From Candidatus Neomarinimicrobiota bacterium (lineage in GTDB: Bacteria > Fidelibacterota > SORT01), in the NCBI GenBank assembly GCA_022573815.1, contig JACZTG010000003.1, positions 62,001 through 126,000 on the forward strand: DNA of 64,000 nt. Reading direction: 5' to 3'. Below are positions 1 through 64,000 of this stretch, one piece after another. The notes beneath the pieces are model-generated. The model saw only the letters and a program-made list of their open reading frames with translations, had not been told where the DNA came from and did not search any database. Every line of letters begins with the position of its first letter. The first letter of the stretch is position 1. The position numbers and the translations under genes are program-made.

Positions 1-560
1 ATGTGAGGAATCCGGGAGTATTCGAATTTCCGATGGGCACATCGCTGAAAGAATTGATATACGAGCATGCCGGCGGGATATTACACAACAGAAAATTAAA
101 GGCGGTTATTCCGGGAGGTTCTTCCACCCCTGTGCTGACTGAAAGCGAGATAGATATAAATCTCGACTATGAGTCCTTAGCGGAGGCGGGCAGTATGTTA
201 GGTTCGGCTGGAATTATTGTAATGGATGAATATACCGATATGGTGGATGCATGTTATAATCTTTCCAAATTTTATGCGCATGAATCGTGCGGTCAATGCA
301 CACCGTGCCGGGAAGGGGTTCCCTGGATGAAAATGATTCTCGGCAGAATAACGAATGGCAACGGCAGAAGAAACGATGTAGAACTTCTTCTTGATATTTG
401 CAGGAGCATAGAAAAAAGAACCATCTGTCCGTTTGGCGACGCAGCTGTTGCTCCGGTAAAAAGCTATATAGATAAATTCAGAGAGGAATTTGATTACTAT
501 ATCGAGAATAAAAAATCGTTGATCCCAACAGAATCGGAACAAAATAACAATGGAAATTAA
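1..560 (+). CDS. nuoF: NADH-quinone oxidoreductase subunit F, C-terminal part (5' end outside window)
   Basis: This is the last ~186 codons of the NADH- and FMN-binding subunit of respiratory complex I; the reading frame (starting at base 3) is open at the left edge, so the N-terminal FMN and NADH domains lie outside the window. The visible part holds the SLBB-like region (NPGVFEFPMGTSL) and the ESCGQCTPCREG motif, whose cysteines with a later Cys (TICPFG) bind the N3 [4Fe-4S] cluster that takes electrons from FMN. The stop codon TAA shares its last A with the ATG of nuoG. The C-terminal tail is short and polar. Identification is secure; only the missing 5' part limits the call. Confidence 0.95.
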   Translation, partial: VRNPGVFEFPMGTSLKELIYEHAGGILHNRKLKAVIPGGSSTPVLTESEIDINLDYESLAEAGSMLGSAGIIVMDEYTDMVDACYNLSKFYAHESCGQCTPCREGVPWMKMILGRITNGNGRRNDVELLLDICRSIEKRTICPFGDAAVAPVKSYIDKFREEFDYYIENKKSLIPTESEQNNNGN

Positions 561-2200
561 TGCCGTTTATTAAGATTAACGATAAAGAATTAGAAGTCGA
601 AAAAGGCTCTCGCCTTCTTCAGGTAGCGTTAGATAACGGTGTTGATCTACCCCATTATTGTTATCACGAGGGACTATCAATCGCCGGTAATTGCAGGATG
701 TGCTGCGTTGAGGTTGACGGGATGCCGGGTCTTCAGATATCCTGCAATGTTACGATTGGCGAGCTTCCTCAAGACAAAAAAGTTGACGGGAAATATGATA
801 TGGTAGTCCGGACAGAATCTGAAGAGGTCAAAGATTCTCGTTCGAGAGTCCTGGAGCTTTTGCTTCTGAATCATCCGATTGACTGTCCGGTGTGCGACCA
901 GGCGGGAGAGTGTTATCTTCAGGATTATTCTTTTGCTCACGGAAACGCGCATAGTCGGTTTGAAGAGGAAAAGCGGGTAAATCCGAAGAAACAACTCGGG
1001 CATGAAATCTGGATTTATCCTAACCGGTGTGTGCTCTGCTCAAGATGCATTCGTTTTTGTGATGAAATAGTGGGAGACCCTCAGCTGATCGTGCGAAACA
1101 GAGGCTATAACTCTATTATAGATGTAAGAGATAGTCAACCTTTGGATAATAAGCTGTCCGGAAATACGGCTGATATATGCCCTGTAGGAAGTCTTGTAAG
1201 CAACGATTTCTTACATAAAACGAGGGTTTGGAATCTTACTGAAACTGAAACGATTTGCAAGGATTGTTCGGTCGGGTGCAACATAAAGGTCGGGACAACT
1301 AAAAACGAAATTCAGCGGATTAAGCCTCGCAGAAATGATGAAGTGAACAGTTTTTGGATGTGTGATGATGGCAGACTCGGATATCATTCCTCGGATAAAA
1401 TTGAGCGGATTCAATCCCCGATGATTAAAGAAGGCGATAGTTTTAAACCGGTATCCTGGACTGAGGCGTTTGAATCACTGAAGAAAAGTCTTCTCGGCGA
1501 CAGTGATATTTCACCTGATAATATATCGTTTATGGGTTCTGCAAATTGTACGAACGAAGAGAATTATCTTATTCGGAAAATTGCAGAATCTTTGTCCGTT
1601 CCGGCACAGAATTTATGTATTAATCCCGGAAAAGTAGAGGGCGAACCGATAATATATAAGAGCGGATTTAGAATATCTCCCGATAAGACACCCAACAGAA
1701 ACGGCGCAATTGCAATGATGGGTTTGAAGGATTCAGCTGATGAGAACGATCCGTTTAAAGGAAAGATTAAAGCTGTTTATTTGCATTACGGGGCAACTTC
1801 TGATTATATGAATGAAGCAAATCTTGAAGCAATAAAAAAATTGGATTATTTTGCGGTTCAATCGGCATATATGTCTGATGCAGCCAAACTCGCTGATCTG
1901 ATATTACCGGCATCTATTCACTATGAAAAGAACGGTACGATGTTGAATGACAGTGGAAGAGTGCAAAGGCTGATGAATGTTATCGAACCTCCAATAGGTG
2001 TGAGGGAAGACTGGAAAGTCCTGTCTCAGCTCGGTAAAGCGCTTGGATGCGACGGTATGGATTACAAGACGGTGGACGAGATCACAGATGAAATAGCAGG
2101 TAGCGTTAAAGGATTTGAGAATATCAGCTCCGAATCATTAGGCTCACTCGGCATATCAATAGATAGTAAAATTAAAGAAATGAAAGAGGTCTCCGCCTGA
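560..2200 (+). CDS. nuoG: NADH-quinone oxidoreductase subunit G (short form, with N7 cluster motif)
   Basis: Iron-sulfur subunit of the complex I peripheral arm. Cluster ligands are visible in order: a plant-type [2Fe-2S] set (C34, C45, C48, C62), the His-Cys3 set (H105, C109, C112, C118), a ferredoxin-like set (C157, C160, C163 and C207), and a fourth set C233-x2-C236-x3-C240-x27-C268, which is the spacing of the off-pathway N7 cluster known from E. coli and Thermus. The molybdopterin-oxidoreductase-like region that follows is compact: the protein is 546 residues, shorter than the roughly 680-910 of well-known bacterial NuoG. No formate dehydrogenase active-site motif is evident. It overlaps nuoF by one base and nuoH by one base, indicating tight translational coupling. 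Confidence 0.93.
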   Translation: MPFIKINDKELEVEKGSRLLQVALDNGVDLPHYCYHEGLSIAGNCRMCCVEVDGMPGLQISCNVTIGELPQDKKVDGKYDMVVRTESEEVKDSRSRVLELLLLNHPIDCPVCDQAGECYLQDYSFAHGNAHSRFEEEKRVNPKKQLGHEIWIYPNRCVLCSRCIRFCDEIVGDPQLIVRNRGYNSIIDVRDSQPLDNKLSGNTADICPVGSLVSNDFLHKTRVWNLTETETICKDCSVGCNIKVGTTKNEIQRIKPRRNDEVNSFWMCDDGRLGYHSSDKIERIQSPMIKEGDSFKPVSWTEAFESLKKSLLGDSDISPDNISFMGSANCTNEENYLIRKIAESLSVPAQNLCINPGKVEGEPIIYKSGFRISPDKTPNRNGAIAMMGLKDSADENDPFKGKIKAVYLHYGATSDYMNEANLEAIKKLDYFAVQSAYMSDAAKLADLILPASIHYEKNGTMLNDSGRVQRLMNVIEPPIGVREDWKVLSQLGKALGCDGMDYKTVDEITDEIAGSVKGFENISSESLGSLGISIDSKIKEMKEVSA

Positions 2201-3216
2201 TGCTGATTGATCTGGCAATAATCGTAACTAAAATTCTGATTGTAATCGGGGGAATATTTTTCACCGTGGCATATCTCATTCTTGCAGAACGGAAGGTCGC
2301 CGGTTTCATTCAGGAACGGCACGGACCCAATAGGGTCGGATTTTGGGGATTGCTTCAGCCTATTGCGGATGGCGTAAAAACAATGTTAAAAGAGGATATA
2401 CTTCCCACAAGAGCAAACAAAATAATCTATACTTTGGCTCCTGCTATGGTGCTATTCCCCGCTCTGCTGACATTTTCAGTAGTTCCATTCGGTTCAGGGA
2501 TAGAAGCTTTCGGAAGGCATATAAGTTTTCAGATCGTTGATATTAACATCGGTATCCTCTTCGTTTTTGCAATTACCTCTCTCGGTGTTTACGGCGTTGT
2601 GCTGGGCGGATGGAGCTCCAACAACAAATTTTCTCTGTTGGGCGGATTGCGTTCCTCCGCGCAAATGATCTCTTATGAGATAGCTTTAGGGCTTTCAATA
2701 ATTGGCATTATACTCTTGACAGGCTCGCTCAGACTTAATGACATAGTGGAATCGCAGTTCGAGATGTGGAACATTTTTCGTCAACCGATAGCATTTCTGA
2801 TATTTGTCGTATCTATTTTTGCTGAGACGAATCGTTTACCATTTGATTTAGCTGAATCGGAACAGGAACTGGTGGCGGGCTATCACACGGAATACAGCGG
2901 CTTTAAATATTCTATGTTTATGTTAGGGGAATATTCCAATATGATTACGGCTTCGGCATTGATAGTCACCCTGTTCTTCGGAGGTTGGGATGTTCCATTC
3001 GTAAACGAAAGTGAGATGGGGCTGTTAGGCGCGCTGATTTCTGTTATTTCATTCGCAGTTAAAACGGCGTTTTTCCTCTTTTTATATTTGTGGGTGAGGT
3101 GGACTCTTCCACGCTTTCGCTACGATCAATTAATGCGTTTGGGATGGAAGATTCTTTTGCCGTTAGCTCTTCTTAACCTGATTCTTACAGCGGCATGGAT
3201 TACTTATGTTGAGTAA
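2200..3216 (+). CDS. nuoH: NADH-quinone oxidoreductase subunit H
   Basis: Membrane subunit (ND1 family, 338 residues) that forms part of the quinone-binding site where the peripheral arm meets the membrane arm. The protein is almost entirely hydrophobic helices and carries family hallmarks such as the AERKVAGFIQERHGPNRVG loop, the GGWSSNNKFSLLGGLR segment and the acidic ETNRLPFDLAESEQELVAGYHTEY-type loop between residues ~205 and 230. The ATG overlaps the nuoG stop. The next gene is nuoJ rather than the expected nuoI, only 18 bases downstream. Confidence 0.97.
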   Translation: MLIDLAIIVTKILIVIGGIFFTVAYLILAERKVAGFIQERHGPNRVGFWGLLQPIADGVKTMLKEDILPTRANKIIYTLAPAMVLFPALLTFSVVPFGSGIEAFGRHISFQIVDINIGILFVFAITSLGVYGVVLGGWSSNNKFSLLGGLRSSAQMISYEIALGLSIIGIILLTGSLRLNDIVESQFEMWNIFRQPIAFLIFVVSIFAETNRLPFDLAESEQELVAGYHTEYSGFKYSMFMLGEYSNMITASALIVTLFFGGWDVPFVNESEMGLLGALISVISFAVKTAFFLFLYLWVRWTLPRFRYDQLMRLGWKILLPLALLNLILTAAWITYVE

Positions 3217-3234
3217 CTTTACGGGAGCAGCGTT

Positions 3235-3738
3235 TTGATTACCGCACTGTTTTTCATATTTGCGACGACGGCTATTGTCAGCGCATTATTGGTAATTTTC
3301 AGCCGAAACACTATTTACAGCGCACTTTTTCTTGTTATGACTCTTTTCTCCGTGGCAGGAATATTTCTATTATTGGGAGCATATTTTCTTGCGGCTGTGC
3401 AGGTGATTGTGTACGCCGGCGCCATTATGGTCCTCTTCTTGTTTGTAATTATGTTATTGAATCTTGAGAAGGAGACTAAATTCTTTTCGTTTTCAAATCC
3501 GCGTATCATTTTGGTTTCTTTTTTCTCTGTGGTGTTTTTAGGGTTTATTTTCACGCTAATTGCGGGTTCGGTTAATTTATTAAACGGTGGAGCAGAAAAT
3601 TATACCGAACTCGGCTCGGTTGAGAATATTGGTTTGACGCTCTTCACTACTTATTTGTTGCCTTTTGAAATTACGTCGCTACTCCTGTTAGTCGCATTGG
3701 TGGGCGCTGTGCTTTTATCAAAAAGGAGTCTGAAATGA
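3235..3738 (+). CDS. nuoJ: NADH-quinone oxidoreductase subunit J
   Basis: ND6-family membrane subunit, 167 residues and about five transmembrane helices. The conserved helix with the stretch [17 protein letters not shown] (about residues 60-78) contains the pi-bulge helix implicated in coupling quinone chemistry to proton pumping. The start is TTG at 3235, supported by GGGAG at 3223-3227 seven bases upstream and by lack of a better ATG. The end overlaps the nuoK ATG by four bases (ATGA). Confidence 0.93.
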
Positions 3739-4040
3739 CACCGCCTTTAGAATATTACCTCGGATTGGGAGCGATACTTTTTGCCATCGGCGTTATGGGA
3801 GTTCTCATACGAAGAAACGCTATTATAGTTTTTATGTCGATAGAATTAATGCTGAACGCCGTAAATCTGACGCTTGTCTCTTTTTCCCGGTATATGAGCA
3901 ATGTGGACGGTCAGATCTTCGTATTTTTCGTAATGACTTTGGCTGCCGCAGAAGTGGCGGTGGGATTAGCGATTATAGTTGCTATGTACAGGAATAAAGA
4001 ATCCATAAATATCAGCGAGATGAATCTGTTAAGATGGTGA
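3735..4040 (+). CDS. nuoK: NADH-quinone oxidoreductase subunit K
   Basis: ND4L-family subunit of 101 residues, the usual length, with three hydrophobic helices. Glutamates in helices 2 and 3 that line the proton channel are present ([11 protein letters not shown] and [11 protein letters not shown]). An AAGGAG ribosome binding site lies in the end of nuoJ. The coding region overlaps the start of nuoL by seven bases, typical of this operon. Confidence 0.97.
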
Positions 4041-5953
4041 ATTCCACTATAAATATAGTCTGGCTGATTCCGCTATTTCCGTTAATCGGGTTTTTGCTAA
4101 GCGGATTATATGGAAAACGCATCGGCGACAAGTTAGTGGGAATACTGAGTTCCGGAGCGATTTTTCTCTCATTCGCTGCTTCTCTGTTTCTCCTTTCAAA
4201 ATACATAGGGCTTAATCAGCCGGGAGCGGAATTTCACTCCACACTTTTCACCTGGATTACGGTAGCCGACCTTCAGGTAAACTTTAGCTATCAGATAGAT
4301 TCACTGTCACTATTGATGGCCGTAATGGTCACAGGCGTAGCATTTTTAATTCACGTCTATTCCATCGGATATATGAAAGGGGACGCAGGATACGCTCGAT
4401 TTTTTTCATATATGAACCTGTTCACATTTATGATGCTGAATCTTGTATTAGCAGATAACTATCTACTTATGTTCCTCGGATGGGAAGGTGTGGGACTTTG
4501 CTCATACCTGTTAATAGGATTCTGGTATGAGGATGAAGCGAATGCAAGCGCCGGGAAAAAGGCTTTTATTGTAAACAGGATAGGAGATTTCGGATTCCTG
4601 TTAGGAGCTCTGCTTTTATTCACCACATTCGGAAGTCTGACGTTTAGCGAAATTTTCTCGCAGCTGGATGGTTTTGCGGTTGGAGACGGCGTTATAACCG
4701 CCATAACTTTGCTTCTTTTTGTCGGCGCAATCGGTAAGTCCGCTCAAATTCCGCTTTACGTCTGGTTGCCCGACGCAATGGCGGGGCCTACTCCGGTGAG
4801 TGCGCTCATTCATGCCGCCACTATGGTCACTGCCGGTGTCTATATGATAACCCGAAGCAGTTTTTTATACGTGTTGGCACCGACTTCTATGGCTCTTATA
4901 GCGGTTATCGGAGCAGCGACGGCGCTGTTTGCAGCTACTATAGCGCTGACGCAGAATGACATCAAGAAAGTATTAGCGTATTCCACTATCAGTCAACTCG
5001 GTTATATGTTTCTTGCGCTTGGAGTGGGAGCGTTTACAGCGGGAATGTTTCATCTTCTTACTCATGCCTTTTTCAAGAGTCTGATGTTTCTTGCCGCCGG
5101 CTCGGTAATGCACGCACTCTCCAACGAACAGGATATGCGATATATGGGTGGGCTGAAAAAGCATACTCCGAAAACTTACGTTGTGTTTCTCGTTGGAGCA
5201 TTAGCTATATCGGGAATCCCCGGACTTTCAGGTTTTTTCAGCAAAGACGAAATATTATGGCAAGCGTACAGCTCATCTGCTGGAAACATCTGGTTTTGGA
5301 TTGTTGGAGTAATCGTGGCAGGTCTTACCGCTTTTTATATATTCAGACTACTGTTCCTTACCTTTCATGGAGAGCCGCGCTGGAAGGAGGGGAACAAAGC
5401 CCACGAATCTCCAAATGTGATGACACTCCCTCTGATTATTCTTGCGCTACTCTCAGTTGTAGGAGGATATTTAGGCATTCCTGCGATTCTCGGCGGAGGG
5501 AATAAGTTTCACCATTTCTTGCAGGAGAACGTGGCACAAATTCCCGTCGCCTCAATGACGCACACTCATAACGAAGAATATACTATAATGGCGATTTCCA
5601 CGGCAATCGCATTGGCAGGAATCTTTATCGCGTATCTATTTTATCTGAGGCGAAAGGATTTGCCTGACACCCTTGCGATTAAAGCAAAATCTATCTATTC
5701 GCTATTGATGAACAAATATTATGTAGATGAGATTTATGACCTGCTCTTCGTTCGCTCCACAAAGAGGCTGGCGATCGCTCTCTGGCAGAAATTCGATGTA
5801 GCCGTCATTGACGGTATCGTAAACGGAACGGGTAAAGTAATAATAGTATTCGGGAGTTATCTGAGATTGACACAATCGGGTTTAGTGCAGAGCTATGCGT
5901 TTTCAATTTTTATCGGTGGGTTACTGATAATCGGATATTTTATTTTCGGGTAA
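4034..5953 (+). CDS. nuoL: NADH-quinone oxidoreductase subunit L
   Basis: ND5-type proton-pumping antiporter-like subunit, 639 residues with about sixteen transmembrane helices. Family landmarks include the [19 protein letters not shown] helix with the channel glutamate (around residue 150), the lysine helix [35 protein letters not shown] near 230-265 and the C-terminal lateral helix region. Together with NuoM and NuoN it pumps H+ (or Na+) in the membrane arm. Four bases separate it from nuoM. Confidence 0.97.
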
Positions 5954-5957
5954 GAAT

Positions 5958-7502
5958 ATGATAGGTATTCTCTCACTCCAGATATTGATTCCATTATTAG
6001 GAATTCTCGCTGTTGCGGCGATTCCGGCGAAGGAAAAATCGCTTATGAAGGTAGCTGCGATTGGGTTTTCTCTTGCGACTTTTATTGCGTCTGCGGTTAT
6101 GCTTGTGCGGTTTGAAATAGGTACTTCAAGTATGCAGTTCCATGAAAAGCTGAGCTGGATTCCCGAATGGGGGATTTCTTATAATATTGGAATAGACGGC
6201 ATAAGCCTGTTTCTTGTAGTTTTGACAACGTTGCTGACTCCGCTGGCGTTGCTATCGTCGTGGAACTCGATAAAAGAAAATATTAAAGGTTTTTTAATCG
6301 CCATGCTTGCTCTTGAGGTAGGTATGATTGGCGTGTTTCTCTCTCTCGACCTGTTTCTATTCTATGTTTTTTGGGAAGTGATGCTTATTCCGATGTATTT
6401 CTTGATCGGCATCTGGGGCGGGGAGAATAGGATTTACGCTACTGTTAAATTCATGTTATACACTATGTTTGGAAGCCTTTTGATGCTTGTGGCTATCTTT
6501 CTGCTTTATTTTGAAAGCGTTAAACAGTTTGGAAGCCCCACTACTGATTTACTGATGTTGTATAAACTTGATCTTCCCTTTGATTTCCAGCTTTGGATGT
6601 TCCTGGCTTTTACTCTGTCGTTCGCCATCAAAATACCCTTATTTCCGTTTCACACATGGCTTCCTGACGCTCATGTGGAAGCGCCCACAGCCGGGAGCGT
6701 GATACTTGCGGGCGTTCTCCTGAAAATGGGCGGTTATGGACTTCTCCGGTATTCGCTCCCGCTTTTCCCGGAAGCTACACTGTATATGGCGCCTTATATA
6801 TTGGCGGTTGCAGTCTTCGGAGGGATAATTTACGGCGCGCTGGTGGCGATGGTTCAGCCTGATATGAAAAAACTCGTAGCGTATTCCAGCGTTTCGCATA
6901 TGGGTTTCGTTGTTCTCGGTATTTTTGTTTTAAATCAGCAAGGGGTGCAGGGCGCGCTGATACAGATGCTAAATCATGGTATTTCCACCGGAGCACTGTT
7001 TATCTTAGTAGGCTTCATATACGAAAGACGGCACACCCGTATGATCTCCGATTACGGAGGATTGGCAAAAGTAATGCCGTTTTACGCGGCTTCATTTTTG
7101 ATAGTTGTTCTCAGCAGCCTTGCGCTGCCGGGATTAAACGGATTCGTAGGTGAATTTTTAATTTTGGTCGGCTCCTTTAAACATAGTATTTTCCTTACGG
7201 TTTTTGCCGCGTTGGGCGTAATTCTTGCCGCAGTGTACCTATTATGGATGTATCAGCGCGTAATGTTCGGAAAGATAACCGATGAAAAGAATTCAGCTTT
7301 AAGCGATTTGTCACTGAGGGAAAAATGGGTGATAGTTCCATTGATAGTACTGATAATATTTATCGGCGTATATCCAAAACCGATCCTTGAAAGAGTCGAA
7401 CCATCTGTGACACATTTACTGAACCGGATAAATTTAAACTCCAATGGCGATAATCAGGAAATATCTCCGGATGTTTCTCCTCTGCGCCCCGAAAGAAATT
7501 AA
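5958..7502 (+). CDS. nuoM: NADH-quinone oxidoreductase subunit M
   Basis: ND4-type antiporter-like subunit, 514 residues. It shows the conserved FYVFWEVMLIPMYFLIG helix (channel Glu near residue 140), the FAIKIPLFPFHTWLPDAHVEAPTAGSVILAG segment with the coupling lysine near 225, and VAYSSVSHMGF. The C-terminal ~25 residues are hydrophilic. Downstream the operon does not continue directly to nuoN as usual: an antiporter gene and a gene of unknown function intervene. Confidence 0.97.
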   Translation: MIGILSLQILIPLLGILAVAAIPAKEKSLMKVAAIGFSLATFIASAVMLVRFEIGTSSMQFHEKLSWIPEWGISYNIGIDGISLFLVVLTTLLTPLALLSSWNSIKENIKGFLIAMLALEVGMIGVFLSLDLFLFYVFWEVMLIPMYFLIGIWGGENRIYATVKFMLYTMFGSLLMLVAIFLLYFESVKQFGSPTTDLLMLYKLDLPFDFQLWMFLAFTLSFAIKIPLFPFHTWLPDAHVEAPTAGSVILAGVLLKMGGYGLLRYSLPLFPEATLYMAPYILAVAVFGGIIYGALVAMVQPDMKKLVAYSSVSHMGFVVLGIFVLNQQGVQGALIQMLNHGISTGALFILVGFIYERRHTRMISDYGGLAKVMPFYAASFLIVVLSSLALPGLNGFVGEFLILVGSFKHSIFLTVFAALGVILAAVYLLWMYQRVMFGKITDEKNSALSDLSLREKWVIVPLIVLIIFIGVYPKPILERVEPSVTHLLNRINLNSNGDNQEISPDVSPLRPERN

Positions 7503-7517
7503 AATAAAAGGAAGAAA

Positions 7518-8960
7518 ATGAATTTGATTACGACAAATAAGCTCTGTCAACTCGTTCTGACCGTTCTGTTACTTTTCATATTACCCGGAATATCAATGGC
7601 GTCCGGAGGAGAGGGACATCCTGATTTAGGGAGTTCACTTCCGGTATGGAGTGTGATTCCATTCGTGGGTATTCTTCTTTCAATAGCGCTTTTCCCGCTG
7701 TTTGCGCCTCATTTTTGGCATCAAAACTTTCCAAAGTTAGCAGCTATGTGGGCAGCGTTATTTGCGATTCCGTTTTTGTATATATATGGGAGTAATGCGG
7801 TAGAAGAGATTTTGCATATTTATCTTATCGACTATATACCGTTTATTATTCTGCTCTGGGGATTGTTCGTTGCTTCCGGCGGGATATTGGTAAAGGGAAC
7901 TCTTCAGGGTTCACCCAAAGTCAATACGGTGATATTGATTATAGGAACGATATTAGCGTCTATGATTGGAACAACGGGCGCATCAATGTTACTTATCAGA
8001 CCGTTGTTAAGAGCAAACAAATGGCGTAAAAATAGAGTGCATATAGTTATTTTCTTCATCTTCCTTGTAAGCAATGTTGGAGGCTCGCTTACGCCGTTGG
8101 GAGACCCGCCTCTCTTTTTAGGATTTCTTCATTCTGTTCCCTTTTTCTGGACAATGAATTTACTTCCTCATATGTTGTTCGTTTCTGTTCTGTTATTAAT
8201 TCTGTTCTATTTGTTCGACTCGTATTACTATAAAAAAGAGGAAAAACCTGAAGAGGTTCAGAGCGCGCCTGAACCACTGAGAATGGAGGGATTAACAAAC
8301 TTTATTTTCTTAGGAGGTATTATAATTGCGGTGCTTCAGAGCGGTCTCTGGCATGGCGCTTCGTTTGAATTGGGCGGTGTTCATTTAGAAGTGCAAAACA
8401 TTCTTAGGGATGTAGCTATTGTAATTATGGGGTTGTTATCTCTGAAATTTACTTCAGCTGAAATACGTAAAGATAATGAATTCAGCTGGTTTCCGATAAA
8501 GGAAGTAGCATATCTTTTCGCAGGGATATTTATGACTATTATTCCCGCCCTGTTGATATTGAAGGCCGGTGAAAAAGGCAGCTTCGGATGGCTGATAGCA
8601 GCTGTGAAAACACCCTCCGATTTCTTTTGGGTTACGGGTATTCTTTCCAGCTTTCTTGATAACGCCCCAACTTATCTGACCTTTTTCAATACAGCGCTTG
8701 GCAATTTCTACGCCGGCATTCCCGAGAGCGCCGCGGTGGCTAAATTGATAGCCGAGAAGGAAATATTTCTGAAGGCAATATCCACCGGAGCGGTATTTAT
8801 GGGAGCAAACACATATATAGGAAACGCGCCGAATTTTATGGTCAGATCGATAGCGGAAGAATCAGGGATTCCGATGCCGAGTTTTTTCGGATATATGTTT
8901 AAATATTCTATAGTGATTCTTATGCCGATATTTATTTTAGTGGATTTGATATTTTTTTAG
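7518..8960 (+). CDS. nhaD: NhaD-type Na+/H+ antiporter, inserted in the nuo operon
   Basis: A 480-residue polytopic membrane protein of the ion-transporter/NhaD type. It starts with a signal-like hydrophobic segment followed by ASGGEGHPDLG, and has repeated re-entrant-like motifs (GTTGASMLLIRPLLRAN near 155; SNVGGSLTPLGDPPLFLGF near 195; SSFLDNAPTYLTFFN near 385; TGAVFMGANTYIGNAPNFM near 425). NhaD proteins exchange Na+ for H+ across the inner membrane. Its position between nuoM and nuoN, 15 bases after nuoM and in the same direction, suggests co-expression with complex I and a role in Na+ or pH balance; that link is inference. Confidence 0.85.
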   Translation: MNLITTNKLCQLVLTVLLLFILPGISMASGGEGHPDLGSSLPVWSVIPFVGILLSIALFPLFAPHFWHQNFPKLAAMWAALFAIPFLYIYGSNAVEEILHIYLIDYIPFIILLWGLFVASGGILVKGTLQGSPKVNTVILIIGTILASMIGTTGASMLLIRPLLRANKWRKNRVHIVIFFIFLVSNVGGSLTPLGDPPLFLGFLHSVPFFWTMNLLPHMLFVSVLLLILFYLFDSYYYKKEEKPEEVQSAPEPLRMEGLTNFIFLGGIIIAVLQSGLWHGASFELGGVHLEVQNILRDVAIVIMGLLSLKFTSAEIRKDNEFSWFPIKEVAYLFAGIFMTIIPALLILKAGEKGSFGWLIAAVKTPSDFFWVTGILSSFLDNAPTYLTFFNTALGNFYAGIPESAAVAKLIAEKEIFLKAISTGAVFMGANTYIGNAPNFMVRSIAEESGIPMPSFFGYMFKYSIVILMPIFILVDLIFF

Positions 8961-8969
8961 GAGGAAACA

Positions 8970-9551
8970 ATGAGTGATAATCAATATGAATTAGTAATTG
9001 AAGGTCATGAAGAATTCGTTAAAGGGCTTTTGCGGGGAATTGCGGCTGGAGCTAATTCTTCGTCACGAGTTTTGTTCAATAACGAACATAACATCAACCG
9101 AACGACTATCGCAGAGAGAATAAAAGAGTTTTTCGACGCATCTTCGACTCACACACATGTAGTTATGGACGAATCGCTGGTAGATATAATCGAGGATGTT
9201 TTTGAAAAAGATGGAAAACATTTAGAAGTATCGATAGTCTCAAAACTTAAATTGGTTGCCGCATCGTTTAAGTTTGAGTACAGCGCATACGCAGAAAATT
9301 ATGGTAAAATGTTGAAGGGCATATTTGAAGATCTTCACGAATCCATTTCGATGTCGGCAGAATATGATCCGAAAGAGACAATACATCCCGAGGCAAAGGG
9401 CGCTGAAGGATATGCGCCTGAACATAACTATGCGATTCATGCCGAGGGCAGTGTCAGCGGAAAATTCAACGAAATAATGAAACTTTATGATCTATGTGAA
9501 GAAAAGCCGCTCATACAAACAAAAAATATAGAATTGGAGTTGGAGAAATAA
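8970..9551 (+). CDS. Uncharacterised cytoplasmic protein encoded between nhaD and nuoN
   Basis: I do not recognise this 193-residue protein. It has no signal peptide or membrane segment and looks soluble and acidic. The middle (about residues 60-125) is predicted mixed alpha/beta with hydrophobic strands (HLEVSIVSKLKLVAASFKFEYSAY is one stretch of interest), and the C-terminal third contains several histidines and glutamates (EGYAPEHNYAIHAEG). A good ribosome binding site (AGGAGG) precedes the ATG and TTG of nuoN follows five bases after its stop, so it is a genuine operon member. Its location suggests a complex I or antiporter accessory role, but no motif proves it. Confidence 0.75.
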   Translation: MSDNQYELVIEGHEEFVKGLLRGIAAGANSSSRVLFNNEHNINRTTIAERIKEFFDASSTHTHVVMDESLVDIIEDVFEKDGKHLEVSIVSKLKLVAASFKFEYSAYAENYGKMLKGIFEDLHESISMSAEYDPKETIHPEAKGAEGYAPEHNYAIHAEGSVSGKFNEIMKLYDLCEEKPLIQTKNIELELEK

Positions 9552-9555
9552 CCGA

Positions 9556-11001
9556 TTGGACTTCCAGCTAAGCATATCTGATTTCAACGTTATAATGCCT
9601 GAAATAGTGTTGTCTATCGGCGGAATGCTGATGCTGTTTCTTGAGTTATTTATGAAAGAACGAAAATCTTTTCACCAATGGACGGCATTCAGTGTTTTTA
9701 TTTTAGCATTTATGATGGTTCTGACATATGGCGGTGATGGAAACAGCGGATTCGGTGGGATGGTTCGAGCTGATTTATTTAGCCAATTTATCGCGTTCAT
9801 TGTCCTAATCGGTGGAACGTTGACAGTTTTAGCCGGTAAGGAATATTTTATGGAGCGGGATTGGCATCGTGGAGAGTATTATTCGCTACTGCTTTTTGCT
9901 TCAGCCGGAATGTTATTTATGGCGCGTGGAACCGACTTAATTATAATATTTCTCGGCTTGGAACTGCTTTCAATCTCACTTTATGTGCTTGTGGGCTATT
10001 TCCGGGACAGACTTATTTCCAACGAGGCCGGACTCAAATATCTCCTGCTTGGAGCATTCTCATCAGGATTTTTATTATACGGGATTGCATTTATATACGG
10101 CGCTTTCGGAACTACAAATCTAATGGAGATCAAAGCGGCAGGCGTTCCAACCGGGGTGACTTTCCTATATATCGGTATAAGTTTGCTGTTTGTCGGATTG
10201 GCGTTTAAGGTAGCGCTCGTTCCGTTTCATATGTGGTCACCTGATGTCTATGAAGGCGCGCCTACGCCCGTCACAGGATTTATGGCTACCACAACAAAAG
10301 CAGCGGCGTTTGCAGCGATGCTTAGAATATTATTATATAGTTTTCCGCAAATCCATATTGACCTGATACCGTTACTCTGGCTTTTATCGGCACTGACAAT
10401 GACAGTAGGAAATGTTCTGGCGATGCAGCAGAGGAGTGTGAAGCGGATGCTTGCGTATTCATCTATCGCTCATGCCGGATATCTGATGGTGGCGATTACG
10501 ACCGGTTCCAACGTGGGAGCTGCCGGGATGTTATTTTATCTTTTGGGCTATCTCTTTATGAATATAGGAGCGTTTACGGTTGTGCAGCTGTTAGAAGGAA
10601 AAGACGAGTCACAATTGGATTTGGAAAGCTATGCGGGTTTAGCAAAAAAACGTCCCGCACTATCTATAGCGATGACAGTTTTTATGTTTGCGTTAGCTGG
10701 TTTCCCACTTACCGCAGGATTCACGGGGAAATTCTATATTTTCAGCACCGCCGTGAATGAAGGTTTTATCTGGCTGATAGTCATAGCTGTTCTGAATAGT
10801 CTAATCTCCGTATATTACTATCTGAGGGTGATAGTCAATATGTATATGAAACCGGGTGAGACCGACGGGGAACGATTACCCACAAGCTATTCAGCAGGGT
10901 TGGGGTTGGTTATATGCGTTTATGCTGTAATCCATATCGGAATTTTTCCAAGCTCATTCATAAGAATGGCGGAAAATGCCGTCTCCTCACTTTTTAAGTA
11001 A
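9556..11001 (+). CDS. nuoN: NADH-quinone oxidoreductase subunit N
   Basis: ND2-type antiporter-like subunit, 481 residues. Landmarks are IFLGLELLSISLYVLVGYFRD (channel Glu near residue 137), GLAFKVALVPFHMWSPDVYEGAPTPVTGFMATTTKAA (coupling lysine near 220) and LAYSSIAHAGYLMVA. The start is TTG at 9556, with GGAG at 9542-9545 inside the end of the preceding gene; no closer ATG would retain the N-terminus. It closes the nuo cluster; cobO begins three bases later. Confidence 0.95.
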   Translation: MDFQLSISDFNVIMPEIVLSIGGMLMLFLELFMKERKSFHQWTAFSVFILAFMMVLTYGGDGNSGFGGMVRADLFSQFIAFIVLIGGTLTVLAGKEYFMERDWHRGEYYSLLLFASAGMLFMARGTDLIIIFLGLELLSISLYVLVGYFRDRLISNEAGLKYLLLGAFSSGFLLYGIAFIYGAFGTTNLMEIKAAGVPTGVTFLYIGISLLFVGLAFKVALVPFHMWSPDVYEGAPTPVTGFMATTTKAAAFAAMLRILLYSFPQIHIDLIPLLWLLSALTMTVGNVLAMQQRSVKRMLAYSSIAHAGYLMVAITTGSNVGAAGMLFYLLGYLFMNIGAFTVVQLLEGKDESQLDLESYAGLAKKRPALSIAMTVFMFALAGFPLTAGFTGKFYIFSTAVNEGFIWLIVIAVLNSLISVYYYLRVIVNMYMKPGETDGERLPTSYSAGLGLVICVYAVIHIGIFPSSFIRMAENAVSSLFK

Positions 11002-11004
11002 ATT

Positions 11005-11556
11005 ATGAAAGCTCCGAAGCGGGATAAACGTACCGGAATTCTCGCCTGTTATACAGGCGACGGTAAAGGAAAATCCACAGCGGCGTTCGGTACGATACTT
11101 CGTGCTGTTGGTTATAACTGGAAGGTATGTGTCATTCAATTCATTAAGGGTTCGTGGAAATACGGCGAAATGGAGGGATTTAAACAGCTGGAACCTGAAG
11201 TGGATTTTTTCCGAAAAGGTCTCGGATTCTATAAAATAATGGACGATAAACTTCCTGAAGAGGACCATAAAAAAGCAGCGGCGGAAGCGCTCAGCTTCTC
11301 TCTCGAGAAGATAACGTCAGGTGTTTACGATATGATTATACTCGATGAATTCAATGTTGCTCTGCAAACTGAATTGATAAATGAGGATGATGCCCTGGAA
11401 CTTTTGAGACAGCGACCGAAATGGCTACACCTGATTATCACGGGACGCGGAGCCACTGAATCAATTATAAAAGAGTGCGATTTGGTTACCGAAATGAAAG
11501 AGATAAAGCATCCTTATCAATCGGGAATTAAAGCGCAGAAAGGTTTCGACTTCTAA
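11005..11556 (+). CDS. cobO: Cob(I)alamin adenosyltransferase, CobO/BtuR type
   Basis: Transfers adenosyl from ATP to cob(I)alamin, making adenosylcobalamin. The 183-residue protein has the family P-loop GDGKGKSTAAFG near residue 18, the FIKGSWKYGEM segment, the acidic DMIILDEFNVAL motif and the late LIITGRGA motif, all diagnostic of the CobA/CobO/BtuR family. It follows nuoN by three bases and is probably transcribed with it. A B12-dependent methylmalonyl-CoA mutase subunit is encoded near 29.6-31.2 kb, giving the cofactor a use in this genome. Confidence 0.93.
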   Translation: MKAPKRDKRTGILACYTGDGKGKSTAAFGTILRAVGYNWKVCVIQFIKGSWKYGEMEGFKQLEPEVDFFRKGLGFYKIMDDKLPEEDHKKAAAEALSFSLEKITSGVYDMIILDEFNVALQTELINEDDALELLRQRPKWLHLIITGRGATESIIKECDLVTEMKEIKHPYQSGIKAQKGFDF

Positions 11557-11598
11557 GCGAAAAATCTTTTTTCACAAATCAACTTGTCCAAGTCACGC

Positions 11599-11628
11599 TT
11601 GCTCCGACAGTCCGATTATGGTTATATT
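11599..11628 (+). promoter_or_regulatory. Candidate promoter for moaB-moeA
   Basis: A TATATT hexamer at 11623-11628 lies 18 bases after a weak -35-like TTGCTC at 11599-11604. The -10 is only eight bases from the ATG of moaB, so a transcript from here would have almost no leader and no ribosome binding site. The -35 match is poor and the call is tentative. Confidence 0.35.
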
Positions 11629-11636
11629 GCATTATT

Positions 11637-12143
11637 ATGACTTATCATGAACATCAGAAACAAAGTGGTCCAAAATCGCTGAATTGTGCTGTAGTTACGA
11701 TTTCTGATACCCGAACAGAAGATAACGACGAGGGGGGCAGTTATATTGTCGAATCGTTAATTTCAGCGGGTCATCAGATTAAAAAGAAACTGATACTGAA
11801 GGATGAATCCGAAGAAATTAAGAATCTGCTGGCAGAATTAATCGGTTCAGGCGAGTTCAATCTGATTATCACCACAGGCGGTACGGGAATAGCGTCCCGG
11901 GATAACACCATTCAGACCCTGAAGCCGTTATTGGAGAAAACAATGGAAGGCTTCGGCGAGCTTTTCAGAAGTTTGAGTTATGATGAGATAGGCGCACGGG
12001 CAATGCTAAGCGGGGCTACTGCGGGAGTTGCAGGAAGCACTCTGCTGTTCTGTTTGCCGGGATCGCTGAATGCCGTAAAGCTCGGTATGGAGAAATTGAT
12101 ATTGCCCGACCTTGGACATCTTGTTTGGGAAGCGACACGCTGA
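11637..12143 (+). CDS. moaB: Molybdopterin adenylyltransferase-type protein MoaB/MogA
   Basis: A 168-residue MoCF-biosynthesis-domain protein that adenylylates molybdopterin before molybdate insertion. Visible motifs are VTISDTRTEDNDEGG (residues ~21-35), TTGGTGIASRD (near 80) and LPGSLNAVKLGM (near 140), the MPT-binding loops of the family. The first ~14 residues are a polar extension. There is no recognisable Shine-Dalgarno sequence before the ATG, which follows closely on a TATATT element. The stop TGA overlaps the ATG of moeA, linking two consecutive steps of molybdenum cofactor synthesis. Confidence 0.9.
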   Translation: MTYHEHQKQSGPKSLNCAVVTISDTRTEDNDEGGSYIVESLISAGHQIKKKLILKDESEEIKNLLAELIGSGEFNLIITTGGTGIASRDNTIQTLKPLLEKTMEGFGELFRSLSYDEIGARAMLSGATAGVAGSTLLFCLPGSLNAVKLGMEKLILPDLGHLVWEATR

Positions 12144-13348
12144 TGAGGGCATTTGGAAAATTAACACCCTTTGATGAAGCTCTCAAAAAGTCATTAGAAG
12201 TCTCAATTCCTATTGAAAGAACGGAAAAAGTAAAACTCGAAGATGCCTTAGGAAGAGTCCATGCAGAAGAACTGATATCAGCTTTGAATGTTCCGGATTA
12301 CACACGCGCAGCGATGGACGGCTATGCGTTGATGTCTGATGATACGTCTTCAGCTTCCGTGGATGTAACTGTCTCGCTAAAGATGATCGGAGAAATATTT
12401 GCCGGTGATTCCGGGAAGAATGTTCTCAACAGAGGCGAGTGCTTTAAAATTGCTACCGGTGGAATGCTGCCGGAAAGAGCGGATGCCGTTATTCCATTTG
12501 AGGACATTGTGGAGCGACCGGATTCAATTGTTCTTGAGACTCCGGTGCCGGAAGGTTCCTGTCTCGGACTTTTAGGAGAGGATATCAAGGTTGGGGATGT
12601 CATTTTGAGAAGTGGAACTCTCCTGCACTCCGCTCATATCGGAGCTGCCGCTTCCGTCGGAATTCCGGAATTAAAATGTTATGTTAAACCGGTTGTGGCG
12701 ATTGCTGTAAGCGGAGATGAGATTGTTGAAGTAGGAGGAGAACTCGGGGTCGGTCAGGTTTATGATACGAATTCATACACGCTTGCAGCGGTAATATCGA
12801 AAGCGGGAGGCATATCTGTAAAACTTCCTATCGTCCGTGACAGCGTGGAAAATATCGAAAAAGCCATACAGTCTTCTGATGCCGATATAATAACGTTTAC
12901 AGGCGGGTCAAGCGTCGGCGAAAGAGATTTGATAGTGGACGCTATTAAGAATCTCGGAGAAGTTATCTATCACGGAATAACGGCAAAACCCGGGAAGCCC
13001 GGTCTCCTGGGCAAGGTGGGTGACAGTTTAGTAGTAGGAATGCCCGGTTATCCGACTTCATGTCTCACGATAGCGAACGTGTTGCTCGCTCCAATGATCA
13101 GAAAAATTTCTCGTAATAGTTCTGCTGATTATAATTCCGAAATTGAAGTGGAATTAGGCGAAACAATAACCGCGAAATCAGAATCGCATCAGATCGTGAC
13201 GGTGAAGATTGAAAACGGTAAAGCTCGTCCGGTCTTCAAAGGCTCTTCCGTAATAACCAGTATGTCCAATGCGGACGGTTACGTGGAACTGCCGCACGGT
13301 GTCTCTGAATTGAATGCAGGGGAGATGGTGCGGGTAACGCTATTATGA
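12143..13348 (+). CDS. moeA: Molybdopterin molybdenumtransferase MoeA
   Basis: Inserts molybdate into adenylylated molybdopterin. From the ATG at 12143, which overlaps the moaB stop (TGATG), the protein is 401 residues, the usual size. Motifs: PDYTRAAMDGYAL (near residue 57), GGMLPERADAVIPFED, the MoCF-domain FTGGSSVGERD (near 260) and GMPGYPTSCL (near 305). A TTG 18 bases further upstream could extend it by six residues, but the overlap start matches family N-termini better. The 3' end overlaps the next gene by four bases (ATGA). Confidence 0.95.
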   Translation: MRAFGKLTPFDEALKKSLEVSIPIERTEKVKLEDALGRVHAEELISALNVPDYTRAAMDGYALMSDDTSSASVDVTVSLKMIGEIFAGDSGKNVLNRGECFKIATGGMLPERADAVIPFEDIVERPDSIVLETPVPEGSCLGLLGEDIKVGDVILRSGTLLHSAHIGAAASVGIPELKCYVKPVVAIAVSGDEIVEVGGELGVGQVYDTNSYTLAAVISKAGGISVKLPIVRDSVENIEKAIQSSDADIITFTGGSSVGERDLIVDAIKNLGEVIYHGITAKPGKPGLLGKVGDSLVVGMPGYPTSCLTIANVLLAPMIRKISRNSSADYNSEIEVELGETITAKSESHQIVTVKIENGKARPVFKGSSVITSMSNADGYVELPHGVSELNAGEMVRVTLL

Positions 13349-16191
13349 GTTCGGCGTTTAGCGATAATATAAAAGTCGCTAACGATCTTCGCTCTTTTAT
13401 TGATGGAGACGTTTTATCCAGCAATATTTCGCGCCAACTTTACAGCACAGCCGCTTGTATCTACGAACTTACTCCTTTGGTTATAGTTGTGCCTCGGCAC
13501 GCGGATGATGTCCAAAAGACGGTGAAGTACTCGTCGGAAACCGGAGTCCCAATTACCGCAAGAGGAGCAGGATCCGGATTAGCGGGAGCCGCATTGGGAA
13601 CGGGAATTATTCTTGATTTCACAAAATATATGAACAAAATAATCAGCATAGATGGCGATATAGCTACAGTACAACCCGGATTGATATATGGCAAATTGAA
13701 CAAATCCCTTCGCTCAAAAGGTCTGCATTTTGCGCCTGATCCGTCCAGCGGAAATTTCTGCTCAATTGGCGGGATGCTCGGCACCAATGCAGCGGGACCG
13801 CATACGCTGAAATACGGCTCCACGAAAGATTGGATCGAATCTCTCACATTTGTGACCGCGAACGGAGAACCGATGACGTCATCTATTATGAACTTTGAAG
13901 ATATTAATGGTCGGTCAACATCGAAAATTCCGAAAGCTGTTTTTGATCTGATAAATGAAAATAGAGAATTGATCAGCGCTTCGGCTCCCAATGTGAATAA
14001 AAATTCTTCCGGTTACAATGTCTATGATGTTATCAATAATGATAAATTCGATCTTAGCAAACTGATAGTCGGTTCCGAGGGAACGCTTGGCGTGATAACC
14101 GAAGCAAAACTCAAACTCACCCGAATGACAAATTCAAAAGGGTTTTTACTGGTTTCTTGCTCAAGACTTGAAGATGCGGGGGAGTGCGTAAATAAATTAA
14201 TGGAACTTGAGCCTACCGCTCTTGATATGATCGACAATAAGCTGGTGGATCTGTCTTTGGAGGCGGATCCGCACCTACGGGAAGTCGTACCAGCTGAAGC
14301 TAAATATATATTATTCGCTGAATTTTTCGGAGATTCCGATGAAGAAGTAAAAGAGCAGCTTGACGAGGCGGATAATGCTATTCACGGAACCGCGAAACCC
14401 GCATTTTCGGTGAAGCGTTCCACTAATCCCGAAGAGATGGAACGGTTGTGGTCGGTACGAAAAGCGGCAGTAGGGATACTGAGTAAAATCAAGGGAAGCC
14501 GAAAACCTGTCGCCTTTGCGGAAGACGGCACTGTCCACTACTCGCTGGTGGGAGAATATCTGAAGAAAGTCACCGGCATTTTTGAATCTATGGGATTGAA
14601 TGGGACAGCGTATGGTCATGCCGGCAACGGGAATTTACACATTCGTCCGATGCTTGATTTGAAAAACGAGGACGACCTCAAGAAAATGAACACCATCGCC
14701 CAGCGTGTTCACGAAGTTGTGAAAGAAATGAACGGGACAATGACGGGTGAGCACGCAGACGGACTTGCCCGCACGCCATATATGAAAGATTTTTACCCGG
14801 AATTATACCCTGTATTCGAGAAGATAAAAAAATTGTTCGACCCGAATAACCTGATGAATCCGGGTAAGATAGTTTCGGAATCTCCTCAACACGTATCTGA
14901 TAACCTGCGTTATGGAATAAATTATTCAGTAAATAAGACGGATACGTTTATTGATAAGGATAAATGGAGTTCGACCGCCGAGCTTTGCCATGGATGCGGC
15001 ACATGTACACAATATTGTCCTGTGGCATTCACAACAAATGATGAGACATCCACTGCCCGGGCAAAGGCTAATTTACTGAGAGGCGTTCTTTCGGGTAAAT
15101 TAGATTCGGAATTGCTTTTGGACTTAGAGTTTAAATCGGTAATTGACGAATGCGTTAATTGTAAGCTGTGTCTGGTAGAATGTCCGACAGAAGTGAATAT
15201 ACCGGGTCTTGCCCAGGAAGCGCGGGCGTATTTTGTTTCCAAAAATAAGCAGGGAATAAGAGAAATAATTCTTGGCGCAACGAAACAAGTATCTGAAATC
15301 GGTTCTTTACTCAGTCCGTTCTCCAATCTGTTTTTAAGGATTGGATTATTTAGAAGACTCCTATCAAAAGTTATCGGCATTCACCCGAAGAGAAAGATGC
15401 AAAAATTTGTGAAAGGTTCTCTTCAGAACAAAACGTTCCCATACCAGATGGAAGCATACAGTGAGGAAGTAGTGTATTTTGGCGGGTGCCATGCGCACTA
15501 TTCAGACCCAAGAGGTGAACTGAAGTCAACCATGAGGCTCCTTGAAAAGCTCGGAGTGAAGGCTACCTTACCCGAGTGGCGTTGCTGTGGAGCGGCTAAT
15601 TTATCGCTTGGACAGAAAGAAGCAGCGAAAGCGGATGCGGAGCAAAATGTAGAGTTACTCCTCCCTTATGTCCGTAAAGGATTGAAAATCCTGACGTCAT
15701 CCGGCTCTTGCGGATATGCGCTGAAATATGAACTCCCGGAGCTTCTTGGAACTGATGAGGCTTCGGAGGTCGCGGCTGCGGTGACTGATTTATTTGATTA
15801 TTTAGGCGAGCTCGACAATAAAAACGCTTTTAAAGGTGAGTGGAAACCCGTAGAGATGAAGGTTGTGTATCATCAGCCGTGTCAACATCGAGCGCAGAAA
15901 ACAGAATATGATATTACGGAGCTACTTCGCAAAATCCCAGGAATCAAGTTATCTCCTATAGAGAAAGTCTGCTGTGGGATGGCGGGAACATTCGGATATA
16001 AACAGGAAAACTTTGATCTGTCGATGTTGATGGGTGAACCTCTGTTCGAACAAATCAGGGAATCGTCTCCTGATTATGTTCTTACCGGCACGGGAACCTG
16101 TCAGGTTCAGATAACTCAAGGAACGAATATTCCCACGATTCATCCCGTTACAATCCTTAATAGGTCTTATTTTCCGCCCTTTTCTGCTTGA
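13345..16191 (+). CDS. Large FAD-linked oxidase / Fe-S dehydrogenase (D-2-hydroxyacid dehydrogenase type)
   Basis: A 948-residue fusion of a GlcD/D-lactate-type FAD domain and a GlpC/GlcF-type iron-sulfur module. FAD-binding elements lie at about residues 45-240 (TARGAGSGLAGAALG, GSEGTLGVITEAKLKLT), the FAD-oxidase cap at ~250-520 (YGHAGNGNLHIRP), two [4Fe-4S] motifs near 550 (CHGCGTCTQYCP) and 600 (CVNCKLCLVECP), and two CCG modules (CCGAANLSLG, CCGMAGTFGYKQEN) towards the C-terminus. Such one-chain enzymes oxidise D-lactate, glycolate or D-2-hydroxyglutarate and pass electrons to quinone or another carrier; the substrate cannot be told from sequence. It overlaps moeA by four bases, a pairing with no obvious biochemical reason. 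Confidence 0.88.
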   Translation: MSSAFSDNIKVANDLRSFIDGDVLSSNISRQLYSTAACIYELTPLVIVVPRHADDVQKTVKYSSETGVPITARGAGSGLAGAALGTGIILDFTKYMNKIISIDGDIATVQPGLIYGKLNKSLRSKGLHFAPDPSSGNFCSIGGMLGTNAAGPHTLKYGSTKDWIESLTFVTANGEPMTSSIMNFEDINGRSTSKIPKAVFDLINENRELISASAPNVNKNSSGYNVYDVINNDKFDLSKLIVGSEGTLGVITEAKLKLTRMTNSKGFLLVSCSRLEDAGECVNKLMELEPTALDMIDNKLVDLSLEADPHLREVVPAEAKYILFAEFFGDSDEEVKEQLDEADNAIHGTAKPAFSVKRSTNPEEMERLWSVRKAAVGILSKIKGSRKPVAFAEDGTVHYSLVGEYLKKVTGIFESMGLNGTAYGHAGNGNLHIRPMLDLKNEDDLKKMNTIAQRVHEVVKEMNGTMTGEHADGLARTPYMKDFYPELYPVFEKIKKLFDPNNLMNPGKIVSESPQHVSDNLRYGINYSVNKTDTFIDKDKWSSTAELCHGCGTCTQYCPVAFTTNDETSTARAKANLLRGVLSGKLDSELLLDLEFKSVIDECVNCKLCLVECPTEVNIPGLAQEARAYFVSKNKQGIREIILGATKQVSEIGSLLSPFSNLFLRIGLFRRLLSKVIGIHPKRKMQKFVKGSLQNKTFPYQMEAYSEEVVYFGGCHAHYSDPRGELKSTMRLLEKLGVKATLPEWRCCGAANLSLGQKEAAKADAEQNVELLLPYVRKGLKILTSSGSCGYALKYELPELLGTDEASEVAAAVTDLFDYLGELDNKNAFKGEWKPVEMKVVYHQPCQHRAQKTEYDITELLRKIPGIKLSPIEKVCCGMAGTFGYKQENFDLSMLMGEPLFEQIRESSPDYVLTGTGTCQVQITQGTNIPTIHPVTILNRSYFPPFSA

Positions 16192-16216
16192 CATTACTTT
16201 AGCATATTGATATATT
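16188..16216 (+). promoter_or_regulatory. Strong sigma70-like promoter of the pyruvate:ferredoxin oxidoreductase genes
   Basis: TTGACA (16188-16193), a 17-base spacer and TATATT (16211-16216) make a near-consensus promoter; TTG follows directly after the -10 hexamer's last TT, giving TATATTTG. The -35 element overlaps the end of the previous gene. Transcription would start near 16224, leaving a leader of about 130 bases that contains a short hairpin (about 16320-16337) just before the ribosome binding site. Confidence 0.7.
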
Positions 16217-16353
16217 TGAGGTTCGGAAAAGCAGAAGTAAGGTAGTTGCAAAAGACAGATAAATAAGAAATAAAGTCGCTAAACATCAGAATAAAATTGG
16301 CGATAATAGATATTGAAAGTTCGCTATAACAAGCGAGAAATGAGGAATAGTAA

Positions 16354-18327
16354 ATGAAAAGTAACGGTTTCCCCTTTCCGGGAATTCCCACTACCACTGA
16401 TGGAGCCGGAGCAGTTGTATGGGTTGATTCACAAATAACACAGGGTGGCTGTGCATATCCTATCACTTCTTCCACGACAATGGGCTCGGGATATCAAGCA
16501 GCCATTGCTGCGGGTAAAACAAATCTATGGGGTGAGAAATTATTTTTTATTGAATCTGAATCGGAGCATTCGTCCGCTTCAGCATGTGAGGGCGTAGCTG
16601 TCAGCGGTGGAAGAGTAACGAATTTTACCTCAGGACAGGGTCTGGTTTTGATGAAAGAAGTACTTTTTACGATTTCCGGGAAGAGGCTTCCAATTGTATT
16701 TCATATTGGTTCGCGCGCACTTACTTCGCAATCACTTAATGTTCATGCAGGTCATGATGATGTGTTTGCGGTTGCTGACACAGGCTGGGGAATTCTATTC
16801 GGCAGAAATGCTCAGGAGGCAGGTGATTTAGCGCTTATATCGCGTCGTGTGGCTGAAGACACTGAAACTCCATTTATGAATGTTCAGGATGGGTTTCTTA
16901 CAACACATACTATTGAAAATGCGTTGCTCATTGAACCCGAGATGATGAAAGAATATATCGGTAACCCGTCAGAAAAACTTCGGAACCTTATGAATCCTTA
17001 TGAACCGATTATGAGCGGCGTAGTACAGAATCAGGATGCCTATATGAAAGGGAAAATAGCGCAAAGGCTGTTTTATGATAAAATCCCCGGAGCCCTTAAA
17101 AATGCTATGGACGAATTTTATCGGCTGACAGGCAGAAAATATGGTTTGATTGACGGATATGAAATTGAAGATGCTGATTACGTTATCATTTCCTTAGGTT
17201 CGGTTTCTGAAACCGCAAAGACCACAATCGAGTGGATGAAGAAAAACCGCGATGAAAAGGTTGGCGTGTTAAACATTACGTCGTTCAGACCTTTTCCCGG
17301 AGCAGAGATAGTTGAAGCGCTTAAACATGTAAAATCAATAGCAGTGCTTGAGCGGCTTGATATTCCGTTGGGTCAATCAAACCCGCTTACAGCAGAAGTA
17401 AAAGCAGCGTTCGCGGATGCCATACAAGGGGCTGAAGGTTATCCGAAGATAACTACAATGCCGCGAATCGTCTCAGGAAGCTACGGACTTGGAAGCAGAG
17501 ATACCCGTCCCGGCGATATAATTGCCGTTTTTAACGCACTGAAAAATGGAACCGCCAAAGATTATTTTACCTTAGGAATCAAGCATCCGCTAAATATTGA
17601 CAGAGGGGAAGACCCTGATGTAAGAGCCCCCGGGTCATTTTCTATGAGAGGACATTCGGTAGGCGGATACGGATCGGTGACCACCAACAAAATAATTGCG
17701 ACTATTGTGGCGGACCTTTTTGATATGAAAGTTCAGGCTTATCCGAAATACGGTTCGGAGAAAAAAGGACTTCCAACTACATATTACCTCACAATATCGG
17801 ATGAACCGATATTGACTCATTCCGAGCTTAACTATGTTGAATTTGTGCCGATGAACGACACGAATTCATTTAATCTTGCTAATCCGTTAATGGGGATTCA
17901 AGAAAATGGGATGATTTTTGTTCAGACCAATAAGAACTCGCCTGAAGCTCTCTGGGATACGATTCCGGATTGGGCAAAGGATACTATCAGAAAGAGAAAT
18001 ATCAGAGTACTTGGGCTTGATACTGTTAGTATAGCGCGAGACGTAGCATCCAAGCCCGAATTACAGCAAAGAATGCAGGGTATCGTGTTACTCGGCATTT
18101 TCCTGAAAGTCACTCCATTCGTCGAGCGGAATAATCTTACGGATGAGAAACTTATGGAAGGTGTAAAGCGTTCACTCACGAAATATTTCGGAAGTAAAGG
18201 TGAGCAGGTTGTGAATGATAACTTAAAGGCTGTGGAGCGGGGTTATAAAGAAGTTTTTGAAGTTCCCCAAGAATTCATTCAGAAGAAAGATGCAAAAGAG
18301 ACAGATAAATCTCTAGCTGAAGCTTGA
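16354..18327 (+). CDS. porA: Pyruvate:ferredoxin (flavodoxin) oxidoreductase, domains I-III (alpha-gamma chain)
   Basis: First chain of the enzyme that converts pyruvate and CoA to acetyl-CoA and CO2 while reducing ferredoxin. The 657-residue chain contains the pyrimidine-binding domain (TTDGAGAVVW, AYPITSSTTMGSGY, near 15-45), the transketolase C-like domain II near 250-370 (IISLGSVSETAKTTIEWM) and the CoA-contacting gamma domain III (near 420-640; RGHSVGGYGSVTTNKIIA). It corresponds to roughly the first half of classical single-chain bacterial enzymes of ~1170-1230 residues. The second half is the next gene, 13 bases on. GAGGA precedes the ATG. The gene symbol is by function; a two-chain alpha-gamma / delta-beta layout is unusual. 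Confidence 0.92.
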   Translation: MKSNGFPFPGIPTTTDGAGAVVWVDSQITQGGCAYPITSSTTMGSGYQAAIAAGKTNLWGEKLFFIESESEHSSASACEGVAVSGGRVTNFTSGQGLVLMKEVLFTISGKRLPIVFHIGSRALTSQSLNVHAGHDDVFAVADTGWGILFGRNAQEAGDLALISRRVAEDTETPFMNVQDGFLTTHTIENALLIEPEMMKEYIGNPSEKLRNLMNPYEPIMSGVVQNQDAYMKGKIAQRLFYDKIPGALKNAMDEFYRLTGRKYGLIDGYEIEDADYVIISLGSVSETAKTTIEWMKKNRDEKVGVLNITSFRPFPGAEIVEALKHVKSIAVLERLDIPLGQSNPLTAEVKAAFADAIQGAEGYPKITTMPRIVSGSYGLGSRDTRPGDIIAVFNALKNGTAKDYFTLGIKHPLNIDRGEDPDVRAPGSFSMRGHSVGGYGSVTTNKIIATIVADLFDMKVQAYPKYGSEKKGLPTTYYLTISDEPILTHSELNYVEFVPMNDTNSFNLANPLMGIQENGMIFVQTNKNSPEALWDTIPDWAKDTIRKRNIRVLGLDTVSIARDVASKPELQQRMQGIVLLGIFLKVTPFVERNNLTDEKLMEGVKRSLTKYFGSKGEQVVNDNLKAVERGYKEVFEVPQEFIQKKDAKETDKSLAEA

Positions 18328-18340
18328 GAAAGGACATATA

Positions 18341-19924
18341 ATGTCATTTGATAGTGATGTAATAGAAAAGAAAATAGATAAATCGGTTCTTGATATAGCA
18401 ACATTCAACGATATTATCGTTGGAGCATACAATGACGGAACTGCTGAAGACGGACTTGAGGCGGACGAAGGAGTAGCCAGAAGCCTGATTCCGGCAGGGA
18501 CGGGCAGCTTGAGAGATTTCAGTTATATCGCACCTGAGATTCCTATACTGCTTCCTGATGCGTGCGTAGGATGTATGGATTGTGTGACGGAATGTCCTGA
18601 TACGGCAATTCTCGGTAAGGTAATCAGACCGAAAGAGCTGGAAGCGGCAACCGAAGGCGTGGAAAATAACAATATTAAGAAATGGGTACGAGATCAATTT
18701 ACCGAGACAAATAAATATTACAATGTATATGAGAAAAAAGGGCAAGATCCCGGTGTCTTCGGAATTTTTATCGATCCTACGAAATGCAAAGGGTGTGCGG
18801 AATGTGTTGAAGTTTGCGGTGACCACGGCGCGCTGAAAATGATTTTCAAGAACGATGAGAATATGGTTGAATATTCAGAAGGTTTTAAGGTCTATCAGGA
18901 TTTGCCTGCTACCAAACCTGAATTTATTAATGAAAAAATCCTCCCGGATATGATGCTTGCCGACGAAAGTCTGCTGTTTGTTGGTGGAGCGGGATCATGT
19001 ATGGGTTGCGGAGAAGCAACTGTTCTCCGGATGATGCTGGCTGCCACCGGATTTGTGTATGGCAAGGAATCTGTCGGCTTAGTGGCATCGACAGGATGTA
19101 ACACGGTTTATGGTTCCACATATCCATACAATCCGTTTTTAGTACCCTGGACAAATTCCCTGTTTGAAAATGGAGCCGCAGACGCTATGGGCGTTCGCGC
19201 TATGTGGGACCAAAGAGGCTGGACAGACAAGAAATTGTGGGTGATCGGTGGCGACGGCGCCATGCTTGATATAGGATTTCAGGCATTAAGCAGAATGATG
19301 GCTTCCGGTATGGATATCAACGTGCTTATACTTGATACACAGGTTTATTCGAATACGGGAGGACAGGCTTCTACCGGTACCTATCTCAGTCAGGAAGCGA
19401 AAATGTCTGCTCACGGAAAAGCTATTCCCGGCAAGACGGAAAGACGAAAAGAGATAGGAAATATTGCGATGATGCATCCGAATGTTTACGTAGCCCAAAC
19501 CACAGCTGCGCACACTAATCATTTTTATAAAGCGATAATGGCTGCTAACGAGTATCCGGGACCGGCTATAGTTAATACATTTACGACCTGCCAACCTGAA
19601 CATGGAGTGGCGGACGATATGGCTAGTCATCAGGCGAAGCTGGCAGTTAACAGCCGCGCATTTCCTCTGTTCGTGCACGATCCGCGCAAGGAAGGCAAGT
19701 TAAGCGACAGATTGAGTCTTGCAAGTAATCCCGCTATTAAGGATGATTGGTATAAGAATCCCAAAACAGGCGAGGTGATAGACTTTGTTCACTTTGCCCG
19801 TACTGAAGGAAGATTCGCGAAACAATTTGATAAGGACGGGAAACCCTCCGATGCGGTCATGGCAGCTAATGAAGACAGGTTACAAAATTGGAGATTACTG
19901 CAGGAACTTGCCGGAGTTATTTAA
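18341..19924 (+). CDS. porB: Pyruvate:ferredoxin oxidoreductase, ferredoxin and TPP domains (delta-beta chain)
   Basis: Second chain of the split enzyme, 527 residues. An N-terminal linker precedes two [4Fe-4S] ferredoxin motifs (C75-C78-C81-C85 and C149-C152-C155-C159). The C-terminal TPP domain carries the proximal-cluster cysteines (GSCMGCGEAT, STGCNTVYGSTYP) and the TPP/Mg motif GDGAMLDIGFQAL followed by SNTGGQASTGT. These are domains IV-VI of Desulfovibrio-type PFOR. The two chains together total 1184 residues, the size of the fused enzyme. AAAGGA precedes the ATG. Confidence 0.92.
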   Translation: MSFDSDVIEKKIDKSVLDIATFNDIIVGAYNDGTAEDGLEADEGVARSLIPAGTGSLRDFSYIAPEIPILLPDACVGCMDCVTECPDTAILGKVIRPKELEAATEGVENNNIKKWVRDQFTETNKYYNVYEKKGQDPGVFGIFIDPTKCKGCAECVEVCGDHGALKMIFKNDENMVEYSEGFKVYQDLPATKPEFINEKILPDMMLADESLLFVGGAGSCMGCGEATVLRMMLAATGFVYGKESVGLVASTGCNTVYGSTYPYNPFLVPWTNSLFENGAADAMGVRAMWDQRGWTDKKLWVIGGDGAMLDIGFQALSRMMASGMDINVLILDTQVYSNTGGQASTGTYLSQEAKMSAHGKAIPGKTERRKEIGNIAMMHPNVYVAQTTAAHTNHFYKAIMAANEYPGPAIVNTFTTCQPEHGVADDMASHQAKLAVNSRAFPLFVHDPRKEGKLSDRLSLASNPAIKDDWYKNPKTGEVIDFVHFARTEGRFAKQFDKDGKPSDAVMAANEDRLQNWRLLQELAGVI

Positions 19925-19969
19925 TAATTTCGACAGTGATGACGGTCAATCCGGAAGGGGTACTCAGGA

Positions 19970-20983
19970 TTGACAGATAACCCATTTAGGGATCTTGAAG
20001 CCGTTAAAGCGGTAATAGAGAAAGGCAATCGTTTTCTTCTTACGACTCATGTTAATCCTGACGGTGATGGCATAGGCTCGGAAATCGCATTATACCATTA
20101 CCTCAAATCATTGGGCAAAGAGCCGCATATCATTAATTGCTCACCGCTCCCGAATAATTTTCATTACCTTGTCTCCGATAATGAAATAGAACGTTTTGAC
20201 GAGGATAAATCTACCGAAATATTCAAGGAATTTGATGTAGCGTTCGTACTGGATATAGGTAATTATGCTCGTTTGAAAGAGGTTGGTCAACTCATCACCT
20301 ATAATAACATTCCTACAGTTTGCATAGATCATCATCCAAAGGAAGATGACAAATTCGACCATTACTTTATCGATACATCAGCCTCTGCTACCGGCGAACT
20401 GATTTTCGAATTATTGGAAGGATTAGGCGCTGAAATTACTCTGCCGATAGCAAAGGCGATATACAGCGCTATTATGTCTGATACCGGTTCGTTTCGTTTT
20501 AATAATACGAATGAGAAGTCACACAAAATTGCTGCTGAAATGATTGGAATCGGCGTAGATCCTGAAACTATCTGGGCGTCTGTTTACGGCGAAATCCCTC
20601 CTGAGCGTGTAAGCATACAAGCTGAAGCGATGAATAAAATTCGATACGATTTGGACGGAAAATTTGCATGGTGCGTGGTCAACAGGCAGATGCTTGGAAG
20701 GGCAAAAGCTAAACCTAAGGAAATGGAAGGATTCACGGATTACCTTAGAAATATCAAAGGGGTAAAAGCAAGCGTTGTATTAATAGAAATATCGGATGAT
20801 ATTACTAAACTGAGTTTTCGTTCTAAGGGTGATTTTGATTCTAATGAGTTTGCTCGCAGAATGGGAGGCGGCGGGCACAAATACGCGTCGGGAGCCCGAG
20901 TGGAAAAGGGTTATAAAGAAATAATACCCGAGATGCTGAAAGAAGCCGAGGATATAATGTCTTCAACTAATAATAACTCTTAA
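19970..20983 (+). CDS. nrnA: Bifunctional oligoribonuclease / pAp phosphatase, NrnA family (DHH-DHHA1)
   Basis: Manganese-dependent phosphoesterase of 337 residues that degrades nano-RNA and dephosphorylates 3',5'-bisphosphonucleotides; homologues also cleave linear dinucleotides from cyclic dinucleotide turnover. The DHH domain shows HVNPDGDGIGSE (near 27-38) and DHHPKED (near 123); the DHHA1 domain ends with GGGGHKYASGA (near 302). The start is TTG at 19970, nine bases after GGAAGGGG (19953-19960). This organism also has a diadenylate cyclase (42.8 kb), so an NrnA role in c-di-AMP breakdown is plausible but not shown. Confidence 0.9.
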   Translation: MTDNPFRDLEAVKAVIEKGNRFLLTTHVNPDGDGIGSEIALYHYLKSLGKEPHIINCSPLPNNFHYLVSDNEIERFDEDKSTEIFKEFDVAFVLDIGNYARLKEVGQLITYNNIPTVCIDHHPKEDDKFDHYFIDTSASATGELIFELLEGLGAEITLPIAKAIYSAIMSDTGSFRFNNTNEKSHKIAAEMIGIGVDPETIWASVYGEIPPERVSIQAEAMNKIRYDLDGKFAWCVVNRQMLGRAKAKPKEMEGFTDYLRNIKGVKASVVLIEISDDITKLSFRSKGDFDSNEFARRMGGGGHKYASGARVEKGYKEIIPEMLKEAEDIMSSTNNNS

Positions 20984-20998
20984 ATTAAGGGGAGATCG

Positions 20999-21553
20999 AT
21001 GTCAGTAAGACCTGATCATTGGATTGAAATGATGGCAAAGGAACATGGTATGATAGAACCGATTGAGAATTCACAAGTTAGCGACGGTGTGATATCATAT
21101 GGAATTTCGTCATACGGATACGATTTGAGAGTATCAGACGAATTTAAAATTTTCACAAACGTTAATAACGCAATGGTAGATCCGAAAAATTTTGATGAAA
21201 ATTCATTTGTGGATTTTAAAGGTGACGTTTGCATCATCCCGCCGAATAGCTTCGCTCTCGGTCGCTCGGTGGAGTACTTCAGAATTCCCCGGGATGTCAT
21301 TACCGTATGTCTTGGAAAATCTACTTATGCCAGGTGCGGCATTATAACGAATGTCACCCCTTTCGAGCCTGAATGGGAAGGATACGTAACTTTGGAGATT
21401 TCTAATACAACTCCATTACCGGCTAAAATATATGCCAATGAGGGAATTGCTCAGGTATTGTTTTTTCAATCTGACGATGCCCCTACGATTTCTTATGCCG
21501 ATAAAAAAGGCAAATATCAGGGTCAAAAGGGTATTACTCCCGCTAAACTATAG
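20999..21553 (+). CDS. dcd: dCTP deaminase
   Basis: Deaminates dCTP to dUTP in thymidylate supply. The 184-residue sequence follows the family throughout: [17 protein letters not shown] near 35-50, [18 protein letters not shown] near 78, [10 protein letters not shown] near 110 and the catalytic-Glu region [34 protein letters not shown] near 125-158. Ribosome binding site AAGGGGAG lies before the ATG. It sits in a run with nrnA and moaA. Whether it is mono- or bifunctional (dCTP deaminase/dUTPase) cannot be read with certainty. Confidence 0.95.
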
Positions 21554-21564
21554 AAAGCCTCATA

Positions 21565-22548
21565 ATGATAGACAATTTCGGTAGAGAAGTAAATTACCTG
21601 CGCATTTCGGTTACAGACAGATGTAACCTAAGGTGCGTGTACTGCATGCCTGATGAAGGTATAGCATGGCTAAAGCGATCCGAGCTTATGTCATATGAAG
21701 AAATTATCCGAATTGTTCGGATAATGGCGGGAATGGGTCTCAAAAAAGTACGGATAACAGGTGGTGAGCCTTTAGTTCGTAGCGACCTCCCGGATCTGAT
21801 CACCGAACTGTCCTTAATTAAAGAATTAAAAGATATATCACTTTCGACAAACGGGGTATTGCTCGACAAGTATGCTGATTCGCTGAAGAAAGCAGGTATA
21901 AATCGCGTTAACATCAGTCTTGACACATTAAAGGAAAATAGATTCAAAGATATATCGCTTCGACATTCTCTAAAAGATGTGCTTAACGGGTTTGATGCGG
22001 CTGAAAGAGTGGGTTTTAAACCCATTAAAATAAATATGGTGGTCATGCGAGGAGTAAATGACGACGAGTTACAAGATTTTGCCGCGCTGACGCTTGAAAA
22101 GGATTATGAAGTTAGGTTTATCGAGATGATGCCGTTAAAAGAGAATCTCAACCGACAGAAAATTTCGTTTTACTCGACGGAAGAGATTAAAAAAAATATT
22201 TCTAAAATCGGAAAACTTTATCCTCTCTCGCGTGATCTGACGGGTGGGCCTGCCAGATATTTTAGATTTAAGGGTTCAAAAGGCAAAATCGGATTTATCT
22301 CCCCACTTAGTCATACTTTTTGCGGCGATTGCAACAGAATTAGGCTTACAGCCACAGGTGGATTGAAATTATGCCTGTTCAATGAACCTGAATTAAATTT
22401 CAAAGATGCTCTCCGCGGCGGCGCAACTGATGCTGATATAAGGGGAATGATTCGAAACGCGATGACTATCAAACCATTAGAGCACAATCTTGAAGTCGGA
22501 AAAGCGGGATTCGAATCTTACACCGCTATGTCCCAAATAGGCGGTTAA
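21565..22548 (+). CDS. moaA: GTP 3',8-cyclase MoaA (radical SAM)
   Basis: First enzyme of molybdenum cofactor synthesis, converting GTP to 3',8-cyclo-GTP. Of 327 residues, the N-terminal motif TDRCNLRCVYCMPDEG binds the SAM [4Fe-4S] cluster; GGEPLVR and the strand with ISLDT follow; the C-terminal cluster ligands are in CGDCNRIRLTATGGLKLCLF. The protein ends in the conserved Gly-Gly (QIGG) that inserts into the active site. The partner MoaC, which completes cPMP synthesis, is not in this window; moaB, moeA, moaD and moaE are, in other clusters. Confidence 0.96.
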   Translation: MIDNFGREVNYLRISVTDRCNLRCVYCMPDEGIAWLKRSELMSYEEIIRIVRIMAGMGLKKVRITGGEPLVRSDLPDLITELSLIKELKDISLSTNGVLLDKYADSLKKAGINRVNISLDTLKENRFKDISLRHSLKDVLNGFDAAERVGFKPIKINMVVMRGVNDDELQDFAALTLEKDYEVRFIEMMPLKENLNRQKISFYSTEEIKKNISKIGKLYPLSRDLTGGPARYFRFKGSKGKIGFISPLSHTFCGDCNRIRLTATGGLKLCLFNEPELNFKDALRGGATDADIRGMIRNAMTIKPLEHNLEVGKAGFESYTAMSQIGG

Positions 22549-22607
22549 TAGAAGAAACAGCAGATTTTTAATAGTTTTCCAATCTCGGCGTATTCGGTCA
22601 AAAATAG

Positions 22608-22636
22608 TTGAGAATTCCTCTATTTCTGTTTATATT
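22608..22636 (+). promoter_or_regulatory. Promoter of the ispH-pdxS-pdxT-dxs operon
   Basis: TTGAGA (22608-22613), a 17-base spacer and TATATT (22631-22636) form a good sigma70-like promoter in the 171-base gap after moaA. The leader to the ispH start would be about 75 bases and AT-rich; I see no strong hairpin in it. Confidence 0.6.
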
Positions 22637-22719
22637 CATAATGGATTATATTGTTCAGTGATAAAATAATAAAAATCAGTGTATTAGACTGAATTTATTC
22701 AGAAAGGACAAGGGGTAGA

Positions 22720-23580
22720 TTGAAAGTTACGCTTGCAAGAGGTTCCGGTTTTTGCTTCGGAGTGAGAGATGCCGTTCAAATGGCGCATGAAAGCGCCGCA
22801 GATTTTGGCAAAGTATATATGCTTGGCGATATTGTTCATAACGAGCATGTCGTAAATCATTTAGACGAATCGGGAGTTGTGGTTGTTGATAAACTGACCG
22901 ATGTCAAAAATGCTCCTGTACTCTTTCGGGCGCATGGAACTTCCACAGAAGTATGGGATAAAGCCAAAAAGATGGATTTAAATATCATTGATGCCACTTG
23001 TCCTCTTGTGACACAAATTCATGAAGAGGTAAAGGAGCTCGAGAAAGAGGGCAGACAGATATTTATAATAGGCGATCACGGACATGATGAAGTCATAGGA
23101 ATTTCATCACAGGTTGAAAACGCCACCATATTAAGCAAACCTGAAGAGGCAGAGTCTCTGAGGAAAATGAAAAAGATAGGTGTAGTTTCCCAATCAACTC
23201 AAACTATTGAAAATGTGCAGGAAATAATTAATATACTTATAACGAAAGCGACTGATTTTAGATTCATAAATACTATCTGTTTCCCGACAACGCGGAATCA
23301 GGAAGCAATTAAAGAGCTGGCAGCCCAAAACGATATTATGATAATTATCGGATCTTACACAAGCGCTAACACAAAACGACTTACGTCTATATCAAAAAAA
23401 ATAAACAGTGATACTTATCAGGTTCAGACTGCGGATGAAATGCTTTCAGAATGGTTTGAGGGAAAAGATACGGTAGGTGTTTCTGCCGGAGCTTCCACAC
23501 CCGATCAGCTCATTCAGAAAGTAATATCAAAACTGAACGAAATTTCCGTGAATATGAAAACAGAACCGGAACCGGTTTGA
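22720..23580 (+). CDS. ispH: 4-hydroxy-3-methylbut-2-enyl diphosphate reductase IspH
   Basis: Last enzyme of the methylerythritol phosphate pathway, making IPP and DMAPP. The 286-residue protein has the three cluster cysteines in their contexts: GFCFGVRDAV (C12), DATCPLVTQIHEEV (near 91) and TICFPTTRNQEA (near 187), plus the ligand-binding GDHGHDEVIG and SANTKRL/ GASTPDQLIQ motifs. Start TTG at 22720 is supported by GAAAGGA (22702-22708) and by the family N-terminus beginning two residues before the first strand. It leads an operon with dxs, the first enzyme of the same pathway, three genes downstream. Confidence 0.95.
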   Translation: MKVTLARGSGFCFGVRDAVQMAHESAADFGKVYMLGDIVHNEHVVNHLDESGVVVVDKLTDVKNAPVLFRAHGTSTEVWDKAKKMDLNIIDATCPLVTQIHEEVKELEKEGRQIFIIGDHGHDEVIGISSQVENATILSKPEEAESLRKMKKIGVVSQSTQTIENVQEIINILITKATDFRFINTICFPTTRNQEAIKELAAQNDIMIIIGSYTSANTKRLTSISKKINSDTYQVQTADEMLSEWFEGKDTVGVSAGASTPDQLIQKVISKLNEISVNMKTEPEPV

Positions 23581-23600
23581 AATCTTAAGGATTTAAGCAA

Positions 23601-24482
23601 ATGGAAAAAGGTACATATGAAGTAAAGGTAGGACTCGCAGAGATGCTAAAGGGCGGCGTCATTATGGACGTCACCAACGCCGAACAGGCGAAAATAGCAG
23701 AAGATGCGGGAGCGACTGCGGTGATGGCTCTCGAACGTATTCCCGCCGATATTCGAGAGGACGGCGGAATCGCAAGAATGTCAAACCCGAAAATGATTAA
23801 AGAGATACAGGAAATGGTTAGTATTCCGGTAATGGCGAAGTGCAGAATTGGTCATTTTGCGGAAGCGCAAATTCTTGAAGCATTGAATGTGGATTTCATT
23901 GATGAGTCGGAAGTGTTGACACCGGCTGACGAGAATAATCATATTGATAAAGTAAAATTCAAAATACCGTTTGTTTGCGGTTGCAGGAATTTGGGTGAAG
24001 CTCTAAGGCGAATCGGCGAAGGCGCTGCTATGATCCGCACCAAAGGCGAAGCCGGCTCCGGAAATATCGTTGAAGCGGTAAGGCATATGCGTTCGGTGAT
24101 GGGTGAAATAAGGGTGTTGACTGTTATGTCCGAAGAAGAGTTAATGGCCGAATCGAAAAGACTTGGCGCTCCTTACGAACTGGTAAAACAAACCGCCAAA
24201 TTGGGTAAATTGCCAGTACCGAATTTTGCTGCAGGTGGAATAGCAACTCCGGCAGATTCTTCGCTGATGATACAATTAGGCGCCGAGGCAGTGTTTGTGG
24301 GATCCGGAATATTCAAATCGGAAGATCCACCGGCAAGAGCAAAGGCTATTGTTGAAGCAACTACGCATTGGGATGACCCTGAAGTTCTTGCTAAAGTTTC
24401 GGAAGGTCTTCTCGACGCAATGAAAGGATTGGATATTTCGGAAATTCCCGAAGGACAATTACTTCAGGAGCGTGGATGGTAG
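23601..24482 (+). CDS. pdxS: Pyridoxal 5'-phosphate synthase, PdxS subunit
   Basis: Synthase subunit of the DXP-independent vitamin B6 pathway; combines ribose 5-phosphate, glyceraldehyde 3-phosphate and ammonia. The 293-residue TIM-barrel sequence is highly conserved: [21 protein letters not shown] near 18-38 (catalytic Asp), [28 protein letters not shown] (catalytic Lys), [15 protein letters not shown] and the late [20 protein letters not shown]. Its stop overlaps the ATG of pdxT by seven bases, as expected for the paired glutaminase. Confidence 0.98.
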
Positions 24483-25072
24483 ATTTGAAGTCGGTAGGAG
24501 TGCTTGCGCTTCAGGGAGATTTTGAGAAACATTTAGCTGCTCTCAAATCTCTTGGGGTTGCAACGAAGCTAATTAGAACATCATCAGACTTTTCTGATGT
24601 GGATGGCTTGATTATTCCCGGTGGAGAATCCACAACGATGACAAATTTATTAAGGAGAAGTAAATTAGAGAAATCATTACGGGATTTTGTTATGAAAAAT
24701 CCGGTAATGGGAACCTGCGCGGGTCTGATACTTCTATCAAACCAGAGCGAATATGCGAATGTTATAGGACTTGGCGTAATTGACGTTGATATTGACAGGA
24801 ACGGTTACGGCAGTCAGCGGGATTCGTTTAGCGCGGACATATCTCTGAATTTTGATGATGAAAATCCGTTTCATGCAGTATTCATTCGGGCGCCAAAAAT
24901 AATGAATATTGGATCAAGCGTAACGGCGCTGGCTGAACTGAACGGTGAAGTCGTAATGGCACGGAATTCGAACGTGTTAGTTACATCATTCCATCCCGAG
25001 CTCTCGGAAAACCGAAACATTCATAATTATTTTGTAAAACAATTTGTCCAAAGGGAAGAGGTCGCCGCTTAA
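24476..25072 (+). CDS. pdxT: Pyridoxal 5'-phosphate synthase, PdxT glutaminase subunit
   Basis: Class I glutamine amidotransferase (198 residues) that releases ammonia from glutamine for PdxS. The nucleophile elbow GTCAG (Cys near 80) and the catalytic His/Glu in SFHPELSE (near 170) are intact, and GGESTT forms the oxyanion loop. The start overlaps pdxS by seven bases, and dxs begins immediately after its stop codon. Confidence 0.95.
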
Positions 25073-26974
25073 ATGACTGATAAATTACTTTCAACAATTA
25101 AACTGCCGAAAGGCATAAAGAAATTATCAATTGACGAGCTCAAAAGATTATGTGATGAGATCAGAGACAGGATAATCAAGGTAGTGACGAAGAGCGGCGG
25201 GCATTTTGGAGGCCCGTTGGGAGCGGTAGAACTCACGGTGGCTCTTCACCACGTTTATGACAGTCCCTCTGACAAGATGATCTGGGATGTGGGGCACCAG
25301 GCTTATGCCCATAAGATACTAACCGGCAGAAATGAAAAATTTGGAACCATCAGGCAATATAACGGTCTGTCGGGCTTTCTGAAAAGATCTGAGAGTGAAC
25401 ATGATGCGTTCGGAGCAGGTCATGCCTCCACCTCAATTTCCGCTGCATTAGGATTTGCAAAGGGTCGGGAGCTATCCGGTAAAGACAATAAGGTTATCGC
25501 AATAATCGGGGATGGCGGGATGACCGGCGGTTTGGCGTTCGAAGCCCTGAACAATGCGGGTCAACTGAAGACCGATTTGCTGATTGTGTTGAACGACAAT
25601 GAAATGTCGATTTCAAAAAATATCGGCGCTGTCTCTCAGCTGTTTACTCGAATGCTTACAAATCCATTGTACAATCGCGTTCGAGATGAGATATGGAAAT
25701 TGACCGGAAAGCTTCCTATGGGGAAAAAACAGATACGATTCTTAGCCAGAAGACTTGACGAAGCAGTCAAGGTTCTTTTAGTACCGGGCATTTTCTTTGA
25801 AGAATTGGGAATAAGGTATTTTGGTCCGATTAGCGGTCATGATATTTCCGAACTGGTTGATACTTTTAAGAAACTGAGAAATATTAAAGGCCCGGTTCTT
25901 CTTCATATTAATACCCGTAAAGGTAAAGGTTATTTGCCTGCGGAAGCGGATCCGGTTCAATGGCATGGAATCAAAGGGAGCGGAAAAAGTGTGAAACCTC
26001 CGGCTCCGGATTATCTGAAAGTCCTGGGCGATGTTGCAATTGAGCTTGCTGAAAAAGATGATAAAGTTTGTTTGATTACGGCAGCTATGAAAGAAGGAAC
26101 AGGATTAGTTGAATTCGCAGAGAAATTCCCTGACAGGTTTTTTGACGTTGGAATTGCCGAGGGACACGCTGTTACATTCAGCTCCGGGCTTGCCGCGGAA
26201 GGGTTAAAACCGATTGCCGCTATCTACTCGACATTTTTACAGAGGGCTTTCGACCATATAATTCACGATACCTCAATTCAAAATCTTCCTGTAATTTTTG
26301 CTTTAGACAGAGCAGGATTGGTGGGAACTGATGGTCCCACTCACCATGGAACATTTGATCTAACGTATCTCTCTTCAATTCCGAATATGATTGTTTCCGC
26401 GCCGAAAGACGGAACAGAACTCAGAAATCTTCTCTACACTGCCATGAAAAAATCCAAGGGTCCATTCGCGGTGCGTTATCCAAAAGATTGCTCTTTATCA
26501 TACGAGCCGAAACTTCCCCCGAAAATATTGGAAATCGGCTCATGGGAAATTCTTGAAGAAGGAGAGGACGTGGCTTTTCTCGCTGTGGGCGCAATGGTGG
26601 ATAATGCTATGAAGGCAAGGGAATTGCTCATACAAAATGGGATATTCAGTGGTGTAGTGAATTGTCGATTTGTAAAGCCGTTCGACGTAAAGATGATGAA
26701 ACGGCTGTCGAGAAAATATTCAACGCTGATAACTATTGAAGAAAACACAATCATGGGCGGGTTTGGAGCAAATTTACGGAATTGGTGTTCGGCTAACAAT
26801 ATCAATACCGAAAATCTGTTTACTTTGGGAATACCTGATAATTTTATAACACACGGTTCGAGAAAGCAGCTTCTCGATGATGTTAATCTTTCGCCGGAAA
26901 AGATTGCCGAATTTGTATCAAATAAATTAAATAATCCTTTAGAGAAATCGAAAACGAAAGCATTGGCTAAATAA
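25073..26974 (+). CDS. dxs: 1-deoxy-D-xylulose-5-phosphate synthase
   Basis: TPP enzyme condensing pyruvate and glyceraldehyde 3-phosphate, entry to the methylerythritol phosphate pathway. At 633 residues it has the expected length. Motifs: GGHFGGPLGAVELTVALHHVY near 42, DVGHQAYAHKILTGR, the TPP-binding GDGGMTGG...NDNEMSIS near 143-178, GISGH-like GPISGHDISEL near 257, and the C-terminal domain YSTFLQRAFDHIIHD and DRAGLVGTDGPTHHG. The gene follows pdxT without a gap, so isoprenoid and B6 genes are co-transcribed. Because PdxST does not need DXP, the clustering is not a simple pathway link. Confidence 0.97.
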   Translation: MTDKLLSTIKLPKGIKKLSIDELKRLCDEIRDRIIKVVTKSGGHFGGPLGAVELTVALHHVYDSPSDKMIWDVGHQAYAHKILTGRNEKFGTIRQYNGLSGFLKRSESEHDAFGAGHASTSISAALGFAKGRELSGKDNKVIAIIGDGGMTGGLAFEALNNAGQLKTDLLIVLNDNEMSISKNIGAVSQLFTRMLTNPLYNRVRDEIWKLTGKLPMGKKQIRFLARRLDEAVKVLLVPGIFFEELGIRYFGPISGHDISELVDTFKKLRNIKGPVLLHINTRKGKGYLPAEADPVQWHGIKGSGKSVKPPAPDYLKVLGDVAIELAEKDDKVCLITAAMKEGTGLVEFAEKFPDRFFDVGIAEGHAVTFSSGLAAEGLKPIAAIYSTFLQRAFDHIIHDTSIQNLPVIFALDRAGLVGTDGPTHHGTFDLTYLSSIPNMIVSAPKDGTELRNLLYTAMKKSKGPFAVRYPKDCSLSYEPKLPPKILEIGSWEILEEGEDVAFLAVGAMVDNAMKARELLIQNGIFSGVVNCRFVKPFDVKMMKRLSRKYSTLITIEENTIMGGFGANLRNWCSANNINTENLFTLGIPDNFITHGSRKQLLDDVNLSPEKIAEFVSNKLNNPLEKSKTKALAK

Positions 26975-26997
26975 CTTGAGGCGCTGAGAATATAAGT

Positions 26998-28152
26998 ATG
27001 AAAATAAGAAGATATATTATTTTCGGAGTGTTGTTATCGGCAACCTCATTGTTCGCTCAGCAACCGGAATTGCGTGATATTCGGTATAGCAGCTATGAAG
27101 AATATACGCGTATAGTTTTTGAATTTTCCGGAGAGGTTCAGCCTCTTATCAACGACTTTTCTTCCGATAAAAAGACGGTGGAACTGATATTCAGCGCAAT
27201 CAAAATGTCGGCTTCAGTGAAAAATATCAGCATAAATGACGGAATAGTCGGTCGGGTAATAGCAGATCCAAAAGAGGAAGGCGTAAAGTTTATTATAGAA
27301 ATTGCCATCGCAAGTTCGATTCTTCGCAAAAGCTATTATGATGAACCCGATAGGGTTGTTATTGATATATATAAATCGGATGAACGTCAGTTGAGTGGCG
27401 CGGAAAAGCTTCTTAACGAAGCTAAAGAATATTTTGACAGGAAAGAATATGATGAGGCTGTTGCTAAAATCAGACAATCTCTCAGACTTCGCCCCGGATA
27501 CACGGACGCATATTATTATGCGGGTATAATTCGGAAGGAAAGAAAACAATACGATATGGCGAAGTTTAATTTTAGCAGAGCGCTTGCGGAAGAAGGGAAA
27601 TGGGGGGAATCTCATCTTCATCTTTCAGAAATATTGCTGTTGGAAGCGGATACGACCGCTGCAATTGATGAGCTTGCTCGTTATATAGCAGTCGGCAGAG
27701 TGGAGCAGAAAGTTATTCAAGCCGAAAAGCTGTTAACAACTTTAACAGGCTTACCAAGTATTGAATCGCCCGTTGAACTACCGACTACAACTAATATTGA
27801 TGATGAAGAAATTCCGGCGGAAGGGAAATTGGTTTACTATATTATCGGGGTTCTTGTAGTTATCATTTCTGCTCTTTCCTGGTATGTGTTTAAAAATCGT
27901 TCTGATTCTGAAGCTTCCTATTCAATTGAAAATAAAAAATCGGAACCAAGCCCGGCGATAAAAACCAAAGATATTGATTTACCTGTGGACAAAGAAGTTG
28001 AAAGCGGCGGTGATCGCTGGCTTAAAACGGATAAAGACACTATAGCTGAAGTAGATCGTCTTATGGACAAGTTTGGAGAGTTGGAAGAAGGAGAAAAAAA
28101 GCTGGATAGTAAAATCTCTAATGTGATGAAGAATATAAACAATAAAGAATGA
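26998..28152 (+). CDS. AMIN-domain and TPR membrane protein of unknown function
   Basis: A 384-residue protein in ordered parts: signal peptide or anchor (residues 1-20, ending SLFAQ), an AMIN-like beta domain (~25-127, strands with YTRIVFEFSG and DRVVIDIYK), TPR-like helices (~133-230, SGAEKLLNEAKEYFDRKEYDEAVAKI then repeat units), a Pro/Thr linker, one transmembrane helix (~278-298) and a charged cytoplasmic tail with likely coiled coil (~340-384). AMIN domains are periplasmic and often bind cell-wall glycans or sit in envelope machines. The predicted topology puts AMIN and TPR outside and the tail inside. Its end overlaps the start of the next gene by four bases. Function unknown. Confidence 0.8.
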   Translation: MKIRRYIIFGVLLSATSLFAQQPELRDIRYSSYEEYTRIVFEFSGEVQPLINDFSSDKKTVELIFSAIKMSASVKNISINDGIVGRVIADPKEEGVKFIIEIAIASSILRKSYYDEPDRVVIDIYKSDERQLSGAEKLLNEAKEYFDRKEYDEAVAKIRQSLRLRPGYTDAYYYAGIIRKERKQYDMAKFNFSRALAEEGKWGESHLHLSEILLLEADTTAAIDELARYIAVGRVEQKVIQAEKLLTTLTGLPSIESPVELPTTTNIDDEEIPAEGKLVYYIIGVLVVIISALSWYVFKNRSDSEASYSIENKKSEPSPAIKTKDIDLPVDKEVESGGDRWLKTDKDTIAEVDRLMDKFGELEEGEKKLDSKISNVMKNINNKE

Positions 28153-28472
28153 TGCAAAATCTATCAGACGAAGAAAGAAAAGATATTGATGAACTCGTAA
28201 GTAGTCTCAAGCCTGTCAACGTTGAAGAAGAGCAGGCAACAATTATGCCGATAGACGGGTCCAACGGGAGCACATCTTCCAATGTTGTCGAAACGGATAA
28301 GAACGAAGATAATGTTGATGATTTCGAAAAAGAGACTGAAGTTACTACAGCTGATTTATTGAAGGTCGTTTCACTCCAAAATGATCGTCTTGGACTCTTA
28401 AATAAGAAAGTTGATGTATTGACTCGCCTGGTAGAGTTGATTCTCAGGGCTAACTTAGAGGATGTGGAATAG
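28149..28472 (+). CDS. Small acidic coiled-coil protein, unknown function
   Basis: A 107-residue protein I do not recognise. It has an N-terminal helix rich in Asp/Glu/Lys (SDEERKDIDELVSSLK), a low-complexity acidic linker (about 25-65, many Asp, Glu, Ser, Asn) and a C-terminal leucine-rich amphipathic helix (about 68-103, DLLKVVSLQNDRLGLLNKKV onward) likely to form a coiled coil. No membrane segment. It overlaps the preceding membrane-protein gene by four bases and the following ATPase gene by one, so the three are almost certainly made together; a linker or adaptor role is inference. Confidence 0.72.
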   Translation: MMQNLSDEERKDIDELVSSLKPVNVEEEQATIMPIDGSNGSTSSNVVETDKNEDNVDDFEKETEVTTADLLKVVSLQNDRLGLLNKKVDVLTRLVELILRANLEDVE

Positions 28473-29449
28473 TGGCTCGATCTGAAATATGGGCAATTGG
28501 CGGCGGAAAAGGTGGAGTCGGCAAAACAATGCTTGCGGCAAATATTGCTGTCGGATTGGCTAAATTCGGCAAAAGCGTCATAGTAGTTGATACTGATCTC
28601 GGGGGAGCGAATCTACATTCCTATCTCGGCATTGGAGCTCCTGAAATGACAATCTACGATTTCTTTTTAAGGAGGGTATCAACGCTTGACGAACTTTTGA
28701 TAGATACCGCTGTTAAAGGATTAAAAATTCTGCCGGGAAGTAATGAAATTGTCGGAATGGCCAACCCGAGGTATTTCACAAAACTTAAATTCATGCGACA
28801 TATTCAGCAGCTTGATGCGGATTACATCCTCTTAGATGTGGGAGCAGGAACCGCATATAACACACTTGACCTTTTCGGAATGGCGAATATGGGCATAATT
28901 GTCACTATTCCGGAAAAACCGGCAATCGAATCTGCTTATGGATTTATTAAGGCGTCAATTTACAGAAAGCTGTTAACCACATTTCAGAAGCGGGTTAAAT
29001 TGCACGATCTTATCGACCAAGCGCGGAATCCCAGAAACGAAGCGGGAATCCGAACGGTTCACGACCTGATTAGGGTAGCAAAAGAAACAGATCCTGAGTT
29101 TGAGAGAGAAATTAAATCAGCGCTAAAATCTATTGACTTGAGAATAATAATTAACTTTGTTCAAAACAAACATGAATCCTTGATAGGCAAAAAAATGGTG
29201 GATTTAACTAAAAAATATCTGTCCATTGACGCTGAATATGTCGGCTCAGTCCCGTTCAGCAACAAGGTAAGGGAGTCGCTGGCAAATCAAACGACGCTTA
29301 TGATGGAAGATGGTGAGGATGAAGCCTCAGCAGCTCTGGTATATGCGACCCGTCTGCTGATAGCGAGCAACTCAGGTTCAGAAAACGTCAGCGAGGCACC
29401 TAAAGAAAATAATGTTGCTATGACTTCTGTTGAGTCAGAAGAAGATTAA
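28472..29449 (+). CDS. MinD/ParA-family ATPase (FlhG-like)
   Basis: A 325-residue deviant-Walker ATPase. GGGKGGVGKT (residues 10-19) carries the signature lysine of the MinD/ParA/FlhG group; DTDLGGANLHSYLG (near 40-53) is the switch I/Walker A' region, YILLDVGAG (near 118) the Walker B region. Unlike MinD it lacks an obvious C-terminal amphipathic membrane helix and ends in an acidic tail. It is not next to a parB, minC/E, flagellar or capsule gene. Start GTG at 28472 shares a base with the preceding stop. Such ATPases position complexes in the cell; the partner here is probably the adjacent membrane protein (inference). Confidence 0.88.
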   Translation: MARSEIWAIGGGKGGVGKTMLAANIAVGLAKFGKSVIVVDTDLGGANLHSYLGIGAPEMTIYDFFLRRVSTLDELLIDTAVKGLKILPGSNEIVGMANPRYFTKLKFMRHIQQLDADYILLDVGAGTAYNTLDLFGMANMGIIVTIPEKPAIESAYGFIKASIYRKLLTTFQKRVKLHDLIDQARNPRNEAGIRTVHDLIRVAKETDPEFEREIKSALKSIDLRIIINFVQNKHESLIGKKMVDLTKKYLSIDAEYVGSVPFSNKVRESLANQTTLMMEDGEDEASAALVYATRLLIASNSGSENVSEAPKENNVAMTSVESEED

Positions 29450-29504
29450 GATTTCAATTTATTGTAATAAACTTCACATCTATTCCTGTGAGAGAATCTT
29501 ATGC

Positions 29505-29512
29505 TACTTTTG
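29505..29512 (+). promoter_or_regulatory. Possible -10 element for the methylmalonyl-CoA mutase gene
   Basis: TACTTTTG at 29505-29512 fits the TAnnTTTG form seen at other promoters in this window and lies about 55 bases before the mutase start, in a 115-base gap. The -35 region (TTCCTG near 29483) is a weak match, so the call rests mainly on position and motif. Confidence 0.25.
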
Positions 29513-29564
29513 AATCATGAACACCCGGAATTGATATTACGGTTTTATAAATCTGAAAGGCAAA

Positions 29565-31235
29565 ATGATGAGCGAAGATAAAAAGAAACTTTTCGAAGAG
29601 GCGAAGAAACGGTGGGAAGAAGCCTATTCAAATGCCAATCTACGCGATGCTGATTTTGAGACGATGTCGGGAATTCCACTTGATCCTCTTTATATTCCGG
29701 ACGGAAATATTCCCGATGATTATATGGAAAAAATCGGATTCCCCGGTGAATATCCGTACACGCGGGGAGTTCACCCGTCTATGTATCGGAGTCGGATTTG
29801 GACAATGCGGATGTTTGCAGGCTTTGGTTCGGCAAAAGACACTAACGAACGTTTTAAATTTTTACTTGAAAAAGGTATAACCGGTCTCTCCATAGCTTTC
29901 GATATGCCTACTTTGATGGGATACGATCCCGATGCTGGAATATCTAAAGGTGAAGTGGGTCGTTGCGGCGTATCCATCGCTTCACTTGCAGATATGGAAG
30001 TGTTATTTGACGGGATTCCACTTGACGAAGTAAGCGTTTCAATGACCATTAACGGCCCTGCTATTGTACTATTGGCTTATTATATGATAGTAGCGGAAAA
30101 ACAGGGAGTTCCTTTTGAAAAGCTCCAGGGTACTCTTCAGAATGATATTCTAAAAGAATATATAGCGCAAAAAGAATATATCTTTCCGCCCCGTCCATCG
30201 GTACGGATAATTACAGATATGATGAAGTATTGTACTGAGAAAATGCCGAAATATAATACGATAAGTATCAGCGGCTACCATATTCGCGAAGCCGGTTCGA
30301 CGGCGGCTCAGGAATTGGCGTTTACGATCGCCAACGGATTCGCTTATGCTGACGCCGCTATAGAGAACGGTATGGATATAGATGATTTTGCGCCGCGATT
30401 GAGCTTCTTTTTCAATTCTCACAGCGATTTTTTTGAGGAAATAGCCAAGTACAGAGCAGCCCGCAGAATATGGGCGAGGCATATGAAAGAACGGTATGGC
30501 GCTAAAAAGGAGCGATCATTGCTTATGAGATTTCATACGCAGACAGCGGGTGTCAGCCTGACCGCACAGCAGCCGGAACTGAATATAGCTCGAGTAGCAT
30601 TGCAAGCGCTTGCAGGTGTGCTTGGCGGCACACAGAGCCTGCACACGAATTCGATGGACGAAACTCTTGCGCTTCCATCAGCAAAAGCCGCCGCAATCGC
30701 TCTGCGGACTCAACAAGTAATCGCATATGAATCAGGAGTGGCTAATACAATTGATCCTCTTGCGGGTTCGTATTTCGTGGAAGCTCTCACGGACAGATTA
30801 GAGAAAGAAGCAGAAGGATATTTTGAACGTATAGATCAGTTGGGTGGCGTTATACCCGCCATCGAAGAGGGCTTTTTTCAAAAGGAGATAGCCCGTTCAG
30901 CTTACGAGTTCCAGAAAAAACTGGAAACAAAAGACAGGATTATGGTTGGAGTAAACGATTTCGTAAATGAAGACGATGAAGTGAATATCCCGTTATTAGA
31001 AATAATGCGCAACACGGAAGATGATCAGAATACATCCGTAAATGAACTTAGGAATAAAAGAGATAATGGCAAAGTTACCGAGGCGCTGAATAATTTACGA
31101 GCCGCATCGGATAGCGAAGATGATAACATAATGCCATTTGTCCTTGAAGCCACACGATCTTACGCTACCTTGGGGGAAATAATAGAATCAATGAAAGAAT
31201 CACTGGGTGTCTATAGAGAACCTGCGATTTTTTAA
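29565..31235 (+). CDS. Methylmalonyl-CoA mutase, large (catalytic) subunit without B12 domain
   Basis: Isomerises methylmalonyl-CoA and succinyl-CoA in propionate metabolism. The 556-residue chain covers the substrate-binding TIM barrel: [34 protein letters not shown] near 65-100, [17 protein letters not shown] near 108, [10 protein letters not shown] near 158, [18 protein letters not shown] near 322 and [14 protein letters not shown] near 350. It ends where single-chain enzymes would continue into the cobalamin-binding domain (DxHxxG), so a separate small subunit is expected; none is in this window. Two ATGs are adjacent; GAAAGG precedes them. cobO at 11.0 kb could supply adenosylcobalamin. 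Confidence 0.93.
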
Positions 31236-31277
31236 TCGATATATGCTGTCTGAACTATCAATCTGAAAGAAAATTCA

Positions 31278-32450
31278 ATGGGAAAATACATAAAAAAAGA
31301 AATTCTCGAAATTTATGGAAAAAATGAACCGCTTACTATCGGTGTAGAAGAAGAATATCAGTTATGCGATCCCGACAGCGGCGATCTTGTCTCAAGAGTA
31401 GATGATCTAATGGAAGCTGCGGACTCTAAATTAAGGGGGCAATTTTCATATGAGTTACTGCTTTCCGTTTTGGAACTGAGAACAGGTATAAACCGCACAG
31501 TAGATGAGACAGTGGAAGCTATAGCAGAGATGAGGAGAAAAACTGCTGAACTTGCATCACGGTTCGGAATAGTTCTCGGCTTGAGCGGAGCTCATCCCTA
31601 TGCGAAATGGCAGGAACAAAAGTTTGTGGCAACGGAGGATTACCAATGGGTAATGAATCAACTTCAGTACCTGGCGAAAAGGAATATTACTTTTGGTCTT
31701 CATATCCATATTGGGCTTGACGACCCGAACAAAGCCGTCCGCGTAAGCAACGGTTTGCGTAGATGGATAGCGCCTTTAATGGCGATTTCCGCAAATTCTC
31801 CATTTTTTGACGGCGTTCGAACGGGAATGATGTCATCCCGCACCGTACAGTTCGGTACGTTTCCTCGGACGGGTTTGCCGCCGCATCTTGAAGGTTTCGA
31901 AGAATACGAAACGCTGGTGAATAAGCTGATAGAAGCAGGAAGTATAACCAAGGCGCGTCAGATCTGGTGGAAAGTTCGTCCTCATCTTACTTTCGGAACG
32001 GTAGAACTCAGGATGTTTGATGTTCATGCTTCCTTAAAACGAACGGGAGCTTTTATCGCATTATCCCAGGCTCTTGTGTGTCAGTTAGTCGAAGAATTCG
32101 AAAAAGGCAAACTCGAAAGACCTGTAAATGATCTCTACCTGTTAGACGGATATTGGAAGGCTCGAAGGTTCGGGCTTGACTGCGACATCATTTGCCCGTA
32201 TGACGGCGCTATCAGATCAATGAGGGACGAAGTAAGGAAAATGATAGATACCGCAATGCCCTATGCGAAAAAACTTGGTACGTCTCACTGGCTTGAAGAG
32301 ATAAATATAATAATCGAAGAGGGAAGCGGAGCCGAAGATATGCTTAAGTTATGGAGCGAAGTCGGAGAGGATTTGGTTGAAATGCAAAAACGTCTAATTG
32401 ATTCGGTGGAATACGAAGTTGAAGAAAAATCTCTGGTTGCGGAAGAGTAA
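31278..32450 (+). CDS. Carboxylate-amine ligase, GCS2/YbdK family
   Basis: A 390-residue ATP-grasp-fold ligase of the glutamate-cysteine ligase type 2 family. Family motifs: LTIGVEEEYQL near 18, HIHIGLDDPNKAVRV near 140, NSPFFDGVRTGMMSSR near 175, and WWKVRPHLTFGTVELRMFDV near 232. Members ligate an amino acid to a carboxylate, but most YbdK-type proteins have weak or unknown activity, and no glutathione synthetase gene lies nearby. It follows the mutase by 42 bases in the same direction. The exact substrate cannot be inferred. Confidence 0.85.
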   Translation: MGKYIKKEILEIYGKNEPLTIGVEEEYQLCDPDSGDLVSRVDDLMEAADSKLRGQFSYELLLSVLELRTGINRTVDETVEAIAEMRRKTAELASRFGIVLGLSGAHPYAKWQEQKFVATEDYQWVMNQLQYLAKRNITFGLHIHIGLDDPNKAVRVSNGLRRWIAPLMAISANSPFFDGVRTGMMSSRTVQFGTFPRTGLPPHLEGFEEYETLVNKLIEAGSITKARQIWWKVRPHLTFGTVELRMFDVHASLKRTGAFIALSQALVCQLVEEFEKGKLERPVNDLYLLDGYWKARRFGLDCDIICPYDGAIRSMRDEVRKMIDTAMPYAKKLGTSHWLEEINIIIEEGSGAEDMLKLWSEVGEDLVEMQKRLIDSVEYEVEEKSLVAEE

Positions 32451-32477
32451 ATAATAGCTTGTGGGATTCGATTTCGA

Positions 32478-32507
32478 TTGACAAGAAGCCGATTGCACGT
32501 ATATATT
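32478..32507 (+). promoter_or_regulatory. Promoter of the cytochrome c maturation operon
   Basis: A perfect TTGACA (32478-32483) is followed after 18 bases by TATATT (32502-32507) and then TG, so the -10 region reads TATATTTG, the same as at the pyruvate:ferredoxin oxidoreductase promoter. The leader to the ccmE start would be about 40 bases and contains the strong ribosome binding site GGAGGGG. Confidence 0.65.
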
Positions 32508-32554
32508 TGAAGTAATGAAAAACAGGAATTTAAGAAGAATGAAAGGAGGGGAAA

Positions 32555-32974
32555 GTGCCTAAAAAATTTGTAATAGGAATATCAATTATCGTATTAGGCA
32601 TAGGTTATTTTATGGTATCGGGAGTAAGTAAAGGCTCTTCATACTACGTAACAGTTCAAGAATTATCCGAGAGTGGAGATAAGCTTATAGGAGACCGTCT
32701 CCGAATGGGCGGTGTGGTCTTAGAAGGTTCTATCGTTACTGACGTGAGAAAACTTGATGTTAATTTCAAAATCCACCAGGATGAGCACGTGATAGATGTA
32801 TTTTATAGCGGGATAACGCCCGATATGTTTCGTGACGGTTCTGATGTTATTCTTGAAGGCAACTTTACCGAGGATGGCTTATTTGTCGCTGATGTGCTGA
32901 TGGCGAAATGTCCGTCAAAATATGAATCTTCCGAATATCAAACTGAGGAAGCTACTCCAAGCGAAGCATCCTGA
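32555..32974 (+). CDS. ccmE: Cytochrome c maturation protein CcmE, Cys-type variant
   Basis: Periplasmic haem chaperone tethered by one N-terminal membrane helix (residues ~5-22), followed by an OB-fold beta domain (139 residues in all). In classical CcmE the haem is held covalently by His in HxxxY; here the corresponding site is C119-P-S-K-Y123, in the context LFVADVLMAKCPSKYE. This CxxxY form is known from archaea and some bacteria, where it goes with a variant System I that lacks CcmH. Start GTG at 32555 follows GGAGGGG (32545-32551). It heads ccmE-A-B-C-D. Confidence 0.92.
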   Translation: MPKKFVIGISIIVLGIGYFMVSGVSKGSSYYVTVQELSESGDKLIGDRLRMGGVVLEGSIVTDVRKLDVNFKIHQDEHVIDVFYSGITPDMFRDGSDVILEGNFTEDGLFVADVLMAKCPSKYESSEYQTEEATPSEAS

Positions 32975-33016
32975 TAGATTCGTAATCTAAAACCTATCGA
33001 TGTTAAAACTGATTCG

Positions 33017-33730
33017 ATGAGCTACTTTCAAGTCCGGGAGCTGTGTAAAGATTTCGGATATTTGAAAGCTGTAAACAACGTCAGTTTTGAAATAAATAAT
33101 AGCGAGACAATAGCCATATTCGGCGGAAATGGCGCAGGTAAGACCACTCTCATCAAAATAATCGCCACGCTATTATCTCCGACATCAGGCAGTATTTTCC
33201 TGAATGATGTTGAAATAAAGCATAATTCGGAAGAGATGAGAACTAATTTAGGACTTATTTCACATTCCCTTTTTCTTTACTCAGAGCTTAATGCGATAGA
33301 AAATCTACGTTACTTCGGAAAATTATACAGAGTAAACAATCTCGATGAACGCATAAATGAATTGCTCACGGAATTCGGACTCCTCCCGAGGATGTATGAT
33401 TCGGTGAGAACTTACTCCCGAGGTATGTTGCAAAGGCTTTCAATAGCCCGCGCCCTGATACATAATCCGAAATTATTGCTGTTGGATGAGCCTTTTACAG
33501 GTCTCGACAGGTCTGCGGCAGAAACTCTTTTGCGGCATATGGAATCGCATCGGAATAGCGGCAGATCAATATTGCTTGTGACGCATAATCTTGAAAGAGG
33601 ATATAATGCGGCAGATAAATTAGCGATTATGTCCAATGGACGGTTTGTTTGGGAATCCGAATCAGGAAATATCTCTTTAGACGATTTTAAACAAACATAC
33701 ACTGAAAAAGCGGTGGAGGTAATTGGTTGA
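33017..33730 (+). CDS. ccmA: Haem exporter ATP-binding protein CcmA
   Basis: ABC-transporter ATPase of 237 residues that works with CcmB and CcmC to release holo-CcmE. It contains Walker A GGNGAGKTTL near 37, the signature YSRGMLQRLSIARAL near 137, Walker B LLLLDEPFTGLD near 156 and the switch His in LVTHN. On sequence alone it could be another drug/polysaccharide-type ATPase, but position between ccmE and ccmB settles it. Its stop overlaps the ccmB TTG start by four bases (TTGA). Confidence 0.92.
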   Translation: MSYFQVRELCKDFGYLKAVNNVSFEINNSETIAIFGGNGAGKTTLIKIIATLLSPTSGSIFLNDVEIKHNSEEMRTNLGLISHSLFLYSELNAIENLRYFGKLYRVNNLDERINELLTEFGLLPRMYDSVRTYSRGMLQRLSIARALIHNPKLLLLDEPFTGLDRSAAETLLRHMESHRNSGRSILLVTHNLERGYNAADKLAIMSNGRFVWESESGNISLDDFKQTYTEKAVEVIG

Positions 33731-34404
33731 AACATATCTCGCATCTCGCTACATTACTGTGGAAAGATTTATTGATAGAATTGAAATCACGCGAGACTAT
33801 AATTTCGATGTTCCTTTTCTCGGTTATCGTGATTTTAATATTCAATTTTGCGTTTGAGGGCGATACAAAAACTATAACTAAACTAAGTCCCGGACTCATG
33901 TGGACCACATTTCTGTTTTTTGGCGTCTTGGGATTGAATCGATCATTCACTTTAGAAAAAGAGAATAACAGTTTACAGGGAACTCTTTTGGCTCCTGTGG
34001 ACAGGAGCGTTATATACCTGAGCAAATTCATCAGCAACTTAATTTTTGTACTTATCGTGGAACTCGTTTCCCTGCCGCTGTTTGCCATTTTTCTCAATGT
34101 GAACTTATTTGCGCACTTCAATAATCTCTGGCCCATATTGCTTTTGGGAACTATAGGGTTTATTTCAGTAGGAACGTTGTTCGGCGCAATTTCTGTAAAC
34201 ACTAAGATGAGAGAAGTTATGCTCCCATTGCTGTTATTTCCGATAAGTACACCCGCATTTATAGCCTCAGCCAAATGTACGTCGGCAATACTAAGGGACA
34301 GACCGCTTGAAACATATTCAAACTGGCTGGGGATTTTAATTCTTTTTGACGTGGTGTTTTTTGTAACTTCATTTCTTATATTTGAATTTGTTGTTGAAGA
34401 ATAG
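33727..34404 (+). CDS. ccmB: Haem exporter permease CcmB
   Basis: Integral membrane partner of CcmA, 225 residues with six predicted helices. Family features include the N-terminal LLWKDLLIELKSRETIISMFLFSVIVILIF stretch and the LFFGVLGLNRSF and LEKENNSLQGTLLAPVDRSVIYLSKFISN segment near 75-105, which is characteristic of CcmB. The start is TTG at 33727 overlapping the ccmA stop. Confidence 0.92.
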   Translation: MKHISHLATLLWKDLLIELKSRETIISMFLFSVIVILIFNFAFEGDTKTITKLSPGLMWTTFLFFGVLGLNRSFTLEKENNSLQGTLLAPVDRSVIYLSKFISNLIFVLIVELVSLPLFAIFLNVNLFAHFNNLWPILLLGTIGFISVGTLFGAISVNTKMREVMLPLLLFPISTPAFIASAKCTSAILRDRPLETYSNWLGILILFDVVFFVTSFLIFEFVVEE

Positions 34405-34415
34405 GATGAGTCTAA

Positions 34416-35093
34416 ATGAAAAATAATTCATATGGTTTTGTAGATTTCATAGGGTTAGTTGCCCTTATGATGATTTTCATAGCGCTGGTATTGGTATTTG
34501 GATATGCGCCTATGGAAAAAACGATGGGTATGGCACAAAAAATATTTTACTTTCATGTGCCTTCGGCATTTATGGCATTCGCTTCATTCGCAGTAGTATT
34601 TGTTGCCAGCATTCTATATCTGAAAAGTAAAAACGATAAGTATGACAGAGTAGCATCCTCTGCTGCTGAAGTCGGAACTCTTTTTGCTCTTATAGTTTTG
34701 CTTACAGGTCCTATTTGGGCACGTTCAGCATGGGGCGTGTGGTGGACATGGGAACCGCGACTGACTACTACCTTGATTTTATTCCTGATATTTATCGGAT
34801 ATCTAATGCTGAGGAATTACGGAGCAATCGGCGAGCAGATGAAGAAATATTCTGCCGTGGTGGGCATTGTCGGATTTCTTGACGTGCCGATAGTATATAC
34901 ATCCATCAACTGGTGGTCGCCGGAGGCAACTGCGCACCCGCAAAGCCTTGAATTGGAAGCGAGTATGAAATTTGCGCTGACGTTTTCGTTCGTAACATTT
35001 TCGATATTATTATTATTCCTTATTCTTAAAAGAATAGATCTTGAACGATTAAGGAATAAATTGGAAGCCAAAAAAGCTAATTATCTTAGGTAA
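34416..35093 (+). CDS. ccmC: Cytochrome c maturation protein CcmC
   Basis: Haem-handling membrane protein of 225 residues that loads haem onto CcmE. Six helices are visible; the tryptophan-rich periplasmic motif AWGVWWTWEPRLTT near 108-121 binds haem together with flanking His (KIFYFHVPSAF near 42 and the later region near 170). It is shorter than CcmF, which has the same motif, and sits in the expected position after ccmB. Confidence 0.95.
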   Translation: MKNNSYGFVDFIGLVALMMIFIALVLVFGYAPMEKTMGMAQKIFYFHVPSAFMAFASFAVVFVASILYLKSKNDKYDRVASSAAEVGTLFALIVLLTGPIWARSAWGVWWTWEPRLTTTLILFLIFIGYLMLRNYGAIGEQMKKYSAVVGIVGFLDVPIVYTSINWWSPEATAHPQSLELEASMKFALTFSFVTFSILLLFLILKRIDLERLRNKLEAKKANYLR

Positions 35094-35105
35094 GGGGATT
35101 TTTCA

Positions 35106-35306
35106 ATGGACCTATTCAAGAGTTTACCATATGCCATCGCAGCCTATGTAGTCATTGCCGTAGTGTTAACAACTTATTTTGGTTCTCTCCTCTGGCGAAC
35201 AGGAAAAGTTCAGAAAGAAATTGATCATCTTGAAGGAATCGCTTCGCAGGGCGACTCCAAGAGAGACCTGAGCATTGAGAATAGAGAGAAGGGAATTGAT
35301 GAGTAA
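35106..35306 (+). CDS. ccmD: CcmD-like small membrane protein
   Basis: A 66-residue protein with one membrane helix (about residues 9-29, YAIAAYVVIAVVLTTYFGSL) and a charged cytoplasmic tail. Size, topology and position right after ccmC match CcmD, which helps release holo-CcmE from CcmABC; sequence similarity is inherently weak in this family. It overlaps the next gene by eight bases, with the following ATG at 35299. Confidence 0.75.
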   Translation: MDLFKSLPYAIAAYVVIAVVLTTYFGSLLWRTGKVQKEIDHLEGIASQGDSKRDLSIENREKGIDE

Positions 35307-36369
35307 AACCGTCATTCATATTATCGGAACCGGGACTATCGGCGAACCGCTTATAGGAATGTTGTTGGATTTTAAAGAGCCGCTCGGAGTGGATGAAATT
35401 ACCTTTCATAAGAATACTCCTCTGAGAGGTGACCGGTCAAAAGTTGTTGATCTTCTTCGGAGGGGAGCAAGACTGGCTGTTGGCAAGGATACAAAAAACG
35501 GATTTCTTGAGTTGGGTATCACCCCAACATATGAATCGGTAGAAGCTATAGATAATGCCACAGTGGTAATTGATTGTACGCCAAAGGGGATCGGTCATAA
35601 AAATAAAACCGAGTATTACAGCAAGTTTACACACAATACGAAAGGTTTTATTGCACAGGGAAGCGAGTTCGGTTTCGGCAAACCTTATGCGAGGGGAGTT
35701 AACGACGAAGCGCTAAACAGTGAAGAAGACCAATTCATACAAATTGTCAGCTGCAATACCCACAACATATCGTCACTTATCAATACGATAGCATATTATA
35801 ATAAAGACTATGATAATCTTGTTGAAGGTCAGTTTGTTTGCATCAGGCGCGCTAACGACATTAGCCAGGAATCCAATTTTATACCTGCGCCGGTTGTAGG
35901 AATACATTCAGATGAAAAGTACGGAACTCATCATGCGAAAGATTCAGCTTACCTTTTCAATACAATTGGGGTAAAGCCGAACATATTTTCTTCGGCTATG
36001 AAAGTAAATTCACAGTATATGCACATTCTTCATTTCAACATTAAGCTAAAGGAAGAGATCACATTAGAAGGTATATACGAAAGGCTTGCAGCTAATCCTC
36101 TTGTGGCAATGACGCATAAGCTCAGTACGAGCAAAGTATTTTCCTTCGGAAGAGATCACGGTCATTATGGTAGAATTCTTAATGAAACTGTAATTGCAAA
36201 ACCGACCCTTCACTTGAAAAACAAACACGAAGTCATTGGCTATAGTTTCACGCCTCAGGATGGGAATTCCCTGTTGAGCAGTATTTCCGCAGCGTTATGG
36301 TTTATTGACCACTCAACATATAATGATCGTCTTCAATGTCTCAAGGACCTATTCTTTGTAGAGGTATAA
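35299..36369 (+). CDS. Archaeal-type (type II) glyceraldehyde-3-phosphate dehydrogenase homologue
   Basis: A 356-residue protein resembling archaeal GAPDH, not the usual bacterial Gap. Visible matches: Rossmann loop IIGTGTIGEPL near 8-18, VVIDCTPKGIGHKNK near 89-103, the catalytic-Cys motif SCNT (C152; archaeal enzymes read SCNTTG), the RRA-D segment near 180 and a GTHH segment near 205. The residues after SCNT (HNIS) differ from the archaeal norm, so activity or substrate may have changed. I start it at ATG 35299 (ribosome site GAGAAGGGA at 35285-35293); a TTG 24 bases upstream lacks such support. It overlaps ccmD and is followed two bases later by a metallo-hydrolase gene. Confidence 0.78.
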   Translation: MSKTVIHIIGTGTIGEPLIGMLLDFKEPLGVDEITFHKNTPLRGDRSKVVDLLRRGARLAVGKDTKNGFLELGITPTYESVEAIDNATVVIDCTPKGIGHKNKTEYYSKFTHNTKGFIAQGSEFGFGKPYARGVNDEALNSEEDQFIQIVSCNTHNISSLINTIAYYNKDYDNLVEGQFVCIRRANDISQESNFIPAPVVGIHSDEKYGTHHAKDSAYLFNTIGVKPNIFSSAMKVNSQYMHILHFNIKLKEEITLEGIYERLAANPLVAMTHKLSTSKVFSFGRDHGHYGRILNETVIAKPTLHLKNKHEVIGYSFTPQDGNSLLSSISAALWFIDHSTYNDRLQCLKDLFFVEV

Positions 36370-36371
36370 GT

Positions 36372-37010
36372 ATGCGCGTCAAGAAATTTGTATTAGGTGT
36401 GTACGAAGAAAATTCATATCTGATTATTGATGATGAAACCGATGAAGCGATTGTCATTGATCCCGGTGAAGGACCTTCGGCTTTATTAGAAACGATTTCT
36501 TCCTCAAATCTATCTGTCAAATATATTCTGAATACGCACGCTCATATAGATCATGTTCTTGGTGTTGAAGAAGTTAAAAAGAAGACGGGCGCTCCATTTT
36601 ATCTTTGCGAAAAAGACCTGTTTCTTTTGGATGCTTTGCCGGCTCAGGCGGAAATGTTGGGAGTTAACGGGAATTTCACTGTTCCCGAGGTTGAAGGAAA
36701 TATATCAGAAGGTGATATTTTTAAAGTTGGATCAATAAGTCTGAAAGTTTTAGAAACTCCGGGTCATTCGCCCGGAAGTGTCTCATTCGTCACAGATGAA
36801 GCAGTGTTTGCCGGAGATGTGTTATTTGCGGGTAGCGTGGGTAGAATTGATCTACCCGGCGGTTCTTGGGAGATTTTGAAATCTTCGCTTCAGGAGAAGA
36901 TATGCGTTCTTGATAGAGACACCGTTGTCTTTTCAGGTCATGGTCCGGAAACTACTATTGGGAAAGAGTTAGACAGCAACCCGTATCTTCAGCCGGGAGC
37001 AAGTCTTTGA
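36372..37010 (+). CDS. Metallo-beta-lactamase-fold hydrolase, glyoxalase II-like
   Basis: A 212-residue MBL-fold protein with the complete metal-binding set: THAHIDHVLG (near 57), ETPGHSPGSV (near 133), FAGDVLFAGSVGRIDL (near 150) and FSGHGPETT (near 192). This short form, like YcbL, usually acts as a thioester hydrolase or is uncharacterised. ATG 36372 has GAGG seven bases before it; an upstream TTG extension would run through the end of the previous gene and was rejected. It overlaps moaD by four bases. Confidence 0.85.
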   Translation: MRVKKFVLGVYEENSYLIIDDETDEAIVIDPGEGPSALLETISSSNLSVKYILNTHAHIDHVLGVEEVKKKTGAPFYLCEKDLFLLDALPAQAEMLGVNGNFTVPEVEGNISEGDIFKVGSISLKVLETPGHSPGSVSFVTDEAVFAGDVLFAGSVGRIDLPGGSWEILKSSLQEKICVLDRDTVVFSGHGPETTIGKELDSNPYLQPGASL

Positions 37011-37252
37011 AAGTTAAAATACTCTTTTTCGCCTCGCTCAAGGATATAACCGGAGAAAACGCTGTTGATTTGGAATTGGAGGAAAATGCTACGGTGGAAT
37101 CTGTTAAAATAAAAATTACTTCTATCTATCCGAAATTGGAGCCACTGCTCAATTTTGTCAGAATCGCGATAAATCAGGAATTCGCCGAAGCAGAATCCGT
37201 TATAAATAATGGTGATGAATTAGCGTTTCTTCCTCCTGTTAGCGGCGGTTAA
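37007..37252 (+). CDS. moaD: Molybdopterin synthase small subunit MoaD
   Basis: An 81-residue ubiquitin-like sulfur carrier that ends in the essential Gly-Gly (LPPVSGG), which becomes a thiocarboxylate. It provides sulfur for the dithiolene of molybdopterin. The start is TTG at 37007 inside the TTGA overlap with the preceding stop. moaE follows at once with no gap. Confidence 0.95.
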   Translation: MKVKILFFASLKDITGENAVDLELEENATVESVKIKITSIYPKLEPLLNFVRIAINQEFAEAESVINNGDELAFLPPVSGG

Positions 37253-37687
37253 ATGCTTGTTAGAATAACCGATGGAAAAATAAATGAGGAAGAGACAACC
37301 GCTTCAGTGAAGAATAACGAATCAGGAGCAGTTATCACCTTTTTAGGAACGGCACGGCGGAGTTCGAGAGGTCGGGAAGTGATTCACCTTGAGTACGATG
37401 CTTATCCTGAAATGGCAGAAAATAAGATGAAAGAAATCATCACTGAACTCATTGATAAATATCAAGTTAACGATGCTGCTTTTATCCATCGGATTGGTAA
37501 AGTTGAGTTGGGAGAGACAATAGTTATTATCGCAGTCAGCGCGCCTCACAGCAAGGAGGCATTTGAAGCGAGCCGCTATGCCGTTAAACGATTAAAATCG
37601 GTTGTTCCTATCTGGAAAAAGGAAGTTTGGGCTGACGGCGAAGAATGGATAGGTTATGAGGGAGATTTTTCAGAAGAACATCATTGA
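37253..37687 (+). CDS. moaE: Molybdopterin synthase catalytic subunit MoaE
   Basis: Catalytic partner of MoaD (144 residues) that converts precursor Z to molybdopterin. Family signatures: GAVITFLGTARRSSRGREVIHLEYDAYPEMA near 27-55, IHRIGKVELGETIVIIAVSAPHSKEAFEASRYAVKRLK near 80-118 and the catalytic-lysine motif IWKKEVWADGEEWI near 121-135. Coding directly follows the moaD stop codon. Confidence 0.96.
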   Translation: MLVRITDGKINEEETTASVKNNESGAVITFLGTARRSSRGREVIHLEYDAYPEMAENKMKEIITELIDKYQVNDAAFIHRIGKVELGETIVIIAVSAPHSKEAFEASRYAVKRLKSVVPIWKKEVWADGEEWIGYEGDFSEEHH

Positions 37688-37735
37688 CCTCTCCAAGTTT
37701 CTAATATTAGAGACTTTAAACTGTAAATTGCTTCA

Positions 37736-37758
37736 TTTTCTTGCTCTCGCAAGGAAAA
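37736..37758 (+). terminator. Hairpin after moaE, possible terminator
   Basis: TTTTCTTGC and GCAAGGAAAA pair with one bulge around a four-base loop (37736-37758), 48 bases after the moaE stop. The trailing sequence is only moderately T-rich, so termination is uncertain. Confidence 0.35.
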
Positions 37759-37779
37759 TAGATTATCTTTAAGCTATAG

Positions 37780-37785
37780 TATAAT
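37780..37785 (+). promoter_or_regulatory. Candidate -10 element for tilS
   Basis: A perfect TATAAT lies 32 bases before the tilS ATG in the 130-base gap after moaE. No good -35 sits at the right distance; an alternative pair, TTGCTC (37741-37746) with TATCTT (37764-37769) at 17-base spacing, overlaps the hairpin upstream. One of the two probably drives tilS. Confidence 0.3.
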
Positions 37786-37817
37786 AACGGCATCACGGAA
37801 TCAGTTTAAGGTTTGCT

Positions 37818-39224
37818 ATGAAGAACGATAAAAACATAACGAAATTTAAAAAACAATTCGTTCAGTTTGCAAGAGAGAACGATCTTCTTAAAAAGGGCGA
37901 TTCTATACTTGCGGCTGTATCGGGTGGAGTAGACTCAATAGTTATGCTGCACCTTCTTCACGAAATCAGTGAAGAAACAGGTATATCGTTAACTGTAGTT
38001 CATTTCAATCATCAACTTCGTGATGAGGAATCAAAGCGGGATGCCGAATTTGTGAAAAATCTTTCTGAAAAATTGAATATATCTTGCACTGTTAAACTTA
38101 TTGATGTCAAATCACTTTCTGAAAAGGAAGGAATATCCGTGCAGGACGCGGGGCACAGATTACGCCGGAAAGCGCAGCTTGATTTAGTGGAGGAATATGG
38201 TTTCGACAGCGTTGCTACGGCTCATCACAAAGACGATCAGCTTGAGACACTTTTAATGCGATTGATTTCCGGAGCGGGTCCTCAGGGTATGTCCGGAATA
38301 AGCATTAAAGAAGAGAGCTATATTCGTCCTCTTCTTTTTGCCGACAAACAGCAGATTACACAATACGCCGAAAGGAAGAAAATTGAATGGGTGGAAGATA
38401 GTTCAAACCGGAATAATAAATACATCAGAAATAAAATAAGATTAGAAGTTATTCCTACTCTGAAAGAGATAAATCCATCTGCCGCGGAAGTCGCATCAAG
38501 AACAGCTATCACATTCGGGCGGCTGACTTCCGATTTAGAGGATTTATCCGACAAAATTTTAGAAAAATCTATATTATCGGAGGGCAAATCCGAAATTATT
38601 CTTGCAATTCCTGAACTCTCTAATTACTTTAATATGATAGGGTATTTTATGATAAATAGAGCTCTGAAACGTATTGATAGGGAGTCTCCTACAGTTTTAA
38701 ATCGTCAATTCAACGACCTTGCAAAACTCGTTGAAACAGGCTCGACCGGATCGGAGATAATTCTTTCAGATGGATATAGAGTTCTTAAAGATAGAGATCG
38801 ATTAATCATTTATAATAACACAGAAGATATAAATGATGTTCAGATCAAAATTGGCATCCCGACTCATTACAGGGATATGGTTCTCGAAACAAACCGCGTT
38901 CAATGGGACTCCGATTCACAGTTTCCGCAAGATGTTCAACACGAGGTAGTGGATAACCGGCTGATTGACGGGGGAGTTCTTAAGTTAAGAAGATGGAAAG
39001 AGGGAGACCGGATTCATCCTCTCGGTCTGAAAGGAACAAAGAAAGTAAGCGATATTCTCACTGAGGCAAAAATGCCTCTAAACAGGAAAAGAGCATTTCC
39101 TATTGTGGAATATGATGGAGATGTTGTTTGGGTTTGCGGGATTCGTCTCAGCGATCAATTTAAAGTGACAGAAAATACAACTGATGTTGTTCATCTTAAA
39201 ATCAGAAATCTAAATTTTAATTGA
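37818..39224 (+). CDS. tilS: tRNA(Ile)-lysidine synthetase TilS
   Basis: Modifies the wobble cytidine of tRNA(Ile) CAU to lysidine so that AUA is read as isoleucine. The 468-residue protein has the PP-loop AAVSGGVDSIVMLHLL near 33, HFNHQLRDEES near 64, the TAHHKDDQLETLLMRL motif near 135 and a C-terminal TilS domain (LKLRRWKEGDRIHPLGLKGTKKVSDILTEAK near 395-425). It begins a housekeeping run with hpt, ftsH and folP, an arrangement seen in many bacteria. Confidence 0.95.
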   Translation: MKNDKNITKFKKQFVQFARENDLLKKGDSILAAVSGGVDSIVMLHLLHEISEETGISLTVVHFNHQLRDEESKRDAEFVKNLSEKLNISCTVKLIDVKSLSEKEGISVQDAGHRLRRKAQLDLVEEYGFDSVATAHHKDDQLETLLMRLISGAGPQGMSGISIKEESYIRPLLFADKQQITQYAERKKIEWVEDSSNRNNKYIRNKIRLEVIPTLKEINPSAAEVASRTAITFGRLTSDLEDLSDKILEKSILSEGKSEIILAIPELSNYFNMIGYFMINRALKRIDRESPTVLNRQFNDLAKLVETGSTGSEIILSDGYRVLKDRDRLIIYNNTEDINDVQIKIGIPTHYRDMVLETNRVQWDSDSQFPQDVQHEVVDNRLIDGGVLKLRRWKEGDRIHPLGLKGTKKVSDILTEAKMPLNRKRAFPIVEYDGDVVWVCGIRLSDQFKVTENTTDVVHLKIRNLNFN

Positions 39225-39278
39225 TAATTGCTTAGCAAAGAAACTATAAGACATTATTCCCGTGAGGAAAACTTGGAA

Positions 39279-39794
39279 ATGGTAATTTCTAAGGAAGAGA
39301 TAGAGAATAAAATTAGCGAAATGGCATTGACATTAAAAAAAGATTATAAAGATAAAGAGCCCATACTGATTGGAGTCTTGAACGGTTCTTTTATGTTTAT
39401 GGCTGATTTGATTCGAAAGCTGGATTTGGAATGCGAAGTTGATTTCATAAAGATATCAAGCTATGCCGACGCGACCAGGACGAGCGGAACGGTGAGGTTG
39501 ATCAAAGACATCTCAGCAGATATTACCGGCAGGCATGTTCTAATAGTCGAGGATATAGTTGACACAGGATTGACGGTGAGGTTTTTGAAAAGGAGAATGG
39601 AAGAGAGCGGTACAAAATCAGTTGAATTCGTAACTCTTCTATTCAAAGATACAAAAGCAAATGTAGGAGTTGACATAAAGTATGTTTTATTCAATATACC
39701 AGATAAATTTGTTGTAGGTTACGGTTTGGACTATGCGCAAAAATTAAGGAGACTGAATTCTATATATGCCATGCGGGAACTTCCGCCGGCATAA
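39279..39794 (+). CDS. hpt: Hypoxanthine phosphoribosyltransferase
   Basis: Purine salvage enzyme making IMP/GMP from hypoxanthine/guanine and PRPP. Motifs: [16 protein letters not shown] near 34, the flexible-loop [18 protein letters not shown] near 64 and the PRPP loop [17 protein letters not shown] near 90. I place the start at ATG 39279 (171 residues, normal length) after GTGAGGAAA at 39262-39270; TTG 39273 is equally close, and a TTG at 39228 would add 17 residues without a ribosome site. The tilS-hpt-ftsH order is widespread. Confidence 0.92.
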
Positions 39795-39814
39795 TACGTG
39801 AATATAGATTAGAT

Positions 39815-41920
39815 ATGGATAGAGAAAAAGAATACGATAACGAAAATAGCCTTAATCGAAAAAAAGGTAAGGGCAAGGGTCCCGTTCGAAAAATAAGATT
39901 ACGTCCAAAGAACTCGTCAAATAGTAACAAGAAATCCGGCGACGATAACCAGCCGGGCAAAAAAGCAGTTCGTAATCTTATGCTTTGGTTAATGATTGCG
40001 GTAGGATTTATTATCTTAGCCCAAATTTTAGCATTTGATCAGAAAGCGGAAGTCGAAATTACTTTTACCGAATTTAAATCTTTGCTCAATAATGGGGCTA
40101 TAGAAAGAGCTACCATAATTGAAAACGATTTTCACGGTGAATTATACTCGCCGATAACTTTTTTCAGACCCTCACGCAAAACGACACAGAGCGATTCTAC
40201 AGCTGTTATAGTAGAAAGCAAATTTAAGGTGATACTACCGGCAGGTTACGTGGATCAGGAAGTCCTGACTCAATGGGATGGCGTCGGTCTTAAATATAAT
40301 TTCCAAGAAAAAACAATGGATTGGGTCGGATATTTAATTCAGATGAGTCCGTGGATTTTGATATTTGTGTTTTGGTTTTTTCTTATGCGCCGAATGCAGG
40401 GTGGAGGACAAAAGGGTATTTTCTCATTTGGTAAGAGTAAGGCGAAAGTGAGGACGGATAAAGATCCTGTCGTTACTTTTGATGACGTAGCGGGAGTAGT
40501 TGAGGCAAAACAGGAACTCGAGGAGATAATCGGATTCTTGAAGGAACCGGAGAAGTTCAGCCGTCTGGGTGGCAAAATTCCAAAAGGCGTATTATTGACA
40601 GGTCCTCCGGGGACCGGAAAGACTTTATTGGCAAAAGCTGTCGCAGGAGAAGCAGGAGTTCCGTTTTTCAGCATCAGCGGCGCCGATTTTGTTGAGATGT
40701 TTGTGGGAGTGGGCGCTTCAAGGGTCAGAGATTTATTCGCGCAGGGGAAAAAGAATGCTCCTTGCATAATCTTTATAGACGAATTGGATGCCGTTGGGAG
40801 AACGAGAGGCGCCGGATTGGGCGGCGGTCATGACGAACGGGAGCAGACGTTGAATCAACTTCTTGTTGAAATGGACGGATTTGAATCCAACGAGGGTGTA
40901 ATATTGCTTTCAGCGACAAATAGAGCCGATGTATTGGATAGAGCGCTTTTACGGCCGGGAAGGTTTGACAGGCTGGTGATAGTTGGAAATCCCGATGTGC
41001 GGGGTAGAGAAGCAATCCTAAAGGTTCATGTAAGGGATATTAAAATGTCAAAGAAGGTAGATTTATCTGTTCTTGCGAAGGGCACTCCCGGACTTTCAGG
41101 GGCTCATCTTGCCAATCTTGTGAACGAAGCGGCTCTTTTAGCGGCATTAAAGAATAAAAAATCGGTAGAAATTGAAGATTTCGAAGAGGCTAAAGACAAG
41201 GTGATGATGGGTGTGGCTCGCAAGAGTTTAATCATTAGTGATGAAGAAAAAGAAATAACTGCTTATCATGAAGCCGGACACGCGTTGGTGGCAAGAGCAA
41301 TACCTGAAGCAGATCCAATTCACAAAGTCACTATCGTTCCGAGAGGTAATGCGCTTGGTACTACACACCAGTTGCCGATGGACGAGAAATATAACTATTC
41401 GCGTACATTAGTTAACGCACAATTGACAATATTGCTTGGAGGCAGATCCGCCGAAAAAGTGATTTTCAATGAGCTTACCACCGGTGCCGGAAACGACCTC
41501 GAAAGAGCAACCGAGCTTTCTCGTAAAATGGTATGCGAATGGGGTATGAGTGATAAAATGGGTCCTCTGACGTTCGGCAAGAAAACGGGAGAGGAAATCT
41601 TTATCGGAAGGGAAATCTCCCAGCGTCGGGATTATAGCGAAAAGACAGCTCAAATAATCGATGAAGAAGTTAAGAAAATCGTTCTTCAGGCTGAAAAAAG
41701 AGCTACTATTTTAGTTAAGAAAGACCTACCTGCTCTAAAAAGAATTGCAAAAGCATTGTTGGAATATGAGGTAATTGACAGCGTCGAATTGGATGACCTG
41801 ATAGCGGGAAAAGAAATATTTCCGAATAACAGAAGAAATGGAACAAAAAAATCAAAATCTAAAATTGGCAATAAAACCAACAGGAAGAAAAGTAATGCTA
41901 AAAAGGGGGAGCATAAGTAA
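39815..41920 (+). CDS. ftsH: ATP-dependent zinc metalloprotease FtsH
   Basis: Membrane-bound AAA+ protease (701 residues) for quality control of membrane and regulatory proteins. A basic N-terminal extension of ~50 residues rich in Lys/Asn/Arg precedes the first membrane helix (~53-70); a periplasmic domain and second helix (~175-192) follow. AAA elements: [13 protein letters not shown] near 264, Walker [16 protein letters not shown] near 318 and the second region of homology near 365-380; the zinc site is HEAGH near 487. The C-terminus is unusually Lys/Asn-rich. The long basic tails are the only oddity. Confidence 0.97.
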
Positions 41921-41959
41921 TAAGTATGACGGTTCCTTTACCGGGTAGGGGCTAAGAAA

Positions 41960-42829
41960 GTGCCCGCATCGAAGGTAGAATCACTTTCTCTTCAAGCGGG
42001 TGATTACCTTCTCCAATTCAATAGACGTACACTTGTAATGGGAATATTAAATGTGACTCCCGATTCATTCTCCGACGGCGGAAAATACATCAATAAAGAC
42101 AATGCTGTCAGTCATGGGATAAAATTAGCGGCAGAAGGATCTGATATTATTGATATTGGGGGCGAATCCACAAGACCGGGAGCAGCGCCTCTTTCATTGG
42201 AAGACGAATTGGAGAGAGTCATACCTGTAATCAGGGAACTTGCCAAAGAAATACGGGTTCCAATATCAATTGACACATATAAATCTGAGGTCGCCCGGGA
42301 AGCATTAGATGCCGGTGCATCAATGATAAATGATATTAGCGGATTAAACTCAGATGATAAAATGGCGGGATTAGTTGCCGAATATGATGTCCCTGTAGTA
42401 CTGATGCACATCAAAGGGACTCCGAGGGATATGCAAATTAATCCTCATTACGAAAATATGATGTCTGAAGTAAGGAATTCCCTTGCAGATTCTATTGATA
42501 TAGCTCTTAATGCAGGGGTTGATAAAAATAAAATTATTGTGGATCCCGGTATAGGTTTTGGCAAAGATCTGATGGATAATTTCTCTTTAATAAAAAATCT
42601 GGATTATTTCAAATCTTTAGGTCATCTCATTCTTATCGGACCTTCAAGGAAATCATTCTTGTGGAAAACTCTTGATGTTTCCCCGGATGAGACAATCGAA
42701 GCAACAGCAGCGGCTGTAACGGCTTGCATTATGGCAGGTGCGGATATTGTCCGAATCCACGACGTAAAAGAAGTTATGAATGCCGTAAAAATCGCGGATT
42801 TAATCGTTTCGGCGCCGGGATTAAACTGA
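41960..42829 (+). CDS. folP: Dihydropteroate synthase
   Basis: Folate pathway enzyme joining p-aminobenzoate to the pterin. The 289-residue TIM barrel shows MGILNVTPDSFSDGGKY near 28, DIGGESTRPGAAPLS near 67, IPISIDTYKSEVAREAL near 107, MINDISGL and the pterin-binding ILIGPSRKSFL near 230. Start GTG at 41960 follows GTAGGGG (41945-41951). It sits between ftsH and cdaA, an order similar to many FCB and Firmicute genomes. Confidence 0.95.
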   Translation: MPASKVESLSLQAGDYLLQFNRRTLVMGILNVTPDSFSDGGKYINKDNAVSHGIKLAAEGSDIIDIGGESTRPGAAPLSLEDELERVIPVIRELAKEIRVPISIDTYKSEVAREALDAGASMINDISGLNSDDKMAGLVAEYDVPVVLMHIKGTPRDMQINPHYENMMSEVRNSLADSIDIALNAGVDKNKIIVDPGIGFGKDLMDNFSLIKNLDYFKSLGHLILIGPSRKSFLWKTLDVSPDETIEATAAAVTACIMAGADIVRIHDVKEVMNAVKIADLIVSAPGLN

Positions 42830-42830
42830 T

Positions 42831-43598
42831 ATGGTGCTGTTTAAATTAGGTTTTCTTTCTGTCACTCTTGTGGACGTTTTGGACGTCTTAGCAGTAGCCT
42901 TTGTTTTTTATAAATTATATCAGGCATTGAGTGGAACTCGCGCAGCGCAAATGATGATTGGATTAGCCGGAATACTAATGGTCTCGGTTGTTGTGCAGTT
43001 TCTTAATATGAGCGGAATGGCCTGGTTGATAGAAAATATTCGCACAGTTTGGGTAATTGCCTTTGTTATCCTATTCCAACCTGAATTGAGGCGCATCCTC
43101 CTCACACTCGGACAAAGCAGACTCGCCAGGAAACTGTTCCAGGTAGAAGAGCTGAGGGCGATTGACACAGTTGTAGAAACATCTTTTGAATTGTCGAAAA
43201 AACGGTATGGTGGATTAATAGTCATTCAAAGAGACGGAGGACTGAAATCTATCGTTGAAAAAGGCGTTAAATTAAATGCCCGGGCAACAGCGGAATTGCT
43301 TGTATCAATATTTAATCCGCAATCTCCTCTACATGATGGAGCTGTCGTCATTATGGGTGAAACGATAGAAGCCGCTAAATGTATTCTTCCTCTTTCGGAT
43401 AATCCTACTATAGACAAGAGAATGGGGACGAGGCATCTTGCCGCATTGGGATTGTCGGAAGAATCGGATGCGGTGGTTGTTGTTATCTCGGAAGAAACCG
43501 GAAAAATTGCGCTCGCGCATAAGGGAGTTTTTCAGAGAGGCTTGGACGAAAGCACACTTAGAGGATTGTTAAATAAATTATTGATACCTTCAGCATAA
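42831..43598 (+). CDS. cdaA: Membrane diadenylate cyclase CdaA
   Basis: Makes c-di-AMP from two ATP. Three N-terminal membrane helices (about residues 12-82) precede the DAC domain, which has LHDGAVVI (D169-G170-A171) and the second motif GTRHLAALG; R201-H202 are present but the third residue of the usual RHR is leucine. ESDAVVVVISEETGKIALA matches the rest of the domain. It is 255 residues and lies one base after folP. The NrnA protein at 20.0 kb could take part in c-di-AMP turnover (inference). Confidence 0.9.
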   Translation: MVLFKLGFLSVTLVDVLDVLAVAFVFYKLYQALSGTRAAQMMIGLAGILMVSVVVQFLNMSGMAWLIENIRTVWVIAFVILFQPELRRILLTLGQSRLARKLFQVEELRAIDTVVETSFELSKKRYGGLIVIQRDGGLKSIVEKGVKLNARATAELLVSIFNPQSPLHDGAVVIMGETIEAAKCILPLSDNPTIDKRMGTRHLAALGLSEESDAVVVVISEETGKIALAHKGVFQRGLDESTLRGLLNKLLIPSA

Positions 43599-43609
43599 TA
43601 TTAAATTAA

Positions 43610-43951
<342 letters not shown>

Positions 43952-43967
43952 AAAGGAGGTTTTATTA

Positions 43968-45386
43968 ATGGCAGCTGATCGCGAAGAAGTTTACAAATTA
44001 GCAAAGAAGTCCGGAGCGCAGGCGGTAGATTTGAAATTCATGGATTTTCCGGGCTCGTGGCAGCACTTCACGGTGCCCATAAGACATCTAAACGACGATA
44101 TGTTTGATGAGGGACTCGGATTTGACGGTTCGAGTATCAGAGGCTGGAAGGAGATTAACGAATCAGACATGCTGGTCATACCAGATCCTACTACGGCGAT
44201 AATTGATCCGTTCTTAGAACCGGTAACTCTCAGTCTGGTATGCGATGTTCACAATCCTATAACGAAAGAAAGATACAGTCGCTGTCCGAGGTTTATCGCG
44301 CAGAAAGCAGAAAATTATTTTAAATCTACATCGATTGGTGACAAAGTGAATATTGGACCTGAAGCTGAATTCTTTATTTTTGACGATGTCAGGTTTGATC
44401 AAACCGAAAATTCAAGTTTTTATATGGTTGATTCTACCGAGGGCAGATGGAACTCGGGTACGGACGAAGGACCCAATCTCGCGCACAAACCGAGATATAA
44501 AGGGGGTTATTTTCCTGTTCCGCCTACTGATTCCTTATCGAATTTGCGTAGTGAAATGATGTTGATTATGGAAGCGAGTGGTCTCGAAGTTGAGGCGCAA
44601 CATCATGAGGTAGCTACGGGAGGTCAGTCCGAAATTGATTTAAAATATAATACACTTCTAAAAATGGCAGATGGAATGGTGTTATTTAAGTATATCATCA
44701 AGAACACGGCTCGGAAGCACAATAAAACGGCAACGTTCATGCCTAAGCCGCTATTTGCTGATAACGGTACGGGAATGCATACTCATATCAGCCTGTGGAA
44801 AGGAAAAGAAAATCTGTTCGCAGGGACGGAATATGCCGGATTAAGCGAAATGGGAATGCATTTTATAGGAGGTCTGTTGAAACATGGGCCGGCTGTAGTT
44901 GCGTTTACAAATCCCACTACAAATTCCTACAAACGTTTAGTGCCGGGCTATGAAGCGCCCGTGAACCTGGCGTATTCACAGAGTAATCGAAGCGCTGTGA
45001 TACGGATTCCTATGTATTCTGCAAGCCCTAACTCAAAGCGGATTGAGTTTAGAGTGCCTGATCCGTCGTGCAATCCGTATCTGGCATTTTCGGCTATCTT
45101 GATGGCCGGTCTTGACGGGATACAGAACAAAATAGACCCGGGCGAGCCGCTTGACCGGAATATCTATGACCTGAAGCCGGAAGAGCTGAAAAATGTACCG
45201 GGCACTCCCGGCACTCTTGAAGAAGCGTTGAATGCTTTAAAAGATGATCATGAGTTTCTTCTGAAAGGTGACGTTATGACCGAAGATGTCCTGAACAAAT
45301 GGGTTGAGTATAAAATGGAAAATGAGGTCAACGAGATGAGGCTAAGGCCGCATCCGTACGAATTCGCTCTATATTATGATGTGTAG
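43968..45386 (+). CDS. glnA: Glutamine synthetase, type I
   Basis: Assimilates ammonium into glutamine. The 472-residue protein shows the class signatures: [19 protein letters not shown] near 45, [10 protein letters not shown] near 130, [20 protein letters not shown] near 205-225, [13 protein letters not shown] near 265 and NRSAVIRIP near 340. The segment NIYDLKPEE places a tyrosine at about position 400, where adenylylated enzymes carry the modified Tyr. The ribosome site AGGAGG (43954-43959) is strong. It is convergent with the minus-strand glycosyltransferase 25 bases later. Confidence 0.97.
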
Positions 45387-45411
45387 TGATATTTGTTAAC
45401 TAAGAAAGTTT

Positions 45412-46296
45412 TCAGCGGATAAGGTTTTCGTACTCTCGCAGATATGAGCGAGCCATGACTTCCGAGGTGAAATTTTGCAGCGCCCATTTCCTGCAATTAG
45501 AGGGTGAAATTCGCTCAATTGATTCAATAGCGTGAGCCAGTTCATCAATTGAATCGCAGCGATATCCAACATCCTCAGGCACGAGTTCAGGCATCGCGCC
45601 CCAATTAGTGGTTATAACGGGTGTTCCGCTGATGTGAGCCTCTGTCACCACTAACCCAAATGGCTCCTTCCAACGAATTGGAAATAAAAGGGCTTTTGCT
45701 CCCGCTAACAAGATTGCTTTATCCCTGCCGTCCACTTCCCCTACATACTTTATATTTTTGCGGAAATTTAAACGTCGACCCCCGGCTATGATGAGCTTAA
45801 AATTGAGTTTTTTGGCGAGTTCAACAGCCGTATCAACCCCTTTAATACTGCGGGAAACTTTAGATAGAAACAGAATATAGTCATCTTTATTATCTTTATA
45901 AATAAACTCGTCGGGGTCAATACCGTTATAGACATAGCGGTTCGAATCATGCCTTGCGGCATGATTTCGGCTGAGAAAAACAGTGTTTGGAAGAAATTTT
46001 TCGTCTGGTTTGCCATTTCCGTGGATGGTAACTAAAAACGGTTTATCGGGGAATACGAGCGGAGTGCTGTGGTAATGAACAACATCCGTATCATGGGGAA
46101 TGTATGGAGTATAGTCAGTTACATTCTTTGGAGTAGGTATTAATATTGTTCCCGGAATATCAGTTCCCTTTTGCGAGACGAGATAAACCGTATGCCCTAA
46201 CTGTACAAGGGCTTTGGATAACCACTCGATGATACGTTGTATGCCGCCATAATTTTTTACGGGAAGTTTATAATGGCTGATTTGAGTAATCTTCAT
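45412..46296 (-). CDS. Glycosyltransferase family 4, short form
   Basis: The only gene on the minus strand. Its 294-residue product has the GT4/GT-B pattern: YGGIQRIIEWLSKALVQLGHTVYLVS near 17-42, an NGIDPDEF motif near 124, LFLSKVSRSIKGVDTAVELA near 142-163 and the C-terminal donor-site IRWKEPFGLVVTEAHISGTPVITTNWGAMPELV near 206-240. It is shorter than typical GT4 enzymes (350-400) because the N-terminal acceptor domain is compact. No other cell-envelope sugar genes flank it, so the acceptor is unknown. Opposite orientation and isolation could mean later acquisition, though base use is not clearly different. Confidence 0.85.
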   Translation of the reverse strand: MKITQISHYKLPVKNYGGIQRIIEWLSKALVQLGHTVYLVSQKGTDIPGTILIPTPKNVTDYTPYIPHDTDVVHYHSTPLVFPDKPFLVTIHGNGKPDEKFLPNTVFLSRNHAARHDSNRYVYNGIDPDEFIYKDNKDDYILFLSKVSRSIKGVDTAVELAKKLNFKLIIAGGRRLNFRKNIKYVGEVDGRDKAILLAGAKALLFPIRWKEPFGLVVTEAHISGTPVITTNWGAMPELVPEDVGYRCDSIDELAHAIESIERISPSNCRKWALQNFTSEVMARSYLREYENLIR

Positions 46297-46334
46297 TAGT
46301 TAAAAATAAGAATGCCAATGAGCGTAATTCAACC

Positions 46335-46363
46335 ATTATAGCTGTAAAGATTCTCAGGCGTAA
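46335..46363 (-). promoter_or_regulatory. Candidate promoter for the minus-strand glycosyltransferase
   Basis: Read on the minus strand, TTACGC (46363-46358) is followed after 17 bases by a perfect TATAAT (46340-46335), 39 bases before the start codon. The -35 is only a partial match. Confidence 0.35.
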
Positions 46364-46408
46364 TGCCAAGTTAATTTAATAATAATCGATTAATACGGAA
46401 CGCATATG

Positions 46409-46437
46409 TTGACAAGCAGTCAAGTAGTATTTAAATT
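46409..46437 (+). promoter_or_regulatory. Promoter of prfB
   Basis: Perfect TTGACA (46409-46414), a 17-base spacer and TAAATT (46432-46437) in the divergent gap between the glycosyltransferase and prfB. The leader would be about 20 bases and includes GGGA just before the ATG. Confidence 0.55.
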
Positions 46438-46464
46438 AAATCTTTATTTTTAATTGGGATAAAT

Positions 46465-47569
46465 ATGTTTGATACTGAAAAAGAAAGATCCAAAGAGCTG
46501 ACCACGAGGCTTGAAGAGCTCAGGGTGTATCTTTGAAATATCTTCCAAGAGTAAAAAGCTTGATGAATTAAGGGAGAAAACGGTGCAAACAGATTTTTGG
46601 AATAATGGCGAAGCAGCGCAGAGTGTGTTGAGAAAAATTACCACTCTCGAAAAGTCAGTTAAATCATTTGAAAAAGCTGCGCGTTTAAGCGATGATGCAA
46701 AGACCCTTTTAGATTTAGCGGAAGAAGATGAAGGAGAGGAATTGGGTGATGAAATCACTCAAACTCTTGAAGAATTTGACAAGAGCATCGAAAATTTGGA
46801 ATTTAACAGGATGCTTGGCGGAAAAGAAGATATGAATAATGCCATCGTTTCTATCAATCCCGGCGCGGGAGGAACTGAATCTCAGGATTGGGCTTCAATG
46901 CTTTTGAGGATGTACGAAAGATGGGCAACAGACAAGGGATTCGATTCTGCGATTCTGGATTTTCAGCCCGGCGATGAAGCGGGTATAAAAACCGTGACCT
47001 TTGAGGTTATTGGGGATTATGCGTATGGTTATCTAAAAGCGGAAGCGGGTGTTCATCGGCTGGTAAGACTTTCACCTTTCGATTCCGCAAACAGAAGACA
47101 CACATCGTTTGCATCGGTGTTCGTCTATCCTGAAGTAGATGATGAAATCGAGATAGAGATCGAAGCGGCTGATCTAAGGATAGATACATATCGAGCCAGC
47201 GGCGCGGGTGGACAGCATGTAAATAAAACCGATTCCGCTATCAGAATCACTCATCTTGCAACCGGCTTAGTGGTTCAGTGTCAGAACGAGCGTTCGCAGC
47301 ATAAAAACAAAGCTACCGCGATGAAAATGCTGAAGGCAAAATTATATACTCTTCAGCTGGAAGAACAGGAAAATAAGAAAAAGGAAATGGAGTCCACCAA
47401 GCAGGAAATAGGATTCGGCAGCCAGATCAGGTCATATGTATTTCATCCTTATAATATGGTGAAAGACCATCGAACGGGGACTGAAACTGGTAATGTGCAA
47501 GCTGTTATGAACGGCAAGTTGGACGAATTCATTAAATCTTATTTATTAAGCAAATCAGAGAAAAAATAA
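46465..47569 (+). CDS. prfB: Peptide chain release factor 2, with programmed +1 frameshift
   Basis: Recognises UGA and UAA stops. Translation begins at ATG 46465, reads 23 codons to an in-frame TGA (46534-46536) and must shift +1 so that reading resumes with GAA at 46535; the joined product is 367 residues, the usual RF2 length. The codon-recognition SPF motif (RLSPFDSANRRHTSFASVFVYPE) and the catalytic GGQ (ASGAGGQHVNKTDSAIRITH) are present. The downstream frame alone would lose the first ~23 residues. The frameshift provides the known autoregulation: low RF2 slows termination at UGA and favours the shift. lysS follows one base after the stop. Confidence 0.95.
46522..46537 (+). promoter_or_regulatory. 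Programmed +1 frameshift site in prfB
   Basis: The sequence AGGGTGTATCTTTGAA differs from the canonical AGGGGGTATCTTTGAC at the fifth base (G to T) and the last (C to A). The internal Shine-Dalgarno-like AGGGTG, slippery CTT and the UGA stop are in the canonical spacing. Confidence 0.93.
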
Positions 47570-47570
47570 A

Positions 47571-49085
47571 TTGGCCGAAAAGAGTAAACATAAAACACTT
47601 GAACAATTACGAGAAACGCGCATAGAGAAGGTTAATGCCTTGCGTGAAAAAGGTGTGAATCCTTATCCGTATAGTTATGATGTAAGCAATTCCATTGAAA
47701 GTTTGTTTACCGATTTTGATAAACTAAAAGAGAGTCAGGAAGATGTCACCATCGCCGGACGGATAACCTCCATACGCGGTATGGGAAAAGTATCATTTGC
47801 TCATCTGCAGGATCAGACCGGAAAAATACAGCTCCACATCAGAAAGGATGAAGTAGGGGAAGAACTGTTTGATATTTATAAACTCCTGGACTTAGGTGAT
47901 TTTGTCGGTATTAAGGGACATCTATTCATCACCAAAACCGAGGAAAAAACTGTTTGGGTGAAAAAGTTTGAGATTCTGTCAAAGTCAATAAGACCATTGC
48001 CTGTCATTAAATCAAAAGATGAAGACGGCGAAACCAAAGTATTTCAAGAATTCTCCGACAAGGAACAGAGGTATAGACAGCGGTATGTTGACCTTGCCGT
48101 GCATGAAGATGTCAGAAACACTTTTGTGCAACGGACAAAGATTGTAAGCACTATGCGGAATTATCTTGATTCAAAAAAATGTATGGAAGTTGACACGCCG
48201 GTATTGCAGCCCATTTACGGTGGGGCAATGGCTGAGCCGTTTGTGACTCATCATAACGCATTGGATACCAAACTGTATTTGCGGATTGCAGATGAATTGT
48301 ATCTGAAAAGGCTTCTCGTGGGCGGATTTGAAAGGGTCTATGAGTTTTCCCGCGATTTCAGGAACGAGGGAATGGACAGGTCGCATAACCCTGAGTTTAC
48401 AATGTTAGAATTATATATCGCGTATTGGGATTACCGCGATATGAAATCTTTGGTTGAGGAGATGGTTTCGGAAATAGCCCGAACGGTAAACGGGACTACC
48501 GAGATTACGTATCAGGGGGTAACAATAGATTTAAAACCGCCCTGGAAGGAAATAACATACTACGACGCATTAAAAGAGTATGGCGGTGTTGACCTCCACG
48601 GAGCATCGAAGAAGGATGTTGTTAAAGCCATAAAAAATTCCGGGGTAGATGTGGATCTGACTCTCCCTGAAGGCAAAATGTTAGATAAATATTTCGGCGC
48701 TGTAGTTGAGCCTAATCTGGACGGTCCCATATTTGTAATGGACTATCCGCTTATGCTTTCTCCTCTTGCAAAAAGGCATAGGGACGACCCGACACTTGTT
48801 GAGCGTTTTGAACCATTCCTTTTCGGAATGGAAATCGGAAACGCCTTCACAGAGCTTAACGACCCTATTGACCAACGAGAACGATTTGAGATGCAGGCAG
48901 TTGCGCGTTCCGAGGGAGACACCGAAGCTCAGCAGTTGGACGAAGACTATATCCGCGCGATGGAATACGGAATGCCTCCCAATGCGGGATTGGGTATCGG
49001 TATCGAACGCCTTGTGATGCTGATGACCGATTCTCCCTCTATCAGAGATGTTATTCTGTTTCCTTTATTAAAACCGGAAGGATAA
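47571..49085 (+). CDS. lysS: Lysyl-tRNA synthetase, class II
   Basis: Charges tRNA(Lys). The 504-residue protein has an N-terminal OB-fold anticodon domain (VTIAGRITSIRGMGKVSFAHLQD near 55-78) and a class II catalytic domain with motif 2 (YEFSRDFRNEGMDRSHNPEFTMLE near 257-281) and motif 3 (GLGIGIERLVMLMTDSPSIRDVILFP near 472-498). Start TTG at 47571 comes one base after the prfB stop; prfB-lysS is a common pair. Confidence 0.97.
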   Translation: MAEKSKHKTLEQLRETRIEKVNALREKGVNPYPYSYDVSNSIESLFTDFDKLKESQEDVTIAGRITSIRGMGKVSFAHLQDQTGKIQLHIRKDEVGEELFDIYKLLDLGDFVGIKGHLFITKTEEKTVWVKKFEILSKSIRPLPVIKSKDEDGETKVFQEFSDKEQRYRQRYVDLAVHEDVRNTFVQRTKIVSTMRNYLDSKKCMEVDTPVLQPIYGGAMAEPFVTHHNALDTKLYLRIADELYLKRLLVGGFERVYEFSRDFRNEGMDRSHNPEFTMLELYIAYWDYRDMKSLVEEMVSEIARTVNGTTEITYQGVTIDLKPPWKEITYYDALKEYGGVDLHGASKKDVVKAIKNSGVDVDLTLPEGKMLDKYFGAVVEPNLDGPIFVMDYPLMLSPLAKRHRDDPTLVERFEPFLFGMEIGNAFTELNDPIDQRERFEMQAVARSEGDTEAQQLDEDYIRAMEYGMPPNAGLGIGIERLVMLMTDSPSIRDVILFPLLKPEG

Positions 49086-49087
49086 CT

Positions 49088-50314
49088 TTGGCGATTGAAT
49101 TTTTCATCGCTCGCCGCCACCTGTTTTCGCACAAAAAAATCGGGTTCATTTCTTTTATTTCGGTTTTAAGTATCGCCGGTATTGCTATCGGTGTTGCGTC
49201 GCTTATTTTAACACTTTCGATAATGGAAGGATTTGAAACTGAGATAAAGGAAAAGATCATAGGTTTCGATTCTCATATTCGTATCAGGCAATATCATTTT
49301 CGTCCGATGGAAAATTATCATGCTGTGTCAGATTTGATAGAGAGTGTTGATGGAGTAGAAGAAAGTTATCCGTACATATTTCGTGAAGCGCTCATACGTT
49401 CGAAAGCGAACCTGGATGGGATTATTATTGAAGGTGTGGAGGAAAACGACAGGACATTTCTAAACCAATTGGAACATTTTTCGTCAGGTCAATTAGAGTC
49501 GTTTTCAATAGTGGAAAACGGTCTTTCGCCTTTGATATTGGGCTCGAAATTGGCGTCAAAATTGGAAGTAGAGAAAGGCGACAGTGTAACGTTGATGGTC
49601 TATGAAGGTCTGACAGGTCCATTTAACATACCGTTTGTGAGGCGTTTCGAAATTGCGGGATTATTTCAAACCGGGATGGCGGAATTTGACGGTGTATTTG
49701 CGTATATGCCATTGGCGGCAGCTCAGTCGCTGTTTAAAATGGGTCATTCTGTTACAGGAATAAAAGTCTTTGTGGATAACTTTGAAGATGCCGCATTGAT
49801 TTCAACGGTAATTGAAGAAAAACTCGGCGGATATCCGTTTTTCCCATTGACGTGGAAACAAAGACATAGCAATCTTTTCAAGTGGCTTGATACTCAGAGA
49901 TTGCCGATGCTTTTAGTGTTCGGACTTATTGCGATTGTAGCAATATTCAATATCACCAGCACGCTTGTAATGATTGTTATTGATAAATCGCATGAGATAG
50001 GAGTGTTGCGTGCGATGGGATTTCGGACCGTGATAGTACTGAAAATATTTTTAATTGAAGGGGGAATAATCGGTGTATCGGGAACGTTGATAGGGATGAT
50101 TATTGCTTATGGATTAGGGGTATTACAGCAGACCGAAAAATTAATATCTCTTCCGACCGATGTATATTTTATGGATGCTTTGCCGGTCTTAATGCTTCCA
50201 AAATATTTCATTATCACCGGCGCCGCGGCTTTGTTCCTCTGTATGACAGCCACGCTGTATCCTGCGTTCAAAGCGTCTAAACTGATGCCCGCTGTTGCAT
50301 TGAGGGATGAATAA
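49088..50314 (+). CDS. Lipoprotein-releasing ABC transporter permease (LolC/E type), first copy
   Basis: Inner-membrane permease, 408 residues with the FtsX/MacB layout: helix 1 (about 20-45), a large periplasmic domain, then three C-terminal helices (about 270-395). It extracts outer-membrane lipoproteins for hand-over to LolA. Start TTG at 49088 follows GGAAGGA (49076-49082) in the end of lysS and gives MAIEFFIARRHLFSHKKIGF, which parallels the second copy. The next two genes supply the paralogous permease and the ATPase, so this is a LolCDE set; which copy is C or E is not decided. Confidence 0.88.
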   Translation: MAIEFFIARRHLFSHKKIGFISFISVLSIAGIAIGVASLILTLSIMEGFETEIKEKIIGFDSHIRIRQYHFRPMENYHAVSDLIESVDGVEESYPYIFREALIRSKANLDGIIIEGVEENDRTFLNQLEHFSSGQLESFSIVENGLSPLILGSKLASKLEVEKGDSVTLMVYEGLTGPFNIPFVRRFEIAGLFQTGMAEFDGVFAYMPLAAAQSLFKMGHSVTGIKVFVDNFEDAALISTVIEEKLGGYPFFPLTWKQRHSNLFKWLDTQRLPMLLVFGLIAIVAIFNITSTLVMIVIDKSHEIGVLRAMGFRTVIVLKIFLIEGGIIGVSGTLIGMIIAYGLGVLQQTEKLISLPTDVYFMDALPVLMLPKYFIITGAAALFLCMTATLYPAFKASKLMPAVALRDE

Positions 50315-50315
50315 A

Positions 50316-51533
50316 ATGGCGGGAGAATTTTTTATCGCAAAAAAGTATTTTTTCTCAAAAAAACGCGTCGGTATGATCTCAGCCACAGCAGCGATCTCAA
50401 TTTTGGGATTTGCAGTAGGGGTTTGGGCGTTGATAACGGCACTCTCGGTGCTTGGCGGATTCGAGCGTGAAGTCAGAGAAAAAATATTGACCATAGATTC
50501 CCATATTAAAATCGAAAAAGAAATTGGGGAAGGTATAGAAGATTGGGAATCATTGATAAACGACATCGAAAAAATTGTAACCCCTAAGGCGGTCTCCCCT
50601 TATCTGATGGGGAAAGCAGTGATAAAAAATAAGCTCAAGCAGGGAGTGATACTGCTTAAAGGAACGAATGATACAGGTCTGAGAGAGGTAACCGATATCG
50701 CTTCAAGTATTGTTGAAGGGAGCGCATCATTAAGAGGCGATAATATGGCAGGTATCATAATCGGTCGGAACATTGCGGAAAGACTGCTTGCTGGAATTGG
50801 CGACACGGTCACAGTGATAAATCCACTTACTATGAATTCACCGTTTAGCATACCTCAGACGGCAAGATTTGAAGTAACAGGTATTTTTTCCGCGAATATC
50901 TTTGATTATGATGACGTTTACTCTTACGTCCATTATGAGGAAGCGCAAAAATTCATGCGATTCGGGAAAAAAGTAACGGGAATAGAAATGAGCTTCAGCG
51001 ATTTTAGCGATTCATTTCCCGCTTCAGAAAAGCTGATCGAGAGTAATTTAGAGGGAATGAAAATATTGACCTGGTTTGATCTGCACAGAGATTTACTTGG
51101 AGCAATGAAACTCGAAAAGCTCGGCGCATTTGTAGTATTAAGCCTCATCATCCTGGTGGCGGGATTCAATGTTGTCAGTTCGCTTGTTATGATGGTAATG
51201 ACAAAACGAAGAGAGATAGGAATATTAAAAGCGATGGGGGCTAACGATAAAAGTATCAGAAAGATATTTGTTTTTACGGGAATGTTTTCCGGTGGCATAG
51301 GAGTAATAGGAGGCTCTTTAATAGGCCTAATAATGGTATTTTTACAAAACGAATTCGGGTTTATAAAATTACCTTCCGAGGTGTATTTTATTTCTGTGCT
51401 TCCTGTAGATATATCGGTAGTGGAAATCGGCGCTGTGATATTCGTTTCCGTACTTATGGGCATCATTGCGACTATCTACCCATCTCGAAAAGCATCAAAC
51501 CTTGACCCTATAGAGGCTATCAGGTATGAATGA
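50316..51533 (+). CDS. Lipoprotein-releasing ABC transporter permease (LolC/E type), second copy
   Basis: Paralogue of the preceding gene, 405 residues with the same four-helix FtsX-type layout; the N-terminus MAGEFFIAKKYFFSKKRVGM aligns with the first copy. I use ATG 50316, nine bases after GAGGG (50302-50306); an ATG at 50307 would add three residues but has no usable ribosome site. Divergence between the two copies indicates a LolC-LolE heterodimer rather than a single LolF. Overlaps lolD by eight bases. Confidence 0.88.
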   Translation: MAGEFFIAKKYFFSKKRVGMISATAAISILGFAVGVWALITALSVLGGFEREVREKILTIDSHIKIEKEIGEGIEDWESLINDIEKIVTPKAVSPYLMGKAVIKNKLKQGVILLKGTNDTGLREVTDIASSIVEGSASLRGDNMAGIIIGRNIAERLLAGIGDTVTVINPLTMNSPFSIPQTARFEVTGIFSANIFDYDDVYSYVHYEEAQKFMRFGKKVTGIEMSFSDFSDSFPASEKLIESNLEGMKILTWFDLHRDLLGAMKLEKLGAFVVLSLIILVAGFNVVSSLVMMVMTKRREIGILKAMGANDKSIRKIFVFTGMFSGGIGVIGGSLIGLIMVFLQNEFGFIKLPSEVYFISVLPVDISVVEIGAVIFVSVLMGIIATIYPSRKASNLDPIEAIRYE

Positions 51534-52215
51534 CACCAAGACAGATAATCTGTTATCAGCCCATGAGATTCGAAAAGTTTACGATTCATCGGGCGGTAAG
51601 GTGGAAGTATTAAAGGGAGTGTCCCTGGAAGTTCGTTCCGGTGAGATTGTCAGCATAATCGGAGCTTCAGGAGTGGGCAAAAGCACTCTTTTGAATATTA
51701 TAGGAACTCTTGACAGGCCGACATCGGGGGAACTGATTATAAATGAGAAAGATGTATTTAGTATGTCGGATTCTGAATTATCGAGATTTCGAAACGTCAG
51801 CATCGGATTTATATTTCAATTCCATCACCTTCTTCCGGAGTTTACAGCATTAGAAAACGTGATGCTGCCCGCTCTCCTATCAGGTAATTCAAAAGAAGCG
51901 GTAATGGATAAAGCCTCTTTACTTCTGGCGGATGTGGGACTCTCCAATAGAGAAACCCATAAACCTTCGGAGTTATCAGGGGGTGAGAGGCAAAGAGTAG
52001 CCGTTGCCCGTGCGCTTATGAACGACCCGGAATTGGTTCTCGCAGATGAGCCGTCGGGTAACCTCGACAGGGATAATGCGGAAGCTCTATATGAATTGAT
52101 ATGGAAGATGCGGGATGAGAAAAAACAGACATTCATCATTGTAACCCATAATGAAGAACTGGCGGAAAAAGCAGATAGGATAATTCGTTTGGAAGACGGA
52201 ATAGTTAAAAATTAA
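51526..52215 (+). CDS. lolD: Lipoprotein-releasing system ATP-binding protein LolD
   Basis: ABC ATPase of 229 residues in the LolD/MacB clade. Walker A GASGVGKSTLLN near 43, FQFHHLLPEFTALENVMLPALL near 95, signature LSGGERQRVAVARAL near 147, Walker B LVLADEPSGNLD near 167, and IIVTHN. It powers the two permeases upstream. The stop is followed by the longest gene-free gap of the window (257 bases). Confidence 0.94.
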   Translation: MNDTKTDNLLSAHEIRKVYDSSGGKVEVLKGVSLEVRSGEIVSIIGASGVGKSTLLNIIGTLDRPTSGELIINEKDVFSMSDSELSRFRNVSIGFIFQFHHLLPEFTALENVMLPALLSGNSKEAVMDKASLLLADVGLSNRETHKPSELSGGERQRVAVARALMNDPELVLADEPSGNLDRDNAEALYELIWKMRDEKKQTFIIVTHNEELAEKADRIIRLEDGIVKN

Positions 52216-52311
52216 AATTTTATCCGCTTTAAGTAATCTAACTCACTTTTTTAATTTATTGACTGAACTAATCTATGAACATACCGTTATATATATAAGG
52301 GGGACACTGAA

Positions 52312-52335
52312 ATGGAGATTAATAGATATAAATGA
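52312..52335 (+). CDS. Possible seven-residue leader peptide (MEINRYK) before clpC
   Basis: ATG at 52312 follows AAGGGGG (52297-52303) at eight bases, one of the best ribosome sites in the window, and reads seven codons to TGA. It may be a chance ORF, a regulatory leader peptide or the remains of a gene. It lies upstream of the candidate clpC promoter, so it would be translated only from a longer transcript. Confidence 0.25.
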   Translation: MEINRYK

Positions 52336-52367
52336 TGAAAATTTACTTAAACTACAGAGCTAATCGC

Positions 52368-52396
52368 TTGATTATCCTTGTTAATATTGTTAACTT
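52368..52396 (+). promoter_or_regulatory. Candidate clpC promoter with overlapping palindrome
   Basis: TTGATT (52368-52373), a 17-base spacer and TAACTT (52391-52396), continued as TAACTTTG. A palindrome GTTAA-N5-TTAAC (52380-52394) covers the end of the spacer and the start of the -10, a position where a repressor would block RNA polymerase. Both elements are modest matches. Confidence 0.35.
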
Positions 52397-52472
52397 TGCT
52401 TAGTTTAATGAGTATAAACAGCCAGTATTTAAGTAGATGATAGCTTGAGAGTGATAATGAGAGGACTCAAAT

Positions 52473-54968
52473 TTGAAGAATAATTTTTCCAAACGCGTGC
52501 AGATGGTGATACAATTTTCCCGTGAAGAGGCGCTTAGGCTTGGACATAATTATATTGGCGCTGAACATCTTCTTCTTGGTATCATTAGGCAGGGTGACGG
52601 TTTAGCTGTTGAAATACTCTCAAATTTAGGGGTTGAGCTTGATGAGCTGAAACAGTCTTTGGAAGATGCCGTCAGGACTTCCGGGGGAACAATGACTCTT
52701 GGAAATCTGCCGTTGACAAAACGTGCTGAAAAAATACTCAAATCAACATATGACGAGGCAAAAAACTTTAAGTCTGATGTTATAGATTCTGAACATCTTC
52801 TTCTTGCCATCGCGGAAGAAGTTGACAGCGTTGCCGCCGAAGTTCTGGGGACGCTTGGAGTAGATTACGATCTGATTTACAGCGAGCTGGAGCGGATTCA
52901 GGAAGGTTCTGAGGATGTATCTCTGTTGCGCTCCAAAAAAGACGCTAAAACACCTGCGCTTGATCATTTCGGCAGAGACCTTACAAAACTTGCTGTGGAA
53001 GGGGATCTTGATCCCGTTATAGGCAGAGAGAAAGAGATAGAGAGAGTCGCCCAAATTCTTTCACGAAGAAAGAAAAACAATCCGGTACTTATCGGTGAAC
53101 CGGGTGTAGGTAAGACTGCAATAGCCGAGGGGCTGGCATTACGGATTATCGAGCGCAAAGTGCCGAGAGTGCTTTTTGATAAAAAGATTATTACCCTTGA
53201 TTTATCATCAATGGTAGCAGGCACAAAATACCGCGGTCAATTCGAGGAACGTATGAAGGCTATTATGACTGAACTTGAGAAGAATAGTGACATGATAATC
53301 TTTATAGATGAACTTCATACAATTGTCGGCGCGGGAGCAGCGTCAGGTTCGCTTGACGCATCAAATATGTTCAAACCTGCATTGGCGCGAGGGGAGATTC
53401 AGTGTATCGGAGCAACTACTCTTGATGAATACAGAAAATATATCGAAAAAGACGGCGCGCTCGACAGACGGTTCCAAAAGATAATGGTGAACCCGCCTAC
53501 GGTTGAGGAATCAATCTTAATTTTACAAGGACTCAAATCAAGATATGAAGAACATCATCACGTTAAATACACCGATGATGCGCTTGAAACTGCCGTAAAG
53601 CTCAGTGATAGGTATATAACGGACAAGTATTTACCTGATAAAGCAATAGACGTTATGGATGAAACCGGCTCACGTGTTCATCTGTCAAATTTCAACGTAC
53701 CTGAAGAAGTAATCAATCTCGAAACCGAGATAGATACACTAAAGAAAATTAAAGATGAAGTGGTAAAAAGTCAAAATTTTGAAAAAGCGGCCGAAATCAG
53801 GGATAAAGAAAGAAAGCTTATTGATGAGTTGGAAATTCAAAGAAATAAATGGAATGAAGAACAGGAAGGTAACATCGTTCTTGTAACAGAAGATGATATG
53901 GCGGATGTAGTCTCAATAATGACGGGTATTCCGGTTCATAGAGTTGCGGAATCTGAATCAGCCAGGCTGACTAATATTGAAAGCGAGCTTAAGAAAAAGA
54001 TCGTAGGGCAGGACTATGTAATCTCACATCTTTCAAAGTCTATACGCCGGGCGAGGGCAGGACTTAAAAATCCAAATAGACCAATCGGGTCATTCATTTT
54101 TCTTGGTCCTACGGGCGTTGGTAAAACTGAACTCGCAAAGGTGCTTGCAAACTATCTATTTGAGGACGATGAGTCGTTCATCAGAATTGATATGTCTGAA
54201 TATATGGAAAAATTTAGCGTATCCCGTCTTATGGGAGCCCCACCGGGATATGTGGGATACGAAGAAGGCGGAGATCTTACCGAAAAGGTGAGACGCAGAC
54301 CCTATTCGGTAGTGCTTTTTGATGAGGTTGAGAAAGCCCATTACGACATCTTTAACATTTTGCTTCAGATTCTTGAAGATGGAGTTCTAACGGATAGTTT
54401 CGGAAGAAAAGTAGATTTTAGAAACACTATAATAATTCTTACTTCCAATATCGGCGGCAGAATGCTTCGAGCTAAGAGTCTCGGTTTCGGCGGCGATACC
54501 GTTAAGTCTCGAAACGAAGAGATAAAAAAGAAGGTTATGGACGAAGCGAAACAAATTTTCAATCCTGAATTTCTAAACAGAATCGATGAAATAGAGGTAT
54601 TCAAAGAACTTGATCGCCCCGACGTATTGAAAATCGTTGATATTATGATTGATGAAATAAAGAAGCGGCTTTCTGACATGCACATAGAACTTCGAGTTTC
54701 CAGAGCAGTAAAATCCCACTTGCTTGAAGTTGGTTTTAATCGCGAGATGGGCGCGAGACCAATGAGACGAGCAATCGAAAAAGAAGTCGAAGATGCGATG
54801 GCAGAGCGTATATTATCAGGGGATATAGCGGATGGCAGTGTGGTTAAAATTGGCGTCTCAAAAGGAAAATTGACTTTTACAGAGGTTGAACGGAAAAAAA
54901 TAACAAAAGATAAGATAGCGCTATCATCTAAAAAAGATAACAAGGTCAAAAAAGATCCTGTAACTTAA
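52473..54968 (+). CDS. clpC: ATP-dependent Clp protease ATP-binding subunit ClpC
   Basis: AAA+ unfoldase that feeds ClpP and refolds or degrades proteins; 831 residues. In order: two Clp-N repeats (about 5-145), first AAA domain with GEPGVGKTAIAEG near 209, a UVR/coiled middle region (about 425-465), second AAA domain with GPTGVGKTELAK near 548 and LNRIDEI near 705, and the C-terminal D2-small domain. A short Lys/Asp-rich tail follows. Start TTG at 52473 is eight bases after GAGG and gives the ClpC N-terminus directly. The middle-domain form separates it from ClpA and ClpB. Confidence 0.96.
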   Translation: MKNNFSKRVQMVIQFSREEALRLGHNYIGAEHLLLGIIRQGDGLAVEILSNLGVELDELKQSLEDAVRTSGGTMTLGNLPLTKRAEKILKSTYDEAKNFKSDVIDSEHLLLAIAEEVDSVAAEVLGTLGVDYDLIYSELERIQEGSEDVSLLRSKKDAKTPALDHFGRDLTKLAVEGDLDPVIGREKEIERVAQILSRRKKNNPVLIGEPGVGKTAIAEGLALRIIERKVPRVLFDKKIITLDLSSMVAGTKYRGQFEERMKAIMTELEKNSDMIIFIDELHTIVGAGAASGSLDASNMFKPALARGEIQCIGATTLDEYRKYIEKDGALDRRFQKIMVNPPTVEESILILQGLKSRYEEHHHVKYTDDALETAVKLSDRYITDKYLPDKAIDVMDETGSRVHLSNFNVPEEVINLETEIDTLKKIKDEVVKSQNFEKAAEIRDKERKLIDELEIQRNKWNEEQEGNIVLVTEDDMADVVSIMTGIPVHRVAESESARLTNIESELKKKIVGQDYVISHLSKSIRRARAGLKNPNRPIGSFIFLGPTGVGKTELAKVLANYLFEDDESFIRIDMSEYMEKFSVSRLMGAPPGYVGYEEGGDLTEKVRRRPYSVVLFDEVEKAHYDIFNILLQILEDGVLTDSFGRKVDFRNTIIILTSNIGGRMLRAKSLGFGGDTVKSRNEEIKKKVMDEAKQIFNPEFLNRIDEIEVFKELDRPDVLKIVDIMIDEIKKRLSDMHIELRVSRAVKSHLLEVGFNREMGARPMRRAIEKEVEDAMAERILSGDIADGSVVKIGVSKGKLTFTEVERKKITKDKIALSSKKDNKVKKDPVT

Positions 54969-54989
54969 GATCATATTTTGCGTAAATAG

Positions 54990-55019
54990 ACCCGATGGCG
55001 TATCAGTTGTCGGGTTTTT
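54990..55019 (+). terminator. Terminator after clpC
   Basis: ACCCGA (54990-54995) and TCGGGT (55010-55015) form a six-pair stem with a 14-base loop, followed by a T run. It lies 21 bases after the clpC stop. Confidence 0.6.
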
Positions 55020-55074
55020 ACGTTCCAATTGTAAATTGAAAGGTGAAATTATCAAACAGAATAGGAGGAAATAG

Positions 55075-55758
55075 ATGCCGTATTTTTTCTGGGACTCCAC
55101 GATGCTTATTCTTGTGCCTGCGATAATATTTGCTCTTTGGGCTCAATGGAAAGTAAAAAGCACAATCAAAAAGTACAGTAAGGTAGCTTCAAAGTCCGGA
55201 CTGACGGGATACCAAATAGCCAAGAAATTGCTCGAGCGCAATAGTATAACCAATGTTGAAGTGGAAGAAACAGAAGGCAATTTAAGCGACCATTACGACC
55301 CGAAAGCGCGTGTCGTGAGGCTGTCCGATCAAATATATCACGGCACTTCTGTCGCTTCGATAGGAATAGCCGCTCATGAAGTAGGACACGCAATTCAGCA
55401 TAACAAAGGTTACGCCCCGTTAAGATGGCGGCATGCGTTTTTCCCTGTAGCCAACTTGGGTTCTAAGTTATGGATTTGGTTGTTTTTCGGCGGAATGCTC
55501 TTTACCATTCCGCAATTGACTGATGCGGGAATAATATTTTTCTCAGCAACTCTGATTTTTCAGTTTGTAACGCTGCCGGTGGAATTTAACGCAAGTCGGC
55601 GAGCGCTTGCTCAGCTCTCTGACGGCGGTTACATCACTCGAGATGATACAGACGGCGCACGAGCGGTGCTTAATGCAGCCGCAATGACTTATGTAGCTGC
55701 GGCAGCCATTGCTGTTGCACAGTTAGTAAGGCTACTGATACTTAGACAAAGACGATAA
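55075..55758 (+). CDS. Membrane zinc metallopeptidase, YugP family
   Basis: A 227-residue inner-membrane neutral zinc peptidase homologue. One membrane helix at the N-terminus (~8-25) precedes a cytoplasmic domain; the zinc motif HEVGHAIQH is near 102-110, followed by three more hydrophobic segments (about 125-175 and 205-220) and VEFNASRRALAQL, a conserved YugP/DUF-type segment. The role in vivo is unknown. AGGAGG precedes the ATG. Between clpC and htrA, it sits among protein quality-control genes, which hints at membrane proteolysis. Confidence 0.85.
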   Translation: MPYFFWDSTMLILVPAIIFALWAQWKVKSTIKKYSKVASKSGLTGYQIAKKLLERNSITNVEVEETEGNLSDHYDPKARVVRLSDQIYHGTSVASIGIAAHEVGHAIQHNKGYAPLRWRHAFFPVANLGSKLWIWLFFGGMLFTIPQLTDAGIIFFSATLIFQFVTLPVEFNASRRALAQLSDGGYITRDDTDGARAVLNAAAMTYVAAAAIAVAQLVRLLILRQRR

Positions 55759-55790
55759 AAAGTAAATAAAGATTTTTTTAAGGAGATAAA

Positions 55791-57239
55791 ATGATAAGAA
55801 GAAGGAATGGAAAACGAAACGTACTGTATTATCTGCTGCCTGTACTTTTGGTAAGCATTATATTCAACAGCAGCGAGATAAGCGCACAACCAAGATCTAA
55901 TTACTCTTTTTCTAAAATTGCCAAAAGCGCACTTTCTTCGGTAGTGAGTATTGAGACGACTAAATTAGTCAAAATGCGCAATTTAGGGCAGTTTCATCTG
56001 TTTAGGGAATTTGATGATAGTGGAGAAAATGGGAATGAAGAGATTCCAAGCGTGGGTGGCGGATCCGGTTTTGTCGTATCCGAAGATGGATATATTTTGA
56101 CAAACCACCATGTTGTTGAGGGCGCGCTGCTGTTGAAGGTCACTCTATTAAACCACAAAGTATATGAAGCGAAAGTTGTTGGACTTGATTCTTTAACGGA
56201 CCTTGCATTGTTGAAAATAGATGCGCGTAATCTTCATCCGGTAAAGTTTGCAAACTCTGATAAAACTGAAATTGGGGATTGGGTGTTGGCGCTCGGTAGT
56301 CCGCTCGGGTTAGAATCGACCGTAACCGCAGGCATAGTAAGCGCAAAAGGACGGGATATAAATATTGTAGGAAGAGATTTGAGCGCTACATCAAGAGGTT
56401 ACGCTGTGGAAAGCTTTATACAAACCGATGCTGTTATAAATCCCGGAAACAGTGGCGGTCCATTGATTAATTCTGAGGGCGAAGTAGTTGGTGTAAATAC
56501 CGCAATCGCAAGCAGGACAGGAGTTTATGCAGGATATGGATTTGCAATTCCCTCAAATTTAGCTCAACGTATTTTGAAAGATCTAATTGCATACGGTGAA
56601 GTGCGAAGAGGATACATAGGAATCAATATAGGAAATGTCGATGAAGATTTAGCCGAATATTTAGGATTGAATAGTGTGCGGGGAGTCATAGTAAACAATT
56701 TTGTACCCGGCGGGGCGGCTGAAAGCTCTAACCTGAAAATCGGGGATGTGATAACATATGTAGATGAGAAAAATGTGGACAGGGCAAATGAACTTCAAGC
56801 TGTTATCACTGGATACGGTCCTAAAGATAAAATAATATTAACTGTCGTCAGGAGAGGAATAACTAAAAAGATTCCGGTTACTTTAAAGGCGAGGGAAGTT
56901 AAAAGTAAGCGATTGGCTGAAAAATCTAAGCCAATTAAAAATCAACCTCCCCTGGGGCTACTCCTTGAAGACAGGGTACAAGTGCGGGAAAGCTGGAATC
57001 CGTTTACCGCAAGTTCAGGCGGCGGCGTGTCCGTATTAAAAGTGCGTCGCAGAAGCAGCGCTGCTGAGAAGTATATCCAAAAGGGAGATATTATTGAATC
57101 ACTCAACGGCGTGCCGCTTAACAGCTTAAAAGATTGGAAACGGGGCATCGCAAAGGTAGAAGAAGGCGAAATAATACTATTGCGAGTGAAACGCCGCAAC
57201 GGAAGTAATTTTATTGCGCTGCGTTTCTGGGGCGAATAA
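55791..57239 (+). CDS. Periplasmic serine protease HtrA/DegP family
   Basis: A 482-residue exported trypsin-like protease. The signal peptide covers about residues 1-33 (basic start, hydrophobic core, ending in SAQ). The catalytic triad is intact: His in TNHHVVEGA (near 105), Asp in DSLTDLALLKID (near 136), Ser in NPGNSGGPL (near 218). Two PDZ-like domains follow (about 270-365 and 395-478). It degrades or chaperones misfolded envelope proteins. Ribosome site AAGGAG. The next gene, dnaK, has its own leader. Confidence 0.93.
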   Translation: MIRRRNGKRNVLYYLLPVLLVSIIFNSSEISAQPRSNYSFSKIAKSALSSVVSIETTKLVKMRNLGQFHLFREFDDSGENGNEEIPSVGGGSGFVVSEDGYILTNHHVVEGALLLKVTLLNHKVYEAKVVGLDSLTDLALLKIDARNLHPVKFANSDKTEIGDWVLALGSPLGLESTVTAGIVSAKGRDINIVGRDLSATSRGYAVESFIQTDAVINPGNSGGPLINSEGEVVGVNTAIASRTGVYAGYGFAIPSNLAQRILKDLIAYGEVRRGYIGINIGNVDEDLAEYLGLNSVRGVIVNNFVPGGAAESSNLKIGDVITYVDEKNVDRANELQAVITGYGPKDKIILTVVRRGITKKIPVTLKAREVKSKRLAEKSKPIKNQPPLGLLLEDRVQVRESWNPFTASSGGGVSVLKVRRRSSAAEKYIQKGDIIESLNGVPLNSLKDWKRGIAKVEEGEIILLRVKRRNGSNFIALRFWGE

Positions 57240-57322
57240 AAGTCATAAATTCCTGACATAATGGCAGTTAAACAGCAGAGTCCCCATTAGTCTCTCTTGC
57301 CCTTATGTTCTTGAATATCAAT

Positions 57323-57388
57323 TAGTTATCTCTTTTAATAAAATTATGGTACGCTAATTGCAATTATAATTAGCAAAAGAGATAACTA
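57323..57388 (+). promoter_or_regulatory. Nested inverted repeat upstream of dnaK
   Basis: Perfect 14-base arms TAGTTATCTCTTTT (57323-57336) and AAAAGAGATAACTA (57375-57388) are separated by 38 bases, the end of which holds a second inverted repeat, GCTAATT (57353-57359) and AATTAGC (57368-57374). It is not the CIRCE operator sequence. As RNA it would form a long stem enclosing a small hairpin 36 bases before the dnaK ATG. The left arm could also pair with the ribosome site at 57408-57416. Operator or RNA regulator cannot be told apart from sequence. Confidence 0.7.
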
Positions 57389-57424
57389 TAAGTATTTATA
57401 AGACTGTAAGGAGATAGCATAACA

Positions 57425-59350
57425 ATGGGTAAGATTATTGGAATTGATTTAGGAACAACAAATTCTTGTGTGGCTGTTATGGAAGGAAACGATACGAAAG
57501 TAATCACAAACTCTGAGGGTGGACGCACGACTCCATCAATTGTTGCATTCGGCAAAGATGGTGAGAGGATGGTGGGTCAAGCTGCGAAAAGGCAAGCTGT
57601 CACAAATCCCACAAATACAATATTTTCCATTAAGCGATTCATGGGTAGATCTTATAGCGAAGTAAGCCAGGAAATAAAGCAGGTGCCGTATAAGGTTGTG
57701 AAAGGAAAAGGAGGAATCGCCCGTGTTAAGATAGAGGATAAGGAATATTCGCCGCCGGAAATAAGCGCAATGATATTACAAAAAATGAAACAAACCGCTG
57801 AAGATTATTTGGGAGAGAAAGTTACTGAAGCTGTGATAACCGTTCCCGCTTACTTTAACGATGCCCAGCGTCAAGCTACTAAAGATGCTGGTAAGATCGC
57901 AGGATTAGACGTAAAGCGGATTATAAATGAACCTACCGCAGCATCGCTGGCTTACGGGCTTGATAAGTCCAAAGATGATAAAAAGGATCAGAAAATCGCT
58001 GTTTTTGACCTTGGCGGCGGAACTTTCGATGTATCAATACTTCAGCTGGACCCTGAAATCGGGACATTCGAAGTCTTAGCAACGAATGGTGACACCCATT
58101 TGGGTGGGGACGATTTTGACCAGAAGGTAATACTTTGGTTGGTTGATGAATTCAAAAAACAAGAAGGTATAGATTTATCCGCAGATCCTATGGCGCTTCA
58201 AAGGCTTAAGGAAACTGCAGAAAAATCTAAAATAGAATTATCCACTTCACCGAAAACCACATTGAACTTACCATTTATCACTGCTGATTCAGCAGGGCCG
58301 AAACATCTCAATATAGATCTGTCCCGGGCTAAGTTTGAGGAGCTGATAGATGAAGATATGGAACGTTTGAAAGCCCCGTGCATCAGCGCTTTAAAGGATG
58401 CCAAGCTGAAAGCGTCCGATATAGACGAAATTGTTTTAGTCGGTGGCTCCACGAGAATTCCGAAGGTTCAGGAGATTGTGAAGGAGCTCTTTGGAAAAGA
58501 GGCTAATAAAAGCGTAAACGTGGATGAGGTAGTAGCGACAGGTGCCGCCATACAGGGTGGTATACTTTCCGGTGACGTTACTGACGTTCTCCTGATGGAT
58601 GTAACTCCTCTATCCCTTGGTATTGAAACTCTTGGTGGAGTTTATACCAGATTGATAGAGAGAAACACGACTATCCCGACAAAAAAATCAGAGGTTTTTT
58701 CTACCGCTGCGGAGAACCAGACAAGCGTCGAAATTCATGTTCTGCAGGGAGAGAGAGACATGGCGGTAAATAATCGTACAATAGGCAGATTTCATTTGGA
58801 GGGAATACCACCTGCCGCACGAGGAATTCCCCAGATTGATGTCGAGTTTGACATTGACGCAAATGGAATTCTTCATGTCGCTGCAAAAGATAAAGCATCA
58901 GGAAAAGAGCAAAGTATTCGAATAGAAGCATCAAGCGGTCTTTCGGACGCTGAAATTGAAAATATGGTCAATGATGCTAAAGAACACGAAACAGACGACA
59001 AAGAAAAGCGAGAAGAGATTGATCTAAGAAATTCAGCGGATCAATTAATATATCAGACAGGAAAAAATATAAAAGAAATGGAATCAAAGCTGGATGACGA
59101 CTCAAAGGCTAAATTAGAAGCCGGACAAGGCAGATTGAAAAAAGCTTTAGAGGGAACAGAATTAGAAGAAATCAGGTCCGCGTCAGATGACTTAAACTCG
59201 CTTTGGAGTGATATATCTGCAAAATTATACGATCAGTATAAGGCAGAAGACGCTACTTCATCTGAAGGAGATGCTCAGAAAGCGGATAAAGTTCAGAGCG
59301 AAGAAGAGGTTGAGGAAGCTGATTTTGAGGAGGTAGACCCCAAAAACTGA
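57425..59350 (+). CDS. dnaK: Chaperone protein DnaK (Hsp70)
   Basis: ATP-dependent chaperone, 641 residues. [16 protein letters not shown] near 5-20 (phosphate loop 1), the [15 protein letters not shown] segment near 170-184, the [15 protein letters not shown] motif near 195-209, [13 protein letters not shown]-type motif near 338-350 and the substrate domain with [15 protein letters not shown] near 390-404 are all present; the C-terminal lid ends in an acidic tail ([15 protein letters not shown]). AAGGAG lies 11 bases before the ATG. It is not followed by dnaJ or preceded by grpE here. A clear terminator follows. Confidence 0.98.
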
Positions 59351-59385
59351 TATAATTCCGCAACTTTTTGGTATTAAATGAGTTA

Positions 59386-59422
59386 AATGGCGAGGGAGAG
59401 CTATCCTTCGCCATTATTTTTT
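59386..59422 (+). terminator. Rho-independent terminator after dnaK
   Basis: AATGGCGA (59386-59393) pairs perfectly with TCGCCATT (59408-59415), with two further inner G-C pairs, and is followed by ATTTTTT. It begins 36 bases after the dnaK stop. Confidence 0.9.
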
Positions 59423-59456
59423 GGAGAATGAAGGCATATGAATAAAGGTTTAATAC

Positions 59457-59485
59457 TTGCGAAAACAATGGAATATAGGTAATTT
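59457..59485 (+). promoter_or_regulatory. Candidate promoter of tamB
   Basis: TTGCGA (59457-59462), a 17-base spacer and TAATTT (59480-59485), followed by GA, lie downstream of the dnaK terminator and 32 bases before the tamB ATG. Good spacing, moderate sequence match. Confidence 0.4.
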
Positions 59486-59493
59486 GATTAATA

Positions 59494-59508
59494 TGACAGA
59501 TTGTGTCA
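59494..59508 (+). promoter_or_regulatory. Palindrome TGACA-N5-TGTCA just before tamB
   Basis: A perfect 5-base inverted repeat with five-base spacer lies eight bases before the ATG, covering the place of a ribosome site and the presumed transcription start. It could be an operator or a short hairpin; no regulator can be named. Confidence 0.35.
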
Positions 59509-59516
59509 AATAAAAG

Positions 59517-62500
59517 ATGAAAAAGCATCTTAAATTATTTTTTACATCGCTGAGCCTCGTTCTTATTGTAGGTTTGATAGGATTGCTGTTTTTTATATTT
59601 CAGCCAAATTTATATCGCAATCAAATTGAATCAACATTAAATGAGGAATTCGCGTTTAAGCGTGGATCACAATTCCACATTGAAAGAGTGTCGGGTAACC
59701 TTTTAAATGGATTTGAAATTCAGAATCTAAGTTATTCCGACAGTTCAAAAACTTTTGAAATCTTCGCAGAAACCCTGCGGTTAAAATATAGCATCAGAGA
59801 TCTTCTAAAGGGTGAGTTCACGCTGAAAGAGATGAAGCTCATAAATCCATCCATTTCTATTAAGCAGAAAAAGAATGGAGCACAAAAGATTGAAGCGGAT
59901 TCAACTCTGAAAACCAGTCCGAAAATAAGTATTTCATCCTTTATAATCGAAAACGGAGTGTTGGAAATTGAAGAAGGACAATTTTCTTATCTTGTCGAAG
60001 ATTTAAATCTCAACGGCTCGTTCCTGATGAAGGATAATGAGATAAAAGTGAAAATTAAAAGCGGCGGCGTCACTTATCCTTCGCGGAATTTAGAGTTAGA
60101 AGGCTTATCGGGAACAATCGCATTTACAGAGGAAGGATGGAGGTACGACTCAATTCAGTTTACCGCACTGAACTGCGATGTGATAGCGAGCGGTTGGATG
60201 GTTACAAGTCCTAAGCTACAAATGGGATTCGACATAGCGGCAGACATAAATTCATTCGATAAAATATTTGACTTCCTCGGACAAGACGCGGAGCTGGATG
60301 GAAAAGTTTCTATAGTTGGAAACGTCGGTGGATCGCTTTCAGATTTTGGTTTTAACTTTTCCGCTTACGGAGAAACAGAGGGAAGAACTTTTGATGAATT
60401 CAACTTTTCAGGCGGATACAGTGGTGAGGAGCTGGAGTTAGTAAGTTTTGACGGAATGATCTCTAAAGCCAGTCTCAGTGGGTACGGAAAAGTCACAAGG
60501 AAAGGTGAATTCAGCGGGTCTTTAAGTTTTAAAGAATTTGATATTGGCGATCTGAAATTCGCCGATATCGAAAGTGATATTAACGGCGAAATTAAGTTTC
60601 GCGGTTCGGGATATACAAGGGAAACGCTTGAGATGGAAGGCGACCTCAATATATATAATTCTAAGATAGAAAATATTCGTATTGAAGAATCATCGAGTGT
60701 GTTTTCAATCGCAGAAGAGAATATCAATCTGAAGAAATTAACGGTTCGACTCGCAGATTCGGAATTTGAGGCAAATGGGAACCTGAGATTTAACGGAATG
60801 ATAAATGCCGATATAAAAGCGCCAATCATAAGCTTGGAAGAATTTTCGAATCTGTTCAAGCTGAGTGGTATTAGTGGAGATTTGTCGGCCAATCTAACGC
60901 TGACAGGTAAATTGGATGACTTGAATTTGGCAGGAGATTTTGATATTGCCGATCTTTCCCGGAATAATGTTACCTTCAAATCAACAAAGGGGATATTCGT
61001 TCTCAACAATATAAGCACTGATTTGAGTGGAAACGGATTTTTTCATCTGCAAGAGGGGAAATTAGGGAAAATCAAGATTAGTTCATTGGATATTTCCACG
61101 GATTTAAATGATGGAACTCTCTCTGTAAGCAATTTCAATGCAGTAAATGCGGACGATTATATGAAATTTACCGGATGGATTAATCAAGATGGACAATTTG
61201 AAATTGATTCCCTATCGGGTGAATTCAGGGGATACAAGATCAGTAGCGATGAAGCGATTCTCGGCTCAAGAGAAGGAAGCATATTCCATGTTGGACCTGT
61301 AGTATTAAATTTGATGGGCGGCAGTATAGATTTTTCCGCTGAATGGGATAAGTACTCCGGCACTATGGCGAGTTCAATATTACTCAAAACGATAGATTTA
61401 AAAATTATTTCAGATATTGTCGATTACGAGAAAGGATTTGGCGGTAAGGCAAGCGGAGCGATTGTTCTATCGAATACGATAAACTATCCGTCCATTAAGG
61501 GGCTATTGACAATCAACAAAGCAATTTATGGTGTGAATTCTTTTGATGATGTAACGGCAGATTTTATCTATAAAAATAATATTCTAAGAATCAACAAATT
61601 AAATCTAAGCAACAAAAATGATTCCTGGCTGAATATTTCAGGCTTTCTCGATTTGGATTATGACAAGATTAAAAATAATCAGTCGCCATTCTCAGGTGAA
61701 GAAGAATTAAATTTTGACATAGCGTTGAATAAGGTAAATCTTTCGAATTTTAAAAATGTAAATCCGTTTAAAGAAGATATCGGCGGGATCATCACAGGCA
61801 ATATAAAGCTGTCTAATACGTTCCTTCAACCTGAATTGGAATTTAATCTGGACTTGGAAAACGGATGGTACGATCTAATTACATTCACTGAATTGCATGG
61901 GGACGGTAGTTATAAAAATTTAAAATTAGTTTTGAACGATTTAAGGGCTAATTCTGAAAACGGAGAATACTCCGGTTATGGACAACTTCCCCTAAATCTG
62001 GCTTTGTGGAAAATAAAAGGAAGAAAGCTCGAAGGGCCGTTGACGATTAACGCCACAGGACAAAGTCGTGATCTACATTTTTTAAGTCCGTATTTCGTTG
62101 AAATTGATAATATAACAGGCAATTTCGAAATGGAGTTTGCGCTTTCAGGTACTTTTGAGACTCCGATTCGCGATGCTCATTTTATAATTAAAAACGGCTC
62201 TGTGATCACCAATCTTACTCAAAATTCACCGACCAACATAGCTGGAGAATTTCTGATTGAAAAGAATATGGGAAGAATTATTTCTCTTTCCGGAGAAATG
62301 AAGGGCGAGAAGAAGAAAGGGTTGATGGACAAGCTATTAAATAAGACGTCAGGATTATTTTCAGGATTAGGCGGAATATTCGGAAAAAGTGAGGAGATAG
62401 CTAATCCGAAACAATTTTCAATTGAAGGGGATATGGATTTCAGTTCATTTTTCAGACCGAGGTTAAATCTCAGAGCAAGAGGTGAGCAATTATATGTTCT

Positions 62501-63368
62501 CAGTATTCTTGGTGAGGTTGAAGCGATTACAGATATGGATATTACAATTACCGGAAAAGATACTATTGAAATCGCCGGTGAATTAATTCCCGATATCGTC
62601 ACCATAAGGACTGAATTCGTGGAAGAACTTGATGAAATTATCGTTGAGGAATCAATTCCTTACCTCGTTTACAACATCCATGTCGATATGCCTGATCAGT
62701 TTTATCTGAAAAATAGTCAGGCTGACATAGAATTCAGCGGTGATATTTGGATTATTAAAAGACCCGGAGAGGAGTATAATTTTTCAGGTAATCTTTCCTC
62801 TCTCAGCGGAAAATTTTATTATATCAATGACACTTTCGAGATAGAAAGAGCAAATATCGGATTCGACCCCTACGAGTTTAATCCGACATTTGATATACTT
62901 GCCACCACTACCATTGGAGGTGAGGATATCAGTGTTGAGATGGGCGGCACTCTCGAGAAACCAACCTATACCTTTGAATCGGAAAATAATTATAGCGAAG
63001 GAGATATTATTGCACTGATTAATTTCAGGCAGCCGGGAACAATTACTCCAACCGGATTACAAAGTGGCGCTAGCTTAATGGCTCGAAGTTATCTGGAAAA
63101 AAGCTTTGAAACACTTGGTGGACAATTATCAGGATTCGATATTTTTGATTTGCAAACCGAAGGTGGTAATCTTCAGGATACAGAAATATTGGTCGGACGA
63201 CGAATATCAAGAAGTTTTTTTGTTACTTACCAGGGAGGGTTATCGAGTTTTCAATCTTCACCGCAATTCGGTCTGGAATATAAGATAAATAAAGCCAGCT
63301 CTCTTGCCGGAGATATAGACACCGACGGGCTATTGCATGTCAATTATAAATTTAGGCTTCAATATTAG
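59517..63368 (+). CDS. tamB: TamB family translocation and assembly module protein
   Basis: A very long (1283-residue) envelope-spanning protein. One N-terminal membrane anchor (about 8-30) is followed by an AsmA/mlaD-like N-terminal region and hundreds of residues of repeated short beta strands, forming the hydrophobic groove of bridge-like lipid-transfer proteins. The C-terminal DUF490/TamB domain (about 1000-1283) includes the typical GGTLEKPTYTFESE segment and ends in an aromatic residue (RLQY). TamB proteins help phospholipid transport and outer-membrane protein assembly. ATG 59517 lacks a recognisable ribosome site. An Omp85 gene starts one base after the stop, the usual TamA/BamA partner. 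Confidence 0.93.
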   Translation: MKKHLKLFFTSLSLVLIVGLIGLLFFIFQPNLYRNQIESTLNEEFAFKRGSQFHIERVSGNLLNGFEIQNLSYSDSSKTFEIFAETLRLKYSIRDLLKGEFTLKEMKLINPSISIKQKKNGAQKIEADSTLKTSPKISISSFIIENGVLEIEEGQFSYLVEDLNLNGSFLMKDNEIKVKIKSGGVTYPSRNLELEGLSGTIAFTEEGWRYDSIQFTALNCDVIASGWMVTSPKLQMGFDIAADINSFDKIFDFLGQDAELDGKVSIVGNVGGSLSDFGFNFSAYGETEGRTFDEFNFSGGYSGEELELVSFDGMISKASLSGYGKVTRKGEFSGSLSFKEFDIGDLKFADIESDINGEIKFRGSGYTRETLEMEGDLNIYNSKIENIRIEESSSVFSIAEENINLKKLTVRLADSEFEANGNLRFNGMINADIKAPIISLEEFSNLFKLSGISGDLSANLTLTGKLDDLNLAGDFDIADLSRNNVTFKSTKGIFVLNNISTDLSGNGFFHLQEGKLGKIKISSLDISTDLNDGTLSVSNFNAVNADDYMKFTGWINQDGQFEIDSLSGEFRGYKISSDEAILGSREGSIFHVGPVVLNLMGGSIDFSAEWDKYSGTMASSILLKTIDLKIISDIVDYEKGFGGKASGAIVLSNTINYPSIKGLLTINKAIYGVNSFDDVTADFIYKNNILRINKLNLSNKNDSWLNISGFLDLDYDKIKNNQSPFSGEEELNFDIALNKVNLSNFKNVNPFKEDIGGIITGNIKLSNTFLQPELEFNLDLENGWYDLITFTELHGDGSYKNLKLVLNDLRANSENGEYSGYGQLPLNLALWKIKGRKLEGPLTINATGQSRDLHFLSPYFVEIDNITGNFEMEFALSGTFETPIRDAHFIIKNGSVITNLTQNSPTNIAGEFLIEKNMGRIISLSGEMKGEKKKGLMDKLLNKTSGLFSGLGGIFGKSEEIANPKQFSIEGDMDFSSFFRPRLNLRARGEQLYVLSILGEVEAITDMDITITGKDTIEIAGELIPDIVTIRTEFVEELDEIIVEESIPYLVYNIHVDMPDQFYLKNSQADIEFSGDIWIIKRPGEEYNFSGNLSSLSGKFYYINDTFEIERANIGFDPYEFNPTFDILATTTIGGEDISVEMGGTLEKPTYTFESENNYSEGDIIALINFRQPGTITPTGLQSGASLMARSYLEKSFETLGGQLSGFDIFDLQTEGGNLQDTEILVGRRISRSFFVTYQGGLSSFQSSPQFGLEYKINKASSLAGDIDTDGLLHVNYKFRLQY

Positions 63369-63369
63369 T

Positions 63370-64000
63370 ATGGTACTATTGAAACAAAAATTTATTAATC
63401 TTGCAACAAATAACCGCTCGCTTAGCGGGATTTTGCTTCTATTATTTGCTCTATTTTTTATATCTGCTGATTTAGCAAATGCTCAAGGTTTGCTTCGCGT
63501 TAAAGAAATAAAAATCCATGGAAATGAAAATTATTCCGACGGTAAGATAAAAGGGGAGATGAACTTGAAGTCACCCGGATTTCCGGGATTTCTAAGAAAG
63601 GGTTCAGAATTCAATGCCAGGATATTGAGACTTGACAGGACTTCTATTCGCAAGTTTTACGAAAGTAACGGATATATTTATGCTGAAATTACGGACTCAA
63701 TTGAAGTATTGAATCGTAAGGATATTATTATCCATCTAAATATTATTGAAGGAAAGCAGGTCAAGATTTCGGAAATAAATGTTAGAGGAAATGATCTTAT
63801 TGCCGATACTGAGATTCTCAGGATGTTTGAATCGAAATTGGGTAAGCCGCTGAATCCTTACCTTTTAAGGAAAGACCTCGCCACTATAAGGTCTGCATAT
63901 CAAGCCAGGGGTAAACCATATGCTCAATTCAGGAATGAACTCAAGGGTGATAATAATATAACAATTGTCATCGATATAATAGAAAACGAGACCGTATTTA
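63370..64000 (+). CDS. Omp85-family outer-membrane assembly protein, N-terminal part (3' end outside window)
   Basis: An open frame runs from ATG 63370 to the right edge without a stop (210 codons visible). Residues ~20-40 form a signal peptide (LLLLFALFFISADLANAQ), followed by POTRA-type repeats: VKEIKIHGNENYSDGKI near 44-60 and VKISEINVRGNDLIADTEI near 132-150, each followed by the helix-turn-strand pattern (GYIYAEI, GKPYAQF). The beta-barrel is cut off. Whether it is BamA or a TamA-like paralogue cannot be settled, but adjacency to tamB favours TamA-like or the shared BamA of FCB bacteria. Confidence 0.85.
   Translation, partial: MVLLKQKFINLATNNRSLSGILLLLFALFFISADLANAQGLLRVKEIKIHGNENYSDGKIKGEMNLKSPGFPGFLRKGSEFNARILRLDRTSIRKFYESNGYIYAEITDSIEVLNRKDIIIHLNIIEGKQVKISEINVRGNDLIADTEILRMFESKLGKPLNPYLLRKDLATIRSAYQARGKPYAQFRNELKGDNNITIVIDIIENETVF

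Follow-up and report, generated by a model that had tools for sequence, protein, structure and literature searches.

How a position in the cell envelope is translated into the placement of a cytoplasmic machine is understood for few systems, namely HubP/FimV, Min and PomXYZ. The landmark HubP/FimV spans the membrane once, joining a periplasmic domain that binds the wall to a cytoplasmic part, and acts with the P-loop NTPase pair FlhF/FlhG and a further partner, FipA (PMC11236974; PMC12918733). ATPases of the ParA/MinD type were each found to serve a single cargo and to bind a partner of their own (PMC10241942). In the pilus machinery, PilQ binds peptidoglycan through its AMIN domains, and these are required if the machine is to be placed at the pole (PMC5285504).

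Here we describe a trio of overlapping genes at positions 26998-29449 of a 64,000-nucleotide stretch of DNA (the window) from a Neomarinimicrobiota (Fidelibacterota) genome, relatives of which are represented by JACZYG010000005.1 and SORT01000017.1. The genes, like all features located below, lie on the plus strand. They encode a 384 amino acid AMIN/TPR one-pass membrane protein that we propose as an envelope landmark (26998..28152; ORF, Pfam, model, profile and fold evidence), a 107 amino acid acidic protein proposed as an adaptor (28149..28472), a remote homologue of which occupies the same place in operons of the Desulfobacteria, and a 325 amino acid ATPase of the MinD/FlhG fold that belongs to an insert-bearing subfamily (28472..29449; Pfam, alignment, model and fold evidence). 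The ORF coordinates confirm the overlaps of 4 bp and 1 bp reported in a first-pass annotation of the sequence, the ATPase ORF starting at a GTG within TAGTG. That annotation also called the trio a closed unit. The overlaps stand, but dxs ends only 23 nt upstream, so that the trio may be transcribed together with it. Synteny with the relatives moreover covers the entire neighbourhood: within the family, gene order is kept well beyond the trio, from a dcd-like gene and moaA through the ccm genes (names by inspection), and adjacency inside the family is thus weak evidence by itself.

The first protein begins with a signal peptide (residues about 1-20, MKIRRYIIFGVLLSATSLFAQ; 26998..27057) recognised by inspection, with a model helix at residues 3-18. 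Next come an AMIN-like beta domain (residues 24-126; 27067..27375), assigned from the model, Foldseek and an AmiC profile, and a TPR region (residues 129-250; 27382..27747), seen as helices in the model and as a Pfam TPR_2 match of 27.2 bits, just above the cut-off of 27. A single membrane helix follows (residues 274-299; 27817..27894), apparent both as a hydropathy window from residue 272 and as a model helix, and the protein ends in a cytoplasmic helix (residues 340-382; 28015..28143) defined by the family alignment and a low-confidence model helix, with the motif RWLKTDKxxIAEVDRLMDKFGELE conserved in the window's family. The AMIN assignment is below the Pfam cut-off in the protein itself; the family profile matches the AMIN region of AmiC (E 5e-4), and Foldseek finds AmiC (4bin) and PilQ (4av2/4aqz) among the best PDB matches to the AMIN model, with probability 1.00. 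As the model of the whole protein is weak (pLDDT 56), the fold assignment rests on the AMIN part, for which eight strands are predicted with pLDDT mostly 70-85, and from this part of the model we take an AMIN fold to be present. A further Foldseek match of the AMIN/TPR model, to chain 9hmf_K of the Campylobacter flagellar periplasmic scaffold, was discarded at 24.5 Å rmsd. The protein is 53-56% identical to three family relatives, and the layout first annotated (AMIN, TPR, one membrane helix, cytoplasmic tail) is borne out by the Pfam TPR match, fold, hydropathy and model.

This layout resembles that of HubP/FimV in combining a single membrane pass, a periplasmic wall-type domain and a cytoplasmic part. 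The wall-type domain is AMIN, however, rather than LysM, the TPR repeats are periplasmic rather than cytoplasmic, and the tail is short, whereas HubP/FimV has an acidic region of ~70-kDa. Scans of Pfam and NCBIfam detected neither a LysM nor a FimV domain in the protein, and the LysM-like periplasmic domain and C-terminal cytoplasmic FimV domain that together identify HubP/FimV are not what is found here. The reading that we judge best, and to which we would give about an even chance, is one by analogy, in which the trio would work as HubP does with FlhF/FlhG but around a non-homologous landmark.

The AMIN fold is shared with PilQ and AmiC, although the first protein has neither a secretin nor an amidase domain and has instead TPR repeats, a membrane helix and a cytoplasmic tail. 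That AmiC is a septal amidase, and the top fold match, would suit a role in division or wall remodelling, with the AMIN protein recruiting septal wall enzymes and the ATPase timing or placing this step; at the loci read in the two phyla, however, the trio has neither an amidase nor any FtsZ regulator or wall enzyme for a neighbour, and we consider such a role distinctly improbable.

The small protein was first described as acidic, and its pI of 4.18 agrees. It matches no family above any cut-off in Pfam and NCBIfam scans, the MinE and ParB families included, and it differs from the transmembrane FipA in having no membrane helix. Its N-terminal LSDEERKDIDELVSSL motif (28161..28208) aligns with LS[DE]xExxDLexMI of small proteins from the Desulfobacteria, and its C-terminal helix-like segment, with an LNKKVD motif (28353..28469), aligns with their LNQRIDxI, such that an N-terminal LS[DE]xExxD and a C-terminal LNxxxD are common to the small proteins of both groups. 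Aligned by hhalign alone, the two sets give a probability of only 41 and an E value of 3e-4. Against a profile built from 14 Desulfobacteria sequences, however, the four proteins from the Neomarinimicrobiota reach 14.6-20.7 bits; the best score among 10,000 shuffled sequences is 10.3 bits, and none of the unrelated ORFs at these loci scores higher than the four. On these profile comparisons, the small proteins of the two phyla are remotely homologous.

The trio recalls PomXYZ, McdAB and other adaptor-coupled systems, in which a ParA/MinD switch and a coupled partner serve one cargo (PMC10241942). MinD/MinE and ParA/ParB likewise pair an ATPase with a partner encoded next to it, but the small protein of the trio matches neither MinE nor ParB, and the trio includes an envelope protein with a wall domain. 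To our knowledge, the partners in PomXYZ, McdAB and similar systems are not homologous to those of the trio and these systems have no wall anchor.

The ATPase carries a deviant Walker A motif, GGGKGGVGKT (28499..28528), that includes the signature lysine K13 and whose glycines and lysines are invariant across 37 aligned relatives; throughout this set K13, K18, D40, D42 and D122 are likewise retained. With its KGGxGK[ST] sequence, signature lysine, switch I and II aspartates and fold, the protein belongs to the ParA/MinD superfamily. The model is good (pLDDT 87.6) and Foldseek identifies the fold as that of FleN/FlhG/MinD, the closest solved folds being FleN structures, some in complex with FleQ. 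The model contains no membrane helix, as the first-pass annotation had also noted, and no C-terminal membrane-targeting helix is evident by inspection. Nor is this MinD of the Min system: the NCBIfam MinD equivalog scores 68 bits against a cut-off of 212.9, and no Min genes adjoin the ATPase gene.

FlhG/FleN proteins share with the ATPase the fold, the deviant Walker A motif and the conserved D40, D42 and D122, but several features set them apart. Between R165 and N228 the trio ATPase subfamily has 63-64 residues where FlhG of the same phylum has 13-15, an insert of ~50 residues that is helical in the model; the segment that contains it (residues 166-227; 28967..29152), delimited by comparison with FlhG, is predicted with pLDDT >90 over most of its length. 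His49 is invariant in the subfamily, unlike in FlhG of the same phylum, and the position of S154 is Asn or Ser rather than the Asp of all six FlhG proteins. The N-terminal, FlhF-activating motif DQAxxLR is absent from 37 of 37 members and present in the FlhG of the same genome, although its absence alone is a weak criterion, since five further FlhG proteins of the Neomarinimicrobiota proved to lack it as well. The trio ATPase thus represents a distinct subfamily and is not FlhG. The genome also encodes FlhG, a ParA beside ParB and an Mrp-type protein (the latter two identified by inspection), making the trio ATPase the fourth member of the superfamily there. In a phylogenetic tree, the window ATPases form a long separate branch between the Desulfobacteria and the DnaJ-linked clades discussed below, with the root unsure and the outgroup branches long. 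A recent transfer from the Desulfobacteria was considered but is not supported by this tree, given the separate long branch.

The first-pass annotation had allowed that the ATPase might prove to be an established FlhG/CpsD relative. It is not the FlhG of this genome: the true flhG (L153:9132-9992) lies beside flhF on another contig, within a cluster of flagellar genes that also encodes FlhA, and its product starts MDQATSLR, whilst the trio ATPase is not encoded with flhF and has no flagellar link. That FlhG is among the nearest folds, and that the genome possesses a set of flagellar genes, among which a second TPR/membrane protein is encoded, could still suggest an FlhG-like system for placing flagella, but true FlhG and FlhF are separate from the trio and trio genes occur in genomes where FlhA was not detected. 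These comprise two family members, each 96% complete, that keep the trio (G001 and G002) and 7 of the 12 Desulfobacteria genomes with the small protein. On this distribution we reject a flagellar function, for which we see hardly any likelihood.

The second TPR/membrane protein just mentioned (L153:4228-5562, minus strand, contig C5) combines TPR repeats with a single membrane helix, a cytoplasmic tail and, as judged by eye, an AMIN-like stretch. Its gene lies in the flagellar cluster, downstream of both flhG and a fliA-like gene, and over 60 residues its TPR part shares 40% identity with the trio's first protein. In other flagellated Neomarinimicrobiota, roughly this position behind flhG/fliA is occupied by genes for exported or membrane proteins (L172:3475-4845, L171:8531-9295, L173:3442-4287 and L175:3545-4531); the first of these proteins ends in a DUF2802/DUF6115-like HTH region.

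Within the sampled phylum, the ATPase is confined to the window's GTDB family, where it is found in four of five genomes, the fifth being 66% complete. All four genomes encode the small and AMIN proteins along with it. No full-length relative was detected in the 194 other Neomarinimicrobiota genomes, one of which gave a partial match limited to residues 6-165 (E 1e-26). Further afield, the single ATPase sequence matched nothing when used to query genome contigs, but a four-row alignment recovered 80 loci from Nitrospirota, Nitrospinota, Bdellovibrionota, Desulfobacterota, SAR324, Aminicenantes and others, nearly all with 35-44% identity over most of the protein.

At 50 of the 66 loci with a readable neighbourhood, a gene encoding DnaJ and HTH_25 (RodZ-like) domains is found directly downstream of the ATPase gene, a pairing seen at position +1 in Nitrospirota, Bdellovibrionota and others (L012-L088). 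We found no paper on a ParA-DnaJ-RodZ pairing in the open-licence literature. These HTH-bearing neighbours, the FleN folds solved with FleQ and the cNMP/PilZ protein added in the Desulfobacteria (see below) would fit a FleN-like ATPase that is held at the membrane and controls a transcription factor or signalling enzyme. We regard this as unlikely, however: the trio itself includes no transcription regulator, and an AMIN anchor suggests spatial input.

The closest match in gene order comes from the Desulfobacteria, where genes for an AMIN-membrane protein, a small protein of ~105 amino acids, a cNMP-PilZ protein and the ATPase follow one another on one strand with tight spacing. Several loci (L080, L115 and L122) even have the same 4-bp overlap between the AMIN and small genes as the window. 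The window trio lacks the cNMP-PilZ gene and otherwise presents homologous AMIN-membrane, small and ATPase genes in the same order. For the AMIN parts, hhalign gives a probability of 97 and an E value of 2e-10, from which these regions of the two phyla's proteins are homologous. A resemblance between the cytoplasmic tails was also seen by eye but was dropped, as shuffled tails scored equally well or better.

The small protein is present in 12 of 147 Desulfobacteria genomes and adjoins the ATPase on one contig in nine of these. In the remaining three, a contig end divides the operon (G347) or cuts it off after the start of the cNMP/PilZ gene (G337), or the operon is represented by AMIN and small genes with no neighbouring PilZ or ATPase gene (G346; L116:4746-6073), possibly a broken-up operon. 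The ATPase is found in 49 of the 147 genomes, and the ten best-scoring matches all come from genomes with the small protein. At three loci from Delta-type genomes (L072:5442-6910, L078:7480-8948 and L136), a PilZ-like protein is encoded directly before the ATPase and neither an AMIN nor a small gene was found beside it.

Because the three-gene set recurs in a second, distant phylum, the trio is probably a genuine functional unit. The first-pass annotation had looked to FCB genomes at large for such recurrence. Conservation within the family is clear, but within the sampled genomes of its own phylum the trio is limited to that one family, and wide occurrence in FCB genomes is not supported, the best match in gene order lying in the Desulfobacteria. 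The open-licence literature yielded no paper on a pairing of AMIN and MinD-like proteins, and the trio is probably a real, conserved unit that, as far as that search shows, is undescribed.

Following the operon at five Desulfobacteria loci (L058, L069, L117, L119 and L121) are genes for a roadblock (MglB-like) protein and an MglA-like GTPase. The window's own genome yielded no MglA-like gene in a search run without a positive control. Some of the five loci additionally encode, after the operon, a protein of ~200 amino acids with no Pfam match.

In Myxococcus, MglA is tied to pili (PMC7519303). Together with the PilZ neighbours and the link between the AMIN fold and PilQ (PMC5285504), the MglA-like genes bring into view a pilus-specific role, in which the trio would place type IVa pili, or switch them on, at the poles or at sites of division, its AMIN domain marking the wall as that of PilQ does. 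None of the five family genomes lacks the gene for the retraction ATPase PilT, nor does any of the 12 Desulfobacteria genomes that encode the small protein, but PilT is also encoded in 105 of 199 genomes of the phylum and is nearly universal in Desulfobacteria (144 of 147), so its co-occurrence is uninformative and was dropped as evidence. As neither the window region nor any of the relatives read has a pilus gene next to the trio, this more specific role strikes us as possible though doubtful.

The broader reading that we prefer, and would back about as readily as not, is that the trio forms an envelope-anchored positioning or regulatory system of the ParA/MinD type. In such a system the first protein would be exported, and its AMIN domain would bind the cell wall, probably at septal or polar peptidoglycan, whilst its periplasmic TPR repeats may gather partners. 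Crossing the membrane once, it would present its helical tail to the cytoplasm, where the small acidic protein would bridge the tail and the ATPase. The latter is predicted, from its conserved signature lysine and switch residues, to dimerise on ATP, and would be recruited or switched at the marked site, there to place or license a cargo. Our likeliest guess as to the cargo, held loosely, would be type IV pili at the poles or some other polar machine. Against this reading stand the low overall confidence of the AMIN/TPR model, the modest hhalign probability for the small proteins, and the tail expected to meet the adaptor, for which no homology between the two phyla was detectable. The first-pass annotation proposed that a ParA-like switch reads an envelope position by way of an adaptor, which is plausible, and the trio may be a new spatial-organisation system.

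More tentatively, the trio could exemplify an unnamed class of wall-anchored positioning systems, spread over at least two phyla, that combine a landmark of the AMIN type with a small adaptor of their own and a MinD-type ATPase that carries the insert, and have a cargo that would be neither the flagellum, the chromosome nor the Min divisome; in the Desulfobacteria, these systems would be tuned by cyclic-nucleotide/c-di-GMP and MglA-type inputs. The ATPase subfamily, for which we found no described function in the open-licence literature, is common in the Desulfobacteria and present in Nitrospirota and Bdellovibrionota. If the proposal is true, a wall domain, an adaptor and a switch encoded in one overlapping operon would constitute a minimal and testable link from envelope to cytoplasm.
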